DNA of 64,000 bases from Desulfuromonadaceae bacterium (GTDB taxonomy: Bacteria > Desulfobacterota > Desulfuromonadia > Geobacterales > Pseudopelobacteraceae). Shown piece by piece: positions 1 through 64,000 of this stretch. The position numbers and the translations under genes are program-made. Each line of letters begins with the position of its first letter. The first letter of the stretch is position 1. The notes beneath the pieces are model-generated. The model was not told where the DNA came from and ran no database searches. It worked only from the letters and a program-made list of their open reading frames with translations. The stretch lies in assembly GCA_028683435.1 (NCBI GenBank), contig JAQUIG010000003.1, positions 62,001 through 126,000 on the forward strand, in the 5' to 3' direction.

Positions 1-2
1 TA

Positions 3-1118
3 CCGCAGTTGTCTCTCAACGGCGCGGCGGTGCTCTCAAAGGACGAAAGCCAGGTAATAGCCGGAATTCCTGCTCAGCGCCAGTTTGGGCGCGCGGTCGA
101 TCTGACGGTTTCCCAGCCGCTCTATACCTGGGGCAAATTGAGTGCCGCCCTCCGTGCCGCCGAGGTTGGGCTGAAAACCGCTGACCAGCAGTTGCGGTTG
201 TATCGGCAGGCGGCCTACCGTGATGTCGTGGCGGCCTATTACGATATTCAATTGGCCAGAGAACTGTATCGGTTGGCGCAGGAAAACAGGTCTCAGAAGA
301 TGCGCCATCTGGATGAAGCGACCCGCAAATTCAGTGCCGGAGTTGCGACAGACTATGATGTGCTGGCTGCTGAAGTTGCGGCTGAAAATACGCAGCCGGA
401 AGTCATTCGCTCCGAGAATAGCATTCGCATGGCCCGCGAGCGGCTCCGTTTTCTGCTCGCCATGGGGGCAGACGAGGTTGATGCCGCCGGGTCCCGGCAA
501 GAGCCGGCAGCCGATCGGCCCCTGCCGGCCGGTTATGCCGAAGCATTGCAGATCGCTGCCAAATGTCGTCCGGAGCTGGCAGACCTACGTCTGCGTATCG
601 GCATCTATAATGAACTGATAACGATTGCCAACGCCGAAAACAAACCGCGCCTCGATCTGAAAGGGGGTGCCGGCTGGCACTGGGCACGCCTGGATGATCC
701 CGGTCCGGCGCTGCACGCCGATGGACCGGCCTGGAACGTCGGTTTGCACCTGTCGTTCCCTTTTTTTGACGGATTCCGGACAAACGGCAAGGTTGCTCAG
801 GCAAGAAGCGACCTGCGCACAAAACAGATCGAAGAGGCCAAGCTGCTGGATTCGGTAGCCCTCGAAGTCCGCCAGGCGGAATTTTCATACCACGAAGCGG
901 CCGAAATTCTGAAAGCACTCTCCGGCACGGTCAAACAGGCCGCACGTCTGATTCAGATGGCGGAAAAAGGGTATGAGTTCGGTGTCAAGATAAGGCTTGA
1001 GGTCGATGATGCACAGTTGAACCTGCTCCAGGCCAAAAGCAATCAGGCCAGGGCAGAGCGAGACCTGCGTGTTGCCAAGGTTAATTATCTCTGGGCGATA
1101 GGGGGGGCTGGGGAGTAG
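3..1118 (+). CDS. TolC-family outer membrane efflux protein (5' truncated by window edge)
   Basis: Reading frame is open at the left edge, so the true start and signal peptide lie outside the window; about 371 residues are visible. The protein looks like an outer membrane efflux (OEP/TolC) channel: two long Ala/Glu/Arg-rich helical stretches, a QPLYTWGKL element typical of the strand entering the first helical hairpin, and a matching second half with LSFPFFDGFRTNGKV followed by another long helix. By family, it would form the trimeric outer-membrane tunnel of a type I or RND export system. The partner genes are probably upstream and not visible; the MacAB genes at 16.7 kb are a possible but distant partner. 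Family confident, substrate unknown. Confidence 0.85.
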   Translation, partial: PQLSLNGAAVLSKDESQVIAGIPAQRQFGRAVDLTVSQPLYTWGKLSAALRAAEVGLKTADQQLRLYRQAAYRDVVAAYYDIQLARELYRLAQENRSQKMRHLDEATRKFSAGVATDYDVLAAEVAAENTQPEVIRSENSIRMARERLRFLLAMGADEVDAAGSRQEPAADRPLPAGYAEALQIAAKCRPELADLRLRIGIYNELITIANAENKPRLDLKGGAGWHWARLDDPGPALHADGPAWNVGLHLSFPFFDGFRTNGKVAQARSDLRTKQIEEAKLLDSVALEVRQAEFSYHEAAEILKALSGTVKQAARLIQMAEKGYEFGVKIRLEVDDAQLNLLQAKSNQARAERDLRVAKVNYLWAIGGAGE

Positions 1119-1224
1119 CCCTGCGGAGTGTCTAGCAAGTCAGTATCTGCTGTATCTACAATCCTTTTGACTCATTCTGACCTCCGTGGTACGTTACACT
1201 ATTATTTCCCGGCGGGAGAAACCA

Positions 1225-2139
1225 ATGAGCATTGTTGTTGTCGGTACCGTGGCGTTTGACACCGTTGAAACCCCTTTCGGGCGGGGAGAGAACGTTCTGG
1301 GGGGCTCAGCCACCTATTTTTCTACCTCGGCCAGCTTCTTTACCGACGTGTCGCTGGTTGCGGTTGTCGGAGAAGATTTCCCGGAAGAGCACATCACTTT
1401 TCTGCAGGGGCGCAACATCGATACGGCCGGTTTGCAGCGCATCCCCGGCAAGACGTTCCACTGGAGCGGCCGCTATGGGTATGACCTGAACGAGGCGGAG
1501 ACCCTTGACACCCAGCTTAATGTGCTGATGGATTTTCAGCCGGAGCTGTCGGAATCCTACCGCGACGCGGAATATCTGTTTCTGGCCAATATCGATCCCG
1601 ACCTGCAGATGAAAGTGCTGGAACAGGTTCGGAAACCAAAACTTGTGGCGTGCGACACGATGAACTTCTGGATCTCATCAAAACCGGAAGCTCTGAAGAA
1701 AGTGCTCCGTAAGGTTGATGTTGTTGTCATCAACGAAGGTGAGGCGCGTCAGTTCACCGGAGAAGCCAACCTGGTCAAGGCTGCGCGGCAGATTATCGCA
1801 CTCGGCTGCAAGCGGTTGGTCGTCAAGCGGGGAGAGTACGGTGTCCTGATGTTTACAGCCGATTCGGTTTTTGCCGCACCCGCCTACCCGCTGGAAGAGG
1901 TGTTCGATCCGACCGGCGCCGGGGACACCTTTGCCGGAGGTTTTATGGGATATCTGGCAAATACCGGAGATATGTCGGAGGAGGGGCTTCGCCAGGCGAT
2001 CGTCTTCGGCAGTGTTATGGCCTCTTTCAACGTTGAGGACTTCAGTCTTGAGCGTATGAAGCGGCTTCAATATCAGGAAATTGAGGCTCGTTACAAACAA
2101 TTCAAGGTGCTGACAAGCTTCAGGGATATTTCATACTGA
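1225..2139 (+). CDS. PfkB-family carbohydrate/nucleoside kinase
   Basis: A 304-residue PfkB (ribokinase-fold) sugar kinase. The N-terminus (VVVGTVAFDTV, then GGSATYF) matches the first PfkB signature region, and DPTGAGDTFAGGF at residues 228-240 is the second signature, with Asp234 as the predicted catalytic base and the GAGD anion hole. The start at 1225 is preferred over the in-frame GTG at 1186 because GGGAG sits just upstream and the family N-terminus begins there. The next gene's longest frame overlaps its stop, suggesting one operon with the TPR lipoprotein and RodZ genes. Substrate cannot be assigned from sequence; adenosine kinase-like or ribokinase-like roles are both possible. Confidence 0.9.
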   Translation: MSIVVVGTVAFDTVETPFGRGENVLGGSATYFSTSASFFTDVSLVAVVGEDFPEEHITFLQGRNIDTAGLQRIPGKTFHWSGRYGYDLNEAETLDTQLNVLMDFQPELSESYRDAEYLFLANIDPDLQMKVLEQVRKPKLVACDTMNFWISSKPEALKKVLRKVDVVVINEGEARQFTGEANLVKAARQIIALGCKRLVVKRGEYGVLMFTADSVFAAPAYPLEEVFDPTGAGDTFAGGFMGYLANTGDMSEEGLRQAIVFGSVMASFNVEDFSLERMKRLQYQEIEARYKQFKVLTSFRDISY

Positions 2140-2201
2140 TGGAGGGTTTGTCGGGTGTTAACGCACTTATCCTGTTTTTCAGGGCCAGAGAGATACATAC
2201 A

Positions 2202-2963
2202 ATGAAAACCGTTTTCAACTCCATAGCCGTAGCGCTTCTGCTTCTTACCGTTTTTGGCTGTGTATCCAGGCGGGGGCAGAGATACTCAGAGCCGGATATG
2301 GCCGCCTACCATTACCAAATGGGGCTTTCTTATCTTGGCGAGCGTAATTATACCTCTGCCCTGATTGATCTGACCGAGGCCGAGAAACTTGATCCCGATA
2401 ACCCTGATGTCCTTTATAATCTCGGTATGGCCTTTATCGGGAAAAAACGTCCCGATCTCGCCGAGGCGAAATTTCTGCAAGCTATCCGTCTTAAACCGGG
2501 TTTTTCTGTTGCGCGCAATGATCTGGGGGTCGCCTACCTCGATTTGAAGCGCTGGGACAGTGCTATTCAGCAGTTCAAAGTTGTAAAAGATGATCTTTTT
2601 TACGACAACAATGAAAATGCTTCCATCAATCTGGGACTGGCCTATCTGGGAAAAGGTAATTACCCCAAAGCATTGGAAGTGCTGCAGGGTGTTGTTGCCT
2701 TGAACCCGCGTAGACTTGAGGCGCGGCTTTCTCTCGGGCGGGTCTTGTTCGCCATGGACAAGAGCGAACAGGCGATTACCGAATATAAAAAGGCGCTTGA
2801 TATTTATAGTGATTATGGTGCGGCCCATTATTACCTGGGGCAGGCGCAGCTTAAGCTGAGCAGGATCGATGCTGCCCGCGCTTCATTCAAAGAGACGGTA
2901 CGGCTTATCCCTGACAATGAACTGGGTCGTGCCGCCCTTGGGTATCTGGATCTTCTTAAATGA
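2202..2963 (+). CDS. TPR-repeat lipoprotein (PilF/PilW-like)
   Basis: A 253-residue lipoprotein. The start at 2202 gives MKTVF, a hydrophobic core and a lipobox LTVFGC with lipidated Cys20; the in-frame ATG at 2139 would put an unlikely extension before the signal peptide. About five consecutive TPR units follow (for example YHYQMGLSYLGERNYTSALI and PDVLYNLGMAFIGKKRPDLA). The fold is a protein-binding superhelix like that of PilF/PilW, the lipoproteins that help type IV pilus secretins assemble. Its stop overlaps the rodZ start (ATGA at 2960), so the two are translationally coupled, which points to an envelope or cell-shape role. No pilus genes are visible, so the PilF role is only an analogy. 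Confidence 0.85.
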   Translation: MKTVFNSIAVALLLLTVFGCVSRRGQRYSEPDMAAYHYQMGLSYLGERNYTSALIDLTEAEKLDPDNPDVLYNLGMAFIGKKRPDLAEAKFLQAIRLKPGFSVARNDLGVAYLDLKRWDSAIQQFKVVKDDLFYDNNENASINLGLAYLGKGNYPKALEVLQGVVALNPRRLEARLSLGRVLFAMDKSEQAITEYKKALDIYSDYGAAHYYLGQAQLKLSRIDAARASFKETVRLIPDNELGRAALGYLDLLK

Positions 2964-3844
2964 GTGAGGTCAATGTGTCGGATACGGTTCCAGCTTCGCC
3001 GGAAACTCTCGGCGGTTCACCGGGGGCGGTTCTTCGCCGCTGTCGGGAGTTTCACGGTATTACCATTGAAGAAGCCTCCGAAGCTACCAAAATAGGCATT
3101 TCTTACCTGAAAGCATTGGAGTCCGACCAGATCCGTGAATTTGCTAATCAGGCCTACCTCAAGGGGTTTCTTCGTATTTACGCCACCTACCTCGGCCTGA
3201 ACTCCGATGATGTGGCACGGATGTATGCCAAGTTGTTCGGATCTCAGGATGATAAGCCGTCTCCTGCCCGCGCGTCGGCGTCGACAGCACCCGCGCGTCG
3301 ACCGCGCCGTCTGATGTCCCTGAAAAAATTAGTGCTCCCGGCATTATTACTGGCAATGATCCTGATTACCGCAACCTTCTTCAATCGCACCCCGCCGCCT
3401 GTTCGTCAACCGCAACCGGTTGCGGTGGTTGCCCCACCCCTTAAAAACAGTGCCGTTCAGAGCGTACAAAGCTCCGCAGGAGTCAAGAAGGAGGAGGAAC
3501 GGGACATTATCCCGACTACCAGGGCAGAGGTGCATCTGGCAGAACCACCTGTCGCTGTAGAACCAATGGTTTCGGTACCTCCGCCAGAAACGCCCAAGGG
3601 GTTCATTCTAAAAATCAAGGTTACCCAGAACGGCATACTGACGTCCACCGTTGACGACTCCGAGCCACAACAGTATGAGCTTGAGGTCGGAGATGTCATA
3701 GAGTGGAAAGCAGAAAAAACAGTCACACTGGAATTGAGTAATGCCGGTGGCGTAGACGTTGAATTGAACGGCAAACCGTACAGGTCGCTCGGGCCTCCCG
3801 GTGAACCGGGTTACATTGAACTTGATGCTTCCGGCGTAAAATGA
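2960..3844 (+). CDS. RodZ-like cytoskeletal HTH membrane protein
   Basis: A 294-residue protein with the RodZ layout: an Xre-type helix-turn-helix (HTH_25) at about residues 21-90 with the motif ITIEEASEATKIGISYLKALE, an Arg-rich linker, one membrane segment at about 122-141, a Pro/Val-rich periplasmic stretch, and a C-terminal DUF4115 beta domain from about residue 213. RodZ links MreB filaments to the elongation machinery across the inner membrane. The ATGA overlap with the TPR lipoprotein fixes the start and shows tight co-expression. The HTH of this family usually binds MreB rather than DNA. No mreB lies nearby in the window. Confidence 0.88.
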   Translation: MSEVNVSDTVPASPETLGGSPGAVLRRCREFHGITIEEASEATKIGISYLKALESDQIREFANQAYLKGFLRIYATYLGLNSDDVARMYAKLFGSQDDKPSPARASASTAPARRPRRLMSLKKLVLPALLLAMILITATFFNRTPPPVRQPQPVAVVAPPLKNSAVQSVQSSAGVKKEEERDIIPTTRAEVHLAEPPVAVEPMVSVPPPETPKGFILKIKVTQNGILTSTVDDSEPQQYELEVGDVIEWKAEKTVTLELSNAGGVDVELNGKPYRSLGPPGEPGYIELDASGVK

Positions 3845-3914
3845 GTAATGCCGGCAGATTTTGCATCCCTGCTGTCTTCTCTGTATGGCATAACTGAAAA
3901 AGAAAATCAGACTC

Positions 3915-3942
3915 TTGACACCGGCCCGCTTCATGCTAGACT
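3915..3942 (+). promoter_or_regulatory. Sigma-70-type promoter for the response regulator at 3975
   Basis: TTGACA at 3915-3920, a 16-base spacer, then TAGACT at 3937-3942 (4 of 6 against TATAAT). Transcription would begin near 3949, downstream of the earliest in-frame start codons, which supports GTG 3975 as the real start of the regulator. Confidence 0.5.
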
Positions 3943-3974
3943 TCCAGTACTTCGAACCGGGTGGGAGAACCATT

Positions 3975-4349
3975 GTGCAACAGGGATATAAACGGATACT
4001 GGTTGTTGATGATGAGGAAAATGCCCGGGTAGCACTTTCAAAAATTCTTGCCCATGATGGTTATGACGTCTCCTCAGCGAGGAACGGGGTTGAAGCTCTC
4101 AATTATCTGCGCAGTAAAGATGTAGAGCTGATCATTACCGATCTGAATATGCCGGAGATGAATGGCTTGATGTTTTTACGCGAACTCAACCGCAGTCACC
4201 CAGCCAGCAACGTCATCATGATCACCGCCTACGGCGAAGTCGAGTCGTATCTCGAAGCCATGACGCTTGGCGCCTTTGAATACATCAACAAACCGGTCAG
4301 ATATGACGATCTTAAAAAAGTCATCGACAAGATCTTCAAAACCGTCTGA
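3975..4349 (+). CDS. Single-domain response regulator (CheY/Spo0F type)
   Basis: A 124-residue receiver domain with no output domain. From GTG 3975 (GGGAG seven bases upstream) the acidic pocket is Asp12-Asp13, the phospho-acceptor is Asp56 in TDLNMP, the switch residue is Thr84 and the conserved lysine is Lys106 in NKP. Such proteins act through protein-protein contact, as in chemotaxis or phosphorelays. A HisKA-only protein lies 560 bases downstream, past the stress protein, and could be its partner; that link is inference. A 7-bp inverted repeat (CCGTCTG/CAGACGG, 4342-4357) overlaps the stop codon but lacks a T run, so it is a poor terminator. Confidence 0.9.
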   Translation: MQQGYKRILVVDDEENARVALSKILAHDGYDVSSARNGVEALNYLRSKDVELIITDLNMPEMNGLMFLRELNRSHPASNVIMITAYGEVESYLEAMTLGAFEYINKPVRYDDLKKVIDKIFKTV

Positions 4350-4457
4350 ACAGACGGCCGTATTTATGGAGCGAGTAATAGCTTCCTGTCTTTTTGAACA
4401 TAAAAATGATATAGCCGGTTTTTTGTCCTATTCCAGCAGGGCCCAGGAGGATTCAAT

Positions 4458-4907
4458 ATGAAGCCGTTCACAAAAATATTAACCGCCGTCGATTTTTCGG
4501 AAAATTCAGAATATGCCTTCGATTATGCCCTGACGCTGGCTACTCAGTTCAATGCAGAGCTCACAATTATTCATGTCATTAACGAACCGGTGGATCTGCG
4601 CGGATTCTATGTGCCGCACATCTCTTTCGAGCAGCTGGAAAAAGAGATCGAAGAAAGCGCTGTCAAGATGATGGCGACCTTCTGCAGTTCAAAGTTAGGT
4701 TCTTTTTCAAATTACAAAACGGCGATCGTGACCGGGATCCCTTGCGACGAAATCATGGCTGCTGCCGCCAAAAACAATGCGTCCCTGATAGTGCTCGGCA
4801 CTCATGGCAGAACCGGTCTCGACCGTATCCTTTTCGGCAGCACTGCAGAACGGGTGGTGCGCGCTGCCACATGCCCTGTTCTGACGGTCAGGCTCCCGGC
4901 CGTTTAA
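4458..4907 (+). CDS. Universal stress protein (UspA family)
   Basis: A 149-residue Usp fold protein preceded by a strong AGGAGG Shine-Dalgarno. The C-terminal ATP-binding signature G-x2-G-x9-G-S/T is intact (GTHG, nine residues, then GST), so this is probably an ATP-binding UspFG/MJ0577-like member rather than a non-binding UspA. The N-terminal ILTAVDFSENSEYAFDYAL is typical. It lies between a response regulator and a kinase remnant. Role in stress or energy limitation is by family only. Confidence 0.92.
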   Translation: MKPFTKILTAVDFSENSEYAFDYALTLATQFNAELTIIHVINEPVDLRGFYVPHISFEQLEKEIEESAVKMMATFCSSKLGSFSNYKTAIVTGIPCDEIMAAAAKNNASLIVLGTHGRTGLDRILFGSTAERVVRAATCPVLTVRLPAV

Positions 4908-4909
4908 CT

Positions 4910-5173
4910 GTGTGCAAAAAGACAGAGTCGCCCGAGAGCGCCCATGAAGAGATGGTCCGCTCTGAAACGCTCGCGGCTATGCGGTCTCTTTCAGCAGGCG
5001 TTGCCCATGAAATCCGTAATCCGCTCAACTCCATCTCCCTGTTTGTTCAGCTTATGCGCCAGACAACGACTGAACCGGATCACCTCGAACAGCAGGAAAA
5101 AATCCTCAAAGAGGTGGAGCGGATAGATTCCATTGTCCGAAAATTGCTGGATGGACCGCAGCGGATCCGCTGA
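4910..5173 (+). CDS. HisKA-only protein, probable histidine-kinase remnant
   Basis: An 87-residue product from GTG 4910 (two bases after the Usp stop; ATG 4952 is an alternative). It contains a complete dimerisation/phosphoacceptor helix pair with H-box AGVAHEIRNPLNSI (His33) and the second helix ending RIDSIVRKLLDGPQ. The frame stops exactly where the linker to the ATPase domain should begin, and the next gene starts 30 bases later, so no HATPase domain follows. Either it is a decayed kinase or a free-standing phosphotransfer (Hpt-like) module for the response regulator upstream. No frameshifted ATPase remnant was seen downstream. The H-box itself is clear. Confidence 0.6.
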   Translation: MCKKTESPESAHEEMVRSETLAAMRSLSAGVAHEIRNPLNSISLFVQLMRQTTTEPDHLEQQEKILKEVERIDSIVRKLLDGPQRIR

Positions 5174-5202
5174 TAACCTGTACACATTTTAGAGTTGACT
5201 AC

Positions 5203-6780
5203 ATGCCTTTCATCTATCGAAACTTCTGTCTCACCCCCCATGACGGTGAAGAGTCTCTCCCTGCGCTTCTGGCGGCAAAACTTTCCGTTCCGCAGACATC
5301 CGTGCGAGATCTCCGCATCGTCCGCAAAGGGATAGATGCCCGCAAAAAGGCGCAGATCAAACTGGTCTACACGCTCTCCTTTTCTGGTGATGACGTGGTC
5401 CGGTTGCGTCTCGGGATCGATCCGGCGCTGGAATGGCAGGATGAAAAAACGGCTCCGGCTCCGGTACAGATCCGGTCAAATAAACGCATCGTCATCGTCG
5501 GCTCCGGTCCGGCCGGGCTGTTCGCAGCCCTGCGTCTGGCAGAGTACGGAGTCACGGCAACGATAATTGAGCGCGGTGAGCCTGTGGAACAGCGGGCGCT
5601 GGCCGTGCAGCGCTTCTGGAAAGAGGGGATCCTCGATCCTGAATCGAATGTCCAGTTCGGCGAAGGGGGAGCCGGGACTTTTTCAGACGGTAAATTGACC
5701 TGTCGCTCCAGAGATCCGCTGGTGTCGTGGGTGCTGGAACAATTTGCCGCTTTCGGTGCCCAGCCTGAGATACGCTATCTCGCCAAACCGCACATCGGCA
5801 CTGACCGATTGAGAGCGGTAATCAGTGCCATCAGGCGGGGCCTTCTTGAGAAGGGTTTTGATATCCGCTTCGGCTGTCGAATGACCGGCCTGGATATCAA
5901 AAACGGCAGCATCGCAGCAGTGACACTGAATGGTGCGGAAGAAATTCCGTGTGATTATCTGATCCTGGCGAGCGGCCATAGTGCCCGGGACACTTTTGAA
6001 CTGCTGGAGCGGTCGAAAGTGCCGCTGCAGCGGAAACCGTTCGCGATGGGACTCCGGGTTGAGCATCCTCAAGAGCTGATAAACCGGATCCAGTACGGCA
6101 GCCAGAAACAGCCAAACCTGCCGGCGGCTGACTATGCTGTTGCCTGGAATAACAGCTCCAGCGGACGGAGCGCCTACTCCTTCTGCATGTGTCCTGGAGG
6201 GGTGGTCGTCGGTGGAGCATCCGAGGCGGGTGGGGTGGTGACCAACGGCATGAGCGGTCAACTGCGCAACTCACCTCATGCGAACAGCGCTCTGGTTGTT
6301 AATGTACGCGAAGATGATTTCGGTGGGGCTGGTCCGCTGGCAGGGGTTCGGTTGCAGCGCCGGTGGGAGCGGCGGGCTTTTGAACTGGGTGGAGGAGGGT
6401 ACCTGGCACCTGCCCAGAACCTGCTCGATTTTTTGCACCTTCCGGGAAAAGCGGCGACCAGATCGAGTTACCGTCCCGGTATTCGCGAGTCGGAGCTGGA
6501 TTCGGTACTGCCGCCCTTTATCATCGATACGCTACGGGAAGGGATTGCTGATTTCGGACGAAAGCTGAAGGGGTTCGTAACCGCCGAGGCGACCCTGATC
6601 GGCATAGAATCACGGACCTCTTCACCGGTGCGGGTCCTGCGCGACAGCTGTTTCGAGTCGGTCGGCGTCAAAGGGCTCTACCCTGCAGGTGAGGGAGCCG
6701 GTTATGCCGGAGGTATCATGAGTTCCGCCGTAGATGGTATCAAAATCGCCGACAGCATCGCCGGGCGGTTGAAAATGTAA
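5203..6780 (+). CDS. FAD-dependent dehydrogenase (COG2509 type)
   Basis: A 525-residue flavoprotein. An N-terminal domain of about 90 residues precedes a Rossmann dinucleotide-binding motif GSGPAG at residues 100-105, with IIERGEPVEQ at the end of the second strand. Later elements include NVQFGEGGAGTFSDGKLT and a C-terminal GLYPAGEGAGYAGGIMSSAVDGIKIA FAD-closing motif split around the GAGYAGG core. This matches the uncharacterised FAD-dependent dehydrogenases (COG2509) related to oxidoreductases found across bacteria. The reaction and physiological substrate are not known. It ends 62 bases before the convergent hemerythrin gene. Confidence 0.85.
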   Translation: MPFIYRNFCLTPHDGEESLPALLAAKLSVPQTSVRDLRIVRKGIDARKKAQIKLVYTLSFSGDDVVRLRLGIDPALEWQDEKTAPAPVQIRSNKRIVIVGSGPAGLFAALRLAEYGVTATIIERGEPVEQRALAVQRFWKEGILDPESNVQFGEGGAGTFSDGKLTCRSRDPLVSWVLEQFAAFGAQPEIRYLAKPHIGTDRLRAVISAIRRGLLEKGFDIRFGCRMTGLDIKNGSIAAVTLNGAEEIPCDYLILASGHSARDTFELLERSKVPLQRKPFAMGLRVEHPQELINRIQYGSQKQPNLPAADYAVAWNNSSSGRSAYSFCMCPGGVVVGGASEAGGVVTNGMSGQLRNSPHANSALVVNVREDDFGGAGPLAGVRLQRRWERRAFELGGGGYLAPAQNLLDFLHLPGKAATRSSYRPGIRESELDSVLPPFIIDTLREGIADFGRKLKGFVTAEATLIGIESRTSSPVRVLRDSCFESVGVKGLYPAGEGAGYAGGIMSSAVDGIKIADSIAGRLKM

Positions 6781-6842
6781 CCCCTCCAAATCTCAGGGGA
6801 GGCTTAAAAGCTTAACTCTTGATAAATGGGGGGCAGAGGGCG

Positions 6843-7247
6843 TTAGATTTCCGCCTGTTGGTGAATGAAGCGGCTGTATCCCTGATCGGTTCCCTTTATA
6901 TGACAGACCAGCCAGTCCACCATAAAATCAAGGACGCTAGCTCCCATTTCATGCCCGTCAATAAATTCGACCTGGATTTCACGCAGACGTGAAACAAACT
7001 GGTCATGCTCCTTTCGGTGCGCCGCCAGACCGGGGTAGTTACAGGAAAGCATCAGCCGTTCTTCTTCGCCGAAATGTTCCGTAACGTAGGTAATAAGCTC
7101 CCAGATCACCTCTCCAACCGCTTCAGCACCGTCTCCGCTCTTGATCGCTTCATTGAGTCTGTTAACCCAGCCGAAAAGCGCTTTATGCTGTGCATCAATC
7201 GTTGGAATTCCGAGCGCAATACTGTCGTCCCATTCAAAAATAGCCAT
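6843..7247 (-). CDS. Bacteriohemerythrin
   Basis: A 134-residue single-domain hemerythrin with all seven expected di-iron ligands: His21, His58, Glu62, His77, His81, His116 and Asp121. Such proteins bind O2 reversibly and are thought to store, deliver or detoxify oxygen in micro-aerobic or anaerobic bacteria. The start has GAGGTG upstream, and the gene begins 11 bases after the upstream M16 peptidase stop, so it is probably the last cistron of that minus-strand operon. It converges with the FAD dehydrogenase; the 62-base gap holds only a weak CCCCT/AGGGG hairpin. Confidence 0.95.
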   Translation of the reverse strand: MAIFEWDDSIALGIPTIDAQHKALFGWVNRLNEAIKSGDGAEAVGEVIWELITYVTEHFGEEERLMLSCNYPGLAAHRKEHDQFVSRLREIQVEFIDGHEMGASVLDFMVDWLVCHIKGTDQGYSRFIHQQAEI

Positions 7248-7258
7248 GCCTGTTCACC

Positions 7259-8704
7259 TCATTTGTCTGTTAATAAGGGCTTTGGAATATCCAACATCAG
7301 ATCAAGCTCCCGCACGGCACCCAGCGTTGCGAGCGGTTGGTCGAACTTTGCCGCATCGCCGATAACAACCAGTTTGAACGCGTCCGGGTGCAGGTGTTTT
7401 CGAGCGGCAGCGAGTATATCCTTTTTTGTTACTTTGGCAATGTTGTCGCGATATTGTTCAAGATAGCCGGCGGGGTAGGCGTAATATTCGAAGCGGGCCC
7501 GCTGGGAGACAATAGAAGCCGGAGTGGTAAAAGCAAACATGAACGAGTTGATCATGTATTCCCGGGCGGCGTTCAACTCACCATCGCTGACCGGTTCTTT
7601 TGTCAGGCCGGCAATAATACTCTTCATCAGATTGATCGTTTTGATGGTTGATTCCGCCTTGGTTTCAGTCTCCGCAACAAAGCTGCCGATAAAGCGGCGA
7701 CCGATGTCGAAGTTGCTGCCGACGCTGTAAGCGAGTCCGCGGTTAGTGCGGATTTCCATCGTTAAGCGCGATGTGAAACTCCCCCCCAGGATGTAGTCCA
7801 GAAGTCGCACGGCGTAGATATCGGGATTGTCCTTATTTATGCCCAGGTGCCCCATGCGGATGACGCTCTGATTGACATTTTTTTTGCCGTAAAGGATCTC
7901 GCTTCTAAATAGCTGTTTCGGCTGGGGTATTTCCGGCAACGTTAAGGCGTTGCGGCTTTTTTCCGCGACAAATGTCGAATTCAGCTCTTTGAGCAGCGCG
8001 GAACGATCAAAATCACCAGAGACGGAAAGAATCATGTTGTCGAGCCGGTAAAAGCGCCGGTGAAAATCGACCAGATCCTGGCGGGTGATGGCGGCGATCG
8101 ATGCAAAGGTAGGGATTTCACCCAGGGGATGCCCGGCGTAGATGGCCCGTTTGATTTCACGCTCGGCAATTTCCTTGGGATCGTCATTTTGGCGCCGCAA
8201 ACTTTCTACCGTCTGACTGCGGGCGATTTCTACCCGTTTTTCATTGAAGTCGGGACGGAGCAGTACGTGGCTGAAGATCTGCAGGGTCCGGCTGAAATTC
8301 TTTTTCAGTGCCGTCAGCGAGACCGTGCCGATATCAGTGCCGATGCCGCTTTCGACGCCCGACGCCATGAATTCGAGTTCGTCATCCATTGCTTCCGCTG
8401 TCATCCCCCCGGCACCACCGCTGCGCATAACAACCCCGGCCATACCGGACAGCCCCGATTTAGCGGCCGGCTCATAGACCGATCCAACCCGCACCATGGC
8501 CGTCATGTTGATGATCGGCAGTTCGGTGTCGCGCAGCAGATAGACCGGCATGCCGCAATCAAGGACAACCCGCTCGGTCTGGGGGATCTGAAAGCTCAGT
8601 TCGGGAAATTTCATGGTACGGGGATTTGACAATCTTTCTCCGGCGGCAGCCACTGAGACCAGCAGTGAAAGCAGAAAGAATAATGAAAGGAGGAGATGTC
8701 TCAT
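7259..8704 (-). CDS. M16-family peptidase homologue lacking the zinc motif
   Basis: A 481-residue secreted protein with an N-terminal signal peptide (about residues 1-21) and an M16 fold. Where the catalytic HxxEH should lie, the sequence reads GLSGMAGVVMRSGG, so no zinc ligands are present. It is therefore the non-catalytic partner, as in heterodimeric M16B proteases and mitochondrial processing peptidase alpha. Its start overlaps the stop of the catalytic M16 gene (ATGA), so the pair is translationally coupled and probably forms a periplasmic heterodimer. Later regions (SGDFDRSALL, GGSFTSRL, EIRTNRGLAYSV) match the M16 C-terminal half including the conserved R/Y element. Confidence 0.9.
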   Translation of the reverse strand: MRHLLLSLFFLLSLLVSVAAAGERLSNPRTMKFPELSFQIPQTERVVLDCGMPVYLLRDTELPIINMTAMVRVGSVYEPAAKSGLSGMAGVVMRSGGAGGMTAEAMDDELEFMASGVESGIGTDIGTVSLTALKKNFSRTLQIFSHVLLRPDFNEKRVEIARSQTVESLRRQNDDPKEIAEREIKRAIYAGHPLGEIPTFASIAAITRQDLVDFHRRFYRLDNMILSVSGDFDRSALLKELNSTFVAEKSRNALTLPEIPQPKQLFRSEILYGKKNVNQSVIRMGHLGINKDNPDIYAVRLLDYILGGSFTSRLTMEIRTNRGLAYSVGSNFDIGRRFIGSFVAETETKAESTIKTINLMKSIIAGLTKEPVSDGELNAAREYMINSFMFAFTTPASIVSQRARFEYYAYPAGYLEQYRDNIAKVTKKDILAAARKHLHPDAFKLVVIGDAAKFDQPLATLGAVRELDLMLDIPKPLLTDK

Positions 8705-10185
8705 TTGCCACCCTCTTTTTTTGATATAAATCCGACGCTGCGGTTCTCGCGGGTGAAGTAGGATGCTGCTACCCGCTGAATATCAGCCGGTGTAACCGTG
8801 GCGATCTTGCCGCGATGCTCGGTCATATAGCGCCAGCTGCCGGTCGTCGCTTCATACTCCGTCAGGTTGCGCGCCAGGCCGCCATTGGTACCCATCCGGC
8901 GCGCCTCCTCATACTCGATCTGGTTGAGAATGCGCTGCAGATCACGCTCCGCAACCGGCGTGGTTTTCAGCAGCTCCAGTTCGGCCAGAACGGCATCTTC
9001 GACCTCTTTGACCGTGTGCGGGGCACGTGGATTGGCGCTGACGATAAACAGGTTCGGATAACGGGAGCCTGGGGCGTCAAAGGCGCCGATATCGGACGCG
9101 ATCTGTTTTTCAATCACCAGATTTTTATAAAAGCGCGAGGTACGCCCGCTTCCGAGAATCATGGTGATCACGTCAAATACATAGTCATCCGGAGTTGCTA
9201 TAGCCGGCTTATGGAATCCGATCATCAGCGTCGGCTCCGCCTCCGCTACCAGTTCAATGCGCCGCTCCCCCGACTGCTTCGGCTCCACGGCGGTGACCGG
9301 CGGCAGATCTTTTCCCGGCTTGATCGTGCCAAAATAGCGCTCAACCAGGGCGATCGTACTCCTGGTATCTATATCCCCGACAATCGCCACGACCGCATTA
9401 TTGGGCGCGTAGTAACTATGGAAAAAACGTTCGGCCTTGCTGCGGGTCAGGTTTTCAATGTCTGACATCCAGCCGATCGTCGGCTGGCCGTAGGAGTGGG
9501 CCAGGAAGCTGGAGGCGAGAAACGTTTCCCATAACTTACTCTCCGGGTCCGCATCATAAGATCTGCGCCTCTCTTCCATCACTACCGAGCGTTCGGTGTA
9601 GAATTCACGCAGTACCGCATTCTGCAGACGGTCCGATTCAATGGCGGCCCACAACTCCAGTTTGTTTGAGGGGAGGCTGATAAGATAGGTCGTGCCGTCG
9701 CGGCTGGTAAAAGCGTTATAACCGGTGCCGCCGTTCTTCGAATACAGTTCAAAAAATTCATCCTTGATAACGTATTTTGACGCCTCGGCTTCCAGAGCCG
9801 CCAGCTGTTTCTCCAGCCCGGCGATCTTTGCCTGATCGGCTTTGGCGCGTTTCGCTTTTTCAGCCGTTAACGTCAGGGCGACCTCTTCGATCTTGTCAAG
9901 GAGTGGTTTCTCGGCGGCGTAATCCTTAGTCCCGAGCGTGGTTGTCCCCTTGAAGAGCATATGTTCCAGCAGATGGGCTATCCCGCGCTCATCACTCCGC
10001 TCATCGACGCTCCCGACTCTGAAGCGGATCCAGGCAGAAACCGTCGGCGAAGTATGCCGCTCCACCAGCAGCAGTTTCAAGCCGTTTTTCATCGTGTGCT
10101 CAACAACTTTCTCTTCAAGCGTTGCGGCATGTATGCCGGTGGTACTGAGTGCCAGCAAGGTAACAATCAATAACATGTGCTTCAT
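8701..10185 (-). CDS. M16-family zinc peptidase, catalytic subunit
   Basis: A 494-residue pitrilysin-family protease with a signal peptide (MKHMLLIVTLLALSTTGIHA) when started at 10185, where AAGGGAG lies at good spacing; the longer frame to 10221 would overlap mlaD. The inverted zinc motif HLLEH is at residues 71-75 (His71, Glu74, His75). An insert of charged helix (about 95-140) separates it from the usual position of the third ligand region. It is expected to act in the periplasm, with the coupled zinc-less homologue as partner, on peptides or unfolded proteins. It follows mlaD by 13 bases. Confidence 0.9.
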   Translation of the reverse strand: MKHMLLIVTLLALSTTGIHAATLEEKVVEHTMKNGLKLLLVERHTSPTVSAWIRFRVGSVDERSDERGIAHLLEHMLFKGTTTLGTKDYAAEKPLLDKIEEVALTLTAEKAKRAKADQAKIAGLEKQLAALEAEASKYVIKDEFFELYSKNGGTGYNAFTSRDGTTYLISLPSNKLELWAAIESDRLQNAVLREFYTERSVVMEERRRSYDADPESKLWETFLASSFLAHSYGQPTIGWMSDIENLTRSKAERFFHSYYAPNNAVVAIVGDIDTRSTIALVERYFGTIKPGKDLPPVTAVEPKQSGERRIELVAEAEPTLMIGFHKPAIATPDDYVFDVITMILGSGRTSRFYKNLVIEKQIASDIGAFDAPGSRYPNLFIVSANPRAPHTVKEVEDAVLAELELLKTTPVAERDLQRILNQIEYEEARRMGTNGGLARNLTEYEATTGSWRYMTEHRGKIATVTPADIQRVAASYFTRENRSVGFISKKEGGK

Positions 10186-10198
10186 ATCCGTTACTCCC

Positions 10199-11281
10199 TT
10201 AAAACAGTGAAAACCTGACATACTTCCGCGGATCTTCCTTGAAATCTTTTACCAGCGCATCCAGATCATCGACCATCTTGTTCATTTTGTCATAGAGAAC
10301 TCTGTCGTTCACCAGTTTTCCTGCTGTTCCGTCCCCCCCACTGACTTTTGCGGTTACCTCTTCGATCGCTTTGACCGAAGATTCCGCTCTGGAGAGGAGA
10401 GAAATGCCTTTGTCATAAAATTCCCGATCGTTGAGCAGCAGACCAACCGTCCCGTCTTTTGACCTGATTTTTTTATTCAGGTCGCTGACCTCATCGGCCG
10501 CCTGGATACTCTTGTCGGCCAGGGCTGTCAATTTCGTGTAGAGCGCCTTGTCGTAGATCAATTTATTGAGAGTTCCGTCAGATGACTGAATATCCTGCAG
10601 GGTGCGGTCGGCACGGTTCAGAATACTGACGAGCTTGTAGTACGGCTCAGGGTTGCGATTGAGTTTGCCAAGAGTCCCTTCGCCGCGGTTTATTGTGATC
10701 ACCAGGGCTTTCATTTCAACGGCAAGCCGCGCAACATTACTGTAAAGCGTTTCGTCCTTGTTAAGCTTTCCGAGTGTTCCCTTACCCTGATGGATGTTGT
10801 CGATAATCCCGTCAAGCTTTTCAAAGACGTCACCGGCATTCTGGATGACATCATCCAGTTGGGCTGCCGATGTCCCCTGCAGCGTGGCCGGACTCTTGCC
10901 GGAGTACTGTTTTGAAGGGAGAATATCGACATATTTCTCACCCATCAGTCCGCGCGTTTTGATCGTTATTCTTGAATCGTCACCGATTTTCTTCATGGCA
11001 TCGGCATCGACTTCGATATCGATGCCGACCTTATTGCTGTTCTCCGGATCTACGAACAGGATTGCGGTGACAACGCCGACGTCCACACCCGCGAGCCAGA
11101 CCGGTGCGCCGACTTTCAAGCCGGCAACATCATTCATGACAATCCGGATCGCCTCCTTGGTGACAAACATCTTGGTCTTCTGACCCATCAGCAGGATCCC
11201 GCCAGCAAAAAAGAGCAGCGCCAGAAAGATGAAAACGCCCCCCCGCACCTGGGCCCAGCCGATCTGATTACTCCGTTTCAT
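10199..11281 (-). CDS. mlaD: MlaD-family (MCE domain) phospholipid-transport substrate-binding protein
   Basis: A 360-residue protein with one N-terminal membrane anchor (about residues 12-33) followed by an MCE domain (AIRIVMNDVAGLKVGAPVWLAGVDVG). The long C-terminal part is helical and carries repeated GTLGKLN/GTLNKLI/GTVGLLL/GTAGKLV motifs spaced by about 40 residues, typical of long MCE tails that form a periplasmic channel. Together with MlaE and MlaF it forms an ABC importer/exporter for glycerophospholipids between the membranes. It sits 45 bases after mlaF. MlaA, MlaB and MlaC are not visible in the window. Confidence 0.9.
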   Translation of the reverse strand: MKRSNQIGWAQVRGGVFIFLALLFFAGGILLMGQKTKMFVTKEAIRIVMNDVAGLKVGAPVWLAGVDVGVVTAILFVDPENSNKVGIDIEVDADAMKKIGDDSRITIKTRGLMGEKYVDILPSKQYSGKSPATLQGTSAAQLDDVIQNAGDVFEKLDGIIDNIHQGKGTLGKLNKDETLYSNVARLAVEMKALVITINRGEGTLGKLNRNPEPYYKLVSILNRADRTLQDIQSSDGTLNKLIYDKALYTKLTALADKSIQAADEVSDLNKKIRSKDGTVGLLLNDREFYDKGISLLSRAESSVKAIEEVTAKVSGGDGTAGKLVNDRVLYDKMNKMVDDLDALVKDFKEDPRKYVRFSLF

Positions 11282-11326
11282 ATCTTTCCACCCTGTTCGT
11301 ACCGTTTTTTCGTGCTGGTCCGGATC

Positions 11327-12079
11327 TCATATAAAGAGCGACCTCTCCGTCGGTCCCAGAAATTCTTGCACCTCGGGGATGCGGCTCCTTTTCATCTCTT
11401 CTTCACTCCCCTCAAAGAGCATGTGCGCCTGGTGCAGAAACGTGAAGCGCTGCGAGGTCGCAAAGGCGGTCACCAGATCGTGTGTAACCATCAGGGTCGT
11501 CTTCCCCTCTGCCTGCAGCCGCTGCATCAGGTTGCAGATGTTGTAGACCCCGATCGGATCAAGACCGGTAGTCGGTTCGTCAAAGAAGATGTAATCGGGG
11601 TCGGCCGCCAGGGCGCGGGCAATGGCCACCCGTTTCTTCATGCCGCCGGAGAGTTCGGCCGGGTACAGATCAAGCGCCGCTTCCACCCCCACAAAACTGA
11701 GCTTTTCACGCACGATCGCCGTAATTTCTCCCTCTGAAAGCCGTCCCTCTTCAAACATCCGATAACCGACATTTTCCCCGACCGTCATCGAATCGAAAAG
11801 TGCCCCCCCCTGGAAAACGATCGCTATGCGCTTGCGCTGCTGCATGAAGCTCGCTTCAGGCAGGCCGGTGATGCAGAGATCACCAATAGAAACCGTTCCG
11901 GAGTCAGGATCCAGAAGGCCGAGCAGCAACTTGAGAATGGTTGTTTTCCCGGAGCCGCTGACCCCCAAAATCGTGCGATTGACGCCGCGCTCCAGCAAAA
12001 AGTCGAAATCTTCCAGAATCTTGCGGCCGCCGATCGAATAGCATAACCCTTCCATGCGGATTGAGTCGCGGGAGTTCAT
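11327..12079 (-). CDS. mlaF: MlaF-family phospholipid transport ATPase
   Basis: A 250-residue ABC ATPase. Walker A is GVSGSGKTT at 39-47, the signature is [15 protein letters not shown], Walker B is YIFFDEPTTGLDP, and the switch His lies in MVTHD. The start at 12079 is chosen because its ATG overlaps the stop of the EVE gene (ATGA at 12076-12079) and GGTGAAAGG precedes it; a longer frame to 12130 exists but would lie inside the EVE gene. It energises the MlaE permease at the inner membrane. Confidence 0.92.
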   Translation of the reverse strand: MNSRDSIRMEGLCYSIGGRKILEDFDFLLERGVNRTILGVSGSGKTTILKLLLGLLDPDSGTVSIGDLCITGLPEASFMQQRKRIAIVFQGGALFDSMTVGENVGYRMFEEGRLSEGEITAIVREKLSFVGVEAALDLYPAELSGGMKKRVAIARALAADPDYIFFDEPTTGLDPIGVYNICNLMQRLQAEGKTTLMVTHDLVTAFATSQRFTFLHQAHMLFEGSEEEMKRSRIPEVQEFLGPTERSLFI

Positions 12080-12558
12080 CGCCCTTTCACCCGTTCTTCC
12101 ATTCCCCCCATAGTCAGTATAATCCGCCACTCTGCCTCTGTTACCGGTTGAATCGAGAGGCGGCTCCGCTTGACCAGCGGCATGTCGGTCAGCAGCGGGT
12201 TCTGCTTGATGCGTTCCAGTGTTACAGCTCGCGGCAGCAGTTCAACATAGCGTACGTCAACCATGTACCAGATCGGCCTCTCCGCAGTCGCTTTGGGATC
12301 GAAATGTTCGCTGTTTGGATTCAGAGCGGTTGTGTCAGGATAGCCGCTCCGTACGATCTCTGCCAGACCGACAACCGCAGGCGCTGCAATGTTGCTGTGA
12401 TAAAAAAGCACCATGTCGCCAGGCTGGATAGTATCCCGCAGAAAATTGCGCGCCTGGAAGTTGCGCACTCCATCCCACGGTTCAGTCATATCCGGGCGGG
12501 TCTTCAGGTCGTCGAAGGAAAAACAGCCCGGTTCGGTTTTAAACAGCCAATGCGCCAT
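12076..12558 (-). CDS. EVE domain (PUA-like) protein
   Basis: A 160-residue protein that is almost entirely one EVE domain: MAHWLFKTEP at the start, WDGVRNFQARNFLRD, then GDMVLFYHSN and the VGLAEIV strand. The EVE fold belongs to the PUA superfamily and is thought to bind modified nucleobases in DNA or RNA. It is unusual here because it separates mlaE (1 base away) from mlaF (4-base ATGA overlap) and so must be co-translated with a lipid transporter. A link to lipid transport is not known; passive operon capture is as likely as a functional one. Confidence 0.9.
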   Translation of the reverse strand: MAHWLFKTEPGCFSFDDLKTRPDMTEPWDGVRNFQARNFLRDTIQPGDMVLFYHSNIAAPAVVGLAEIVRSGYPDTTALNPNSEHFDPKATAERPIWYMVDVRYVELLPRAVTLERIKQNPLLTDMPLVKRSRLSIQPVTEAEWRIILTMGGMEERVKGR

Positions 12559-12559
12559 A

Positions 12560-13333
12560 TTACCCTCTGAAAACGATAAAAATTTTCGCGATAAAGAAAT
12601 CGCTGACCAGGATCAAAACAGAAGAAAGTACGACCGCCTTCTTGGCTGCCGCACCGACCCCTTCAGCTCCTCCCTTTGTGTTAAGCCCCGCGTAACAACC
12701 GGTTATGGCGATAATGGCACCGAACACCAACGGTTTTGCCACGCCCTCGATAAGATCCTGAAAGAGCATGAACTGGGGCAGTCCGCTGATGTACATGACC
12801 GGGTTGATGTTATAGCCGGCCGACATAATATAACCGCCAAAGATGGAAACTATATCGGTCACGATCGTCAGGAGCGGCAGGGCCAGCAGCATGGCTTTAA
12901 AGCGCGGTACCACCAGGCGCTTGATAATATCGGTCCCTTCCACCCGCATGGCATCAACCTGCTCTGTCACCACCATCGTCCCCAGTTCAGCGGTGATGGC
13001 CGATCCTACGCGGCCGGTGACCATCAGCGCGGCGAGTACCGGGCCAAGTTCCTTGACCATCGTCACCGCTACCATGCCTCCGACATAGCTGGTTGCGGCA
13101 AACGGTTTGAGCTGGATCAATGACTGCAGCGCCATGACCATGCCGGAGAAAAGACCGGTCAAGATGCAGATGAACAGGGATGAGAACCCCAATTTATCAA
13201 ACTGGATGGTGAATTCGCGATAATAGAAGGGGCGCCGGAAGATCCTGGCAAAGGTACGCTCCGCAAGGGTGAAATAATTTTGCAGCTCGTGAAAAAAAAC
13301 CAGCAGAATTCTGTCGGTGGCGGCAAGGTTCAT
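12560..13333 (-). CDS. mlaE: MlaE-family ABC transporter permease
   Basis: A 257-residue integral membrane protein of the MlaE/YrbE family, with the typical amphipathic N-terminal helix, about five hydrophobic segments and the conserved ELGPVLAALMVTGRVGSAITAELGTM-type cytoplasmic loop (Glu-rich coupling helix). ATG 13333 is taken as start; an in-frame GTG at 13339 lies against the lon stop and is also possible. It follows lon with almost no gap. It forms the inner-membrane core of the MlaFED lipid transporter. Confidence 0.9.
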   Translation of the reverse strand: MNLAATDRILLVFFHELQNYFTLAERTFARIFRRPFYYREFTIQFDKLGFSSLFICILTGLFSGMVMALQSLIQLKPFAATSYVGGMVAVTMVKELGPVLAALMVTGRVGSAITAELGTMVVTEQVDAMRVEGTDIIKRLVVPRFKAMLLALPLLTIVTDIVSIFGGYIMSAGYNINPVMYISGLPQFMLFQDLIEGVAKPLVFGAIIAITGCYAGLNTKGGAEGVGAAAKKAVVLSSVLILVSDFFIAKIFIVFRG

Positions 13334-13339
13334 ATCCAC

Positions 13340-15655
13340 CTAGAGAGCTGCTGCCAGCGCTTCAGCAGCTTCAGTGACGAAGATGAACTGCAGTTCTCCC
13401 CGGACGTTATCCGGGATATCCTCAAGGTCATCACGGTTACGCTCCGGCGCGATGATCGTGCGGACACCTGCCCGATGGGCCGCCAGCACCTTCTCCTTCA
13501 AGCCGCCGATCGCCAGCACCCGTCCGGTCAGCGTGATCTCTCCGGTCATCGCGACATTGCGCCGGGCCGGCTTTCCGGTCAGCAGTGAAACCAGCGCCGT
13601 AACCATGGTGATCCCCGCTGAAGGGCCGTCTTTGGGAATGGCGCCGGAAGGGACGTGAATATGGATGATACGGTTTTCAAACGCTTCCGGCTTGATGCCG
13701 AATTCGTCGGCATGCGCCTCTATGTATGAGAGGGCCGCCCGGGCCGATTCCTTCATCACATCGCCCAGTGAGCCGGTCAGGATCAACTCCGTCTTGCCCG
13801 GCATGGAGGTGACTTCGATGAAGAGAATGTCGCCTCCGGTCTCCGTCCAGGCCAGCCCGGTCGCCACGCCGATCCGGTCATTTTCGGCCGCGACCTCGTT
13901 ATGGAACTTTTTCGGCCCGAGCAGCTCCGTTACGGCCTCAGGGGTAATGCAGCTTCGCGTGGCCTTGTTCTGGGTAATTTCCTTGGCCACCTTGCGGCAG
14001 ATCGAGGCGATCGTGCGCTGCAGGCCCCTCACGCCCGCTTCACGGGTATAGTCGCCGATGACTTTCTCCAGCGCTTCGTCATTGAAGAGCAGCCTCCGGT
14101 CAGAGAGACCGTTTTCCTCCAGCTCCCGGGCAATAATGAAATTTTTGGCGATCTGCAGCTTTTCCTGGCTGCTGTAGCCGGCAAGACGAATGACCTCCAT
14201 TCGGTCCTTGAGTGGGCCGGGTACCGGGTCGAGCTGGTTGGCTGTCGTGATGAACATCACTTTGGAGAGGTCAAACGCTACGTCGAGGTAGTGGTCGTTA
14301 AAGCTGAAGTTCTGCTCCGGGTCAAGCACCTCCAGGAGCGCGCTGGCCGGATCGCCACGGAAGTCATTGCCAAGCTTGTCGATTTCATCCAGCATGAAGA
14401 TCGGATTGTTGACGCCGCAGCGGTAGAGTTCTTTGATGATACGTCCCGGCAATGCACCGATGTAGGTGCGGCGGTGACCGCGAATTTCGGCTTCATCCCT
14501 GACCCCTCCCAGCGAAATGCGCACAAATTTACGCCCCATCGAGCGGGCAATCGACTTGCCGAGCGAGGTCTTGCCGACCCCCGGCGGGCCGACAAAACAG
14601 AGTACCGGCCCCTTCATGTTCTCTTTGAGTGAGCGTACCGCCAGAAATTCGAGGATGCGCTCTTTGACCTTTTTCAGGTTGTAATGATCTTCATTGAGAA
14701 TTTCCTCCGCCCGCACGATGTCGAGACTGTCGGTTGTGCTGGTGTTCCAGGGCATGCCGGCCAGATAATCAAGGTAGGTCCTCGCGACATTATATTCCGG
14801 AGAAGCCTGATTGATCCGCTCAAGGCGGCTCAGTTCCTTGTCGGCTATTTTTTTTATATCTTCCGGAAGCCCGGCTTCTTCGATTTTCCGGCGCAGTTCG
14901 TTCATATCAGCGGAGCGTGGGTCTTCTTCACCCAGTTCTTCCTGGATATGCTTCATCTGCTCACGCAGTATATATTCCTTCTGGTTTTTGCCGACCCTTT
15001 TGGTGACTTCACCGGCCACCTCGTTCTTGATCTGCATCCGCTGCACTTCGTTGGTAAGATGTACATAGACCTTTTTCAGCCGTTCGAGCGGATCGACTGT
15101 TTCCAGCAGTTCCTGCAGGTCAATCGGAGGCAGATTGACATAAAGAGCCACTAGGTCAGAGAGGCGCGCCGGGTTGTCGATATAGTCAACCATTTTCATG
15201 ACATCTTCAGGAAGCGGTTTTCCGTGCGAAAGTGCTATTTTCAGCAGTGCATTCAGACTCTGAACCAGTGCGTCCGATACGAGATCTTTTTCAACGAACT
15301 CCCGCACAATTTCACAATGGGCCAGGGTCAGCGCCCCGGACGGTTCGGTGTCCAGAATCCGCAGACGGGTGACACCTTCCAGCGAAACCTTATAGCGGCC
15401 GTCATCCATCCGTTTAATCTGGTTAACCTTGCAGAGTGTCCCGATCTCGGAGCTGCCGCCTGGAAGTCCGCTTATGGGGTCATCAGGCCGTTCGAATGTC
15501 AGTACCACATATTTTTCGTAGTTGTCTGCTTCGCGGAAAGTGGCGGCATCCCTATCGCTGACATACAGGGGAAACAGCATATAGGGGAAAACAACAGCCT
15601 CTGTTTGGGAATAAAGAGGTAACTTTGCAGGTATTTCTATAATGGCGTGCGGCAT
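13340..15655 (-). CDS. lon: ATP-dependent protease Lon
   Basis: A 771-residue LonA: an N-terminal substrate-binding LON domain, a coiled-coil linker, an AAA+ module with Walker A GPPGVGKTSLGKS and Walker B IFMLDEIDKLG, and the C-terminal protease with the catalytic serine in PKDGPSAGITM and catalytic lysine in GGLKEKVLAAHRAG. Length is slightly short of the usual 780-810 residues but all domains are complete. It degrades misfolded and regulatory proteins in the cytoplasm. It is the first gene of the long minus-strand operon, with mlaE directly after its stop. Its promoter region carries an inverted repeat over the -10 box. Confidence 0.97.
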   Translation of the reverse strand: MPHAIIEIPAKLPLYSQTEAVVFPYMLFPLYVSDRDAATFREADNYEKYVVLTFERPDDPISGLPGGSSEIGTLCKVNQIKRMDDGRYKVSLEGVTRLRILDTEPSGALTLAHCEIVREFVEKDLVSDALVQSLNALLKIALSHGKPLPEDVMKMVDYIDNPARLSDLVALYVNLPPIDLQELLETVDPLERLKKVYVHLTNEVQRMQIKNEVAGEVTKRVGKNQKEYILREQMKHIQEELGEEDPRSADMNELRRKIEEAGLPEDIKKIADKELSRLERINQASPEYNVARTYLDYLAGMPWNTSTTDSLDIVRAEEILNEDHYNLKKVKERILEFLAVRSLKENMKGPVLCFVGPPGVGKTSLGKSIARSMGRKFVRISLGGVRDEAEIRGHRRTYIGALPGRIIKELYRCGVNNPIFMLDEIDKLGNDFRGDPASALLEVLDPEQNFSFNDHYLDVAFDLSKVMFITTANQLDPVPGPLKDRMEVIRLAGYSSQEKLQIAKNFIIARELEENGLSDRRLLFNDEALEKVIGDYTREAGVRGLQRTIASICRKVAKEITQNKATRSCITPEAVTELLGPKKFHNEVAAENDRIGVATGLAWTETGGDILFIEVTSMPGKTELILTGSLGDVMKESARAALSYIEAHADEFGIKPEAFENRIIHIHVPSGAIPKDGPSAGITMVTALVSLLTGKPARRNVAMTGEITLTGRVLAIGGLKEKVLAAHRAGVRTIIAPERNRDDLEDIPDNVRGELQFIFVTEAAEALAAAL

Positions 15656-15718
15656 ATAATGGCATCCCTTTTTTATATGTTATAAATGTGGTCGGCACGG
15701 CGGCATGACATGCAAATA

Positions 15719-15756
15719 TATGCTATGAATTGTAGCATACTTCAGGCAACAAGCAA
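15719..15756 (-). promoter_or_regulatory. Probable lon promoter with operator-like inverted repeat
   Basis: On the minus strand, TTGCTT (15756-15751), a 16-base spacer and TACAAT (15734-15729, 5 of 6 against TATAAT) form a promoter about 75 bases before the lon start. A perfect 7-bp inverted repeat, TATGCTA / TAGCATA with a 7-base spacer (15719-15739), covers the -10 box, the position expected of a repressor operator. It is not the CIRCE heat-shock element. Confidence 0.5.
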
Positions 15757-15760
15757 ATCC

Positions 15761-16342
15761 TCAGACAGGCTTTCCGGCCCGAACGACAACATTTACGACC
15801 CGTACCCCGGCGGAAGGGCCGGCCAGTTCGTGACAGAGCAGGGAGAGAAAACGTACCGTCACCAGGCGGTGGATTGCGGCCTGGGTAAGGCGGTATAGCC
15901 AGAAGCGAAGCGGTGATGGCGAACGACTCCCAAGGATCAGAGGGCAGAAATCGCTGAGTTGGAGCGAAATCCGTGTGCTTCCCGGCAGGTGCTCCACCCC
16001 GAAACGGAGTTCTCCACGATCGCACTGGCGCGGCTGCACCAGAAAGCCGCCGCAGATGCGCAACGTCGCGAAGGCGTCTGCATACTCCGGCGGTAAAAAG
16101 CTCATCAGGCTCCTCCTGGTCCCGATCAGGCGGAACTCAATACCGCTCTCCAGAGTCACCGGACGAATCAGGGTCAGGGTGAACTTTCTGATATAGCCAA
16201 GATAGCGAATGAGCAGTTCTGTCGCGGAAAGTTCCCTTGCCATCGTCTTCGGCAGGTCGGTCGACTGAACGGAGAAGACCGAAGCATCATCTACCATTAC
16301 CTGCTGACAGGCTATTTCCAGACGCGGTGTGTGTGAAGGCAT
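15761..16342 (-). CDS. Conserved-looking hypothetical protein
   Basis: A 193-residue protein that I do not recognise. It has no signal peptide or clear membrane segment. It contains an alternating strand pattern (FTLTLIRPVTLESGIEFRLIG, then GELRFGVEHLPGSTRISLQL) that suggests a beta-rich ligand or lipid-binding fold, followed by an Arg/Leu-rich helical tail. No good Shine-Dalgarno precedes ATG 16342; ATG 16243 (MARELSATELL) is a possible internal start. It is transcribed in the same direction as lon and ends about 5 bases before the lon promoter, so it is probably a separate unit. Coding potential is judged by length only. Confidence 0.55.
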   Translation of the reverse strand: MPSHTPRLEIACQQVMVDDASVFSVQSTDLPKTMARELSATELLIRYLGYIRKFTLTLIRPVTLESGIEFRLIGTRRSLMSFLPPEYADAFATLRICGGFLVQPRQCDRGELRFGVEHLPGSTRISLQLSDFCPLILGSRSPSPLRFWLYRLTQAAIHRLVTVRFLSLLCHELAGPSAGVRVVNVVVRAGKPV

Positions 16343-16379
16343 ACCGGGTATTTAGACACTAGCGTTAAATTTTGCAATC

Positions 16380-16396
16380 TAAATCGTTTCGATTTA
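16380..16396. promoter_or_regulatory. Inverted repeat in the intergenic region before the small peptide
   Basis: TAAATCG / CGATTTA with a TTT spacer, a perfect 7-bp inverted repeat about 30 bases before the -35 box at 16428 and about 40 bases upstream of the divergent hypothetical gene. It could be an operator for either direction. A second, smaller repeat GATAA-AAA-TTATC (16453-16465) overlaps the -10 region of the + promoter. Confidence 0.4.
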
Positions 16397-16427
16397 ACTT
16401 CACCGCGAACGACTCAAATTTTCCCCC

Positions 16428-16455
16428 TTGACAAGTTTTCAAATTGTATTAAGAT
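16428..16455 (+). promoter_or_regulatory. Promoter of the 20-codon ORF
   Basis: A consensus TTGACA at 16428-16433, 16 bases of AT-rich spacer, then TAAGAT at 16450-16455 (4 of 6). It lies about 50 bases before the small ORF. Confidence 0.55.
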
Positions 16456-16506
16456 AAAAATTATCCTGTTAGGAGCTAAATATAATATCGAAAGGAGACC
16501 CCGCCC

Positions 16507-16569
16507 ATGTGGACTGCAAGATTTAAAATTCGTCCGGTTTCCCACTGCAAAGAGGGTTGCCCTAGTTAG
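16507..16569 (+). CDS. 20-residue peptide, possible leader peptide of macAB
   Basis: A short ORF (ATG to TAG) encoding MWTARFKIRPVSHCKEGCPS. It has a near-perfect AAAGGAGA Shine-Dalgarno at 16490-16497, a promoter just upstream, a GC-rich hairpin starting at its stop (GCCCGC/GCGGGC, 16569-16592) and a strong intrinsic terminator at 16599-16637. The macA start follows at 16707. The peptide is basic and ends in His-Cys-Lys-Glu-Gly-Cys-Pro. Either it is a leader peptide controlling read-through into the efflux operon, or an independent short transcript making a small peptide. I know no matching family. Confidence 0.6.
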   Translation: MWTARFKIRPVSHCKEGCPS

Positions 16570-16598
16570 CCCGCCGCCGACCGGCCGCGGGCGTACAG

Positions 16599-16637
16599 AA
16601 AAAGCCTCTCTGTCGTCAGACGGGGGGCTTTTTTTTT
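16599..16637 (+). terminator. Rho-independent terminator between the small ORF and macA
   Basis: AAAAAGCC (16599-16606) pairs with GGCTTTTT (16626-16633), with an inner TCTG/CAGA stem and a run of nine T from 16629. Its 5' arm CCTCTCTG (16605-16612) can also pair 7 of 8 with CAAAGAGG (16548-16555) inside the small ORF, a possible antiterminator. Confidence 0.85.
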
Positions 16638-16664
16638 GTCGTGCTGGCCGTTATCTGCTATGAT
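16636..16664 (+). promoter_or_regulatory. Possible separate macA promoter
   Basis: TTGTCG (16636-16641), a 17-base spacer and TATGAT (16659-16664, 5 of 6) lie after the terminator and would give a leader of about 36 bases before macA. If active, the efflux genes do not depend on read-through from the small ORF. Confidence 0.4.
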
Positions 16665-16706
16665 GACTGCACTAATTTTGCTACTACGAAATATAGAGAG
16701 ATTTGC

Positions 16707-17972
16707 ATGAAAAAATACCTTGTCATTTTGGCAGTTCTCATTCTTATAGTCGGCATTGCCGGCTATTTCATCTATAACCGTGCGCCGGAGGTCAGCTATA
16801 AGACCGCTAAAATCGAACGCGGTACGATTGTTTCTACGGTAGCCGCAACAGGCAACCTTTCGGCGGTAACCACCGTCCAGGTCGGCACCCAGGTGTCCGG
16901 CACGATCCAGAAGCTCTATGTCGATTTCAACTCGCGGGTCAAGAAAGGGCAGCCAATTGCCGAGATCGATCCCTCTCTGTTCAACGCTTCGGTTGCACAG
17001 TCCCAGGGGAACTACCTCAGCGCCGAGGCAAACCTCCAAAAAGCCAGGGTCACTCTGGCGGACGCCGTGAGAACCTTCAACCGCTATAAAAAAATGCTGG
17101 CAGACGGGATAATTTCCCAGGGGGACTTCGACGCAACCGAGACAGCGGTACAATCATCCCGGGCCGCTGTCAGGGCTGCAGAAGGGGCTCTTGCCCAGAG
17201 CCGCGGCTCGTTGATGCAGTCCAAAACCAACCTCCGCTACTCTGTCATTCGCTCGCCGGTCGATGGAGTCGTCATATCCAGGGCAATCGATGTCGGTCAG
17301 ACCGTTGCCGCCTCATTTTCGACCCCGACCCTCTTCACAATCGCCCAGGACCTGACTAAAATGCAGATTGAGGTCAGCGTTGACGAAGCCGATATCAGCC
17401 GTATCCAGCTGAATCAGAAAGCCGGCTTTACCGTCGATTCCTATCCGGAACAGACCTTCCGCGGCAAAGTCATCCAGATCCGCAGTGCACCGGTCATCAC
17501 CCAGAATGTTGTAACCTATGTCGTGGTTGTCAGCGTTGATAACAGCGACCTGAAGCTGATGCCGGGCATGACTGCCAATGTATCGGTTGAAGTTGCAAAG
17601 AAGGACGATGTGCTCATGCTGCCGCCGGCCGCCCTGCGCTTCAAACCGAAATCAAAGGCGGATAACGCAAAGGAGAAGGACAACGCTAATAGCGCCGGAG
17701 TTTCCGGCCAACATCCTGCCGGGGGTGGCAGGCCGAACGGTGCAGGCAAAGGCGGCTCCGGTAAAACCGGGGAGAGGAGCCAGCAGGTTTATCTGCTCAA
17801 GGAGGGGAAACCTGTTGCGACTCTGGTAAAAACCGGCATTGCCAACAACAGCAGCATTGAGCTGGTCGAGGGCGATATCAAGGATGGCGATGAAGTCATT
17901 ATTGAGCAGATCGGCGGGGACACAAAGAAAAAGGCGGGAGCAAGTTCGTCACCGATGGGGCATCGTTTCTAA
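16707..17972 (+). CDS. macA: MacA-like periplasmic adaptor of an ABC efflux pump
   Basis: A 421-residue membrane-fusion protein. The start at 16707 gives MKKYLVILAVLILIVGIAGYF, a single N-terminal membrane anchor. Then come a barrel-sandwich (lipoyl-like) half (GNLSAVTTVQVGTQVSGTI), a coiled-coil hairpin with alternating Ala/Gln/Arg helices, the second lipoyl half (SVIRSPVDGVVISRAI) and beta-barrel and membrane-proximal domains. A low-complexity Lys/Gly/Asn-rich insert at about residues 310-360 is unusual. It would bridge the MacB transporter to a TolC channel. macB ATPase begins at the next base after its stop. Confidence 0.93.
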   Translation: MKKYLVILAVLILIVGIAGYFIYNRAPEVSYKTAKIERGTIVSTVAATGNLSAVTTVQVGTQVSGTIQKLYVDFNSRVKKGQPIAEIDPSLFNASVAQSQGNYLSAEANLQKARVTLADAVRTFNRYKKMLADGIISQGDFDATETAVQSSRAAVRAAEGALAQSRGSLMQSKTNLRYSVIRSPVDGVVISRAIDVGQTVAASFSTPTLFTIAQDLTKMQIEVSVDEADISRIQLNQKAGFTVDSYPEQTFRGKVIQIRSAPVITQNVVTYVVVVSVDNSDLKLMPGMTANVSVEVAKKDDVLMLPPAALRFKPKSKADNAKEKDNANSAGVSGQHPAGGGRPNGAGKGGSGKTGERSQQVYLLKEGKPVATLVKTGIANNSSIELVEGDIKDGDEVIIEQIGGDTKKKAGASSSPMGHRF

Positions 17973-18668
17973 ATGAGTGACGTAATTTCCCTGACCGATA
18001 TCCGCCGTGTCTTTACAATGGGCGACCAGCAGTTTGAAGCGCTTAAGGGTATCTCCTTCGGCGTAGCCGCCGGAGAATTCGTTGCGATTATGGGTGCCTC
18101 CGGCAGCGGTAAATCAACTTGCATGAATATTGTCGGCTGCCTGGATCGGCCTACCTCCGGCCAATACCTGCTGGACGGCCTGGACGTAGGGGCTATGGAC
18201 CCCAACCAGCTGGCTGATATCCGCAATAAGAAACTCGGCTTTGTTTTTCAGGGATTCAACCTTCTGGCCCGCACCCCGGCTGTGGAAAACGTCGAACTGC
18301 CGCTGGTGTACGCCGGTCTTCATGCCAAAGAGCGGCGTCAAAAAGCACTGATTGCCATGGAGCAGGTCGGCCTGGCCGGCAAGGAGAACAACCACCCGAG
18401 CCAGCTTTCGGGTGGTCAGCAGCAGCGGGTAGCCATTGCTCGCGCCCTGGTCAACAATCCGGCAGTTATCCTGGCCGACGAACCGACCGGCAATCTGGAC
18501 AGCACCACCAGCGAGGAGATCATGGTGCTTTTTACGGCTCTCAACAAGAATGGGATAACAATTATTATGGTCACTCACGAGCACGATGTGGCGGCGTACG
18601 CAGGAAGGCAGATAACCTTCAAGGATGGAAAAATAATTTCGGATAGTCCGACCGGTCGGACGGTTTAG
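17973..18668 (+). CDS. MacB-type ABC transporter ATPase subunit
   Basis: A 231-residue ABC ATPase of the LolD/MacB class: Walker [11 protein letters not shown]-loop [10 protein letters not shown], signature [15 protein letters not shown], Walker [14 protein letters not shown], switch His in MVTHEHD. In E. coli MacB the ATPase and permease are fused; here they are two genes separated by 3 bases. It powers the export of macrolide-like compounds, lipoproteins, peptides or siderophores; the substrate is not evident. Confidence 0.94.
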
Positions 18669-18671
18669 AGT

Positions 18672-19898
18672 ATGGACTTTTCCCAGACACTTAAAATAGC
18701 TCTCCGGGCTCTGCGTACTAACAAGATGCGCTCCTTTCTGACCATGCTCGGCATCATTATCGGCATTGCCGCTGTCATCGCCATGATGGCGGTCGGTACA
18801 GGGGCCAGCTATGTCATCTCCCAGCAGATCGCCAGTATCGGCAGCAATATTATTCTGGTAATTCCCGGTTCCACCACCAGCGGCGGTCTGCGTACCGGCA
18901 GCGGCGGCGCCCAGACACTCTCCAATGATGATGTCAAGGCGATTATGAACGAGTGCCCGTCGGTAAGTACGGCATCGGGGACTGTGCGTTCCTCCGGTCA
19001 GATTGTCTACGGCAACATGAACTGGTCAACCGTTATTATGGGTGGCACGCCGGAACTGTTTGAGATTCGGGAATGGCCTGTAACGTCGGGGCGCAGCATA
19101 ACACAACAGGACGTAGATTCTGCCGGCAAGGTCTGTCTTTTGGGTCAGACCGTTGCTGACAATCTTTTTGGCTCAGCCGACCCGATCGGTAATATTGTAC
19201 GCATCAAAAAGATACCTTTTACTGTTATCGGCATTCTGGAAAGCAAGGGGCAATCCCCCCAGGGGACAGACCAGGACGACACCGTCTTTGTCCCGCTGCG
19301 AACCGCCCAGCGCAACCTGGTCCGGTCGCAACGGGCGGGAATCGTAGGAGCCATTATCGTCAAGGCAAAAAGCAAAGAGGTGATTGATAAAGCGGAGAGT
19401 GAGATCCAGTCACTCCTCAACCAACGCCACCGGATCACTAACGGCAAGGAACCGGATTTTTCGACCCGTAACCTGTCGGAAATTCTGGCCGTCGCTGAAA
19501 AATCCGCCAAAGCGATGTCGCTGCTGCTGGGGGCGGTTGCTTCAATCTCGCTGATTGTCGGGGGAATCGGGATCATGAATATTATGCTGGTTTCGGTTAC
19601 CGAGCGGACCCGCGAGATCGGCATCCGGATGGCGATCGGCGCCAAGAAGAACGATATCCTGCTGCAGTTCATGACCGAGGCGGTGCTCCTGACGATGCTG
19701 GGGGGGGTGATCGGCATCGCCCTGGGAGCGGGCGGCGCGACCATTGTCTCCCGACTGCTCGGATGGCCGACTATGATCTCGGTTCAATCTGTTATCATAG
19801 CTTTTTTCTTCTCAGCTGCGGTTGGGATCTTCTTCGGCTTCTATCCGGCCCGAAAGGCTGCCGGCCTCAATCCAATCGATGCCCTGAGGTATGAATAA
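18672..19898 (+). CDS. macB: MacB-type ABC transporter permease subunit
   Basis: A 408-residue permease with the MacB topology: one N-terminal membrane helix (SFLTMLGIIIGIAAVIAMMAVG), a large periplasmic MacB_PCD domain (about residues 45-250) and three C-terminal helices of the FtsX domain (the first near ISLIVGGIGIMNIMLVSVTE, preceding the conserved TERTREIGIRMAIGAK motif). It works by mechanotransmission with the ATPase and MacA. The last codons lie just before the HIT gene. Confidence 0.93.
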   Translation: MDFSQTLKIALRALRTNKMRSFLTMLGIIIGIAAVIAMMAVGTGASYVISQQIASIGSNIILVIPGSTTSGGLRTGSGGAQTLSNDDVKAIMNECPSVSTASGTVRSSGQIVYGNMNWSTVIMGGTPELFEIREWPVTSGRSITQQDVDSAGKVCLLGQTVADNLFGSADPIGNIVRIKKIPFTVIGILESKGQSPQGTDQDDTVFVPLRTAQRNLVRSQRAGIVGAIIVKAKSKEVIDKAESEIQSLLNQRHRITNGKEPDFSTRNLSEILAVAEKSAKAMSLLLGAVASISLIVGGIGIMNIMLVSVTERTREIGIRMAIGAKKNDILLQFMTEAVLLTMLGGVIGIALGAGGATIVSRLLGWPTMISVQSVIIAFFFSAAVGIFFGFYPARKAAGLNPIDALRYE

Positions 19899-19899
19899 C

Positions 19900-20313
19900 A
19901 TGAGTGACTGCCCGATGTGCTCCCGCTGGGACGATGATTCTGATCTGCGGATCATCGAACTGCCGCATTCGTATGTAATTCTCAACCGGGATCAGTACTT
20001 TCCCGGCTATACGTTGCTGTTCACCAAGATGCATGCTACCGAGCTGTTCCATCTTGAGCGTGACGCGCGAACCGCTCTGATGGAGGAGGTTTCCGTTGTG
20101 GCGCAGGCACTTTACACCACGTATGCTCCTGCCAAGATCAATTATGAACTGCTCGGGAACATGGTGCCGCATATCCACTGGCACATCGTGCCGCGGTTCT
20201 TGTCCGAGCCGCTCTGGCCCCGCCCGATATGGGCTGAACCGCACGAGGAACTGGTATTGCCGCAGGATGAATACCGGCAGCGCATAGAAATTATCCGGAG
20301 CGCCATTATATGA
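19900..20313 (+). CDS. HIT-family nucleotide hydrolase
   Basis: A 137-residue histidine-triad protein with the active motif HIHWHIVPR near the C-terminal half (H-x-H-x-H). An N-terminal CPMC pair resembles the zinc site of some Fhit/Hint relatives. Start 19900 is preferred (MSDCPMC); ATG 19891 in the same frame would overlap the macB stop. Members hydrolyse dinucleoside polyphosphates or AMP-amide bonds. Its stop overlaps the start of the M16 peptidase (ATGA), so it is coupled to that gene. Confidence 0.9.
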   Translation: MSDCPMCSRWDDDSDLRIIELPHSYVILNRDQYFPGYTLLFTKMHATELFHLERDARTALMEEVSVVAQALYTTYAPAKINYELLGNMVPHIHWHIVPRFLSEPLWPRPIWAEPHEELVLPQDEYRQRIEIIRSAII

Positions 20314-21599
20314 TCCGCGACTTTCTCCACACCCTGAAAAACGGACTACGAGTCGTCTGTGTCGAAATGCCGCATCTGCACTCCGCCGAGCTGGCGATCT
20401 ACCTCAAAGTCGGCGGTCGAAACGACCCGCCTGGGAGGGAAGGGCTTTCCCATTTTCTGGAGCATATCCTGTTCCGCGGCACGGCCGATTTTTCTTCATC
20501 ACTGGCGATAGAATCGGCTTTCGAGATGATAGGCGGCTCTCCGAACGCCGCTACTGATGCTGAATCAACCTACTATTATTCACGGGTACATCCTGACAGC
20601 ATCAAGCGCAGCATGGAAATATTTGCTTCGATGCTGATGAAGCCGCTCCTGAGCGGAATCGAGATTGAAAAACGGATCATCGCCGAGGAAGCGAGGGAGG
20701 ATCTCAATGAGCAAGGTGAAGAGGTAAATCCGGACACGATCGTCAGCCGATTGCTCTGGCCCCGGCACCCGCTGGGAATGCCGACCGTCGGAACACTCGA
20801 AAGTATCGCTGCCATCGAACGCAGCGATCTCGAGGAACATCTTAGGAACTATTACATCCCTTCAAATGCCGTACTGGTGGTCTCTGGGCCGGTCAAAAAC
20901 AGTGCCGTCCTCACCGCGGCCATGGATTGCTTCGGGGCGTGGTCTGACCAGTGCCTGCCGGCTACCTCACTGGTGACGCTCCGTCACTTCACCCCGCAGA
21001 TCCGTTGTGTCCAGGACTCTGACAGCCAGATGAATCTGCAGCTGGCGTTCCTTGGTTTTGCCCGTGACGACCGGCGCTTCATGGCGCTCCGCTTTTTGCG
21101 CCGGATCCTTGCCGGTGGCGGCGGTTCTCGCCTTCATTTACGTCTGCGGGAGGAGCTGGGCATTATTTATTCTGTGGATGGTGCAATCGGGGCCTACGAC
21201 GAAACCGGCTGCCTGGTGTTTGATCTGTCAACGGCGCCGGATACCTTGAATCATGCGGTTGAAGCAGCGTTTGAGGAGTTATTCCGTATTACACACGAGC
21301 CTGTTCCTGAGGAAGAACTGGAACGAGTTCGTAATTCATATATTTTTGATCTTGAGTTCAGCCGGGATTCTGCCTACGAAATGGGTGGCCGGTATGGTTG
21401 GGGTGAGTTGATGGGGGTTGTCAGGAGCATTGAGGAAGATCAGTACGAAGCACGCCGGATCAGCGCCGCTGAACTTCAGGAAACCGCCCGGGCAATCTTG
21501 GCCCCGGAAAATCTTCGGCTGGTAGCGATAGGACCATGGAAGCGCGGCATGAAGAAGGTGCTACGGGAAAAGGTCGCGCTGTACCAGCAACTATTTTAA
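20310..21599 (+). CDS. M16-family zinc peptidase (cytoplasmic type)
   Basis: A 429-residue insulinase-family protease with the zinc motif HFLEH in GLSHFLEHILFRGT, and the third-ligand Glu region ERRIIAEEAREDLNE downstream. Unlike the pair at 7-10 kb it has no signal peptide, so it resembles the YmxG/PqqF-like processing peptidases of the cytoplasm. The C-terminal half has the R/Y pair region LREELGIIYSVDGAIGAY. Translationally coupled to the HIT gene. Substrate unknown. Confidence 0.9.
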   Translation: MIRDFLHTLKNGLRVVCVEMPHLHSAELAIYLKVGGRNDPPGREGLSHFLEHILFRGTADFSSSLAIESAFEMIGGSPNAATDAESTYYYSRVHPDSIKRSMEIFASMLMKPLLSGIEIEKRIIAEEAREDLNEQGEEVNPDTIVSRLLWPRHPLGMPTVGTLESIAAIERSDLEEHLRNYYIPSNAVLVVSGPVKNSAVLTAAMDCFGAWSDQCLPATSLVTLRHFTPQIRCVQDSDSQMNLQLAFLGFARDDRRFMALRFLRRILAGGGGSRLHLRLREELGIIYSVDGAIGAYDETGCLVFDLSTAPDTLNHAVEAAFEELFRITHEPVPEEELERVRNSYIFDLEFSRDSAYEMGGRYGWGELMGVVRSIEEDQYEARRISAAELQETARAILAPENLRLVAIGPWKRGMKKVLREKVALYQQLF

Positions 21600-21676
21600 C
21601 GTCTCCGGCCGCCCATGGTCGAACCGGAAAACGATGAACCCCCAGTAACAGATCAGATGCGGTGGTAAAGGCATGC

Positions 21677-22180
21677 CTACTCTTCGATTGAGATCGCTAC
21701 CAGAAACTCTTCTTGATCAATGGCGAACTTGAGCGTGATATTTTCCAGATTGTTTCCGGAAGAGACAACATAGTCGGCGCCATTAACCACTGAAGGGGTC
21801 GAGAGCTGAATATCCGACCCCCCTTTGGAGAGGTGCTGTTTGAAGGAACCGGCGATCATGTTGGCAATCTCACCCATGGCGTCATTGACGTCATCATCAA
21901 TTTCGGTCACCTCCATCCCCAGCATCAAAGAGGTAAACGATATAGCCAGCGGCCAGGGGAGATGAACACTCACCAGGCCGTTATAGGTCCCTGCCAGGCC
22001 GACCATGGCAGTCAGGCATTCTTTGAAATGCGTCGTAACATCAACTTGAATCGGGATATGGGTGAGATCATCTACCCCCACCATATTGATGAAAACATCC
22101 TGTACATCCTTGGTGAGACTTTTGACCAGCTCCTCTTCGGTCATGTTGATTGCCGCGAGCGTTTCAGGTTTCATCGACAT
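21677..22180 (-). CDS. cheX: CheX-like chemotaxis phosphatase
   Basis: A 167-residue protein of the CheC/CheX/FliY family. The CheX-type phosphatase helix is visible as DVNDAMGEIANMIAGSFK, with the E-x2-N pair (Glu-Ile-Ala-Asn) that attacks phospho-CheY. By family it dephosphorylates a CheY or other receiver protein in the cytoplasm. No che operon is in the window; the single-domain receiver at 3975 is a conceivable target. The start has no good Shine-Dalgarno. Confidence 0.85.
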   Translation of the reverse strand: MSMKPETLAAINMTEEELVKSLTKDVQDVFINMVGVDDLTHIPIQVDVTTHFKECLTAMVGLAGTYNGLVSVHLPWPLAISFTSLMLGMEVTEIDDDVNDAMGEIANMIAGSFKQHLSKGGSDIQLSTPSVVNGADYVVSSGNNLENITLKFAIDQEEFLVAISIEE

Positions 22181-22375
22181 AATGGGCCCCTTATATTATT
22201 TAACTTTAACAGGTAAAATGGTCCCTCTCGTTATTAAAAACTATATATCCAATAACTCATTTACGGTCAAAAGCCAAGCGAAAGGGCGGCATGGTATAGC
22301 GGCTATTTATTACCGCGCTTTTTCAGACGGCCAAGGTTACATTTACAGCAGATTTGTTTCTGACAGCCCGGCGTC

Positions 22376-23821
22376 TTAATACGCAGCCTTAACAACGGTC
22401 ATCTTTATTCGACCGATGATTGTAACGATCGGCGCCATATCGTCGGGAAGATGCCCTTCAAGCAGTTTGAGATGGGTGGGATCAGCCGGGAACTGGTTGT
22501 AGGTGGGATCAACCGAAACCCAGCGATCCCCTAAAAAGCTTTCGGCCCAGCTGTGATAGAGAAACCCCTGCCCCTCCAGATGTACCAGGCCGGAAACAAA
22601 ACGGGTCGGGAGGCCGGCAGCACGGGCCAGAGCGGTGTAGAGTCGGGCGTGTGTCTGACAGTTGCCGCTCTTTGACTTTAAACTCTCAACCGCACCGCCG
22701 CCGTCGTCAATCGAATCTTTCAGCCACTCCGCCGTCCAGGATACCAGAGCCTTGGCCAGATCTTCCTGAGCTGTGGCACCTGCAGCCAGAGTTTTTGCCA
22801 GAGCCATGATCTCGGGTGCGTCGGATTCAATCTTTTCCGCCGGCTTCAGCTCTGCAACTGTCGGTTTCCGTGCTTCTGATTCCGTAAATGTCCGGGCCAG
22901 GGAGCCGGTTTTAAAGATTACCCCCCCGTTGCCAGCTTTTTCAACCTGTTGCCCGCCACCTTGCAGCAGCGGCAGGGCATCATTCCAGCCGCTGATCTCG
23001 ATCGTCAGGCCGGTCAACTTCTTTGGCTCCTTGATCGGCGGCTGAACGCGCACGAGGCTGAAATCATAAATCAGGTCCTTCTTGGCAAGCGCCCAATCAC
23101 TGATAAAAGCGCCAAGTGCTTCCGGTTGCTCCGCCCTGGTTGTTACCAAGCCTTCCCGGACCGACTCTTCAAGCGTGTTACCCTCCGCGTCAACCCAGAT
23201 GTCATTGTTTACAAAGGGATAAAGAGTATTGCGCAGCTTGAGGGCCGGCAGGCCTTCTGTCGTTTTATCTGTGCCCAGCACCGTGATCTGTATCACTTTT
23301 ATTTTCTGCTCTTCCGGGTCGAACGCATTGATTACATATGACCTTCCCGCAGTGACATCATGCATAAGAGGATAGAGGTTGAGGGCCGGGCCGGGGTAGA
23401 GCTCTCCCTTGAATCGGATGGTTTTACTGGTTGTTCTCCCGTTACTTTCACCTCTTATCTGGATGACACTGCCGCTTATCTTGCCGCTTAGGTGCGACGC
23501 TGAACCATTGACGGTCTGCTCTACATCAAATGAACGCAGCGCCAGGTTTTTTGAAACCAGGTATGTCTCGCGCATAGAAGCTTCTTTGGAAAAGCTCATC
23601 ACCTTCATTCGGACGCTTCCGCTTCCCTCCATGCGGTACCCCTCCTCCGACTTATCGATCCGTTGCCGGTAGAAGCCGACCCGCTCACTGTTTACATAGA
23701 TGCCGAACCAGCGTTCAGAGAGCGGCGGTGCATCAATTTTGTCAAATGGAGTAGCCAGGGCGGCCAGAGTGCTGCAGAGCACGAGGATGGCTGCAATGAA
23801 TACTTTGGGGAAAATGCTCAT
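22376..23821 (-). CDS. Secreted transglutaminase-like superfamily protein
   Basis: A 481-residue protein with an N-terminal signal peptide (hydrophobic residues 7-24) and a C-terminal transglutaminase core. The catalytic triad is readable as Cys in KSGNCQTHARLY, His in YHSWAESFLG and Asp in WVSVDPTYNQFP. The N-terminal 300 residues are beta-rich and resemble the lead domain of bacterial transglutaminase-like/DUF3488-type proteins. It is probably periplasmic and may act as a protease or amidase rather than a cross-linker. Preceded by AAAGGA at proper spacing. Confidence 0.88.
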   Translation of the reverse strand: MSIFPKVFIAAILVLCSTLAALATPFDKIDAPPLSERWFGIYVNSERVGFYRQRIDKSEEGYRMEGSGSVRMKVMSFSKEASMRETYLVSKNLALRSFDVEQTVNGSASHLSGKISGSVIQIRGESNGRTTSKTIRFKGELYPGPALNLYPLMHDVTAGRSYVINAFDPEEQKIKVIQITVLGTDKTTEGLPALKLRNTLYPFVNNDIWVDAEGNTLEESVREGLVTTRAEQPEALGAFISDWALAKKDLIYDFSLVRVQPPIKEPKKLTGLTIEISGWNDALPLLQGGGQQVEKAGNGGVIFKTGSLARTFTESEARKPTVAELKPAEKIESDAPEIMALAKTLAAGATAQEDLAKALVSWTAEWLKDSIDDGGGAVESLKSKSGNCQTHARLYTALARAAGLPTRFVSGLVHLEGQGFLYHSWAESFLGDRWVSVDPTYNQFPADPTHLKLLEGHLPDDMAPIVTIIGRIKMTVVKAAY

Positions 23822-23851
23822 CAGTGATTCCTTTTAATCCAGATATGCAGG

Positions 23852-23897
23852 CGCCACCTCCCATCAGGCGTTTAAAATCAGCTGATGGCAGGTGGCG
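23852..23897. other. Imperfect 15-bp inverted repeat between two minus-strand genes
   Basis: CGCCACCTCCCATCA (23852-23866) pairs with TGATGGCAGGTGGCG (23883-23897) with one mismatch and a 16-base loop. It follows the GGDEF gene and precedes the transglutaminase gene on the minus strand. Without a T run it is either a weak terminator or an mRNA processing structure. Confidence 0.5.
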
Positions 23898-23926
23898 TTA
23901 TGGGTTCGGATATGCTGCAAGATTGA

Positions 23927-24928
23927 TTACCGTGATGTTTCCGGCTCCTGTCCGGCTGCACTGTTCCCGGTAGAGGTGACAGCTTCGGTTGCGGGGGGTG
24001 GTACCTTCTCCGGATCGTGAAACTCGATCCGGTTTCTGCCATTGGCTTTGGCCCGATACAGGGCATCGTCAGCCAGTTTGATAAACCCGTCGACGGTAAG
24101 GGAATGCTCACTGGAAAAGCAGGCAACCCCCAGGCTGACGGTAAGGCGAAGTTTGGCAAGAGGTTCGCTGAATATGTTGCTCTGCACCGCCAGCCGGATT
24201 CGGTCGGCCACGAAAAGGGCATCTTTTAGTGACGAATCCGGCAGGATGGCGACAAATTCCTCACCGCCGTAACGGGCGGCATAGTCATAGCTGCGCAACT
24301 CTTTTTGCAGAAGCAAAGAGACAATCTGCAGTACGGCATCCCCCTGCAGATGGCCAAAATCGTCATTGACCTTCTTGAAATTATCGATGTCAAGCATGAT
24401 CAGCGACAGACTGCCCCCTTTGCGACTGCTGCGATGCACCTCTTTATCGAGAGCTTCCATCATGTAGCGGCGGTTAAAGAGTCCTGTCAGATGGTCGGTG
24501 TTGGAAAGTTCGAGCAGCAGTTCGTTGGAGCGCTTCAGTTCGTCCTGCAGTTTCTTGATCTTCAGGTGAACCTTGACCCTGGCGACCAGCTCTTCCGGAT
24601 CAAAGGGTTTGGTGATGTAGTCACTGGCCCCCTGTTCAAGCCCTTTGATCTTACGCTCACGATCGTCCATACCGGTGAGAATGATAACAGGAACATCCTG
24701 GAGTTCGGGACGGGACTTGAGCATGTTCAGGAATTTAAAGCCATCGATGCGCGGCATCTCCAGGTCACACAGGATGATGTCCACGGGAGACGCAAGGAGC
24801 TTCTTAAACCCTTCCAGGCCATCCTCTGCCTCGTAATAGCGGGAGAAGAGACTGAATGTCTCAAGAGTTCTGATGATCTGCTCCCTGACGGTAACGGAAT
24901 CATCTATTATCAGTACACTGGTGAACAT
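23927..24928 (-). CDS. Response regulator with GGDEF domain (diguanylate cyclase)
   Basis: A 333-residue PleD/WspR-like protein. The receiver domain (residues 1-120) has acidic IDDS, phospho-acceptor Asp in IILCDLEMP, Thr in VIILTG and Lys in YITKPFDPEEL. A coiled linker leads to a GGDEF domain with DIDNFKKVNDDFGH and the active signature YGGEEF. An inhibitory I-site RSYD lies five residues before GGEEF. It should make a cyclic dinucleotide when phosphorylated. A GEMM-type riboswitch for such messengers is present at 41.8 kb. Confidence 0.94.
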   Translation of the reverse strand: MFTSVLIIDDSVTVREQIIRTLETFSLFSRYYEAEDGLEGFKKLLASPVDIILCDLEMPRIDGFKFLNMLKSRPELQDVPVIILTGMDDRERKIKGLEQGASDYITKPFDPEELVARVKVHLKIKKLQDELKRSNELLLELSNTDHLTGLFNRRYMMEALDKEVHRSSRKGGSLSLIMLDIDNFKKVNDDFGHLQGDAVLQIVSLLLQKELRSYDYAARYGGEEFVAILPDSSLKDALFVADRIRLAVQSNIFSEPLAKLRLTVSLGVACFSSEHSLTVDGFIKLADDALYRAKANGRNRIEFHDPEKVPPPATEAVTSTGNSAAGQEPETSR

Positions 24929-25004
24929 GGTGGGAAAGTGTAGCCTAACTCAATCCGAAACTCAATTAATAAAACAGCTATCTCCGCGGGAATCTGAATA
25001 AAAA

Positions 25005-25670
25005 TCAGAGCAGCGTTTCGTGTGCCAGGCGTTTCATCTCCGCAATCGTGATCGCATAATCAGTCGCTCCGAATACGGCGCTGCCGGCGACAAAGACATC
25101 TGCGCCTGCATGAGAGATCCGGGCGATATTTGACGGTTTGACTCCTCCGTCAACCTCCAGTTCGGCCTCTGAGCCGTGGCGGTCAAGCATCGCCCGCAAT
25201 GAATGGATCTTGGGGAGACAGGCTTCAATGAAACTTTGGCCGCCAAAACCGGGGTTGACAGTCATCAGCAGTACCAGATCCAGGTCATTTACAATGTAGT
25301 CGAGTACATTCAGCGGGGTGGCCGGGTTGAGCGAAACACCGGCTTTTTTCCCGAAGGATTTGATCAGCTGCACGCTGCGATGCAGATGGTTGGTCGCCTC
25401 AGCGTGTACAACGATAATGTCGGCCCCTGCCGCAGCAAAATCCGGGATATACCGGTCGGGATTCTCAATCATCAGATGCACATCAAGCGGCAGGGTTGTC
25501 GCCTTGCGTGCGGCTTCGACAATCAGTGGACCGATCGTTATATTGGGGACGAAATGACCATCCATGACGTCGATATGGATGTAGTCGGCACCGGCCGCCG
25601 CGACGGCCCGGATTTCATCACCAAGACGCGAAAAGTCGGCAGAAAGGATGGATGGGGCAATTTTTTTCAT
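25005..25670 (-). CDS. rpe: Ribulose-phosphate 3-epimerase
   Basis: A 221-residue TIM-barrel enzyme with [16 protein letters not shown] at the N-terminus, the metal/catalytic region [30 protein letters not shown] and [10 protein letters not shown]. It interconverts D-ribulose-5-phosphate and D-xylulose-5-phosphate in the pentose phosphate pathway. GGGAG lies before the start. It directly follows rsmB by 22 bases, and the two probably form an operon. Confidence 0.96.
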
Positions 25671-25692
25671 GCATACACTCCCGGATTCAGTT

Positions 25693-27066
25693 CTATTTTA
25701 TTCGTTTGATCCGCGCGGCAAAAAAACCGTCCATGCCGTGACGGTGCGGCCAGGCCCTGAACATGCCGTAGAACGCGATCAGGTCACTCAAGAGGGGGAA
25801 GAAATCGTTCAGGTTTTCCAGTACAAAGTCAGGGTGGTGGAGTAGAAAATCCTCCACTACCATTTCATTTTCCGCTTCCGAGGTTGAGCAGGTAGAATAG
25901 AGCAGTGTTCCCCCCGGTTTTAATTTGCCGGAGGCGTTCTTCAGCAGGGTTTTCTGGACGGCGGCCAGGCGGGTAATGTCACCGGAGAACAGCCGCCATT
26001 TCGCCTCCGGATTGCGGCGGATCACCCCCAGTCCTGAGCAGGGTGCGTCAAGGAGAATACGATCAAAATAGCCGTCTGGGAATGTGTCGGGGCGGTGGAG
26101 GTCGGCTACCGCAGTTGTAACGGAATTGATCCCGAGCCGTCTGAGGCTGTCCTGGACAAGTGCCAATTTTGAGCGGGAGATATCGGTAGCGATCAACTCA
26201 CCCCGGTCACCCATCAGTTGAGCGATGTGGCAGCTTTTGCCGCCGGGAGCACAGCATGCGTCCCAGACCCGCTCGCCCGGTTCGGCCCCCAGCAGTCTCC
26301 CCGCCAATTGTGAAGCTTCATCCTGTACGGCAAAAAGTCCGGCTTCAAAGCCGGGAAGTGTGCTGACCATGTGGCGGGCGGTCATTGCAATGCCGTCAGG
26401 CGAATAGCGGCAGGGCTCCGCTTCAATATCATGCGTTTCAAACTCCTGCAACAGCTGGTCTCGAGTGATACAGAGTGTGTTGACCCGGAGAGTCAACAGG
26501 GGCTGCTGTGAGGAAGCCTCTGCCAGTTGCCGGGCTTCGTTAACGCCGAGTTGTCCGATCCACTGTTCAACCAGCCATTCCGGCTGGGAATGACGGGTTG
26601 CTATCGCTGCCGCCGGATTGGTGTTGATATCAGGGAAAGTTATCGTGTCGCGGCGTCTGAGATAGTTTCTTAGGACGGCATTGATCAGGCCGCTGGTGCC
26701 TGGTGTGATCAGTTTTGCCAGGTTGACTGATTCATTGACGGCGGCCGACTCAGGAATGCGGTCGAGGCAGGTCAGTTGGTACAGGCCGATCCGCAGGATG
26801 ACCAGCGCCAGTGGGTCGAGTTCAATCATCGGCTTTTCGAGCAGCTGCTGGAGAATATGGTCCAGAGTTCCCTGGTGCCTGAGCACACCGAATACCAATT
26901 CGGCATACAGCCCCCGGTCGGGGCCGTTGAGTATGCCGTTAGAAAGCTCGATGTCGATCAGGCGGTCAGCAAAGCCGCCCTCCTTCCTGATGCGCAGCAG
27001 TGTTTCGCAGGCCGCCTGGCGTGGATTCGCAGTGGAGGTGCCTTTCGCGGCGCGTCTAATTATCAT
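25693..27066 (-). CDS. rsmB: 16S rRNA m5C967 methyltransferase RsmB
   Basis: A 457-residue protein with an N-terminal NusB-like RNA-binding domain (about 1-140) and a Rossmann methyltransferase domain. The two cysteines of RNA m5C enzymes are seen in [16 protein letters not shown] and [14 protein letters not shown]; the SAM motif is [17 protein letters not shown]. Start 27066 has CGAGGA upstream; the longer frame to 27147 adds an unlikely extension. It lies immediately ahead of rpe. Confidence 0.94.
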
Positions 27067-27361
27067 GTGTCCTCGATATATCTTCCGGTCGCTGTACAAG
27101 CCCGAAATATGGGGTGGGTGGCAAAGTACCGTCAAAGCTGCTGTCAAAACTCTGCGTATCGATATTCTTCCAAATATGAATAAGAACGTAGTTGATCGTG
27201 ACCGGCAAAAGCCATGATAAGCATGTAGAGGAAAAAGTGCAAGGGTGGGCGATGCCTCTCCGCTATTATGTCGGCAAACCGGCTATTCCACTTGCATATT
27301 GACGGCTAAATTGCTAAAGTATACGACCTTATAAATCCTGCACAAGAACTGAATTATATTG
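27067..27361. other. Divergent intergenic region, rsmB / radical SAM
   Basis: About 295 bases between the divergent starts of rsmB and the radical-SAM fusion. On the + strand TTGACG (27299-27304) followed by TATACG (27320-27325, spacer 15) is a weak promoter candidate. No ORF, repeat or terminator was recognised. Confidence 0.4.
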
Positions 27362-29836
27362 ATGAATCTTCTGGCTGTCGAAAAACCTGCCCGCTACATG
27401 GGTGGCGAAATGGGTTCCATCCGTAAGGATGCTGCCGATCTGCGCTTTGCCCTTGCGTTTCCTGATGTATATGAAGTCGGTATGAGCCATCTCGGATTAA
27501 AAATCCTGTACCACATTCTCAATGAGGTCGAGGGAATTGCCGCGGAGCGAGTTTTTGCCCCGTGGCCTGATATGGAAACGCAGATGCGTGCAGCCGGTGT
27601 CCCGTTGGCGACGCTGGAGAGCAGCACGCCCCTGTCTGCCTGTGATATTGTCGGTTTTACCCTGCAGTACGAACTTTCCTATTCCAATATACTGAATATG
27701 CTCCGTTTGAGCGGTATTCCGCTCCTGGCGAGCGACCGGGAGGCGCCTTTCCCGCTGATCATCGCGGGCGGTCCCTGTGCCTATAATCCGGAGCCGCTGG
27801 CCCTTTTCTTCGATGCCGTGCTGCTGGGGGATGGCGAAGAGGCTGTTCTGGAAGTTGCCCTGGCGGTACGGGAAGCAAAGAGGCTGGAGGAGAGTAAGGC
27901 TCAGCTGCTTGAGCGATTGTCGGCCATCGAAGGGGTCTATGTCCCTTCTTTCTTTGAGCCGCGGTATGCTCCCGATGGGACCCTGTCGGCAATCATACCT
28001 CTCAAGCCAGGATATACGTCTGTTCGCCGGCGTTTTCTGGTGGATCTTGATGCGGCCCCCTATCCTGATTCTCCCGTCGTTCCGTTTATGAAGACGATTC
28101 ATGACCGGGTGGCGGTTGAAATCGCCCGCGGCTGCACTCGCGGCTGTCGTTTCTGCCAGGCCGGTTATGTCTACCGCCCGCTGCGTGAGCGCTCTCCCGC
28201 AAACATTCTGGACATTATAGACAAATCTCTTAAAGCTACCGGATATGATGAAATATCGCTTCTTTCGCTTTCAACCGGCGACTATTCCTGTGTGACTCCG
28301 CTGGTAACCGAGTTGATGGTGCGCTATGCTGAGGATCGGGTTGCCGTTTCGCTCCCTTCGCTGCGGGTCGGGAGCTTGTCGGATGAGCTGATTGATGAGA
28401 TTAAGAAAGTACGCAAGACCGGCTTTACCCTGGCGCCGGAGGCTGGAAGCGAGCGGATGCGGCGGGTCATTAACAAGGGGATCACCGAGGCCGATCTGAT
28501 TGCCGGGGCTGCCTCAATCTACAGCGCCGGTTGGCGTTTGATCAAACTCTACTTCATGATCGGTCTGCCTGGAGAAACGTCTGACGATGTTGCCCAGATC
28601 GCGACGCTGGCACGCCAGGTTAAGGATCAGGCCAAAAAGAGCGGCGCGTCCGGTGATGTCAACGTCGCCGTCAGCACCTTCGTCCCGAAGGCGCATACGC
28701 CTTTCCAGTGGGAACCGCAGATTTCAATGCAGCAAACCACTGATTTCCAGTATCAGCTGCATTGTGATCTCAAAAAACGGAAACTCAAATTCAAATGGCA
28801 GGACGCGCCGCTTTCGTTCATGGAAGGGGTCTTTGCCCGCGGTGACCGCCGCTTGGCAGAGGTATTGATCCGTGCTGTTGAATTGGGGTGCCGTTTTGAC
28901 GGCTGGCGCGAGCATTTCTCTCTGAAGCTCTGGCTGCAGGCGTGTGCCGACTGCGGAATCGAGCCGGAATGGTATTTGCGTCGTCGTGAGCTGGATGAAA
29001 TCCTGCCGTGGAATCACCTCGATTGCGGCGTGACGCGCGAGTTCCTGCTGGCCGAACGTGAGCAGGCCCTTGCAGAGGCGGCGACCAAAGATTGCCGCGA
29101 TGGCAGTTGCAGTAATTGCGGTGTCTGTGATTTCAGCGCCGTGACAAACCGGATTTCTCCGCCAGCGGCTATTCCACCACTACCGAACACCGTCTCTGAT
29201 GAGCAGGCCGCTGCCAGGATGCGCCTCAGGTTTTCAAAGAACGGCGTCATGCGCTATTTAAGCCACCTTGAACTGATTACCGTCTTTACCCGTGCCGTCA
29301 GCCGGGGCGGGGTGCCGATTCTTTTTTCGCTCGGCTTTCACCCGCACCCACGGTTTTCCTTCGGAACGGCAACCTCCGTGGGAGTTGAATCGAAAGCGGA
29401 GTACATGGATATGTTTGTTGCTGCCGGCATTTCTCCCGGTGAAGTGCAGGAACGCCTTAATGCGGTGCTGCCGGAAGGATTGCGGATTCTGGCGTCGGAG
29501 GAAGTCGAAGCCAAATCACCCTCTCTCTCTACCTTGATTGAGGCCACCCGCTATCGGATAACGGTGGCAGCCGCTGGTCCGGGAGAGCTGTTAAAACAAA
29601 GTGTGCTCTTTTTGGCACATGATGCTTTTGTCATTCAGCGTATAAAAAAAGGTCAGACCACAATGGTCGACCTGAGGGGCGAAACCGTGTCACTCACAGC
29701 GGAGGGTCAGGCGGTGGAGCTTGTCGCCAAAAGGGGCAAACCGATCGAGTTCGCCAGGGCCATAACCGGTAATGAGGATCTCCAGGGAGATGAAATCCAG
29801 GTTGAGAAACTGGAAGTCATCTTTTCCACGCCCTGA
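27362..29836 (+). CDS. Radical SAM protein fused to DUF2344 domain (TIGR03960/TIGR03936 type)
   Basis: An 824-residue protein. An N-terminal B12-binding-like Rossmann region (about 1-190; EVGMSHLGLKILYHILN, LIIAGGPCAYNPEPLALFFD) precedes a radical SAM core with the cluster motif C-TRG-C-RF-C (IARGCTRGCRFCQAGYVY). A Cys cluster CRDGSCSNCGVC at about 580 leads to the C-terminal DUF2344 domain (MRLRFSKNGVMRYLSHLELI). The fusion is widespread and usually sits next to RNase G and ribosomal genes, which fits the RNase G gene 73 bases downstream. The reaction is not established; a role in RNA or cofactor modification is often assumed. Confidence 0.92.
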   Translation: MNLLAVEKPARYMGGEMGSIRKDAADLRFALAFPDVYEVGMSHLGLKILYHILNEVEGIAAERVFAPWPDMETQMRAAGVPLATLESSTPLSACDIVGFTLQYELSYSNILNMLRLSGIPLLASDREAPFPLIIAGGPCAYNPEPLALFFDAVLLGDGEEAVLEVALAVREAKRLEESKAQLLERLSAIEGVYVPSFFEPRYAPDGTLSAIIPLKPGYTSVRRRFLVDLDAAPYPDSPVVPFMKTIHDRVAVEIARGCTRGCRFCQAGYVYRPLRERSPANILDIIDKSLKATGYDEISLLSLSTGDYSCVTPLVTELMVRYAEDRVAVSLPSLRVGSLSDELIDEIKKVRKTGFTLAPEAGSERMRRVINKGITEADLIAGAASIYSAGWRLIKLYFMIGLPGETSDDVAQIATLARQVKDQAKKSGASGDVNVAVSTFVPKAHTPFQWEPQISMQQTTDFQYQLHCDLKKRKLKFKWQDAPLSFMEGVFARGDRRLAEVLIRAVELGCRFDGWREHFSLKLWLQACADCGIEPEWYLRRRELDEILPWNHLDCGVTREFLLAEREQALAEAATKDCRDGSCSNCGVCDFSAVTNRISPPAAIPPLPNTVSDEQAAARMRLRFSKNGVMRYLSHLELITVFTRAVSRGGVPILFSLGFHPHPRFSFGTATSVGVESKAEYMDMFVAAGISPGEVQERLNAVLPEGLRILASEEVEAKSPSLSTLIEATRYRITVAAAGPGELLKQSVLFLAHDAFVIQRIKKGQTTMVDLRGETVSLTAEGQAVELVAKRGKPIEFARAITGNEDLQGDEIQVEKLEVIFSTP

Positions 29837-29908
29837 TAAGCAGGATAACTTCTATTTTACTGATAACTGTTATTTTAAATATAATTCATAAAAACGGAGA
29901 ATATCGCC

Positions 29909-31432
29909 ATGGGAGCTGAGTTAGTTATTAATGCCGCCTCCCACGAAACCCGCATCGCACTCATAGAGAACGGCACCATCGCCGAGCTCTATATCGAACG
30001 AAGTCGCGAAAAGGGAATAGTGGGCAATATTTACAAAGGGCGTGTCATTCGCGTACTGCCTGGAATGCAGGCAGCCTTCGTGGATATCGGCCTGGAGAAG
30101 GCAGCTTTCCTTTACGTTGCCGATGTGTTCGACGCTATCGAAGAGTATGAGTCGCTTCTGTATGCCGGCGGGAAAAAGGAGGATGAGTCGACTGAGGAAG
30201 ATAGCCATGCCCGCGCCGAGTTTAGATCGCTCCATCCGATTGAGGATCTTCTGCAGGAGGGGCAGGAGTTGCTTGTTCAGATATCCAAGGAACCGCTCGG
30301 CACTAAGGGAGCCCGCATAACCTCACATATCTCCCTGCCGGGACGGCACCTGGTATATATGCCGACTGTTGACCATATCGGTATTTCGCGACGGATAGAG
30401 GATGAAGAGGAACGTGAGCGCTTGCGTGAGACCGTTGAACGCCTCAAAAAGCCAGGTTCCGGTTACATTGTCAGGACCGTTTCGGAAGGGAAGAGCGAAG
30501 AAGACCTGGTTGCCGATATGCAGTACCTGACCACCCTGTGGGAAGAAATATCCAGCCGTCAGGAGAAGGGTGCCGTTCCTTCGCTGCTGCATTCAGACCT
30601 TGATGTTGTCCAGAAAGTGGTTCGTGACATCGTCACCGAGCAGGTTGATAAGATAGTTGTTGATTCGCAGGTCGATTACGACCGGATTGTGCATTTTATT
30701 TCGACCTTTGCGTCAAAGATGAAATATACGATCGAGCTGTACGATGAAGAAGAACCGATCTTTGATCGTTATGGGCTGGAAGTTGAAATCAGTCGCGCTT
30801 TGGGGAGGAAGGTCTGGCTCAAGTCGGGCGGCTACATCATCATCGAACAGACGGAAGCTCTGAGCGCCGTGGATGTCAACACCGGCCGGTTTGTGGGCAA
30901 ACATAATCTGGAAGACACCATCTTGAAGACCAATCTGGAGGCGGTCAAAGAGATCGCCTACCAGCTCCGGTTGCGGAACATCGGTGGTATCATTATTATT
31001 GACTTTATTGACATGGAAAAAGAGGTCAATCGGGAAAAGGTTTATGGGGCGCTCGAAGAGGCGCTGAAAGCGGACAAGTCGAAGACAAATATTCTGAAGA
31101 TCTCTGAGCTCGGGCTGGTTGAGATGACCAGGAAGAGGGTACGTGAAAACATCAGCCGTATGATGTGTGAACCATGCAGCTATTGTGAGGGGCGCGGCTA
31201 TATCAAGTCTAAAATCACCGTCTGCCATGAAATATTCCGCGAGTTACGCCGGGAGATGCTTGACCTCCGCGGCAGCAAAGCGACGGTGACCGTTCATCCG
31301 CAGGTGGCTGACCTGCTTTATGATGAAGAACGGCGCGGACTTGAAGAGCTGGAAAAGAAATTTAAAAAAAGAATCACGGTGAGGGCCAAGCCGGGCTTCC
31401 ATCAGGAACAGTTCGAAATTACAATTAACTGA
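29909..31432 (+). CDS. rng: Ribonuclease G/E family endoribonuclease
   Basis: A 507-residue RNase G: an N-terminal S1 domain (GNIYKGRVIRVLPGMQAAFVDIGLEKAAFL), the RNase H-like fold with catalytic acidic residues in LSAVDVNTGRFVG and IIIDFIDME, and the zinc-link motif CEPCSYCEGRG. It lacks the long C-terminal scaffold of RNase E, so RNase G is the better name. It matures 16S rRNA and processes mRNA. ACGGAGA lies before its start; a perfect hairpin terminator follows. Neighbouring rplU/rpmA genes, common in relatives, are absent. Confidence 0.95.
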   Translation: MGAELVINAASHETRIALIENGTIAELYIERSREKGIVGNIYKGRVIRVLPGMQAAFVDIGLEKAAFLYVADVFDAIEEYESLLYAGGKKEDESTEEDSHARAEFRSLHPIEDLLQEGQELLVQISKEPLGTKGARITSHISLPGRHLVYMPTVDHIGISRRIEDEEERERLRETVERLKKPGSGYIVRTVSEGKSEEDLVADMQYLTTLWEEISSRQEKGAVPSLLHSDLDVVQKVVRDIVTEQVDKIVVDSQVDYDRIVHFISTFASKMKYTIELYDEEEPIFDRYGLEVEISRALGRKVWLKSGGYIIIEQTEALSAVDVNTGRFVGKHNLEDTILKTNLEAVKEIAYQLRLRNIGGIIIIDFIDMEKEVNREKVYGALEEALKADKSKTNILKISELGLVEMTRKRVRENISRMMCEPCSYCEGRGYIKSKITVCHEIFRELRREMLDLRGSKATVTVHPQVADLLYDEERRGLEELEKKFKKRITVRAKPGFHQEQFEITIN

Positions 31433-31457
31433 CTCATTGTAAACCCGCCGCCAGACT

Positions 31458-31507
31458 AAAATGCAGAGAGGTGAGGAGATTAATAACCCTCACCTCTCTG
31501 CATTTTT
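31458..31507. terminator. Bidirectional terminator between rng and a CopG-like gene
   Basis: A perfect 19-bp stem (AAAATGCAGAGAGGTGAGG at 31458-31476 against 31488-31506) with an 11-base loop; A run on one side and T run on the other, so it can stop both the plus-strand rng transcript and the minus-strand CopG-like transcript. Confidence 0.92.
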
Positions 31508-31522
31508 CAGTTTTACGGTGTG

Positions 31523-31708
31523 TTACGCGGCTTTTCTACTCTGCTCATTCTGCTCATAGTGTGCCGAGAAATATTCCATGGCCTCGCGCATGATATCCGA
31601 GACGCTCTTGTGAGTGGTTTTCATCAGGTTTTCCAGGTGGTCGCGTTCTTGATCGCTCACCCTCATTGAAATGACATTGTAACGTGGATTTTCTCCCATT
31701 CTTCCCAT
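31523..31708 (-). CDS. Small ribbon-helix-helix protein
   Basis: A 61-residue protein with a strand and two helices of the CopG/Arc type: RYNVISMRVSDQERDHLENLM, then a second helix SVSDIMREAMEYFSAHYEQ. AAGGAGC precedes the start. Such small proteins are DNA-binding repressors, often antitoxins, but no toxin gene is next to it. It may regulate the AT-rich region between it and the hydrogenase-fusion gene. Function is by fold only. Confidence 0.75.
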   Translation of the reverse strand: MGRMGENPRYNVISMRVSDQERDHLENLMKTTHKSVSDIMREAMEYFSAHYEQNEQSRKAA

Positions 31709-31767
31709 TGTAAGCTCCTTCTCTCTTTTTTATTATGGTTTATTTCGAGTTCGCATGACGAATATGG

Positions 31768-31914
31768 TGTATACGTAAGCTAATATCATGCCAAGTATGT
31801 ATATAAAAAATATATCAATTAATGCAACTGGTTGCAATTAGGCACTGCAAAACTTGTGTATCTGAGAGTGGGATAGTGTGTCAAAAACGGCACATGGGTA
31901 ACCGGAAGTATACA
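31768..31914. promoter_or_regulatory. Two TGTATACA-like sites near the CopG gene and hydrogenase fusion
   Basis: TGTATACG at 31768-31775 and AGTATACA at 31907-31914 lie in the AT-rich 248-base gap (31709-31956), each one base off the palindrome TGTATACA seen exactly at 34288, 43174 and 43288. The gap holds no ORF. Binding protein unknown. Confidence 0.3.
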
Positions 31915-31956
31915 CTATTATGAAACATGATTCGTATCTTGGTTGGTCAGGTGTTT

Positions 31957-34254
31957 TTAAAGGGTGATGGCAGGGTGGCTGGAATTTGATTTTGAGCGTC
32001 GTACAACTTCAATGCCATGCTTTTCGAGCAGACGGTAAAAGGTTCGCCTGGTGAGGTTCGCCAGGCGGGCCGCCTTGGCGACGTTCCCATTGGTCTCTTC
32101 GAGATACCGCTCGATAATATTTCTCTCGGTGCGGACAACCTGCAGTTCACGCTCGGCCTTGAATGAAACCCGGCGACGGTTGACATCCATATCAGGGCAG
32201 GATTCATAGGTGTCGGTAAAAATTGTGGGGAGATTCTCGAGCCGGATGATTCCGTCTTTTGCCAGCACGGCACTGCGTTCGATAACATTCTGCATTTCAC
32301 GAATATTTCCGGGCCACTGGTAGTGCTGCATGGCTTTGACGGCCCGGTCTTCAATACCGGCAATGGTTTTATTGAGTTTTTTTCGTGCCTTGTCAAGAAA
32401 ATGGCTGGCAAGCTCAGGTACAGATTCTGCGCGTTCCCGCAACGGCGGAAGCTCAATACAGAAAACATTCAGGCGATAATAGAGATCCTCTCGAAACCAC
32501 CCTTCCCGCACGCCCAGTTCAAGATCCTTGTTGGTCGCAGCAATCAAGCGAACATCCACCTTTTTGGCCGCAACGCTGCCAACCGGCCGCACCTCACCCT
32601 GGTCCAGAACTCTAAGCAACTCGGCCTGCAGCTTGGGGGTAATATCGCCAATTTCATCCAGAAATATTGTACCGCCGTTGGCCGCCTCAAACAGCCCCTT
32701 TTTGTCAGCAATCGCTCCGGTAAATGAGCCCTTCTTATGGCCGAACAGTTCACTTTCAAGAAGAGAATCCGTAAGTGTTGTGCAGTTGACCGTCATGAGC
32801 GGTTTATCATTGCGCTGACTTTGGCGGTGGATGGCATGGGCGGTAAGCTCCTTGCCTGTGCCGGTTTCACCGCTGATAAGTACTGTTGTCGGAGTAGGAG
32901 CTACATGACGGATCAGTTCCATTACCGCCCTTATGCCCGGGTCGCTCCCGACAATCAGGTCGTCACCCGATTGCCGGTCCAATTCTCGCTGCACCAGTTC
33001 ATATTTCTGTATGAGATGCCCTCGCTCTTCCTCAATCAGCTGCATATTGCGGGGAAGGCACATTTTGATATCAGCGAGCCCCTGAAATACAGCAACGGCA
33101 AGTTCCCGACAGCTGTTGTAACCGCAGGCGTGACAATTGAGTTCGTCACCTTGCGTAAATTTGTTTGTTGAATGAAGGATGCGCTTGATGTCATCCTTGC
33201 CCGGAGTCGGCAGCTTGATCCGTTTGTCAGAGTAAATACGGGAAAAATCGGGGAGAAGAGTCGTTGAACGATAGTGGGGTGCCGTATCATAGGGTGGCGC
33301 GGAGCTATTGTGGCTTACAATAAGCTTGCGCTTGAAAAAATGATTAAGCTCTTTATCACGGGCAGGCCCGTCGACACACCCTCCGTCACAGAAACGAAGA
33401 TCTACGAACTCCGGTGAGATTCGGCCAGCTGCCAGTTCACGAATGATACCGATCGCGTGTGCTTCCCCCTCAGCACTGATAATCTCATTGTCTTGAAAAT
33501 CGGTCTTGATATCAAAAACTTTAAGTGGACCGCCGGTAAGCGTAAAAAGTCGGCTGTCACCCGGATCAACTCCATCGAAAGACTGTTCAGCGAGAGCAGC
33601 CGGAGTTATACCTCTGTTTTTAAGAAGTTTGTCAATTTCCTGATACGTCAGCACGACATCTATTGCTCCGGATACCTCGCCCTGGATTTCGAATTTCGCA
33701 GCTATGCAGGTGCTGACATAGACCACCCGAGTTTCTTCGCCGAGGATGCTTTTGATAAAGCGCCCCATCGCGATCATCGGTGAAACTACCGGCATGATAT
33801 TTGGGACCAGTGCCGGGTAGTGGCGTTCAATTAAATCTACCACAGCAGAGCAGTGTGATGAAATAAGCGGGCGGTCAGCGGACTTGAGGGCGTTGCGGTA
33901 GCTGTCGGCAACCATCTTGGCGCCATACGCACCTTCATGCACTTCGCAGAATCCAAGGCTTTTTAAAGCCGCCACCAACTGGCCGGGCTTGAGCGTATGG
34001 AAAAAAGCCGGGAATGAACAGCCAAGCACCGCCACAACCGGGGCACCGGAAGCCAGCATTTCCTGCGTTCTGACCATGCGATCAACCACAACCTTGGCAT
34101 TTTGCGGGCAACTCAGGCAATTGCCGCAGCCAATGCAGCGGTCATACATGATCTGGGCAAAGCCGCCGTCAACCTTGATCGCCTTGACCGGACAGCTGCG
34201 GACACAGGAATAACAACGGCGACAGCGCTCTTTATACGTGACGATAGGTTCCAT
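31957..34254 (-). CDS. FeFe-hydrogenase-like sensor fused to a sigma-54 activator
   Basis: A 765-residue fusion. Residues 1-55 hold two ferredoxin motifs (Cys11/14/17/21; Cys40/43/46/49, the second with one residue less than usual before the last Cys). Residues 70-300 are an FeFe-hydrogenase large-subunit-like domain retaining the H-cluster cysteines: SSHC135, STC183IAAK and FC289DGGC293VDGP. A Cys4 4Fe-4S domain follows (Cys374/377/382/399). Then a sigma-54 AAA+ module: Walker A GETGTGKE (462-469), GSFTGA loop (509-514, for GAFTGA), Walker B IFLDEIGD. A Fis-type HTH (about 720-745) ends it. It probably senses H2 or redox state and activates sigma-54 promoters. Target genes are not visible in the window. 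Confidence 0.88.
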   Translation of the reverse strand: MEPIVTYKERCRRCYSCVRSCPVKAIKVDGGFAQIMYDRCIGCGNCLSCPQNAKVVVDRMVRTQEMLASGAPVVAVLGCSFPAFFHTLKPGQLVAALKSLGFCEVHEGAYGAKMVADSYRNALKSADRPLISSHCSAVVDLIERHYPALVPNIMPVVSPMIAMGRFIKSILGEETRVVYVSTCIAAKFEIQGEVSGAIDVVLTYQEIDKLLKNRGITPAALAEQSFDGVDPGDSRLFTLTGGPLKVFDIKTDFQDNEIISAEGEAHAIGIIRELAAGRISPEFVDLRFCDGGCVDGPARDKELNHFFKRKLIVSHNSSAPPYDTAPHYRSTTLLPDFSRIYSDKRIKLPTPGKDDIKRILHSTNKFTQGDELNCHACGYNSCRELAVAVFQGLADIKMCLPRNMQLIEEERGHLIQKYELVQRELDRQSGDDLIVGSDPGIRAVMELIRHVAPTPTTVLISGETGTGKELTAHAIHRQSQRNDKPLMTVNCTTLTDSLLESELFGHKKGSFTGAIADKKGLFEAANGGTIFLDEIGDITPKLQAELLRVLDQGEVRPVGSVAAKKVDVRLIAATNKDLELGVREGWFREDLYYRLNVFCIELPPLRERAESVPELASHFLDKARKKLNKTIAGIEDRAVKAMQHYQWPGNIREMQNVIERSAVLAKDGIIRLENLPTIFTDTYESCPDMDVNRRRVSFKAERELQVVRTERNIIERYLEETNGNVAKAARLANLTRRTFYRLLEKHGIEVVRRSKSNSSHPAITL

Positions 34255-34611
34255 GATTCTCTGCTTCGAAAAAGTTCTAGTATTTTATGTATACACTAAA
34301 TAAAAAATATGTGCAATAAATGTCACACTTATTTGAAAAATTTGGGGTGAGCATACAACCGCGTCTAAGGTGCTGAATTGATGCAGTGCTGGTTTCCACT
34401 CCCTGACCGGCAAAGTCCTCTTTTTCGCACGATTCTCCAGTGCAAGAGAAACAAGCGTGAACATAGTATCGTCACTGGTCAAACGATCCATTCACCACTT
34501 GACAAGCGGGCAGGGAATAAGGCTTATTCCACTCGTCAACGGTTCATAAACATCGACACCTTCACTGCGGTTTTTGTTGTGCACCGTTTTGTCGTTTATT
34601 CAGGAGAAATC
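34255..34611. promoter_or_regulatory. Divergent promoter region of hydrogenase fusion and sensor kinase
   Basis: About 357 bases between divergent genes. A perfect palindrome TGTATACA sits at 34288-34295, about 35 bases upstream of the hydrogenase-fusion start and within an AT-rich tract. The kinase gene's frame extends back to 34378 but the Shine-Dalgarno at 34602 marks the true start, so most of this region is non-coding leader. No sigma-54 -24/-12 element was recognised here. Confidence 0.45.
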
Positions 34612-37600
34612 ATGGCAACGGTACCACCGACACACGCAGCCATAGGCAATAAATACAACACTCCACTCTATCTAACTCTGATTGCTGCCGGTTTGGCGGG
34701 TAACTACTTCAAATTTCCGATTTTCCTCGATATTGATTTCCTCTTCGGCAGCATCTTTGCCATGCTGGCACTACAGTACTTCGGCCTTGGCCGGGGTATC
34801 CTGGCAGCAGCCTTCATTGCCGGCTATACCTACATCCTTTGGAATCACCCCTACGCAATAATCATATTGACCGCCGAAGTGGCAGCTGTCGGGTGGCTGA
34901 TGGGGAGCCGCAAAACAGGGATGGTGCTGGCCGATACGCTCTACTGGCTCATTATCGGCATGCCACTGGCTTACCTGTTCTACTGCACCATTATGCATGT
35001 ACCTTTCAATAATACCTGCATTATCATGATCAAGCAGGCAATGAACGGTATCGCTAATGCCCTGATCGCCCGGCTGCTCTTTTCGGCTTACGCGCACCGT
35101 TCACGTTCCTCATTGATGTCATATCGTGAGATCATCTACAACCTGCTGACTTTTTTTGTTCTGAGCCCGGTCCTGATCATACTGGCGGTTAGCAGCCGCA
35201 CCGATTTTTCGGCTATCGACAGTAGTATTCGTACAAATCTGGCCCAAGAAAGTCATCATGCGGCTCATACTCTGGAAACCTGGGTACTGAACAGAAGGTC
35301 AGCTATTGACAATCTGGCAAAGATGGCCGCATCACAATCACCAGAGCAGGTTCAACCCTTTCTGGAGGAGATGAAGAAGGCGGATGCCAATTTTATCCGT
35401 ATTGGGGTTTTGAATAAACACGCGACAACCACCGCCTACACTCCGCGTATTGACGAATTCGGACAGAACAGTATCGGAAAAAACTTCGCTGATCGCACCT
35501 ACTTACCGCTACTCAAGCAAAAACTCAAGCCAATGCTCTCGGAAGTGGTCATGGGAAGGATCGGCATTCTCAAGCCGAGAGTTCTTATGCTCTCACCGGT
35601 GCTCATTGAAGAAAAATATGCCGGCTATGTCGGCGGTGTCCTGGACCTTACCCAGATACAGGAGTACCTCGACGAAAGTACAAAACGAAATGCCACTCTC
35701 TACACATTGGTCGATAGAAACGGTACCGTCATTATGACCAATAAAGCCGATCAAATGATCATGAAACCGTTTGTTCGCGGCAAAGGGGAACTCAATCGCA
35801 TTGATAACGTGATCAGCCAATGGATCCCGGCGACTCTATCCAATATCCCGGTTTCAGAACGATGGAAGAATTCGTCGTATGTTATTGAAACCGCTGTCGG
35901 CAACCTGGCTGAATGGAAGCTGATCCTTGAACAGCCGGTGGCACCCTTCCAGAAAATGCTCTTTGATAACTATACCGACAAGTTGACCCTGCTGTTTCTT
36001 GTTTTGCTTGCGGCGCTGGCGGTTGCTGAATTATTGAGCCGCCGAATTGTGGCTACCATTGAAAAACTGGGCCGGATTTCCAGTGACCTTCCGGCCGGAA
36101 TGGCGTCAGGCCCACCAATCATCTGGCCTAAAAGCGGAATAAAAGAGCTGAATAAACTGATAGGTATTTTTGAGGAGATGAGTAACAGCATTCAGCAGCA
36201 CGTTAAGGCATTGGAGTTCATGAATGACTCACTGGAACAACGGGTGGAGGAGCGTACCAACCAATGTACTAAAGTCACGCAAGAGCTCAATGTCATATTG
36301 GAACATGTTCCTGTTGCGATTTCAAAATTTATTAACAGAAAACAGGTTGTCCTTAACCGCAAGACAGAAGATATTTTTCAATATTCAAAGGAGGAGATGT
36401 TATTTCGGACGACCAGGAAACTGTACCCCTCTGATGCGGCATACGAAAAACTTGGTCGTGACGCCTATCCGGTCCTGGCCCAAGGGCAAGTCTTCGAGAC
36501 AGAGCTGGAGTTAATAAGAAAGGATGGTGCGCAGATCCTGGTCAGGTACATTGGCAAGGCTATTGAACCGTCAGACATGTCCAAAGGCACGATCTGGATG
36601 ATGGAAGACATTACTGAGTGCAAAAGGGCACAAATGGGGCTGCTGGAAGCGAACCAGTTTAGCGAGCAAGTCATTAACTGTGCCCAGGAAGGGGTGATCG
36701 TCTATGACTTGGATTTGCGCTATCGGGTCTGGAATCCCTTTATGGAGGAATTAACCGGCATGACTGCCGGTGAGGTGCATGGCCGGCACCCGTCAGAATT
36801 GTTTCCGTTCCTGCTGGCAGCGGGCGTTATTGAAAACCTGGAGAATGTGCTCTCCAGGGGACTGATTCTCACATCAGAGTTTCCGTATCTAATTGACAGG
36901 ACAGGAAAGGCTGGGTGGGCCTCGAACCAGATGGGCCCGTTACGAAACGTGGAAGGGGAGATCATCGGGATCATCTCGACAGTCCGGGAGGTCACCTTGC
37001 ATAGACAGTTGGATGCCGAATTGCGGCAGGCTCTCGAAAACGCCAATACTGTCAACGGCACGATGAACCGGTTACTGCGCACCCTTGCGCATGAGTTTCG
37101 TACTCCGCTTGGTTTGCTTGTCATTACCTCTGACATCCTGGAGCGCTATTCGGAGCGCCTTTCCCATAAAGAACATATGTATCAAAATAAGCAAATACGG
37201 AATGCAGCGCTGCAATTGACCACTCTGATAAATTCGGTGGTATCATTTAACCAGATGGAGACAGACAATCCCGTTCATCCTCCACAGTTGCTGGATGTCG
37301 GAGCGGTCAGTCGCATCATTGCCAAAGAGGTGAAAACGGTATGGGGCAGCGGACACAAATATCATGTTACAATTGCTCCGGATTGCGGCAGTGCCATGCT
37401 GGACGGGATGCTGTTTCGGCGGATACTGGAGAATCTGCTGACCAATGCCTTTCGTTATACCGCAGCGAATGGGACTATATCGTTACAGGTCTGCAGGGAG
37501 AAAAACCGGTTGCTGGTGGATGTGACCGACAACGGCATCGGTATACCGGATGAGGATCAAAAGCGGATATTCGACGCATTCTACCGCAGCTCGAATGTCG

Positions 37601-37743
37601 AGGAGCGCCGCGGGTTGGGACTGGGACTCTCCATCGTGCACGATTCATTGTCACAGGTTGGTGGAACAATTAGCGTAACGAGCAGGGTCGGCGAAGGGAC
37701 TGCCGTGCGGGTAGAAATTCCTGTCAGCCATGAGAAACCTTAA
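34612..37743 (+). CDS. Membrane sensor histidine kinase with PAS domains
   Basis: A 1043-residue sensor kinase. The start at 34612 has CAGGAGA just upstream; the longer frame adds 78 residues without sense. Order: about six N-terminal membrane helices (a MASE-like integral sensor not matched to a named family), a further helix, a periplasmic Cache-like domain, a membrane helix (LTLLFLVLLAALAVAELL), HAMP-like linker, coiled coil, two PAS domains, HisKA (LAHEFRTPL H-box) and HATPase (N box NLLTNAFRY, DNGIGIP, GLGLGLSIV). It has no own receiver, and its partner regulator begins 42 bases downstream. Confidence 0.92.
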   Translation: MATVPPTHAAIGNKYNTPLYLTLIAAGLAGNYFKFPIFLDIDFLFGSIFAMLALQYFGLGRGILAAAFIAGYTYILWNHPYAIIILTAEVAAVGWLMGSRKTGMVLADTLYWLIIGMPLAYLFYCTIMHVPFNNTCIIMIKQAMNGIANALIARLLFSAYAHRSRSSLMSYREIIYNLLTFFVLSPVLIILAVSSRTDFSAIDSSIRTNLAQESHHAAHTLETWVLNRRSAIDNLAKMAASQSPEQVQPFLEEMKKADANFIRIGVLNKHATTTAYTPRIDEFGQNSIGKNFADRTYLPLLKQKLKPMLSEVVMGRIGILKPRVLMLSPVLIEEKYAGYVGGVLDLTQIQEYLDESTKRNATLYTLVDRNGTVIMTNKADQMIMKPFVRGKGELNRIDNVISQWIPATLSNIPVSERWKNSSYVIETAVGNLAEWKLILEQPVAPFQKMLFDNYTDKLTLLFLVLLAALAVAELLSRRIVATIEKLGRISSDLPAGMASGPPIIWPKSGIKELNKLIGIFEEMSNSIQQHVKALEFMNDSLEQRVEERTNQCTKVTQELNVILEHVPVAISKFINRKQVVLNRKTEDIFQYSKEEMLFRTTRKLYPSDAAYEKLGRDAYPVLAQGQVFETELELIRKDGAQILVRYIGKAIEPSDMSKGTIWMMEDITECKRAQMGLLEANQFSEQVINCAQEGVIVYDLDLRYRVWNPFMEELTGMTAGEVHGRHPSELFPFLLAAGVIENLENVLSRGLILTSEFPYLIDRTGKAGWASNQMGPLRNVEGEIIGIISTVREVTLHRQLDAELRQALENANTVNGTMNRLLRTLAHEFRTPLGLLVITSDILERYSERLSHKEHMYQNKQIRNAALQLTTLINSVVSFNQMETDNPVHPPQLLDVGAVSRIIAKEVKTVWGSGHKYHVTIAPDCGSAMLDGMLFRRILENLLTNAFRYTAANGTISLQVCREKNRLLVDVTDNGIGIPDEDQKRIFDAFYRSSNVEERRGLGLGLSIVHDSLSQVGGTISVTSRVGEGTAVRVEIPVSHEKP

Positions 37744-37785
37744 TCAGGTCCAGAAACATTTTCAGCATACTGAAGGAGCAAAGCC

Positions 37786-38409
37786 ATGTATTCGATTCTG
37801 ATTGTTGATGACGACTCCTCATACCGTAACTCAATTCAAATGATCCTCAGGATGGAAGGCTTTGATGTCTGCACCGCCTCTGATGGGCAATCAGCTCTTG
37901 CCATGCTCCTTAAAAACCGTCCGGACCTTATCCTGTGCGATATCATGATGCCGGCAATGGATGGCTACTCTTTGTTGGAGGCTGTGAAGGAGAATAAGAC
38001 ACTCGTTGATATCCCCTTCATATTTGTTACCGCAATGGGGAGCCGTGACGATGTACGTCGTGGCATGTCGTCAGGGGCTGACGATTATCTGTCCAAACCA
38101 TTTTCGGCAGAGGAACTGCTGGCAGCGGTTATTGGCCGGATTCGCCGCCATGAGATGATTCGACGACATCACGTTACACCGGCTTTTCAGAAGGAGCAGG
38201 CGATCCTCCGCAAGAAGATTACCAAGCGGGAACGTGAAGTTCTGATTATGGTTGGCCAGGGCAACACAACCAAAGCGATATCCGAATGTCTGGGAATTTG
38301 CGTTAGGACGGTAGAGGCACACCGGACGAGCCTGATGAATAAACTTGAGGTAGTTAACGCTGCGAGCCTTGCGCGCTGGGCTGTTATTGCCGATGAGAAT
38401 GGATTTTGA
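37786..38409 (+). CDS. Response regulator with REC and LuxR-type HTH
   Basis: A 207-residue NarL/FixJ-type regulator. The receiver has Asp8-Asp9-Asp10, phospho-acceptor in LILCDIMMPAMDG, Thr in FIFVTAMG and Lys in YLSKPFSAEEL. The C-terminal GerE-type HTH reads ITKREREVLIMVGQGNTTKAI then VRTVEAHRTSLMNKL. GAAGGAGC lies before the start. It follows the sensor kinase in the same operon and is its likely cognate partner. Confidence 0.95.
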   Translation: MYSILIVDDDSSYRNSIQMILRMEGFDVCTASDGQSALAMLLKNRPDLILCDIMMPAMDGYSLLEAVKENKTLVDIPFIFVTAMGSRDDVRRGMSSGADDYLSKPFSAEELLAAVIGRIRRHEMIRRHHVTPAFQKEQAILRKKITKREREVLIMVGQGNTTKAISECLGICVRTVEAHRTSLMNKLEVVNAASLARWAVIADENGF

Positions 38410-38643
38410 ATAATACCGTCAGTAATTGAAGCGCCGCCACTTTTTTGCCAATCCATTAAATCTACTCCGATATATTCCTCCCCTCCCGGTATCTCCCTTC
38501 AAAAGTGGCGCTGCTTCCGTTCTCGCCAAAAAAACATAACTGATGAACATCAAATAAGAGGGCTTATTGTGGTTTCCCACAATAGACAGTAACCATGGCT
38601 GTAGTTTAATCTGCGATGCTGCTTATCCGGAATAAAAAAGTTT
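38410..38643. other. Intergenic region with small hairpins
   Basis: Between the LuxR-type regulator and the EAL scrap. It holds a perfect 8-bp hairpin TATTGTGG-TTTC-CCACAATA (38565-38584) and a distant pair of related segments (around 38433 and 38505: AGCGCC..ACTTTT against AAAAGTGGCGCT). No gene or clear terminator was recognised. Confidence 0.4.
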
Positions 38644-38841
38644 GTGCTTGATCTTAGGCTGGAAGGTTTCAAATTTGCGATTGATGATTTTGGCTTAAAG
38701 CGGTGCACGCACTGGGCATCGATTATGGACAAGGTTTTTAAACAGGCAGGCCAATGCCGGACTTTAGTACCGGCGGATCAAAAAAAATATCTTGAAGATA
38801 TATTTTGTCCAGTCACTCTGTTGCGCCCTTTGGAGCCCTGA
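38644..38841 (+). pseudogene. Fragment resembling an EAL phosphodiesterase domain
   Basis: A 65-codon open stretch without a Shine-Dalgarno. Near its start LRLEGFKFAIDDFG matches the conserved DDFG segment of EAL c-di-GMP phosphodiesterases, but the following residues do not continue the domain. It looks like a decayed scrap of an EAL gene lying between signalling genes. A chance match cannot be excluded since only about 14 residues support it. Confidence 0.35.
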
Positions 38842-38891
38842 TGCCATCTCTCACTCAACAATAAACGCCCCCCGCACTCAATGAGGAACCC

Positions 38892-41012
38892 ATGAACTTC
38901 GCTCTCAATGACTTACTGGATATACCAACGGTACAAACTCTGCTGGACTCCTGGGATGGAATCAGCAGGTTGTCGACTGCAGTTATTGACACGGAAGGTA
39001 CTATTCTTGCCGCCACGTCATCGCAAGACATCTGCACAAAATTCCACCGTATAAACCCCACAACGATCAAGGATTGTGCCAGAAGCGGTACTCGTATTCA
39101 AACCCGTGTTGGTGAACTCACTTCCCCTGATATCTACCACTGCCCAATGGGGATGATAGATTCCAGAACTCCGATAATCGTCGAAGGGAAGCAGATTGGT
39201 AATATATTCTTTTGCCAGCTCTTTTTGGAACAGCCTGACGAGGCATATTTTATCGAGCAGGCCGGCCAGTATGGTTTTGACGAAAGCAACTATCTGGAAG
39301 CTGTGCGTAAGGTACCTCTCTGCTCGGAAGAATATCTGCGTACAAATATGGTTTTTCTCAGTGGCCTTGTCCAAGCCCTGGCCGAACAGGGTTTGCAATC
39401 CAAACGACAGCTTGAGCTTGAGAGAGAGGTCAGGGAGAATGAAAAAAAGCTGAAGGTGATCTTTGACACTTCTGAGGCCGGAATAATCGTAGTCTCCCCG
39501 CTAGGGATGATCACCTTTGCAAACAGACGGATGGCAGATATGTTCGGCATGCCCATGACGGAATTAGTTGGTACATACTATATTGACCACATCCATGAAT
39601 CTGAAAAACATGCCGGTGTTGAATGTATGCAACAGATCGTCAACGGTGAAATGACATCCGTAGAGTTGGTTCGTCATTATACCCGCAAAGATGGCACTAG
39701 TTTCTGGGGGAATCTTACCGGGACGCGCTTCGGAAATGTTGATGGCAGTATGCGTGACCAAATTATGGTTATATCCGATATTACGGTGCGTAAACGTGCT
39801 GAGGAAGAAAAGAAGTTACTCGAACAGCAACTCCGCCAGGCTCAAAAGCTGGAAAGCCTTGGTGCTCTGGCTGGCGGTATTGCTCATGATTTCAATAACA
39901 TTTTAACAATCATCATGGGTGGTTGCCACCTTATGAAGATGGACCCTGAATCAGCTCAGGTACAAATCCCCACAATAGAAAAAGCTGCAGAACGCGCCGC
40001 TGAATTATGCCGTCAGATGATGTCATACGCAGGAAAATCGCCAATTGTCCATTCTCAGGTTGATATGGGAGAGTTAGTTGATGATATGATTGTACTGTTG
40101 AGAACAACGATACCCAAAAATGCGGCGATTAATTTTGAGAGGACAACCACGATTCCTTTTATAAAGGGGGATACCAGCCAACTAAATCAGATTGTGATGA
40201 ATTTGGTCATCAATGCATCGGAGGCAATCGGAGATGTGGAGGGTGAGATCCGAGTAATACTTTCAACGACAAAAATAAGGGCCGGGCAGCCGGAAAAAGA
40301 TAACTTCGGGAATACGATACCGCCCGGCTGGTATGTCTGTCTGGAAGTAACTGATAATGGCTCCGGTATGGATGACGAAAGCAGGCGTCGGATCTTCGAA
40401 CCGTTCTATACCACCAAATTTGCAGGGCGTGGCCTCGGTATGTCTGCAATTATTGGCATAATCAAGGGGCATGGTGGAGCATTGCAGCTATTCAGCCGCC
40501 GGGGGTACGGTTCAATTTTCAAGATCTTTTTTCCTGTCCAACTCAGTGAAACTGTCAGAGGCAAACCACCTCTGCCGGCTACAATGTCATCATGGCACGG
40601 AAGTGGTACAATATTACTGGTAGATGATGAAGAAAAAGTAGTATTCGTTATGAAATTAATGTTGGAAAAGCTGGGGTTTGCCGTTATTGCCGCTATAAAC
40701 GGCAAGGAAGCGCTGGATTTGTATCAGGAACATGGTGACGAGATTACACTGGTCGTCACAGACATCGGCATGCCGGTCATGGATGGGTATCAGTTGTTTC
40801 AGGAGCTGAAAATACTCAATCCTGCTCTGCCAATCATAATCGCCAGTGGTTTTGGGAATTCGATAATCAGCTCACAAATATCCCGGGAAAACGTGGCTGG
40901 TTTTATCGACAAACCATATGATTTCGATAAGATTAAAGAAATTATAAAAAATGTCCTGGACAATCACTGTCAAAAGCAACAGCTAACGCATGAAACGACC
41001 ATCCTGGGTTAA
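38892..41012 (+). CDS. PocR-domain hybrid sensor kinase
   Basis: A 706-residue cytoplasmic hybrid kinase. An N-terminal PocR sensory domain (about 5-170; FHRINPTTIKDCARSG, CPMGMIDSRTPIIVEGKQIGN) is followed by a PAS domain (about 190-305), HisKA with H-box GGIAHDFNNIL, HATPase (DNGSGMDDESRRRIFEPF) and a C-terminal receiver with phospho-acceptor in VVTDIGMPVMDG and Lys in FIDKPYDF. PocR domains bind small molecules, first described for propanediol regulation. No membrane segment is seen. The receiver could pass phosphate on to a separate transfer protein. Confidence 0.93.
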   Translation: MNFALNDLLDIPTVQTLLDSWDGISRLSTAVIDTEGTILAATSSQDICTKFHRINPTTIKDCARSGTRIQTRVGELTSPDIYHCPMGMIDSRTPIIVEGKQIGNIFFCQLFLEQPDEAYFIEQAGQYGFDESNYLEAVRKVPLCSEEYLRTNMVFLSGLVQALAEQGLQSKRQLELEREVRENEKKLKVIFDTSEAGIIVVSPLGMITFANRRMADMFGMPMTELVGTYYIDHIHESEKHAGVECMQQIVNGEMTSVELVRHYTRKDGTSFWGNLTGTRFGNVDGSMRDQIMVISDITVRKRAEEEKKLLEQQLRQAQKLESLGALAGGIAHDFNNILTIIMGGCHLMKMDPESAQVQIPTIEKAAERAAELCRQMMSYAGKSPIVHSQVDMGELVDDMIVLLRTTIPKNAAINFERTTTIPFIKGDTSQLNQIVMNLVINASEAIGDVEGEIRVILSTTKIRAGQPEKDNFGNTIPPGWYVCLEVTDNGSGMDDESRRRIFEPFYTTKFAGRGLGMSAIIGIIKGHGGALQLFSRRGYGSIFKIFFPVQLSETVRGKPPLPATMSSWHGSGTILLVDDEEKVVFVMKLMLEKLGFAVIAAINGKEALDLYQEHGDEITLVVTDIGMPVMDGYQLFQELKILNPALPIIIASGFGNSIISSQISRENVAGFIDKPYDFDKIKEIIKNVLDNHCQKQQLTHETTILG

Positions 41013-41061
41013 CTAGAAGATATCACTACTGTCCGACCGCAACAATGCTTCTGACAAAAAG

Positions 41062-41262
41062 CTACGTGATCACGGGAACCCTGCAGTTAAGCGCATCCTT
41101 CACTTCCTGTCTGAATTGGAGAAGCATTTCTTTTTCTTCGCCAAAAGTGTTGTTAACGCTATCAGTAACAGCAGAGTGTAATTTACTCAGCTTATTGCGG
41201 TCTTCCATGGACGCCCTCAGTTCCCTACGCAAAACGTGAATTGATATAGATTGAGATTTCAT
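41062..41262 (-). CDS. Small hypothetical protein downstream of the GEMM riboswitch
   Basis: A 66-residue charged, mostly helical protein (RRELRASMEDRNKLSKLHSA, FGEEKEMLLQFRQEVKDAL). It starts 40 bases after the 110-residue gene, with AAGG in reach, so both probably come from one riboswitch-controlled transcript. No family recognised. No signal peptide or membrane segment. Confidence 0.6.
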   Translation of the reverse strand: MKSQSISIHVLRRELRASMEDRNKLSKLHSAVTDSVNNTFGEEKEMLLQFRQEVKDALNCRVPVIT

Positions 41263-41302
41263 GTCACACCGCCTTCATTTGTTTTACGCCGGAATGATCC
41301 CG

Positions 41303-41635
41303 CTACTGCTCAGCGCCCCATTTGTCAGAGAAAAAGCAGTGGTGGAGTTTGTTTTGTACATTTACCGCCCCAAAAATTTCGTCAGCCTCTTCTTGACTAA
41401 GACCGACTTTTGGACGCACTCCCATCCAGTGAGTTGCCGTTTCAGAAGGAGTATCTAATGGTCGAGGCAATGGAGGCCCTGGTTTGTAATGCCCATTGAT
41501 AAGGAGAATGGCCTCATACTGGCGTGGGTATTTGACGAGATAAACCTCAATCAGCATGCCGTTATTCAGCGTTTTTTCAATGATCTGGCTAATAACTTCA
41601 GCCTCTTTTGGGACATCGATAAATAGAGACGACAT
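41303..41635 (-). CDS. Hypothetical protein, first gene after a GEMM riboswitch
   Basis: A 110-residue protein starting at ATG 41635, which has a near-perfect AAGGAGGAAACAGTCT Shine-Dalgarno region; a longer frame to 41665 runs into it. It contains SSLFIDVPKEAEVISQIIEK, a central strand-rich YLVKYPRQYEAILLINGHY, a Pro-rich GPPLPRPLDTP turn and VGLSQEEADEIFGAV. I do not recognise the family. A riboswitch of the GEMM class and an intrinsic terminator lie upstream on the same strand, so it is probably controlled by a cyclic dinucleotide. Confidence 0.7.
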   Translation of the reverse strand: MSSLFIDVPKEAEVISQIIEKTLNNGMLIEVYLVKYPRQYEAILLINGHYKPGPPLPRPLDTPSETATHWMGVRPKVGLSQEEADEIFGAVNVQNKLHHCFFSDKWGAEQ

Positions 41636-41713
41636 AGACTGTTTCCTCCTTTTGTTGTGCGGCATCCAGTATTAATTTCTGAGCAAATGTTCCTTTATTG
41701 CGGTGCAAAAAAC

Positions 41714-41745
41714 AAAAAAACCTGCTTTTCAATTGAAAAGGCAGG
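41714..41745 (-). terminator. Intrinsic terminator after the GEMM aptamer
   Basis: On the minus strand CCTGCCTTTTC / GAAAAGCAGG with an AATT loop and one bulged base, followed by seven T, then GTTTTTT. It lies between the aptamer and the 110-residue gene, the expected expression platform of a riboswitch acting on transcription. Confidence 0.8.
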
Positions 41746-41777
41746 GTGGATTCAATGTTGCAATCATACAACATCTG

Positions 41778-41862
41778 TCAACCGCTTCGGTAACCCCTCT
41801 TCCCTTTTTGGGTAGGTGGCTTTGCGTCACCCGGTTCCCCGGACTTTGCCTTTTCGATAAGT
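41778..41862 (-). promoter_or_regulatory. GEMM-class cyclic dinucleotide riboswitch
   Basis: On the minus strand the hallmark segments appear in order: AAGGCAAAG; a stem CCGG capped by a GGAA (GNRA) tetraloop and closed by CCGG; then GTGACGCAAAGCCACC; a short second stem CCTACCC...GGGAAGAGG; and GGGGTTACCGAAG. GNRA loop plus GACGCAAAGCC is the signature of GEMM-I aptamers, which bind c-di-GMP or, in Geobacter relatives, 3',3'-cGAMP. I cannot assign the ligand by eye, since that depends on the aligned nucleotide equivalent to position 20 of the Vc2 RNA. The terminator at 41714-41745 follows. Confidence 0.85.
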
Positions 41863-41910
41863 ACTGTTTTTTTGCACTATGTACTGACTTAAAAAGTTTG
41901 TCCATGGAAA

Positions 41911-41939
41911 ACTAAATAAAGAAAGCGGTGTTTAGTCAA
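41911..41939 (-). promoter_or_regulatory. Promoter of the riboswitch transcript
   Basis: On the minus strand TTGACT (41939-41934), a 17-base spacer and TTTAGT (41916-41911, 4 of 6). The transcript would begin about 40 bases before the aptamer. Confidence 0.45.
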
Positions 41940-41993
41940 TATTTATCCTCATTGGCCAAAAATGACACTCGGTCATGCAATGAACGTCTGCAG

Positions 41994-43133
41994 TTACAAT
42001 GTTAATGAACCGTTGTCGATAATGACCTGCTCTCTGCCGTCTGCCATGATCGCGGTCAAGGTCGGATGATAGAACACATAATCCTCGTGGAATGGTGCGC
42101 TGATCGTCCCGCCGAAGCCGCTGTTGTCTCCGAGGGCGATGTGAATAGTGCCGAGAATCTTCTCCGCCTCAAGGACGTTATCCGGTCGGCTCGCCTTGTC
42201 GTTGGTGCCGATGCCCAGTTCGGCAATGTTGCGACAGTTGACATCCTCGGCGAATTTCGCCTCCAGCCTGGCACGGTGGGGATCATTGCCGTCAATCCGC
42301 ACAACCACACCTCTTTCGACCGTCAGGCGCAGCGGCTCGTCCAACTTGCGGGTCGGCCCCCATTCTATCACCATGGTCCCGTGACTCATTCCTTCCAGCG
42401 GTGCCAGGTAAGCCTCGCCCGCCGGCAGGTTGCCAAAGCTTCCCGGCGCAGTCAGCAGGCCGTCGTCACCCTTCGCATACCGCCCCTTTTTGCAGATGTT
42501 CATGTTGGTGCCGTTGGGGGTGGTAACCCGGATCGATTCGGCCCTGTTGACCGCTTCCACAAGGCGTGCGGTGCGCAGGGCCAGGGCATGCCAGTCTACA
42601 GTCATTGACGTATGAAACATATCCGGATCGAAATGCGGCAGGCTGGCGAAGCGGCAGTCGGCGGCGCAGGCGAGGGCGCGATAACGGGTGTGGCTGGTGG
42701 AATTATTTGCCATGGCAACGATAATCCCGGCAACGTCCTCCCTGTGCGCTAGAACGGTCTCCCTTGCCCGGTCAAGCTCTTCTGGCGAGGCCTCCTTGGC
42801 GAGCAGTTTTGATAATAATCCCTCCGATTCCAATGCCGCGATGATACTGTCGCCGAAGGTCGCCAGCCAAAGTTCATATGGCGGTTCAGCTCCCGAAGCG
42901 GGGGTGGCGGGGAATTCGACACATGTGCCGCTGCCGTATTCCCGCGCCGCGAAGCCGGCCGCAGCGCGCGCGGTGGCGTTCAGCCGTATCCTCCGGTCGC
43001 GGTCGGAGGCGGTCGGGGTCTCGTCAGGGCGGATGATGTCACTGAACAGAAGCACCCGCTCCCCCGGTTTTACCCCCATATTGTTTTCAAAGAGGCTGCG
43101 GAATGCATCATCAAGATTCAGGTGGTTTGACAT
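41994..43133 (-). CDS. M29-family aminopeptidase
   Basis: A 379-residue protein of the M29 (aminopeptidase T) family: VKPGERVLLFSD near the start, the substrate region FGNLPAGEAYLAPLEG, and the metal-binding block ELGIGTNDKA ... ILGTIHIALGDNSGFGG ... FHEDYVF, which holds the Glu, His and Asp ligands of the dinuclear site. Start 43133 (MSNHLNL) has CGGGAG upstream; a longer frame to 43172 exists. It is divergent from sfrB and shares an intergenic region with two TGTATACA sites. Confidence 0.88.
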   Translation of the reverse strand: MSNHLNLDDAFRSLFENNMGVKPGERVLLFSDIIRPDETPTASDRDRRIRLNATARAAAGFAAREYGSGTCVEFPATPASGAEPPYELWLATFGDSIIAALESEGLLSKLLAKEASPEELDRARETVLAHREDVAGIIVAMANNSTSHTRYRALACAADCRFASLPHFDPDMFHTSMTVDWHALALRTARLVEAVNRAESIRVTTPNGTNMNICKKGRYAKGDDGLLTAPGSFGNLPAGEAYLAPLEGMSHGTMVIEWGPTRKLDEPLRLTVERGVVVRIDGNDPHRARLEAKFAEDVNCRNIAELGIGTNDKASRPDNVLEAEKILGTIHIALGDNSGFGGTISAPFHEDYVFYHPTLTAIMADGREQVIIDNGSLTL

Positions 43134-43173
43134 ACGATTTATTTCTCCCGTAAATAAGGATCTGGATATCAAG

Positions 43174-43181
43174 TGTATACA
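43174..43181. promoter_or_regulatory. TGTATACA palindrome upstream of M29 gene
   Basis: An exact TGTATACA in AAGTGTATACAGC about 40 bases upstream of the M29 start. Same palindrome as at 34288 and 43288. Confidence 0.35.
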
Positions 43182-43287
43182 GCATATAGCACATCGTCGC
43201 TAAAAGGTAAAACTGCTAGAGAATATAGTTGTCTCTCCGCAGTTTTTTCCTTGATTTATAAGGTGTTAGTGTGATAATGATGCATAC

Positions 43288-43295
43288 TGTATACA
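43288..43295. promoter_or_regulatory. TGTATACA palindrome upstream of sfrB
   Basis: An exact TGTATACA (ATACTGTATACAATTC) about 75 bases before the sfrB start, in the divergent sfrB/M29 promoter region. Confidence 0.35.
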
Positions 43296-43369
43296 ATTCT
43301 AATAGAAATATTTATTCAATAATCGCGAGTACTTAATCCTGCTTTCAGGGTTGGATGGTGGAGGTTTTT

Positions 43370-45394
43370 GTGGCACAGGTTATTTTTTCAACGTGGGGCG
43401 GAAATACAGTTGATAACAGAAATGTAACCGGAGAACCGCAGGCGGTGAGCTACCGTTTGCCGGTTGCATTTGATGGTCAGCGCTCGTTGCGGGCGTTTAT
43501 GGGATGGGACGGCATTATTCTGTTTGACAAGGATGTTGATGTCCCGGCTATGACCGCGGAATACATGAAACGTGTTCAGACCCTGTTCTGTTGTGGCCGG
43601 TGTACGCCGGGTAAAAAAGGCACCAAGGTATTGATGGACCTTTTTCAGAATGTATTGAACGGCACGGCGACCGAGGCGGATCTGGATACGGTAGGTGATC
43701 TGGCTGAACTGCTGAAAAACTGCAAGTGTACCCTCTGTCAGAGTGCTACTGTGCCGGTCTTTGATGCGGTAAAACACTACCGGGCTGATTTTCTGGCGTA
43801 TCTGAACCCGGTCTGCCGTCCACGAGTACAGCCGGCATCCTATATTCACAAAATTACCGCCCCCTGTATGGACAAGTGTCCTGCCCATATCGATATTCCC
43901 AAATATATTGAGCACATCAAAAATTACCAGTACGGCGAGGCGCTCGCTACCATCCGTGAGAATATGCCGATGCCGGCTGTCTGCGGACGGGTCTGCCCTC
44001 ACCCCTGCGAAACGGCCTGCCGTCGCAAGAACGTGGATAGCGCCATCAATATCATGGTGCTGAAACGTACCGCTTCTGATTACGAGTGGCAGCACAATAT
44101 CACTCCGCCAATGCAGCCGGAACCGCCAAAGGGCAAGAAGGTTGCCATCGTCGGGGCCGGTCCTGCCGGTCTTGCCTGTGCTTATTATCTTGGGCTGCAA
44201 GGGTACAAGTCAACTATCTATGAGGCGCTCCCCGAAGGGTACGGAGGCGGCATGATTGCCGTCGGCATCCCGGCCTACCGCATGCCGCGGCATATTTTGC
44301 AGCGGGATGTAGATATCATCGAATCGGTCGGTGCAGAGATCAAGTACAACATGCGGGTCGGCAAAGATATTACCCTGCCCGAGTTGAAACAGCAGTATGA
44401 CGCCGTGTTCCTGGCGCCGGGCGCGCATCGCTCCAAACCGATGGGTGTAGAAGGCGAAGACAAGGGGTACAAAGGCTTTCTCTCCGGAGGCATCGATTTC
44501 CTGCGTGAGGCCTATTTGGGCAATCCGACCGGTATGGGCAAAAAAGTTTGCGTTGTTGGCGGCGGTAACACCGCTATCGACTGTGTCCGGGTTGCCCTGC
44601 GTGAAGGAGCCGAAGAATCTATCCTGCTGTATCGCCGCTCCCGTAAGGAGATGCCGGCCGATGTGTGGGAGGTGGACGGTGCTGACGAGGAAGGGGTTCG
44701 TTTTGAATTGCAGGTTCTCCCGACCAAGATCATCGTGGATGCCAATGAACAGGTTACCGGTGTGGAATGTGTCCGCATGGCGATGGGTGAGCCGGACGCC
44801 TCCGGGCGGCGGCGTCCGGAACCGGTACCTGGCAGCGAATTTATCGTCGAGTGCGATACGGTTATCCCGGCCATCGGCCAGGACCCGGATCTCGGTTTCA
44901 TCCCTCCCGACATGGGTATCGATATCACCAAATGGAACACGATCGTCACTAAGTACCTGCCGCTGAAGGATGATGCCGGCAAAGATCTGAAGGACGGTAT
45001 GGGCAATATGCTTTCTCGCTCACTGATAACCGATTGTGACGGTGTGTTTGCCGGCGGTGACGCAGAAATCGGACCGCTGACCGTTGTTGCCTGCATCGGC
45101 AATGCCCATCGTGCCGCCCAGGTCATCCAGCGCTGGCTGGAAGAGGGTAAGGCCTATCTTTCGGAGCAGGATATTTTTGATGACCTGCTGAGTTATCTGG
45201 GTGTGTACGACAAGAACGAAACTGTTGCCTGGCTGGATTCTTCCGACCGCGCCGGCCAGAAAGAGGTGCACGGCAAGGAACGGGCCTCCAAGGGGAACTA
45301 CGGTGAAGTCGAACTCGGCTTCAGCGATACCGCCGCACAGATCGAGGCGGACAGGTGTCTGCGGTGCTACCGCATGGCGATGGTGGCATTGTAA
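43370..45394 (+). CDS. sfrB: SfrB-like NADPH oxidoreductase beta subunit
   Basis: A 674-residue FeS flavoprotein. GTG 43370 is preferred because GGAGG lies five bases ahead; an ATG at 43355 is in frame. The N-terminus has a NuoF-like cluster region CCGRCTPGKKG and further Cys pairs; then a glutamate-synthase-beta-type module with CMDKCPAHIDIPKYI and CGRVCPHPCETACRR (two 4Fe-4S), an FAD Rossmann motif GAGPAGLACAYYLG and an NADPH-binding region VVGGGNTAIDCVRVALREGA. It matches the beta subunit of the SfrAB NADPH dehydrogenase of Geobacter, first called an Fe(III) reductase and later linked to acetate metabolism. sfrA follows 44 bases downstream. Confidence 0.9.
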   Translation: MAQVIFSTWGGNTVDNRNVTGEPQAVSYRLPVAFDGQRSLRAFMGWDGIILFDKDVDVPAMTAEYMKRVQTLFCCGRCTPGKKGTKVLMDLFQNVLNGTATEADLDTVGDLAELLKNCKCTLCQSATVPVFDAVKHYRADFLAYLNPVCRPRVQPASYIHKITAPCMDKCPAHIDIPKYIEHIKNYQYGEALATIRENMPMPAVCGRVCPHPCETACRRKNVDSAINIMVLKRTASDYEWQHNITPPMQPEPPKGKKVAIVGAGPAGLACAYYLGLQGYKSTIYEALPEGYGGGMIAVGIPAYRMPRHILQRDVDIIESVGAEIKYNMRVGKDITLPELKQQYDAVFLAPGAHRSKPMGVEGEDKGYKGFLSGGIDFLREAYLGNPTGMGKKVCVVGGGNTAIDCVRVALREGAEESILLYRRSRKEMPADVWEVDGADEEGVRFELQVLPTKIIVDANEQVTGVECVRMAMGEPDASGRRRPEPVPGSEFIVECDTVIPAIGQDPDLGFIPPDMGIDITKWNTIVTKYLPLKDDAGKDLKDGMGNMLSRSLITDCDGVFAGGDAEIGPLTVVACIGNAHRAAQVIQRWLEEGKAYLSEQDIFDDLLSYLGVYDKNETVAWLDSSDRAGQKEVHGKERASKGNYGEVELGFSDTAAQIEADRCLRCYRMAMVAL

Positions 45395-45438
45395 TTTTTA
45401 TCAGGAACGTATCTAAGAACTTATTGGAGATATACGGC

Positions 45439-48039
45439 ATGGCACATACAGAGCCCAGCGACAAAAAGAGTACGGCAACATTGACCATCGACGGCAAACA
45501 GGTAACGGTCCCCGGCGGTGCTACTATCCTGGAAGCGGCTGCGGAATTAGGTATCAAAATTCCTACTCTCTGCTGGTTGAAGAAGGTCTCCACAACCGGA
45601 GCCTGCAGGATTTGCGTGGTCAAAGTAGAAGGAGTCGACCGTTTTATGACCGCCTGCAACACTCCGGTCAAGGACGGCATAACGGTTACGACGACTTCGC
45701 CGGAACTTGAGTCTGCCCGCAAGAAGACTCTGGAGCTGATGCTCGTTAATCACCCGCTGGACTGTCCGGTCTGTGATGCCGGCGGTGAATGTGATCTGCA
45801 GGATACCTGCTACTCCCTTAAGGTGGACAAAAACGAATACAGTGCCGAGCTGGAACGTCTTCCGATCCGTTTTGACTGGAAACTGCTGGAGAGCGACCCG
45901 AACCGCTGCATCCTCTGTGAAAAATGTGTCAAGGTCTGCCGGGAAGTTGTTGGGCGTGAAGCAATTGAGATCGTAGATAGAGGTGATAATACAATCATCG
46001 ATACCATCTCCCGTAAGCCTCTCGATTGCGATTTTTGCGGCAACTGCATCGATGTCTGTCCGACCGGTACGCTGATCAGCAAGCCGTTTAAATTCAAGGG
46101 CCGCCCCTGGACTTTTGATGTAACCAACAGCATCTGCGCATTTTGTTCTTCAGGCTGTCAGATCCAGTACCATGCCAAGGATGGACGGGTTGAACGTGTA
46201 ACCAGCTCCGATGACGGTTACAACAAGGGTAATCTCTGTATCAACGGCCGTTTCGGATATGCCGCCTTCAATTCACCGGAGCGCATAACATCACCCTTGA
46301 TCAAAGACAGCTCAGGTAAATTGGAAAAAACTACCTGGGATCAGGCGCTCAGGGCTGTTGCCACGGGGCTAAAAGATATAGCGACCGCATCGGGCGGGAG
46401 CGCCGTTGCCGGCATCGGCTCACCGCGAGTAACAAACGAAGAAAGTTATCTTTTCCAGAAGTTCCTGCGCGGGGCGCTGGGGAGCAACAATATTGATTCC
46501 GAAGCTCGTCTCGGCTACCTGCCAGCACAGGTGATACAGTGGGAAATGCTCGGTTATAGCGGCGGCACCTTCGGCATGGATGTCATTGAAAAGGCAACCG
46601 CAATTGTTGTTATCGGCGCCGATCTCAAAGCCGAATCGGCCGGATTCGCCTATCGTGCCATTCAGGCTGCCACAAAAAATGACGCAAAACTGGTGGTGGC
46701 AGGAAGTCGCGCCAGCTCAATGAACAAGTTTGCCAACGCTTTCCTGCAGTGCCGTCCCGGCAGTGAAGCCTGGCTAGTTGCCGGTCTTAACAAGGCGGTA
46801 CTGGCTGAAGGCCTTGTTTCCTCTGTCGACGTAATGAAGCTTGATGTTCTGAAGTCGTCACTGGAGGCCCTTTCGTTCGAGCGCATCACTGAAATTTCAG
46901 GGGTCTCCGAAGTTGAGTTCTGTGAGGCGGCCGCTCTGATCTGTTCAGGTGGACGCACCGCAGTCATCTACGGTGCCGACGTCATCCGTTCTGCCGACAG
47001 CAGGAACGCCGTTGCCGGGGTCGTTAATCTGTCACTGTTGACCGGTGCCGTTGCTGAGACAGGGGCCGGAATTTATCCGCTGGACGAAAAAAACAATACC
47101 CAGGGTATGCTGGACATGGGGGTCTGCCCCGAATATCTGCCCGGATACCATACATATGAACACGCCGCCGGCACCTTCAGCTCCGCCTGGAAGGCCACCG
47201 TTCCGGTGATCCAGGGAAAAGATCTGTTTCAGATAGTTGATGCTATTGAAGCAGGCCAGATCAAGGCACTGTACGTTATGGGGAGCGATCCGCTCCATTT
47301 TATGCCGAATCGCAGCCGCGTCACCAAGGCTCTGCAGAAGCTGGAACTGCTGGTGGTGCAGGACCTCTTTCTGACCGAGACCGCCCGCATGGCGCATGTT
47401 TTTCTCCCGGCGGCAACCGGGGCCGAAAAGTCGGGCTCATTCACCTCTGCCGATAACCGGGTGCAAAGCTTCAGCGCAGCCGTTAAACCTGCCGGCGATG
47501 CGCGCAGTGATACAGATATACTGGCCTCACTGCACAAACTGGTAGCTCCGGATGCCGCAGGCGTCTCAACTCCGCTTGATGACCTGCAGCATGAGATCAC
47601 GGCTCTGACTGGCCTCTATAGTGAAATCTGCGATCAGAGCGGGTGCCGGATGGGACGCATTAAAAACCGCACTGCAACATTTATTTGTTCGCCGCTTGCG
47701 CCGCTTGCACTGCCACCTGCTGCCGGTCAGTTTGCGCTGACGGTCGGTCCGGTGCTGCACCATAACGGTTCAATCACGACCAGATCAGAGAATAACATGC
47801 TGGTTGCAGGAGAAGCGTATATTGAACTGTCAGAGACTGATGCCGCATCAATCGGTGTCACTGGTGGAGATACGGTAAAGATTACTTCGGAAACCGGCTC
47901 TGTTTCATTGAAAGCACGACTGTCCGCGCAGCTCCAGCGCGGCGCCGTTTTTGTTCCGGCTCATTTCAGTGTGGCGGCCATAAACACGCTGACCGGATCC
48001 TCCTCGTTTCCGCAGTATGTTTCAATTTCAAAGGGCTGA
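45439..48039 (+). CDS. sfrA: SfrA-like NADPH oxidoreductase alpha subunit
   Basis: An 866-residue NuoG/formate-dehydrogenase-like protein. In order: a 2Fe-2S ferredoxin domain (CWLKKVSTTGACRICVV, then ACNTPV), the His-Cys3 cluster HPLDCPVCDAGGECDLQD, two 4Fe-4S motifs (CILCEKCVKVC and CDFCGNCIDVCPTG), and a molybdopterin-oxidoreductase fold whose first 4Fe-4S reads ICAFCSSGCQIQYH. The C-terminal beta domain ends the protein. Start 45439 has TTGGAGA ahead; the longer frame to 45355 overlaps sfrB. It is the electron-transfer partner of SfrB, probably cytoplasmic. Confidence 0.9.
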   Translation: MAHTEPSDKKSTATLTIDGKQVTVPGGATILEAAAELGIKIPTLCWLKKVSTTGACRICVVKVEGVDRFMTACNTPVKDGITVTTTSPELESARKKTLELMLVNHPLDCPVCDAGGECDLQDTCYSLKVDKNEYSAELERLPIRFDWKLLESDPNRCILCEKCVKVCREVVGREAIEIVDRGDNTIIDTISRKPLDCDFCGNCIDVCPTGTLISKPFKFKGRPWTFDVTNSICAFCSSGCQIQYHAKDGRVERVTSSDDGYNKGNLCINGRFGYAAFNSPERITSPLIKDSSGKLEKTTWDQALRAVATGLKDIATASGGSAVAGIGSPRVTNEESYLFQKFLRGALGSNNIDSEARLGYLPAQVIQWEMLGYSGGTFGMDVIEKATAIVVIGADLKAESAGFAYRAIQAATKNDAKLVVAGSRASSMNKFANAFLQCRPGSEAWLVAGLNKAVLAEGLVSSVDVMKLDVLKSSLEALSFERITEISGVSEVEFCEAAALICSGGRTAVIYGADVIRSADSRNAVAGVVNLSLLTGAVAETGAGIYPLDEKNNTQGMLDMGVCPEYLPGYHTYEHAAGTFSSAWKATVPVIQGKDLFQIVDAIEAGQIKALYVMGSDPLHFMPNRSRVTKALQKLELLVVQDLFLTETARMAHVFLPAATGAEKSGSFTSADNRVQSFSAAVKPAGDARSDTDILASLHKLVAPDAAGVSTPLDDLQHEITALTGLYSEICDQSGCRMGRIKNRTATFICSPLAPLALPPAAGQFALTVGPVLHHNGSITTRSENNMLVAGEAYIELSETDAASIGVTGGDTVKITSETGSVSLKARLSAQLQRGAVFVPAHFSVAAINTLTGSSSFPQYVSISKG

Positions 48040-48067
48040 TAGTATTTTCACTATTCTGGATATGATT

Positions 48068-48100
48068 ATGGAAACGCCGCTTCTGCGGCGTTTCCATTTT
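48068..48100 (+). terminator. Terminator of sfrBA
   Basis: A perfect stem ATGGAAACGCCGC / GCGGCGTTTCCAT (48068-48080, 48085-48097) with a TTCT loop, followed by TTT. It closes the sfrB-sfrA transcript before the radical-SAM gene. Confidence 0.88.
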
Positions 48101-48131
48101 GAATTGTCGGTCTCCTCCCACCCCGTTACGT

Positions 48132-49811
48132 ATGAGTAGCGTTATCCGAAACAGGCACAGAGTCTTGCTCAAGGCGGAGACTCATCTTCATCCGCATGGC
48201 CGCGTCGGGCAGCTTTCCATCTGTCTTGTCTCTCCAAGCCGCTATCGTACTGGCATGAGCAGTCTCGGCTTTCAAGCCGTTTATGCGCTCCTGGCCGACT
48301 CAACTGATATACGCTGTGAACGGGCCTTTCTCCCCGATCGCGAGGAACTCGAAGAATACCGCCGCAGCGGCACGCCGCTGCTCTCCCTGGAATCTTCGAC
48401 CCCCCTGGCTGATTTTGATCTGGTTGCCTTTTCCACCTCGTTTGAGCCGGACTATCTCAATATCCCCCTGATCCTCACTCTGGCACGGATTCCGTTCTAC
48501 TCACGCGAGCGGACCCATTCTGACCCGCTGATCATCGCCGGAGGCGCCGCCTTCTTTATCAATCCCGAACCGGTTGCCGATTTTATCGACGCCATCTGCA
48601 TCGGAGAAGGTGAGGATGTAATCCCCGGCATGATCGCGACGCTGTTATCTCCGGTTGATAACGGCAGACGCGGATTGCTGCAGACTCTGTCAGCGATTCC
48701 GGGGGTATATGTCCCCGCTTTTTACCACCCCGATTATCATTCGGGTGCGCTGGTCAGGTATGATGCTGAAGCGGGTGCTCCGCTGCCGGTCGTGCGGGCG
48801 CCGGTATGTCTGGAGCAGCATGAACCATCCTCATCGCAGATCCTGACCGAAAATACCGAGTTCGGCGATATGTTCCTGGTGGAAGTCAGCCGGGGTTGCC
48901 CGCGCGGTTGCCGCTTCTGCAGCTCCGGGTTTATTTACGGCGCTTTTCGTCAACAGCCGTTCGACAACGTTGTCGCCCTGATCGACCAGGGGCTTGCCCA
49001 TCGCAGGAAGGTGGGACTGGTGGGGGCGGCTGTCTCCGATTATGCCGCGATCGGCCGGCTCTGCAAGTATATAGTCGAAAAGGGTGCCAAGGTCTCGGTC
49101 TCCTCTCTGCGAGTTGACCGGATTGATACTGAGATGCTGGATGCGCTGATCGCCAGCGGTCATAAAACGATCTCACTGGCTCCGGAGGGTGGGTCGCAGC
49201 GGATGCGCGACGTGATTCGTAAAAATCTTTCCGAGGCGCAGATCCTAGGCGCCTGCGAGATGTTGATCGCCCGCGATATTCTCAACCTGAAGCTGTACTT
49301 CATTATCGGCCTTCCGGGTGAAACGGATGCCGACCTTGACGAGATGATCCGTTTGATCGAAACGATCCGCGAGCGGGTCATCGAGCGGGGACGCGCCAAC
49401 AAACGGCTGGGCGAAATAACCGTGTCCGTCAACCCGTTCATTCCCAAGCCGTTTACCCCCTTTCAGTGGTGCGGCATGGAACCGCTCCTGTCGCTGGAGC
49501 GCAAGGTCAAGCTGCTTGAGTCCAGATTGCGGCGACTCCCCAACGTCAAGCTGAAGGTCGAAAGCCTGCGCGAATCCTATCTGCAGGCGCTCCTGTCGCG
49601 TGGAGATCGCCGATTGTCTCCGCTGCTGGTTGAAATGGCCGGGGGAGCTAACCTCAAAAAAGCTGCGAAATCGTGCGGAATAGATACAAACTGGTATGTA
49701 CAGCGTACCATCGCTACAGATGAAATATTGCCGTGGAGCGTAGTCGGCACGGCGGAAATGGCGATGCTGCGTAGAGAGTACGAGCGGGCGCTGGCGGGAG
49801 GGGAACCTTGA
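48132..49811 (+). CDS. Radical SAM protein with B12-binding-like domain
   Basis: A 559-residue protein. The N-terminal half resembles the B12-binding/Rossmann region of the fusion at 27.4 kb (TGMSSLGFQAVYALLAD; LIIAGGAAFFINPEPVADFID), and the radical SAM motif is CPRGCRFC in VSRGCPRGCRFCSSGF. The DUF2344 half is missing. It appears to be a shorter paralogue of the same family. ATG 48132 is used; no strong Shine-Dalgarno is visible. Its stop overlaps a 59-residue zinc-ribbon gene that starts with TTG. Substrate unknown. Confidence 0.88.
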   Translation: MSSVIRNRHRVLLKAETHLHPHGRVGQLSICLVSPSRYRTGMSSLGFQAVYALLADSTDIRCERAFLPDREELEEYRRSGTPLLSLESSTPLADFDLVAFSTSFEPDYLNIPLILTLARIPFYSRERTHSDPLIIAGGAAFFINPEPVADFIDAICIGEGEDVIPGMIATLLSPVDNGRRGLLQTLSAIPGVYVPAFYHPDYHSGALVRYDAEAGAPLPVVRAPVCLEQHEPSSSQILTENTEFGDMFLVEVSRGCPRGCRFCSSGFIYGAFRQQPFDNVVALIDQGLAHRRKVGLVGAAVSDYAAIGRLCKYIVEKGAKVSVSSLRVDRIDTEMLDALIASGHKTISLAPEGGSQRMRDVIRKNLSEAQILGACEMLIARDILNLKLYFIIGLPGETDADLDEMIRLIETIRERVIERGRANKRLGEITVSVNPFIPKPFTPFQWCGMEPLLSLERKVKLLESRLRRLPNVKLKVESLRESYLQALLSRGDRRLSPLLVEMAGGANLKKAAKSCGIDTNWYVQRTIATDEILPWSVVGTAEMAMLRREYERALAGGEP

Positions 49812-49987
49812 AAAAATGTACGATGTGCACGAAAGAGTTTGACGAAAATGCAGTGCAGTCCGATTATGCAGAAGCGGGTGAATGGCTGGCTGGTGAGATT
49901 TGGAAGGATGTTGGCGAACTATGCCCGCTCTGCCTTGAAAACCGGGCCAGGCTGGTGATGATGTACGACCGTAATTATAACTCTTAG
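49808..49987 (+). CDS. Small zinc-ribbon protein coupled to radical SAM gene
   Basis: A 59-residue protein beginning with TTG at 49808, overlapping the radical-SAM stop by four bases and preceded by GGGAGGGG. It has two CxxC pairs (CTMC at residues 4-7 and CPLC at about 39-42) and acidic helices between, a minimal zinc ribbon. The size is below the limit of many gene finders. Tight coupling suggests it serves the radical-SAM enzyme, perhaps as a partner or metal carrier, but that is inference. Confidence 0.7.
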   Translation: MKKCTMCTKEFDENAVQSDYAEAGEWLAGEIWKDVGELCPLCLENRARLVMMYDRNYNS

Positions 49988-50003
49988 AGAATCTGTTTCA
50001 GTG

Positions 50004-50058
50004 ACGCAACAAGAAGAGGCGAGCTATGCGCTCGCCTCTTCTTGTTGCGTAGTACTTT
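50004..50058. terminator. Bidirectional terminator, radical-SAM unit / flavodiiron gene
   Basis: A perfect 21-bp stem (50004-50024 against 50030-50050) with a TATGC loop and TTTT shortly after. It lies between the convergent zinc-ribbon gene and the flavodiiron gene. Confidence 0.88.
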
Positions 50059-50075
50059 TAACACTCCAATATATT

Positions 50076-51266
50076 CTACTTGGCTGCCACCGCGTCAGCT
50101 GCAGCCCGTCCGAGCGCTTCGCACTGTTCAATGACTTCCGGTTTTGGGGTGAATATTGTCCGCACCGTCTCACCAACCAGCTTGAACCCGAGGCTCTTGA
50201 GACGATCTTCTGCCATTTTACACGCCTCGCCGCTCCAGCCGTAGCTGCCGAATACTCCTGCCAGATTGGTCTTGAGTGTTACGGTGCTGAGATAGGCCAG
50301 CACTTCCCACATCGGTTTTGCAATATCGCGGTTAAATGTCGGGACCCCGAAAAGCAGGGCATCGGCCTCCTCCATCAGATTCCGCAGTTCACTCGCATTC
50401 AGGTTGTTGATATGGTAGCTGGCGACCTCAATGCCGTGCTGTGCAGCACCGGCGGCAACGGCGTGAGCCATCTTTTCAGTACTGCCGTGTGGTGAAAGAA
50501 AGAGGACAACGATCTTTTTACCCTGTGAGGTAGGCTTGCTCCAGTTTTCAAACTGCTGGATAACTTTCCACGGATCGCGTCGGATGATAGGCCCATGACT
50601 GGGGCAGATCATGTCGATCACGTCGTGGCGGATTTTCTCAACGGCTGACAGTACCTTCCCCTTGAAGGGGCGGAAGATGCAGTCAAAATAAAAATGACGT
50701 GCGGAGGTAAAGTCCTCAACCTCGTCGTTGAAGATATGTCCGGACTGCCAATAGTGGGCTGCAAAGGCATCACAGGTAAAAAGGATATTCTCCTCCTCCA
50801 CTCTGGTGAACATGGTGTCAGGCCAATGAAGAAAAGGGGCGATGATAAAGCGGAGTGTCCGCCCTCCCAGATCAAGGGTATCCCCGTCTTTAACCGTTTG
50901 GCAGTTTATCGGCTTCTGCAGAATATTGCCGAGAAAATTTTTGGCCGCTGTCGTGCAGTAGACAATTGCCTGCGGCGCCTGCTCCAGCAGATACGCCAGC
51001 GAGCCGGAGTGGTCGTGCTCGGTGTGATTGACGATTATATAGTCGATGGTTTTGGGGTCTACCAGCGATCTGACCTTATCAATGTATTCGTCAACAAACT
51101 TTTCTTCGACGGTGTCGATAAGAACTGTTTTGTCGGTCCCTTTAAGCAGATAGGCATTATAACTGGTACCATGCTCGGTCGGGAAAAGGTCGTCAAAGAC
51201 CCGCAGATCGGGATCCTCAGATCCGATCCAGTGCAGTCCTGGTTTGATTTCTATAGGTCCCATCAT
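50076..51266 (-). CDS. A-type flavodiiron protein (FprA family)
   Basis: A 396-residue flavodiiron protein: an N-terminal metallo-beta-lactamase-like domain with the diiron motif HTEHDH (H-x-E-x-D-H) and later His/Asp ligands, and a C-terminal flavodoxin domain binding FMN (VVLFLSPHGSTEKMAHAVA). These enzymes reduce O2 or NO in the cytoplasm to protect anaerobes. AAGGAGA precedes the start. A large inverted repeat lies in the leader 26 bases upstream of the start and may control expression. Confidence 0.95.
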   Translation of the reverse strand: MMGPIEIKPGLHWIGSEDPDLRVFDDLFPTEHGTSYNAYLLKGTDKTVLIDTVEEKFVDEYIDKVRSLVDPKTIDYIIVNHTEHDHSGSLAYLLEQAPQAIVYCTTAAKNFLGNILQKPINCQTVKDGDTLDLGGRTLRFIIAPFLHWPDTMFTRVEEENILFTCDAFAAHYWQSGHIFNDEVEDFTSARHFYFDCIFRPFKGKVLSAVEKIRHDVIDMICPSHGPIIRRDPWKVIQQFENWSKPTSQGKKIVVLFLSPHGSTEKMAHAVAAGAAQHGIEVASYHINNLNASELRNLMEEADALLFGVPTFNRDIAKPMWEVLAYLSTVTLKTNLAGVFGSYGWSGEACKMAEDRLKSLGFKLVGETVRTIFTPKPEVIEQCEALGRAAADAVAAK

Positions 51267-51293
51267 GATGTATGATCTCCTTTTAGTAAGTTA

Positions 51294-51332
51294 GAAATTA
51301 TTTCTTGCGCTTTTTGGCAAGAAAATAATTTC
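51294..51332 (-). promoter_or_regulatory. Large inverted repeat in the flavodiiron leader
   Basis: GAAATTATTTCTTGC (51294-51308) pairs with GCAAGAAAATAATTTC (51317-51332) with one bulged base and an 8-base loop. It sits just upstream of the Shine-Dalgarno on the minus strand. It may be an operator or a leader RNA hairpin for oxygen- or NO-linked control. Confidence 0.55.
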
Positions 51333-51423
51333 GTTAACGCACTTATCCAGTTTATCCGGGTTAGGTATTTTAATATACTATGCAATAACATATCAGAATT
51401 AATATATTGCATACAAGATACAA

Positions 51424-52056
51424 ATGATCAATTTGAAATTGTTTCGCCGCCCTGTTTCTGCTACAGATAAAAGCATGAAACAAAAAGCTCGATCACGTAT
51501 AAACGCATTAGTACCGTTGCTTAAAGACCCCGTACCGGGCGTAAGAGCCGCGGCAGCCGAGGCGATTGAAAAGCTGGAAGCGCTCAGCGCTGTTGATGAC
51601 ATTCTTGCAACGCTTAAAACGGGAAGCATGGGCGCCCGCATCGGTGCCATCTATGCACTCGGTGAGATTGGCGGAGAGAAGGTGCTGCCGCCGCTCGTCT
51701 ACTGTGCCCGAAGGCCCGAAGTGGATCTCCGCTCGGCCGCCGTGGAGGTACTGGGAAGGTTGGCATTGCCGGCAGCTCTCCCGGTCGTGGCAGAGCTTCT
51801 CGATGATGAAAACCCGACGGTTCAGGGTCGGGCGATAGCGGCGCTGCGTTACTTCTCACCCTCTCCGGATGTTCTCAACAAGCTGCGCCACTTCCTGAGC
51901 GCGAGTGACGGAGTGTTGGAGGCCGAAGCGGCAATGACCCTGGCGGGACTCAATGACCAGTATTCATTGGGCAGAATTCGTGCGCTTTTGGCGTCTGGTC
52001 ACGCCTCAACCCGGCAGGCGGCCGCAACGGCACTCAGTATTATGCCGCTTCAGTAA
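51424..52056 (+). CDS. HEAT-repeat protein
   Basis: A 210-residue protein made of tandem HEAT repeats (for example LLKDPVPGVRAAAAEAIEKL, GEIGGEKVLPPLVYCARR, LDDENPTVQGRAIAALRYF). Such repeats form a curved protein-binding scaffold, often in regulation. It lies next to the HD-GYP and second HEAT genes and its 3' end overlaps the convergent HD-GYP gene by 17 bases. No signal peptide. Confidence 0.85.
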   Translation: MINLKLFRRPVSATDKSMKQKARSRINALVPLLKDPVPGVRAAAAEAIEKLEALSAVDDILATLKTGSMGARIGAIYALGEIGGEKVLPPLVYCARRPEVDLRSAAVEVLGRLALPAALPVVAELLDDENPTVQGRAIAALRYFSPSPDVLNKLRHFLSASDGVLEAEAAMTLAGLNDQYSLGRIRALLASGHASTRQAAATALSIMPLQ

Positions 52057-53440
52057 ATCCACCTGTAATCAATCGCCCGATATCGATGTCCTTGAGCAGC
52101 GGATCAACGACCGCGACTATTGCGGCGTAATGCGACCCGTCAGAGCCGACCAACGCTTGCTCGCGCGGTACCGGTAACCGCTCTCCTTCGCCGTCAATCA
52201 CAATCCTCACCAGCGGTGCCTTCCCGTCCTGCGGGTTTGGACGATGCACAAGCGCAACCTCGTTGGTATCAAGGCGTACGAGCGTGCCCACCGGATAGTC
52301 CCCCATCATTTTTATAAAACACTCAACAATAGCTCCGTTTAGAATTGTGCCCGCCAATTTCTGCATCTCATCAAGGGCTGCCTTCGGGGTGGCCGGGTGC
52401 TGATAAACGCGCAATGTCGTGATGGCATCGTAGGTATCAGCAACAGCAACAATATCAATCATCTGATTAAAGGGTAACTGGGTTGCCCATTCAGGATATC
52501 CGCTCCGGTTATAGTGCAGGTGATGCCCAAGCACAACGGAGGAAATATGCGGTGCCAGTCCCTCCATTTCACGGATGATTTTGGAACCGAACTCAGGGTG
52601 CCGTTTCATTTCATCAAATTCATCGCTGGAAAACTTGCCAGGCTTATTAAGAATGTTTTTCGGGATCATGACTTTGCCGATATCGTGGAGTTGCCCCGCA
52701 ATTCCCAGGTTCCTGACGGACATTGTGTCCAGGCCGAGTGTCGCCCCCAGCGCCATCGACAGAACGCCGACATTAACGCAGTGATTAAAGGTGTAATGGT
52801 CATAATCCTTGATCATTGTTAATCCCAGCAGCGCCCACGGCTCCTCCATGGTGATTGCGACCATCTTGTCAACAACCTTTATCAGCGGGGCACTGTTCGG
52901 GATGCGCCCCCGTTCAATATCGCGGCAGATCGTTTTAATGGCGGAGAGTGCGCGGGTGTACGCTGCGACGTGACCACCCTCGGGGACGATTTCAGCGTCA
53001 TCGTTGCCCTGATCAAAAGTTTCGTCGCCATGACGGACCAGTTTAAGGGAGGTGACCCCCCCTTCCGCCATCTGAACTGAAAGAGTGTCAAAGCGGACAC
53101 TTCTGGAAGAAAAGAGTTTGACGAATAATTCCAGTTCACCAAAGCTGACCGATGAGGTCGCTGTAATCCGGGCGATCCCTTTCTCGGTCAGCCGCTCCGT
53201 CAGGTCGGCGATTGCCGTTGAGGGTGCGATGAAGAGGTGATCGTCAAAGAACATGATGCCGTCGATAAGCCCCCAGGAAACCTGCTCTCCACAGCTGAGG
53301 GCCGTTGTCAGAATTTTATAGAGCTCCATGAGCGGTTGTCTGATCGCCGGGTGTGAAGGGGGGTAAAAGGCCATTCCTTTGACCGAGCCGGAAAAAAGAG
53401 TGATCAGTCTCAGTGCGTTCGGCTTATCAAGAGATCCCAT
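52040..53440 (-). CDS. HD-GYP domain phosphodiesterase with shared N-terminal domain
   Basis: A 466-residue protein. The N-terminal 150 residues (FYPPSHPAIRQPL, FFDDHLFIAPSTAIADL) resemble the start of the neighbouring HEAT protein. The C-terminal half has an HD-GYP domain with HDIGK, a later HH pair and the GYP element RSGYP. These enzymes degrade c-di-GMP to pGpG or GMP, although the HHE motif reads HHL here. Start 53440 has AGGGAG ahead and overlaps the stop of the HEAT gene by 14 bases, so the two are translated together. Confidence 0.9.
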   Translation of the reverse strand: MGSLDKPNALRLITLFSGSVKGMAFYPPSHPAIRQPLMELYKILTTALSCGEQVSWGLIDGIMFFDDHLFIAPSTAIADLTERLTEKGIARITATSSVSFGELELFVKLFSSRSVRFDTLSVQMAEGGVTSLKLVRHGDETFDQGNDDAEIVPEGGHVAAYTRALSAIKTICRDIERGRIPNSAPLIKVVDKMVAITMEEPWALLGLTMIKDYDHYTFNHCVNVGVLSMALGATLGLDTMSVRNLGIAGQLHDIGKVMIPKNILNKPGKFSSDEFDEMKRHPEFGSKIIREMEGLAPHISSVVLGHHLHYNRSGYPEWATQLPFNQMIDIVAVADTYDAITTLRVYQHPATPKAALDEMQKLAGTILNGAIVECFIKMMGDYPVGTLVRLDTNEVALVHRPNPQDGKAPLVRIVIDGEGERLPVPREQALVGSDGSHYAAIVAVVDPLLKDIDIGRLITGGFTEAA

Positions 53441-55031
53441 CAGCTCTCCCTTCTGCTTTCTCAATCAAAGCAACTGCATCGGCACAAGCAGAGCCGACTT
53501 CTCCGCCGCTGGCGGCAAGTTTTTTAAGGGGCGGCAGAGCCCTGACGTCACCAAGCTTTCCCAGACAGGCGGCTATGGACGCTTTCAACCGTTTTCCGCG
53601 GGTTGCTGCTAGAAAATACCGCGCTTCGAGGAATGTTATAAGATGCGGTGTCACCTGCCGTTCACCGATTAAGGCGATGGCCGCCAGGGCATCAATTTTG
53701 AGAGGGAGCGATTGCAAAAACAGGTCTCTGGAAAACACGATCTTCATAAGTTCAGCTAACGATTTTCTGCTCTTCATCCCACCCAGCGAAGCTATTGCTT
53801 GCGGGTAGAGTGCCCTGTCTGTGCTGCGGAGAATGTCTATAATAGCGCCCTCAGCCTCATCTCCTCCAAGCTGTGCCAGGCTGCGGATAGCTTCTTTCCG
53901 CACGCGAAGGTCGAGGTGGTGCAGGCTCTCCGCCAGCGCCGTCAGCGCCTCGCCGCTTGCGATGGAACCAAGAATTGCGCAGATATTTCGTGTGATGAAC
54001 CAGCGGGGGTCATGTATCAAATCCAGAAGCACAGGCACAGCAGTTTCACCGAGATTCCCCAGCGTTGTGGAGAGGATCTTTCTAACCCTAAGACTGTTGC
54101 TGCGCCCCATCAGTTCGATCGCTGACGTAATAGCGGCGGTGCCGCCGGCTTTCAGAAGCGTATGAAGAGCTTTGTCGGACACTCCATCCTCGAGCTCTAT
54201 CCGCTCAAGTACGGTCTGCAGGAGTTCTCCTGTTGCGATAATCTGCTCTATTGCAAAGGTTGCCCCCTCTTGCATGAGCCGACTGCGCGTTTCGTCGCCG
54301 GCATGACCGGCCAGCAATTCAATCAGCGGGAAAAGGAGGAGTGCCTCATGGCGCGCTTGGAGATTGTCGGCACAGGAAACCGCCTCACGGATCAGTCTCA
54401 AATAGATGTCGTCATCGGCACAGGTTGCCAACCGCCCAAGCAACCCCTGAAGCATCTGTTCAGGAGAGGGCGAATCAGGCTGGGGTGATAGCTGCGCAAC
54501 GACAGGGGGGGGGGCATCACCGGTTTCTGCTTCATCAATACCCTGTGGAATAACCCCGGCCTGTTCGATCTTTTGGCGTTTTATGCGGATCGCTGCCAGA
54601 TCAAACTCATTGACCCAGATGGAGCGAACGCCACGCGCGTCCATCATCGTGTCGAAGCCCCCGTATTGCTGGATCGCTTCGGGAGGCAGGCACAATATCT
54701 TCACAAGTTCAAGCAGGTCTTCCAGGAACAGGTCAGGGGAAAACGTTATTTTTTGAACCCGGCGGACAAACAGCTCGAACGCAAGCGCGGTCGTCATCCC
54801 GAATGGATCTTTGAGATGTTCACCATCCGGGAAACTTAAACCGGTGCGGCCGCAGCAGAGTAAAAGCGTATTGCCGTCGAGCAGCTGCAGCATCGTCGCG
54901 TGAGCCTGACTCAGGCTCATGCGCCTGGTCGGGTGCCCTTTCGGATAAAACTTCCATGCCCGCACGGCGCGGTAAATGCTGCCGAGCGCGTCAAGTGTCC
55001 CATGGGTTGTTGGTGGTCGATAGAAATCCAT
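53427..55031 (-). CDS. HEAT-repeat protein sharing an N-terminal domain with the HD-GYP protein
   Basis: A 534-residue protein. Residues 1-130 resemble the N-terminal region of the adjacent HD-GYP protein (YPKGHPTRRMSL; FPDGEHLKDPFGMTTALAFE). The central part is helical and linker-like, and the C-terminal 230 residues form HEAT repeats. It is the first gene of the pair. The shared domain looks like a sensing or docking module paired with either a catalytic or a scaffold domain. I do not know a named family for it. Confidence 0.85.
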   Translation of the reverse strand: MDFYRPPTTHGTLDALGSIYRAVRAWKFYPKGHPTRRMSLSQAHATMLQLLDGNTLLLCCGRTGLSFPDGEHLKDPFGMTTALAFELFVRRVQKITFSPDLFLEDLLELVKILCLPPEAIQQYGGFDTMMDARGVRSIWVNEFDLAAIRIKRQKIEQAGVIPQGIDEAETGDAPPPVVAQLSPQPDSPSPEQMLQGLLGRLATCADDDIYLRLIREAVSCADNLQARHEALLLFPLIELLAGHAGDETRSRLMQEGATFAIEQIIATGELLQTVLERIELEDGVSDKALHTLLKAGGTAAITSAIELMGRSNSLRVRKILSTTLGNLGETAVPVLLDLIHDPRWFITRNICAILGSIASGEALTALAESLHHLDLRVRKEAIRSLAQLGGDEAEGAIIDILRSTDRALYPQAIASLGGMKSRKSLAELMKIVFSRDLFLQSLPLKIDALAAIALIGERQVTPHLITFLEARYFLAATRGKRLKASIAACLGKLGDVRALPPLKKLAASGGEVGSACADAVALIEKAEGRADGIS

Positions 55032-55145
55032 TGCCGTCCCTTGTGCTAATAGCTGAAATTATGCCATACTGCGCCGTAAATGTCTTACCAAAATAATATA
55101 AATACAAACCGGTCATATCAGCCGTTGAACGTACGAGAGGGGTGT

Positions 55146-56498
55146 ATGAAGCAGAAAACGATATTTACCTGCCAAAAATGCGGCAGCCAGTCTCCCAAAT
55201 GGCTCGGCAAATGTCCTGACTGCAGCGCCTGGAACAGCCTGGTGGAAGAGGCGGTTATCAAGAGTACGCATGCGGCACGCTCGATAGGGGGCTCGCTCCC
55301 CGTGCCGATTTGTGACGTCCCTCCCCAAACGGAGACCCGCAGGCCGACCGGCATCGGAGAACTCGACCGGGTGCTGGGAGGGGGGATAGTCCCGGGATCA
55401 CTGGTGCTGATCGGCGGCGACCCCGGCATCGGAAAATCAACGCTGCTGCTGCAGGCAATGCACACCCTGGCTTCAGTGGCGGGAAAGGTGCTGTATGTTT
55501 CGGGTGAAGAGTCGGCATCCCAGACACGTCTGCGAGGCGAACGTCTCGGTGCATCAAGCCGCAACCTGCTGATACTGGCAGAAAATTCGCTGGAAGCGAT
55601 CCTGAACCAGGCAGCAACTCTCAAGCCGGCCGCAATGGTGGTTGACTCGATCCAGACCGTCTGGACCTCAACCCTTGAATCGGCCCCCGGCAGTGTCAGC
55701 CAGGTGCGGGAATCAGCCGGCAAGCTGATGCTGCTGGCCAAAGGGAGCGGCATCCCGGTCTTCATCGTCGGCCACGTAACCAAAGACGGCTCGATTGCCG
55801 GTCCGCGCGTGCTGGAGCATATGGTTGACACCGTGCTCTATTTCGAGGGTGACGGCAGCCACCCCTTCCGAATCCTGCGGGCGGTCAAGAACCGCTTCGG
55901 CTCGACCAATGAGATCGGCGTCTTCGAGATGAAACAGGAAGGTTTATGCGAGGTGGTAAATCCATCCGAGCTTTTTCTCTCCGAACGTCCACTTGGCGCG
56001 TCCGGTTCAGTTGTTACCACCTCGCTGGAGGGGAGCCGGCCATTGCTGGTTGAACTTCAAGCGCTGGTAACGGCGTCATCTTACGGAGTTCCCTGTCGGA
56101 CAACCATTGGAGTTGACCGCAATCGCCTGGCCTTGCTGGTTGCTGTGCTGGAAAAGAAGGTTGGTCTTCATTTGGGGGGGCAGGATATATTTCTCAATGC
56201 AGCCGGCGGAGCGCGACTGAACGAGCCGGCGGCCGACCTGGCGATGATCATGGCGGTCGCCTCCAGTCACCTCGATAAATCCATCCCTCCTGATACGGTT
56301 ATATTCGGCGAGGTCGGTCTGGCGGGAGAGGTGCGCTCTGTCACGCAACCAGAGCTACGCATTGCCGAAGCTGAAAAACTTGGCTTCAAGCGTTGCATCA
56401 TTCCGGCCGGCAGTATGAAACGCCTAAAAAAACTGGGTATTCGCCTTGAGGGGGTTTCCACGGTTCAGGGTGCGATGGATATGGTCTTCGAATCGTGA
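55146..56498 (+). CDS. radA: DNA repair protein RadA
   Basis: A 450-residue RadA/Sms: an N-terminal C4 zinc finger (CQKCGSQSPKWLGKCPDC), a RecA-like core with Walker A GGDPGIGKSTL, the RadA-specific KNRFG motif (LRAVKNRFGSTNEIG), and a C-terminal Lon-protease-like domain. It branch-migrates recombination intermediates. Start 55146 has GAGAGGGG ahead; a longer frame starts at 55080. A degraded thioesterase overlaps its stop. Confidence 0.96.
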   Translation: MKQKTIFTCQKCGSQSPKWLGKCPDCSAWNSLVEEAVIKSTHAARSIGGSLPVPICDVPPQTETRRPTGIGELDRVLGGGIVPGSLVLIGGDPGIGKSTLLLQAMHTLASVAGKVLYVSGEESASQTRLRGERLGASSRNLLILAENSLEAILNQAATLKPAAMVVDSIQTVWTSTLESAPGSVSQVRESAGKLMLLAKGSGIPVFIVGHVTKDGSIAGPRVLEHMVDTVLYFEGDGSHPFRILRAVKNRFGSTNEIGVFEMKQEGLCEVVNPSELFLSERPLGASGSVVTTSLEGSRPLLVELQALVTASSYGVPCRTTIGVDRNRLALLVAVLEKKVGLHLGGQDIFLNAAGGARLNEPAADLAMIMAVASSHLDKSIPPDTVIFGEVGLAGEVRSVTQPELRIAEAEKLGFKRCIIPAGSMKRLKKLGIRLEGVSTVQGAMDMVFES

Positions 56499-56832
56499 CG
56501 TTCGAAAGGATTTATACCGTTCAGTATTACGAAACCGATCAGCGCGGTTTTGCCCGCCCGGTTGCGCTGCTTAATTACCAGCAGGCAGCTGCAGGAGAAC
56601 ACGCCTCCCTGCTGGGGGTTGCGGTTGCGGGCATACCTGGGTAATGTCACGGCTTCATCTCGCCATGGAGAGCTACCCCCGCGGTGGCATCTACGGCGAT
56701 ACCATCGTCGCACGCACAGCGAGAGCTGAGTATGCGGGCTGTTACATTCACTGCATAGAAAACGGCAGTGACGGACGGGAGTTGACACGGCTCCGGACGC
56801 GCTGGATACCGCTTGCGCGCACTTTTTATTGA
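56495..56832 (+). pseudogene. Broken acyl-ACP thioesterase-like gene
   Basis: GTG 56495 overlaps the radA stop and opens a frame (TFERIYTVQYYETDQRGFARPVALLNYQQAAAGEHA) typical of hotdog acyl-ACP thioesterases. It stops after about 49 residues. In another frame the next conserved segment continues (WVMSRLHLAMESYPRGG, then YGDTIVARTA) up to 56832. A frameshift lies between about 56625 and 56645 and the end is truncated. It is a recent-looking pseudogene. Confidence 0.6.
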
Positions 56833-56941
56833 CCAGCCGCGCTATTAGCTCTATTGTTCGCAACTGCTTTTACTGTAAGGATATTTCACTTATTGGTATA
56901 TTCAAGAAAGATCGAAATCAAAACGAAAAGGAGCGTAAACC

Positions 56942-58336
56942 ATGAACCAAGATTACATCGTCGCAGACCTTAAACTGGCCGATTGGGGGCGCAAGGAGAT
57001 AAGAATCGCCGAGACCGAGATGCCGGGGCTGATGGCCATAAGAGAGGAGTTTGCCGGGGTGCAGTCGCTGAAGGGGGCCCGTATCACCGGATCTCTCCAT
57101 ATGACCATCCAGACCGCCGTGCTGATCGAGACACTGACCGCCCTCGGCGCAGAGGTCCGCTGGGCTTCCTGCAACATCTTTTCGACCCAGGACCACGCTG
57201 CCGCTGCCATCGCCGCCTCCGGCGTACCGGTCTTCGCCGTTAAGGGCGAGTCTCTGGAGCAGTACTGGAACTATACCCACCGCATCTTCGAATGGAACGA
57301 CGGCGGTTTTTCCAACATGATTCTGGACGATGGCGGCGACGCCACTCTGCTACTGCATCTTGGCGCCAGGGCCGAAAAGGATCTCTCCGTGCTGGCCAAA
57401 CCTGCTTCGGAAGAGGAAACGATCCTCTTTGCTGCTATCAAGGCCAAGCTTGCCGTCGATCCGGCCTGGTACTCCACCCGTCTGGCCCAGATCAAAGGTG
57501 TTACCGAAGAAACCACCACCGGTGTACATCGCCTCTACCAGATGCATGAGCGGGGCGACCTGAAATTCCCGGCCATCAACGTCAATGACTCGGTCACCAA
57601 GTCCAAGTTCGACAACCTTTACGGCTGCCGCGAATCACTGGTAGACGGCATTAAACGCGCCACCGACGTCATGATTGCCGGCAAGGTCGCCCTGATCTGC
57701 GGCTACGGTGATGTCGGCAAAGGTTCCGCCCAGGCGATGCGCGCACTGTCCGCTCAGGTATGGGTAACCGAAGTCGATCCGATCTGTGCCCTGCAGGCCG
57801 CCATGGAAGGGTTCCGTGTCGTCACGATGGAATACGCCGCCGACAAGGCGGACATCTTTGTTACCTGCACCGGCAACTACCACGTCATAACTCATGACCA
57901 CATGATCAGGATGAAGGACCAAGCCATCGTCTGCAACATCGGCCATTTCGACAACGAGATCGAAGTCGCTGCCCTTGAACAATACCAGTGGGAAGAGATC
58001 AAGCCGCAGGTGGATCACATTATCTTCCCGGACGGCAGGCGTATCATTCTGCTGGCCAAGGGACGTCTGGTCAACCTGGGTTGCGGCACCGGCCATCCGA
58101 GCTACGTCATGTCATCATCCTTCGCCAACCAGACCATCGCCCAGATCGAGCTGTTCTGCAATCCGGGCAAATATCCGGTCGGCGTGTATGTCCTCCCGAA
58201 GCACCTCGATGAGAAGGTCGCCCGTCTGCAGCTGAAGAAACTGAACGCGCAGCTGAGCGTGCTGACCGACGAGCAGGCCGCCTATATCGGCGTGCCGAAG
58301 GAAGGTCCGTACAAAGTCGAGATGTATCGCTACTAA
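56942..58336 (+). CDS. ahcY: S-adenosylhomocysteinase
   Basis: A 464-residue AhcY: an N-terminal substrate domain ([14 protein letters not shown]), an NAD-binding region [15 protein letters not shown], and C-terminal residues [13 protein letters not shown] typical of the family. It splits SAH into adenosine and homocysteine and so supports methylation together with metK 3.4 kb downstream. AAAAGGAG lies before its start. No SAH or SAM riboswitch was recognised in its leader. A perfect hairpin follows its stop. Confidence 0.97.
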
Positions 58337-58340
58337 AAGT

Positions 58341-58387
58341 AAATCCCCCTCGGTCCCCCTTTCATAAAGGGGGACCGAGGGGGATTT
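58341..58387 (+). terminator. Long perfect C/G-rich hairpin after ahcY
   Basis: A perfect 22-bp stem (58341-58362 against 58366-58387) with loop CAT: AAATCCCCCTCGGTCCCCC on one side and its complement on the other. Probably a terminator, but the left arm is C-rich and similar structures recur after metK, suggesting a repeated intergenic element. Confidence 0.6.
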
Positions 58388-58401
58388 AGGTGGGAGCGTT
58401 T

Positions 58402-58692
58402 ATGGAATGCCGTGTGGGGTGTGCTGCCTGCTGTATTGCGCCGTCAATCTCCTCGGCAATCCCCGGCATGGCAGCTGGAAAGCCGGCCGGAGTTCGTTGC
58501 CCTCAACTGACTGCTGACAACCGCTGCCGGCTCTTCGGCTCTGCCGAGCGACCGGCTGTTTGCCGAAGTCTGCGGCCACACAAGGAGATGTGCGGCTCCA
58601 GCGCCATTGAAGCGCTGGAGCGACTGGCAGAGTGGGAACGTTTGACCCGGCCGGAAGCTACTTCTTCTGGCCGGCCTGATTCAGCGCTTTGA
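58402..58692 (+). CDS. YkgJ-family cysteine cluster protein
   Basis: A 96-residue protein with the Cys-rich YkgJ/zinc-iron chelating layout: ECRVGCAACC, then CPQLTADNRCRLFGSAERPAVC and a final Cys. ATG 58402 follows GTGGGAGCG at good spacing. Its 3' end overlaps the convergent Skp-like gene by 35 bases. The metal and role are not known. Confidence 0.75.
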   Translation: MECRVGCAACCIAPSISSAIPGMAAGKPAGVRCPQLTADNRCRLFGSAERPAVCRSLRPHKEMCGSSAIEALERLAEWERLTRPEATSSGRPDSAL

Positions 58693-59224
58693 TCAGGGCG
58701 TCGGTAACATCCTGTGCGTCGACAGAGCTGCTGACGTAGAGCATTTCTTTTTTGGCTACAATGGCGGCATATCCGTTAGCTTTGCCAAGTTCCCCCGCCG
58801 CCTGCTCCATCGCTTCGAAGAACTCCCTGCTCTCTTTCTCTTGCAGGGCCATAAACTCTTCTTCCGATGTCCGGGCGAATTTCTGGAACTCTTCCAGTTT
58901 ATTCTGGAATTCCTTCGACTTGGCCTTGCGCTGCTGCGGTGTCATCTTTGCAATCTTTGGTTCAATCGATTTTTGCAGTTTTTCAATCTGTTTCTTCTTT
59001 GCGACAACCTGTGCCTGAAGTTTGTCTTTTCTTGCCGTCAATGTGATTTTGAGCGCTTTGCCTCGCTCTGATTCGGTGCCGATTCGGGCGAGATCAACAT
59101 AGCCGATCCGGGCGGTCTGACCTGTCACGGCCGGTGTAACTTCAGCCGGTTTGTCAGCGGCAAAAACAACGGATGGAAATACAAAAAAACAGGCGATCAG
59201 GGCTACTTTAAAAATGGTGGTCAT
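58658..59224 (-). CDS. Skp/OmpH-family periplasmic chaperone
   Basis: A 188-residue protein with a signal peptide (residues 1-22, ending VVFAAD) and a long coiled-coil tentacle region ([29 protein letters not shown]) as in Skp, the chaperone for unfolded outer membrane proteins. It ends with an intact C-terminal strand. Its start overlaps the stop of the metalloprotease gene (ATGA). It converges with the YkgJ-type gene and overlaps it by 35 bases. Confidence 0.85.
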
Positions 59225-61062
59225 AGTGTCTCTCTCTTAAAACCGGGATGATGTGGCGTGTGTCGGTGTGCATGTAAATGGGCAGCCTTGCTGCGGCGCA
59301 GCAGCGCTGCAGCAAGCAGCAACAGTGTCGCAGTCGCGATCAGCGGGTGAGCAACGGCGGCAACAAGCGGTGTCAGGAACAGGCGGGTCATGCCGCGCAG
59401 GAATGGGTGCCGGGCAATGAAGTCGGCCAGCGGTGGGCTGCAGCGATAGTAAAGTGCGACAAAGGCGCGCCCCGGAGCATTGGTCAGCAGGTGTTCATCG
59501 CGGAAATCACGCAACAGCTGCACCTGCGGATGCAGATAGCTCCCGTAAGCGGCCGTGGCGATGAAACAGCCGCCACCACCGCCGCCGGAAGTTGAGGTTG
59601 TCGGTGGTGGCGGTGTCGGCTCGGTTACCGTTGCGGGCATGACGTCGGTGCTGAAGTTCGCCGTGTGACCATCAGTGCTGGTGGTGTTCGCAATCAGTAG
59701 AACCACCTTGTCAGTTGGCCTAAAGCTACTCACTACATAGGAATCGCCGCTTGTTTCGGCAGTTATTTCGCTGCCATTTTTGAACAGGGCTGTTTGAATT
59801 CCGCTGGTCTTATTAATGGAGATTTTCAGGGAAGTCGCAGCTGATGTTGTGAAGTCGTAATACGCAAACGCGTAATGGGGCAGAGTGACCGATGGCGCCG
59901 GGGTGACGGTGCTGTTTACCGGGTACGCTGAATAGGTAGCAACTGGTGAATAAGTATGTATTTTACTTGCATCATATGAATGATCTATCCATTCATTCCT
60001 TTTGTAGACGCGTTTGGCAAAACCGAAGAAATTGTCACCCAGAGAGGTGCTGTACGAGGTAGAAAGCAGGCTTTCCAGCACGGGAACCATTGGAATGTCA
60101 GCACCACCTCCCGGACTGGGGAGACCAGCCAATTTTTCCCAGGCGCTGCGAATCATATTCGGGGTATGCTGCTCTGCCAAATAGCGATTGAAAATCCAGC
60201 GGCCGTAGCCACCACCTGTCATGATGCTCTCTGAAATATCCAGAGATAATTTACTCTGGGTAAACCAGGCTGGGATATAATTGTAAAGCTGGTCGACGCC
60301 GTCATACAGCTCATCTTCCAGCCAGGTGGACGTTGCTTCCGCATACCAGACATCAAAATAGAAGCTATAGCCGTACTGAATGGCGTGGTGATATTCGTGG
60401 GCGGCGGTGATTTGCAAGCTCTGTAGTGGTGAGTAGCCGCCATAAAGAGGATCAGTGTAGTTGTTGTCAAGCTCCATCCAGCTGGTATACGCGTTAGGAT
60501 AGCTCACTGAAGAAATTTGCTGGTCGCTGGTAGTTACGCCGTAATATCTTTGAGGGGCGAGATCAAGGAGATATAAATCATACGGGACTCCGCTTGCTGT
60601 CGGGGCAGGGCGGTAGCCCCGTGAGCTGTAATTCGCATAGACTGTTTCAAAGGTATCAGCAACGGTTTCCACCCAATCGGGGACTCCGTTATTGTTTGTA
60701 TCTGCCGGTGGGGGCGCGTCTGTGCCGGTGGTGGCGTAATGGATCTTGAAATGCCCCGCACTGGATGGATAGACCAACGGGTTTGCCAGTACAGGGTATG
60801 CCATCTGTTTCGCCAGCACCTTCTGTGTTGACTGCTCCAACAGGTTCCAGTCGCGTCGCAAAGCCTTTTTGAGCGGCATGCCGCAGCGGGCCGATTCCTG
60901 AACATCAGCTGAAATCGACAGTACCGCCTTCTCTAGCTGGCCGCTTTTTGCCTTGCCGAATTGCTGCAGATAATAATCATCCAGAGGCCCCGCGGACGCA
61001 GAGGTATAAAACAGAAGAACGGTAACTATAACGAGTGTAAGATGAGCGTGGAAACGGTTCAT
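59221..61062 (-). CDS. Secreted metalloprotease with CFI-box C-terminus (MXAN_6640-like)
   Basis: A 613-residue exported protein. Signal peptide (about 1-25), an EF-hand-like [10 protein letters not shown] Ca-binding stretch (about 121-130), the zinc motif HEYHH at 222-226 and a third-ligand region [12 protein letters not shown] at about 240. A beta domain follows, then a Gly-rich linker and the sorting element [11 protein letters not shown] (Cys about 499) with a hydrophobic tail and a basic His-rich end. This matches the MXAN_6640 family of putative metalloproteases with a CFI-box C-terminal signal. The extended tail with [14 protein letters not shown] is unusual. It is coupled by one base to the upstream secreted gene. 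Confidence 0.88.
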
Positions 61063-61580
61063 CAATCAACCATCCTTTTCCCGGCCCTGAGCGGGACGAG
61101 TGTTGTTACACCGCGTTCTACGGTGATCTCGGCGGTGAATGGAATGCTGCCGATCGAATATTTCCCGGCCGGCAGTACAACAACGAAATAGCCATGGTCA
61201 TCGGTCTGCACCGTGACAAGTTCTTTGCCTCCGGTGGAAATCAGGAGCGGCACACGTGGGTAGGGTTGGTATCCGCTCTCGCCCCCGAGCTTGCCTCCCG
61301 AACTTTGAAGATAGCAGATCCCGGCAATGACGCCGGATCCATCCGGAAGGGCGATCTGCTCAACAGCTGCTGTCTGAGCCGTCAGGACCACCGGCTGCAC
61401 CTTTTCGCGCACCGCCACAAAAGGGCTGCCGTCACCGGTTGGACCTGGTGTGAAGGCGATGCCGTCGAAGTGATAATAATTCCAGACGTCTGCCGGTCGG
61501 TTGGCGGCTGCAGATGCTGTTGTCGCAGGAAGCGCTGTACAGCTAAGAAAAAGCAGTGATAAAAGGAGAGCTCTGGACAT
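61062..61580 (-). CDS. Secreted protein with carboxypeptidase-regulatory/Cna-B-like domain
   Basis: A 172-residue protein with a signal peptide ([20 protein letters not shown]) when started at 61580, where AGGTGG lies ahead. The rest is a beta-sandwich with [20 protein letters not shown] and [19 protein letters not shown], the pattern of a peptidase-associated or SpaA/Cna-B repeat. It is coupled to the metalloprotease gene and may guide it or act as a surface adhesin. Identity of domain fairly sure; role inferred. Confidence 0.7.
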
Positions 61581-61671
61581 GGTGGCCACCTCAGGAGAGA
61601 TTACGTTTAGTAACATACTGCCCAATGTGAGGGTATGAAGTCAAACGGAATAGTGCTTTTTGGCTCTTCGC

Positions 61672-61700
61672 TTGACAATTCAAGTGGCTGGCGATATTTT
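61672..61700 (+). promoter_or_regulatory. metK promoter
   Basis: TTGACA at 61672-61677, a 17-base spacer and TATTTT at 61695-61700 (4 of 6). It lies about 60 bases before metK. No SAM riboswitch was recognised between it and the start. Confidence 0.5.
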
Positions 61701-61761
61701 TACAGTTTAATAAAGCACCCGGGTAAAAAAATATAATCAGAAGTCAAAGGAGTTTACCAAC

Positions 61762-62928
61762 ATGGCAGAAAAATTCATCTTCACCTCAGAATCCGTATCC
61801 GAGGGGCATCCGGACAAGGTCGCCGACCAGATTTCAGATGCTATTCTCGACGCAATACTCGCTGATGATCCTAAAGCGCGTGTAGCGTGCGAAACTCTCG
61901 TTACCACCGGTATGGCGGTTATTGCCGGGGAGATCACGACGACCGCTTACGCCGATATCCCTTCAATCGTCCGCGAAACTATCAAGGAGATAGGTTATAC
62001 CGATTCTGCCATGGGCTTTGATTATGAAACCTGTGCCGTGCTGGTCTCCATCGACAAACAATCGCCTGACATAGCGCAGGGGGTTACGGAAGGGGAGGGG
62101 CTGCATAAGGAACAGGGGGCCGGCGATCAGGGGCTTATGTTCGGCTATGCCTGTAACGAGACTCCCGAGCTGATGCCGATGCCGATCCATCTGGCCCATC
62201 AGCTGGTTGCCAAGCTTGCCGAAGTGCGCAAGTCCGGCCAGCTCGACTTTCTCCGCCCGGACTCCAAGTCCCAGGTTTCGGTTGAATATGTCGATGGCAA
62301 GCCAACCCGTGTCGATACGGTTGTTGTTTCCACTCAGCATACTCCTGACGTAACTCACAAGAGAATAGAGGAAGAGGTTATTGAGGAAGTCGTCAAAAAG
62401 GTTATACCCGCACATCTGCTGGATGCTGAAACCCGCTACTTCATCAACCCGACCGGCCGCTTTGTCGTTGGCGGCCCGATGGGTGATTGCGGGCTGACCG
62501 GCCGCAAGATCATTGTCGATACCTATGGCGGCATGGGGCGCCACGGTGGTGGCGCCTTCTCCGGCAAAGATCCTTCCAAGGTTGACCGTTCGGCCGCCTA
62601 TATGGCGCGCTATGTCGCAAAAAATTTGGTTGCCGCCGGCCTCTGCGATCGCTGCGAGGTGCAGGTGGCATATGCTATCGGCGTAGCCGAGCCGGTTTCA
62701 GTCATGGTCAATTCCTTCGGCACCGGGAAGTTATCGGAAGAGCGTCTTTCCGCTCTGGTACGCGATACATTCGACATGCGCCCACGTGCCATCATCGAAC
62801 AGCTTGACCTGCTCCGCCCGATCTATCGTAAAACCGCCGCCTATGGTCACTTCGGCCGTGAACTGCCCGAGTTTACCTGGGAGCGCACCGACAAAGCCGC
62901 CCTGCTGAAACAGCAAGCTGGGCTGTAG
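61762..62928 (+). CDS. metK: S-adenosylmethionine synthetase
   Basis: A 388-residue MetK with [18 protein letters not shown] at the N-terminus, [13 protein letters not shown], and [19 protein letters not shown]. It makes SAM from methionine and ATP. AAAGGAG precedes the start. It completes the SAM cycle with ahcY. A C-rich hairpin with a T run follows its stop. Confidence 0.97.
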
Positions 62929-62951
62929 TCCTGCCAAAACCAACCCCCCTC

Positions 62952-62978
62952 ACTCCCCCCTTATCAGGGGGGAGTTTT
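62952..62978 (+). terminator. Terminator of metK
   Basis: ACTCCCCCC (62952-62960) pairs with GGGGGGAGT (62967-62975) around TTATCA and is followed by TTT, then AAAA. Another stem follows at 62981-63015. Confidence 0.8.
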
Positions 62979-62980
62979 AA

Positions 62981-63015
62981 AACCCCTCCCCTGATAAGGG
63001 GAGCGGGGAGGGGTT
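62981..63015. repeat. C/G-rich inverted repeat before the DNA polymerase gene
   Basis: AACCCCTCCCC (62981-62991) pairs with GGGGAGGGGTT (63005-63015). It resembles the C-rich hairpin after ahcY at 58341-58387 and the metK terminator, suggesting a recurring intergenic element. Confidence 0.6.
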
Positions 63016-63025
63016 GATCTTACCC

Positions 63026-64000
63026 ATGCCAACCAGCTTAATAGAACATAACCCGCTGCTTTTCGGGCGTGACGAACGGACCGGCATCATCGCGGTGGAA
63101 TCGGTTGGGCACTTCATCCGGCTCTTTTTCAGAACTGCCGGTCGCGTGCATTTCCATGATGAGCCGTTCCAGCCGTTTATCCTCGTCGGTGATCCCGGGT
63201 TGGTTTCCGGTTGCCAGGTCCCGTGTGCTGTGCGGCAATTGGCCGGTGACGATTTTTTCCGCTGCCAGCTCCTCTTCGATTCGTGGAGTGACGCCCTGAC
63301 CGCGCGTGATTTTCTGGCGGCCAAAAGCGGCAAAGGTTATTCCGCCCCCGCTGCCCCCTATCTGTTTCTGCCTGATCTCTCCCATCAATATATGCTGGCT
63401 AGCGGCGTCACGCTCTTTAAGGGTATGGAATTCTCAGAGCTCCGTTGTCTGGCACTGGATATCGAAACCGATTGTGCCGAGGGGTATGGTTTTTCGAATC
63501 CGGAGCGGCCGGAAGATCGGATTATCTCGATTGCGCTCAAGGATTCCCATGGTGGGGAGGTCGTGCTGCGGGGTGACCGGTTGAGCGAGCCTGAGATGTT
63601 GCGGAACCTGAACGATGCGATCCACCGCTGCGACCCGGACGTTATCACCGGCCACAACATTTTCCGTTTTGACCTCGACTATATCGGTCGCCGCGCGCAG
63701 ATGCACGGCATTCGCCTGACCTGGGGACGGAACGGGGCAACGCCACATATTACCCCCCATGCCCGCTGGAGTCTGGCCGAGAAGAATATTGATTACCAGC
63801 GCTGGGATGTGTATGGCCGTCACATTATCGATACCTACTTTCTGGTGCAGCTCTACGATATCTCCGGCCGTAACCTCGAAAGCCACGGGCTGAAAGCCGT
63901 CGCACGTCATTTCGGCATCGCCGCCGAAGATCGTACCTATCTGGAGGGGGGCGATATTTCAGCCGCATTCCAGTGTGATCCGGAGCAGCTGTATCGCTAC
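63026..64000 (+). CDS. polB: Family-B DNA polymerase, N-terminal part (cut by window edge)
   Basis: The frame is open to the window edge (325 codons visible). The exonuclease motifs are clear: LALDIETD (Exo I, Asp/Glu) and DVITGHNIFRFDLDYI (Exo II). N-terminal residues form a domain typical of PolB (DNA polymerase II-like) enzymes. No strong Shine-Dalgarno lies before ATG 63026. The polymerase palm and thumb are outside the window. An archaeal-type exonuclease-only protein cannot be ruled out, but PolB is likeliest. Confidence 0.78.
   Translation, partial: MPTSLIEHNPLLFGRDERTGIIAVESVGHFIRLFFRTAGRVHFHDEPFQPFILVGDPGLVSGCQVPCAVRQLAGDDFFRCQLLFDSWSDALTARDFLAAKSGKGYSAPAAPYLFLPDLSHQYMLASGVTLFKGMEFSELRCLALDIETDCAEGYGFSNPERPEDRIISIALKDSHGGEVVLRGDRLSEPEMLRNLNDAIHRCDPDVITGHNIFRFDLDYIGRRAQMHGIRLTWGRNGATPHITPHARWSLAEKNIDYQRWDVYGRHIIDTYFLVQLYDISGRNLESHGLKAVARHFGIAAEDRTYLEGGDISAAFQCDPEQLYRY

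Follow-up and report, generated by a model that had tools for sequence, protein, structure and literature searches.

The window examined here, the whole stretch of 64,000 nucleotides, carries on its minus strand a compact unit in which a promoter-like site, a GEMM-I aptamer and an intrinsic terminator precede two small genes. Its elements are as follows:

41904-41876, minus strand: preferred promoter (-35 TGGACA, 17 nt, -10 CATAGT), from a promoter scanner and conservation in relatives.
41860-41786, minus strand: GEMM-I (c-di-GMP-I) aptamer matching RF01051, with G at the position equivalent to Vc2-20 and a GGAA tetraloop on P2.
41855-41847, minus strand: aptamer strand GAAAAGGCA, putative first half of an antiterminator, exact 9-nt complement of 41743-41735.
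41745-41714, minus strand: intrinsic terminator hairpin and T-run, from sequence, folding and conservation in relatives.
41743-41735, minus strand: TGCCTTTTC within the 5' arm of the terminator, putative second half of the antiterminator, from complementarity and shuffles.
41635-41303, minus strand: gene 1, 110 aa, with homologs; a family of one order, with a sister branch beside mglBA.
41262-41062, minus strand: gene 2, 66 aa, a predicted three-helix protein with homologs; a free-standing copy of an HD-GYP C-terminal tail, judged by similarity.

The original prediction of a GEMM-I aptamer on the minus strand, followed by a terminator and two genes of 110 and 66 residues, is borne out. The covariance match to RF01051 scores 60.5 bits (gathering score 35, E 2.3e-9), spans the full length of the model (1-87) and is the sole Rfam match in the window. 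The terminator reads CCTGC-c-TTTTC-AATT-GAAAA-GCAGG followed by T7 and folds at -10.8 kcal/mol, and both the hairpin and the T-run are retained in relatives; a simple terminator scanner did not pick up this hairpin, for which its one bulged C is held responsible. Upstream of gene 1 lies AAAGGAGG, and a spacing of 40 nt leads to gene 2, which falls outside the interval first noted (41303-41939). Both frames are regarded as real genes because they have homologs, with protein identities of 37-82% for gene 1 and 45-76% for gene 2. A promoter had also been proposed, and a promoter-like site does precede the aptamer, but the hexamers originally chosen (TTGACT-N17-TTTAGT, ~35 nt farther upstream) rank below the second of the two candidates, TGGACA-N17-CATAGT. 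The latter is preferred because its -10 hexamer is kept at a similar place before the aptamer in four relatives (TTGACA-N17-CATAGT) and is close in two more (CATTGT or CATATT). Since the scan found one promoter-like site where 1.8 are expected by chance, the case for a promoter depends on this conservation. The GGDEF and HD-GYP genes pointed out elsewhere in the window do exist (23927-24928 and 52040-53464, both on the minus strand) but unlinked to the riboswitch unit.

A scan of the genome (3.17 Mb, 97 contigs) revealed 11 GEMM-I aptamers, eight of which are of the A20 type with cores AATACT...CGGAAA; in the alignment of the genome's aptamers the G20 type is represented by three copies, located in the window and on contigs C60 and C31. 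The AATACT core of the eight is presumably that of the published cGAMP aptamers. The C31 copy (2738-2828; L003) precedes a gene whose product is probably secreted. The window aptamer lacks the A20 and associated core of GEMM-Ib cGAMP riboswitches, its core being GGC...GACGCAAAG as against ACT...GACGGAAAG in the A20 aptamers. In a Geobacter aptamer the A20G change shifts selectivity from cGAMP to c-di-GMP (A20/G20 rule; PMC6456294), and the comparison at Vc2 position 20 that accompanied the original prediction returns G, so the window aptamer is predicted to sense c-di-GMP and not cGAMP.

The direction of the switch is suggested by the aptamer strand GAAAAGGCA, which includes the G20 equivalent and is exactly complementary to the terminator arm. 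Exact complements of 9-10 nt occur in seven leaders, a length attained by shuffled arms in 0-9 of 2000 trials (9 of 2000 for the 9-nt complement of the window leader), and over 13 leaders 94% of the antiterminator cells are paired, compared with 38-57% after sliding the alignment by 1-3 columns. Two-sided (compensatory) changes were not found in the antiterminator of these 13 leaders, so covariation is not claimed for it; the aptamer core is not at liberty to change. In 9 of the 13 leaders the terminator leaves the second C of TGCC unpaired, yet this C is retained, and in the antiterminator it pairs with the G20 equivalent. According to the computed energies, the antiterminator of the window leader without ligand is better than the terminator fold by ~4 kcal/mol; the full-length terminator fold wins in three of ten leaders computed (L133, L132, and L051), and kinetics would therefore matter in those three.

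In silico the terminator can coexist with the bound aptamer but not with an antiterminator whose formation disrupts that aptamer, which is the arrangement of an OFF switch. When c-di-GMP is scarce, the aptamer's 5' strand, holder of the ligand-contacting G, would pair with the terminator's 5' arm and, once this antiterminator has formed, RNA polymerase would continue into both genes. When c-di-GMP is abundant, the same strand would be retained by the bound aptamer, the terminator would fold and gene 1 and gene 2 would be silenced; ligand binding is expected to free the terminator precisely because the strand and the arm are exact complements. The leader thus appears to be a c-di-GMP-sensing transcriptional OFF switch, with ligand and direction both deduced from sequence, and the earlier proposal of a GEMM-I riboswitch in control of both genes, within a cyclic-dinucleotide network, is supported at the level of prediction.

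Two other readings of the leader have to be weighed against this one. The same aptamer with the same ligand might act as an ON switch, c-di-GMP raising the expression of both genes, and the order does contain ON switches of this aptamer family, such as the cGAMP switch of Geobacter metallireducens pilM (PMC9262584). However, the A20 leaders of this genome, which are of the ON type, are built oppositely, with the 3' strand of the aptamer inside the terminator as in the published pilM switch (PMC9262584), whereas the terminator in the window is separate and tolerates the bound aptamer, and the competing pairing disrupts the strand that binds the ligand; we regard the ON design as improbable here. 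Equally improbable is the proposal that the aptamer reads cGAMP, or both cyclic dinucleotides, and that the unit is part of the Geobacter network for cGAMP and metal respiration. The eight cGAMP-type aptamers of the same genome speak for it, as does the related HD-GYP protein described below, whose best known-structure match is a cGAMP-specific phosphodiesterase; the G at the very position where an A-to-G change converts a Geobacter cGAMP aptamer, together with the dissimilar core, speaks against it. The link to extracellular electron transfer or cGAMP is not supported as originally put. The c-di-GMP OFF switch is the reading retained below.

Neither gene 1 nor gene 2 gave anything above cut-offs against Pfam and NCBIfam, or anything significant against PDB sequence profiles. 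Weak Pfam and NCBIfam matches of the two proteins (MqsA, tautomerase, spectrin) fell under the cut-offs and were rejected. The earlier remark that the proteins belong to no familiar family holds as far as these models go, but it misses that gene 2 corresponds to a detached HD-GYP tail and that gene 1 has a sister in mglBA operons.

Gene 2 matches the C-terminal tail (approximately residues 340-390) of ~400-aa HD-GYP proteins at 45-67% identity over ~50 residues, with E-values from 1e-17 to 1e-11 in seven proteins, a similarity sufficient to assign it to the tail domain. A profile search across 141 genomes matched two kinds of frame, short free-standing ones and ones 399-445 aa in length; the seven long frames that were read all encode HD-GYP proteins. 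Structural modelling gives gene 2 a three-helix bundle (pLDDT 79). By homology, then, gene 2 is an HD-GYP C-terminal tail that stands as a gene of its own. It precedes an HD-GYP gene in eight genomes, either in the order gene 1-gene 2-tail-less 320-aa HD-GYP (G006, G012, G018, G031, and G042) or as gene 2-HD-GYP (G015, G041, and G083). The window operon has no HD-GYP gene of its own; in this genome the gene is found on contig C60, ~180 nt behind its own c-di-GMP-type aptamer, while G041 is split differently, into aptamer-gene 1 and aptamer-gene 2-HD-GYP. Across these splits, then, the aptamer goes with parts of a single module in varied arrangements. A second tail-less HD-GYP gene, 74% identical to the C60 copy, occurs at C80:73828-74781 (L111), adjoining a sensor kinase and a masked stretch; no aptamer was found within the flanks examined.

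Gene 2 most likely has as its partner the tail-less HD-GYP protein of 320 aa encoded on contig C60. This putative partner carries an HD_5 domain (PF13487, E 4e-24) with the HD, H, HH, and D positions and GYP in place, HDYGM replaces HDxGK (lysine to Met), and the best structural match mentioned above is 5z7c; it could hydrolyse c-di-GMP, cGAMP or neither. If it degrades c-di-GMP and its own leader is of the OFF type, positive feedback would arise and make the transition between attachment and movement sharper; if it degrades cGAMP, the switch would let c-di-GMP control a second messenger, cGAMP. In the leader of the C60 gene (L120) the antiterminator would need another, weaker pairing and the OFF logic is uncertain, so the feedback is put forward as a hypothesis. 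In the HD-GYP leaders L120-L122 the terminator loop (TTGCGTC in L120, TTTGCGTC in L122) is complementary to the core GACGCAAA of the aptamer, L121 being one base off, and this pairing may constitute a different antiterminator.

Homologs of gene 1 are present in 65 of 98 relatives, and among 297 sampled genomes of the phylum the family occurs in this order alone. The motifs GPPxP and HWMGxRPxxGLxxEEA stand out in a profile of 51 sequences, and the tree separates the aptamer-linked branch from a sister branch that forms the third gene after mglB-mglA at 12 loci, where the mglA and mglB domains were confirmed; the window gene itself lies outside the mglB-mglA operon, so that mgl membership applies to the sister branch only. 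The genome retains just after mglA, on contig C23 (L108:1501-1596), a ~30-codon remnant of a gene 1 paralogue that is intact in relatives. A further branch of short, 96-aa members (L085-L095) is divergent from MoxR ATPase/DUF58 genes in several loci. The model of gene 1 comprises a beta-rich domain and a C-terminal helix (pLDDT 84), for which Foldseek and VIA returned no significant match; the best row of the structural comparison is DsbG (Z 5.5), and weak rows include PH, FERM, and RanBP1 domains (Z ~4, rmsd ~5 over 87-101 residues), which makes a PH-like fold no more than a lead. Gene 1 most likely belongs to the same pathway as gene 2 and possibly acts on the MglA/MglB polarity GTPase, a role suggested because its sister is the third mglBA gene and this genome has lost that copy.

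The idea that both proteins always follow a GEMM aptamer does not hold: most gene 1 copies among the relatives are aptamer-free, and gene 1-gene 2(-HD-GYP) operons without aptamer were found (L023, L026, L017, L018, and L022), so the riboswitch is better described as an optional controller. Wide occurrence without an upstream aptamer had been named at the outset as a refuting observation, and this part of the original proposal is refuted by it. A leader model (R1) built from ten leaders of the window type matches in 84 of 98 genomes, and strong matches outside the module precede genes for PilZ, bactofilin, REC-HD, PAS/GAF, rubrerythrin, and CBS proteins, several R1 leaders sharing the TGCCTTTT arm. 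The unit is thus one of several under such a switch, and the R1 target genes are consistent with surface attachment and motility. Among relatives, the leader type occurs before bactofilin, PilZ, and REC-HD genes at L187, L190, L194, L197, and L198, suggestive of a wider c-di-GMP regulon.

The main competing account of the proteins is that they are unrelated to c-di-GMP turnover or polarity, gene 1 being a lineage-specific protein that is variously controlled and whose neighbours are incidental. The varied contexts of gene 1 (beside mglBA, MoxR/DUF58, a potassium transporter, or alone) and the frequent lack of the aptamer give this account some weight, but it leaves unexplained the homology between gene 2 and HD-GYP tails, the position of gene 2 before HD-GYP genes, and the separation of the operon's two parts behind same-type aptamers both here and in G041; on balance it seems unlikely. 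A toxin-antitoxin role for gene 1, suggested by Pfam MqsA_antitoxin at E 0.04, is hardly credible, as that match reaches 14.5 bits against a cut-off of 30, and was seen in 2 of 51 family members; moreover, no toxin gene adjoins gene 1, and the conserved neighbourhoods contain no toxic partner gene. We keep as probable that the unit is a c-di-GMP OFF switch over an HD-GYP-linked gene 2 and a possibly polarity-linked gene 1. The locus is best read as one member of a c-di-GMP OFF regulon that serves surface behaviour, with protein functions that are putative. The fullest version, an order-wide OFF regulon with positive feedback via an HD-GYP protein with a separate tail and with gene 1 coupling to the MglA GTPase, is speculative and rather unlikely to hold in its entirety.

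On these grounds two unannotated small proteins become testable parts of c-di-GMP signalling. Gene 2 would be a case in which nature has divided an HD-GYP protein between a catalytic gene and a tail gene, which makes the role of the tail testable by add-back, and gene 1 is a candidate link from c-di-GMP to the MglA/MglB polarity switch. A single genome with GEMM-I aptamers predicted for c-di-GMP (the window one of OFF type) and for cGAMP (ON) would moreover allow opposite responses to be compared in one cell.

Full-text literature searches retrieved no description of the riboswitch-gene 1-gene 2 module, yet each of its parts can be set beside a known system. With the GEMM-I/c-di-GMP-I class (RF01051; Vc2, Cd1) the window aptamer shares the full-length match, the core, the GNRA tetraloop on P2, and G20, but its P3 is short. 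Transcriptional OFF logic is common to the proposed switch and Cd1 (PMC9262584); however, the putative antiterminator in the window takes the 5' aptamer strand with G20, whereas the switching strand of Cd1 pairs with the 3' strand (PMC9262584). The Geobacter cGAMP riboswitches (GEMM-Ib; Gm0970, Gs1761, pilM), to which the eight A20 copies of this genome correspond, have the same aptamer fold and differ in A20, the ACT/GGAAAG core, and an ON design whose terminator includes the 3' strand of the aptamer. The putative HD-GYP partner shares the HD_5 domain and the HD, HH, and GYP motifs with the phosphodiesterases V-cGAP3 (5z7c), PmGH (4mcw), and Bd1817 (3tm8), from which it departs in HDYGM and, in the riboswitch-linked form, in having its tail as the separate gene 2. 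As for the MglA/MglB polarity GTPase module, the sister of gene 1 comes third after mglB-mglA, whereas gene 1 itself stands outside the mgl operon.
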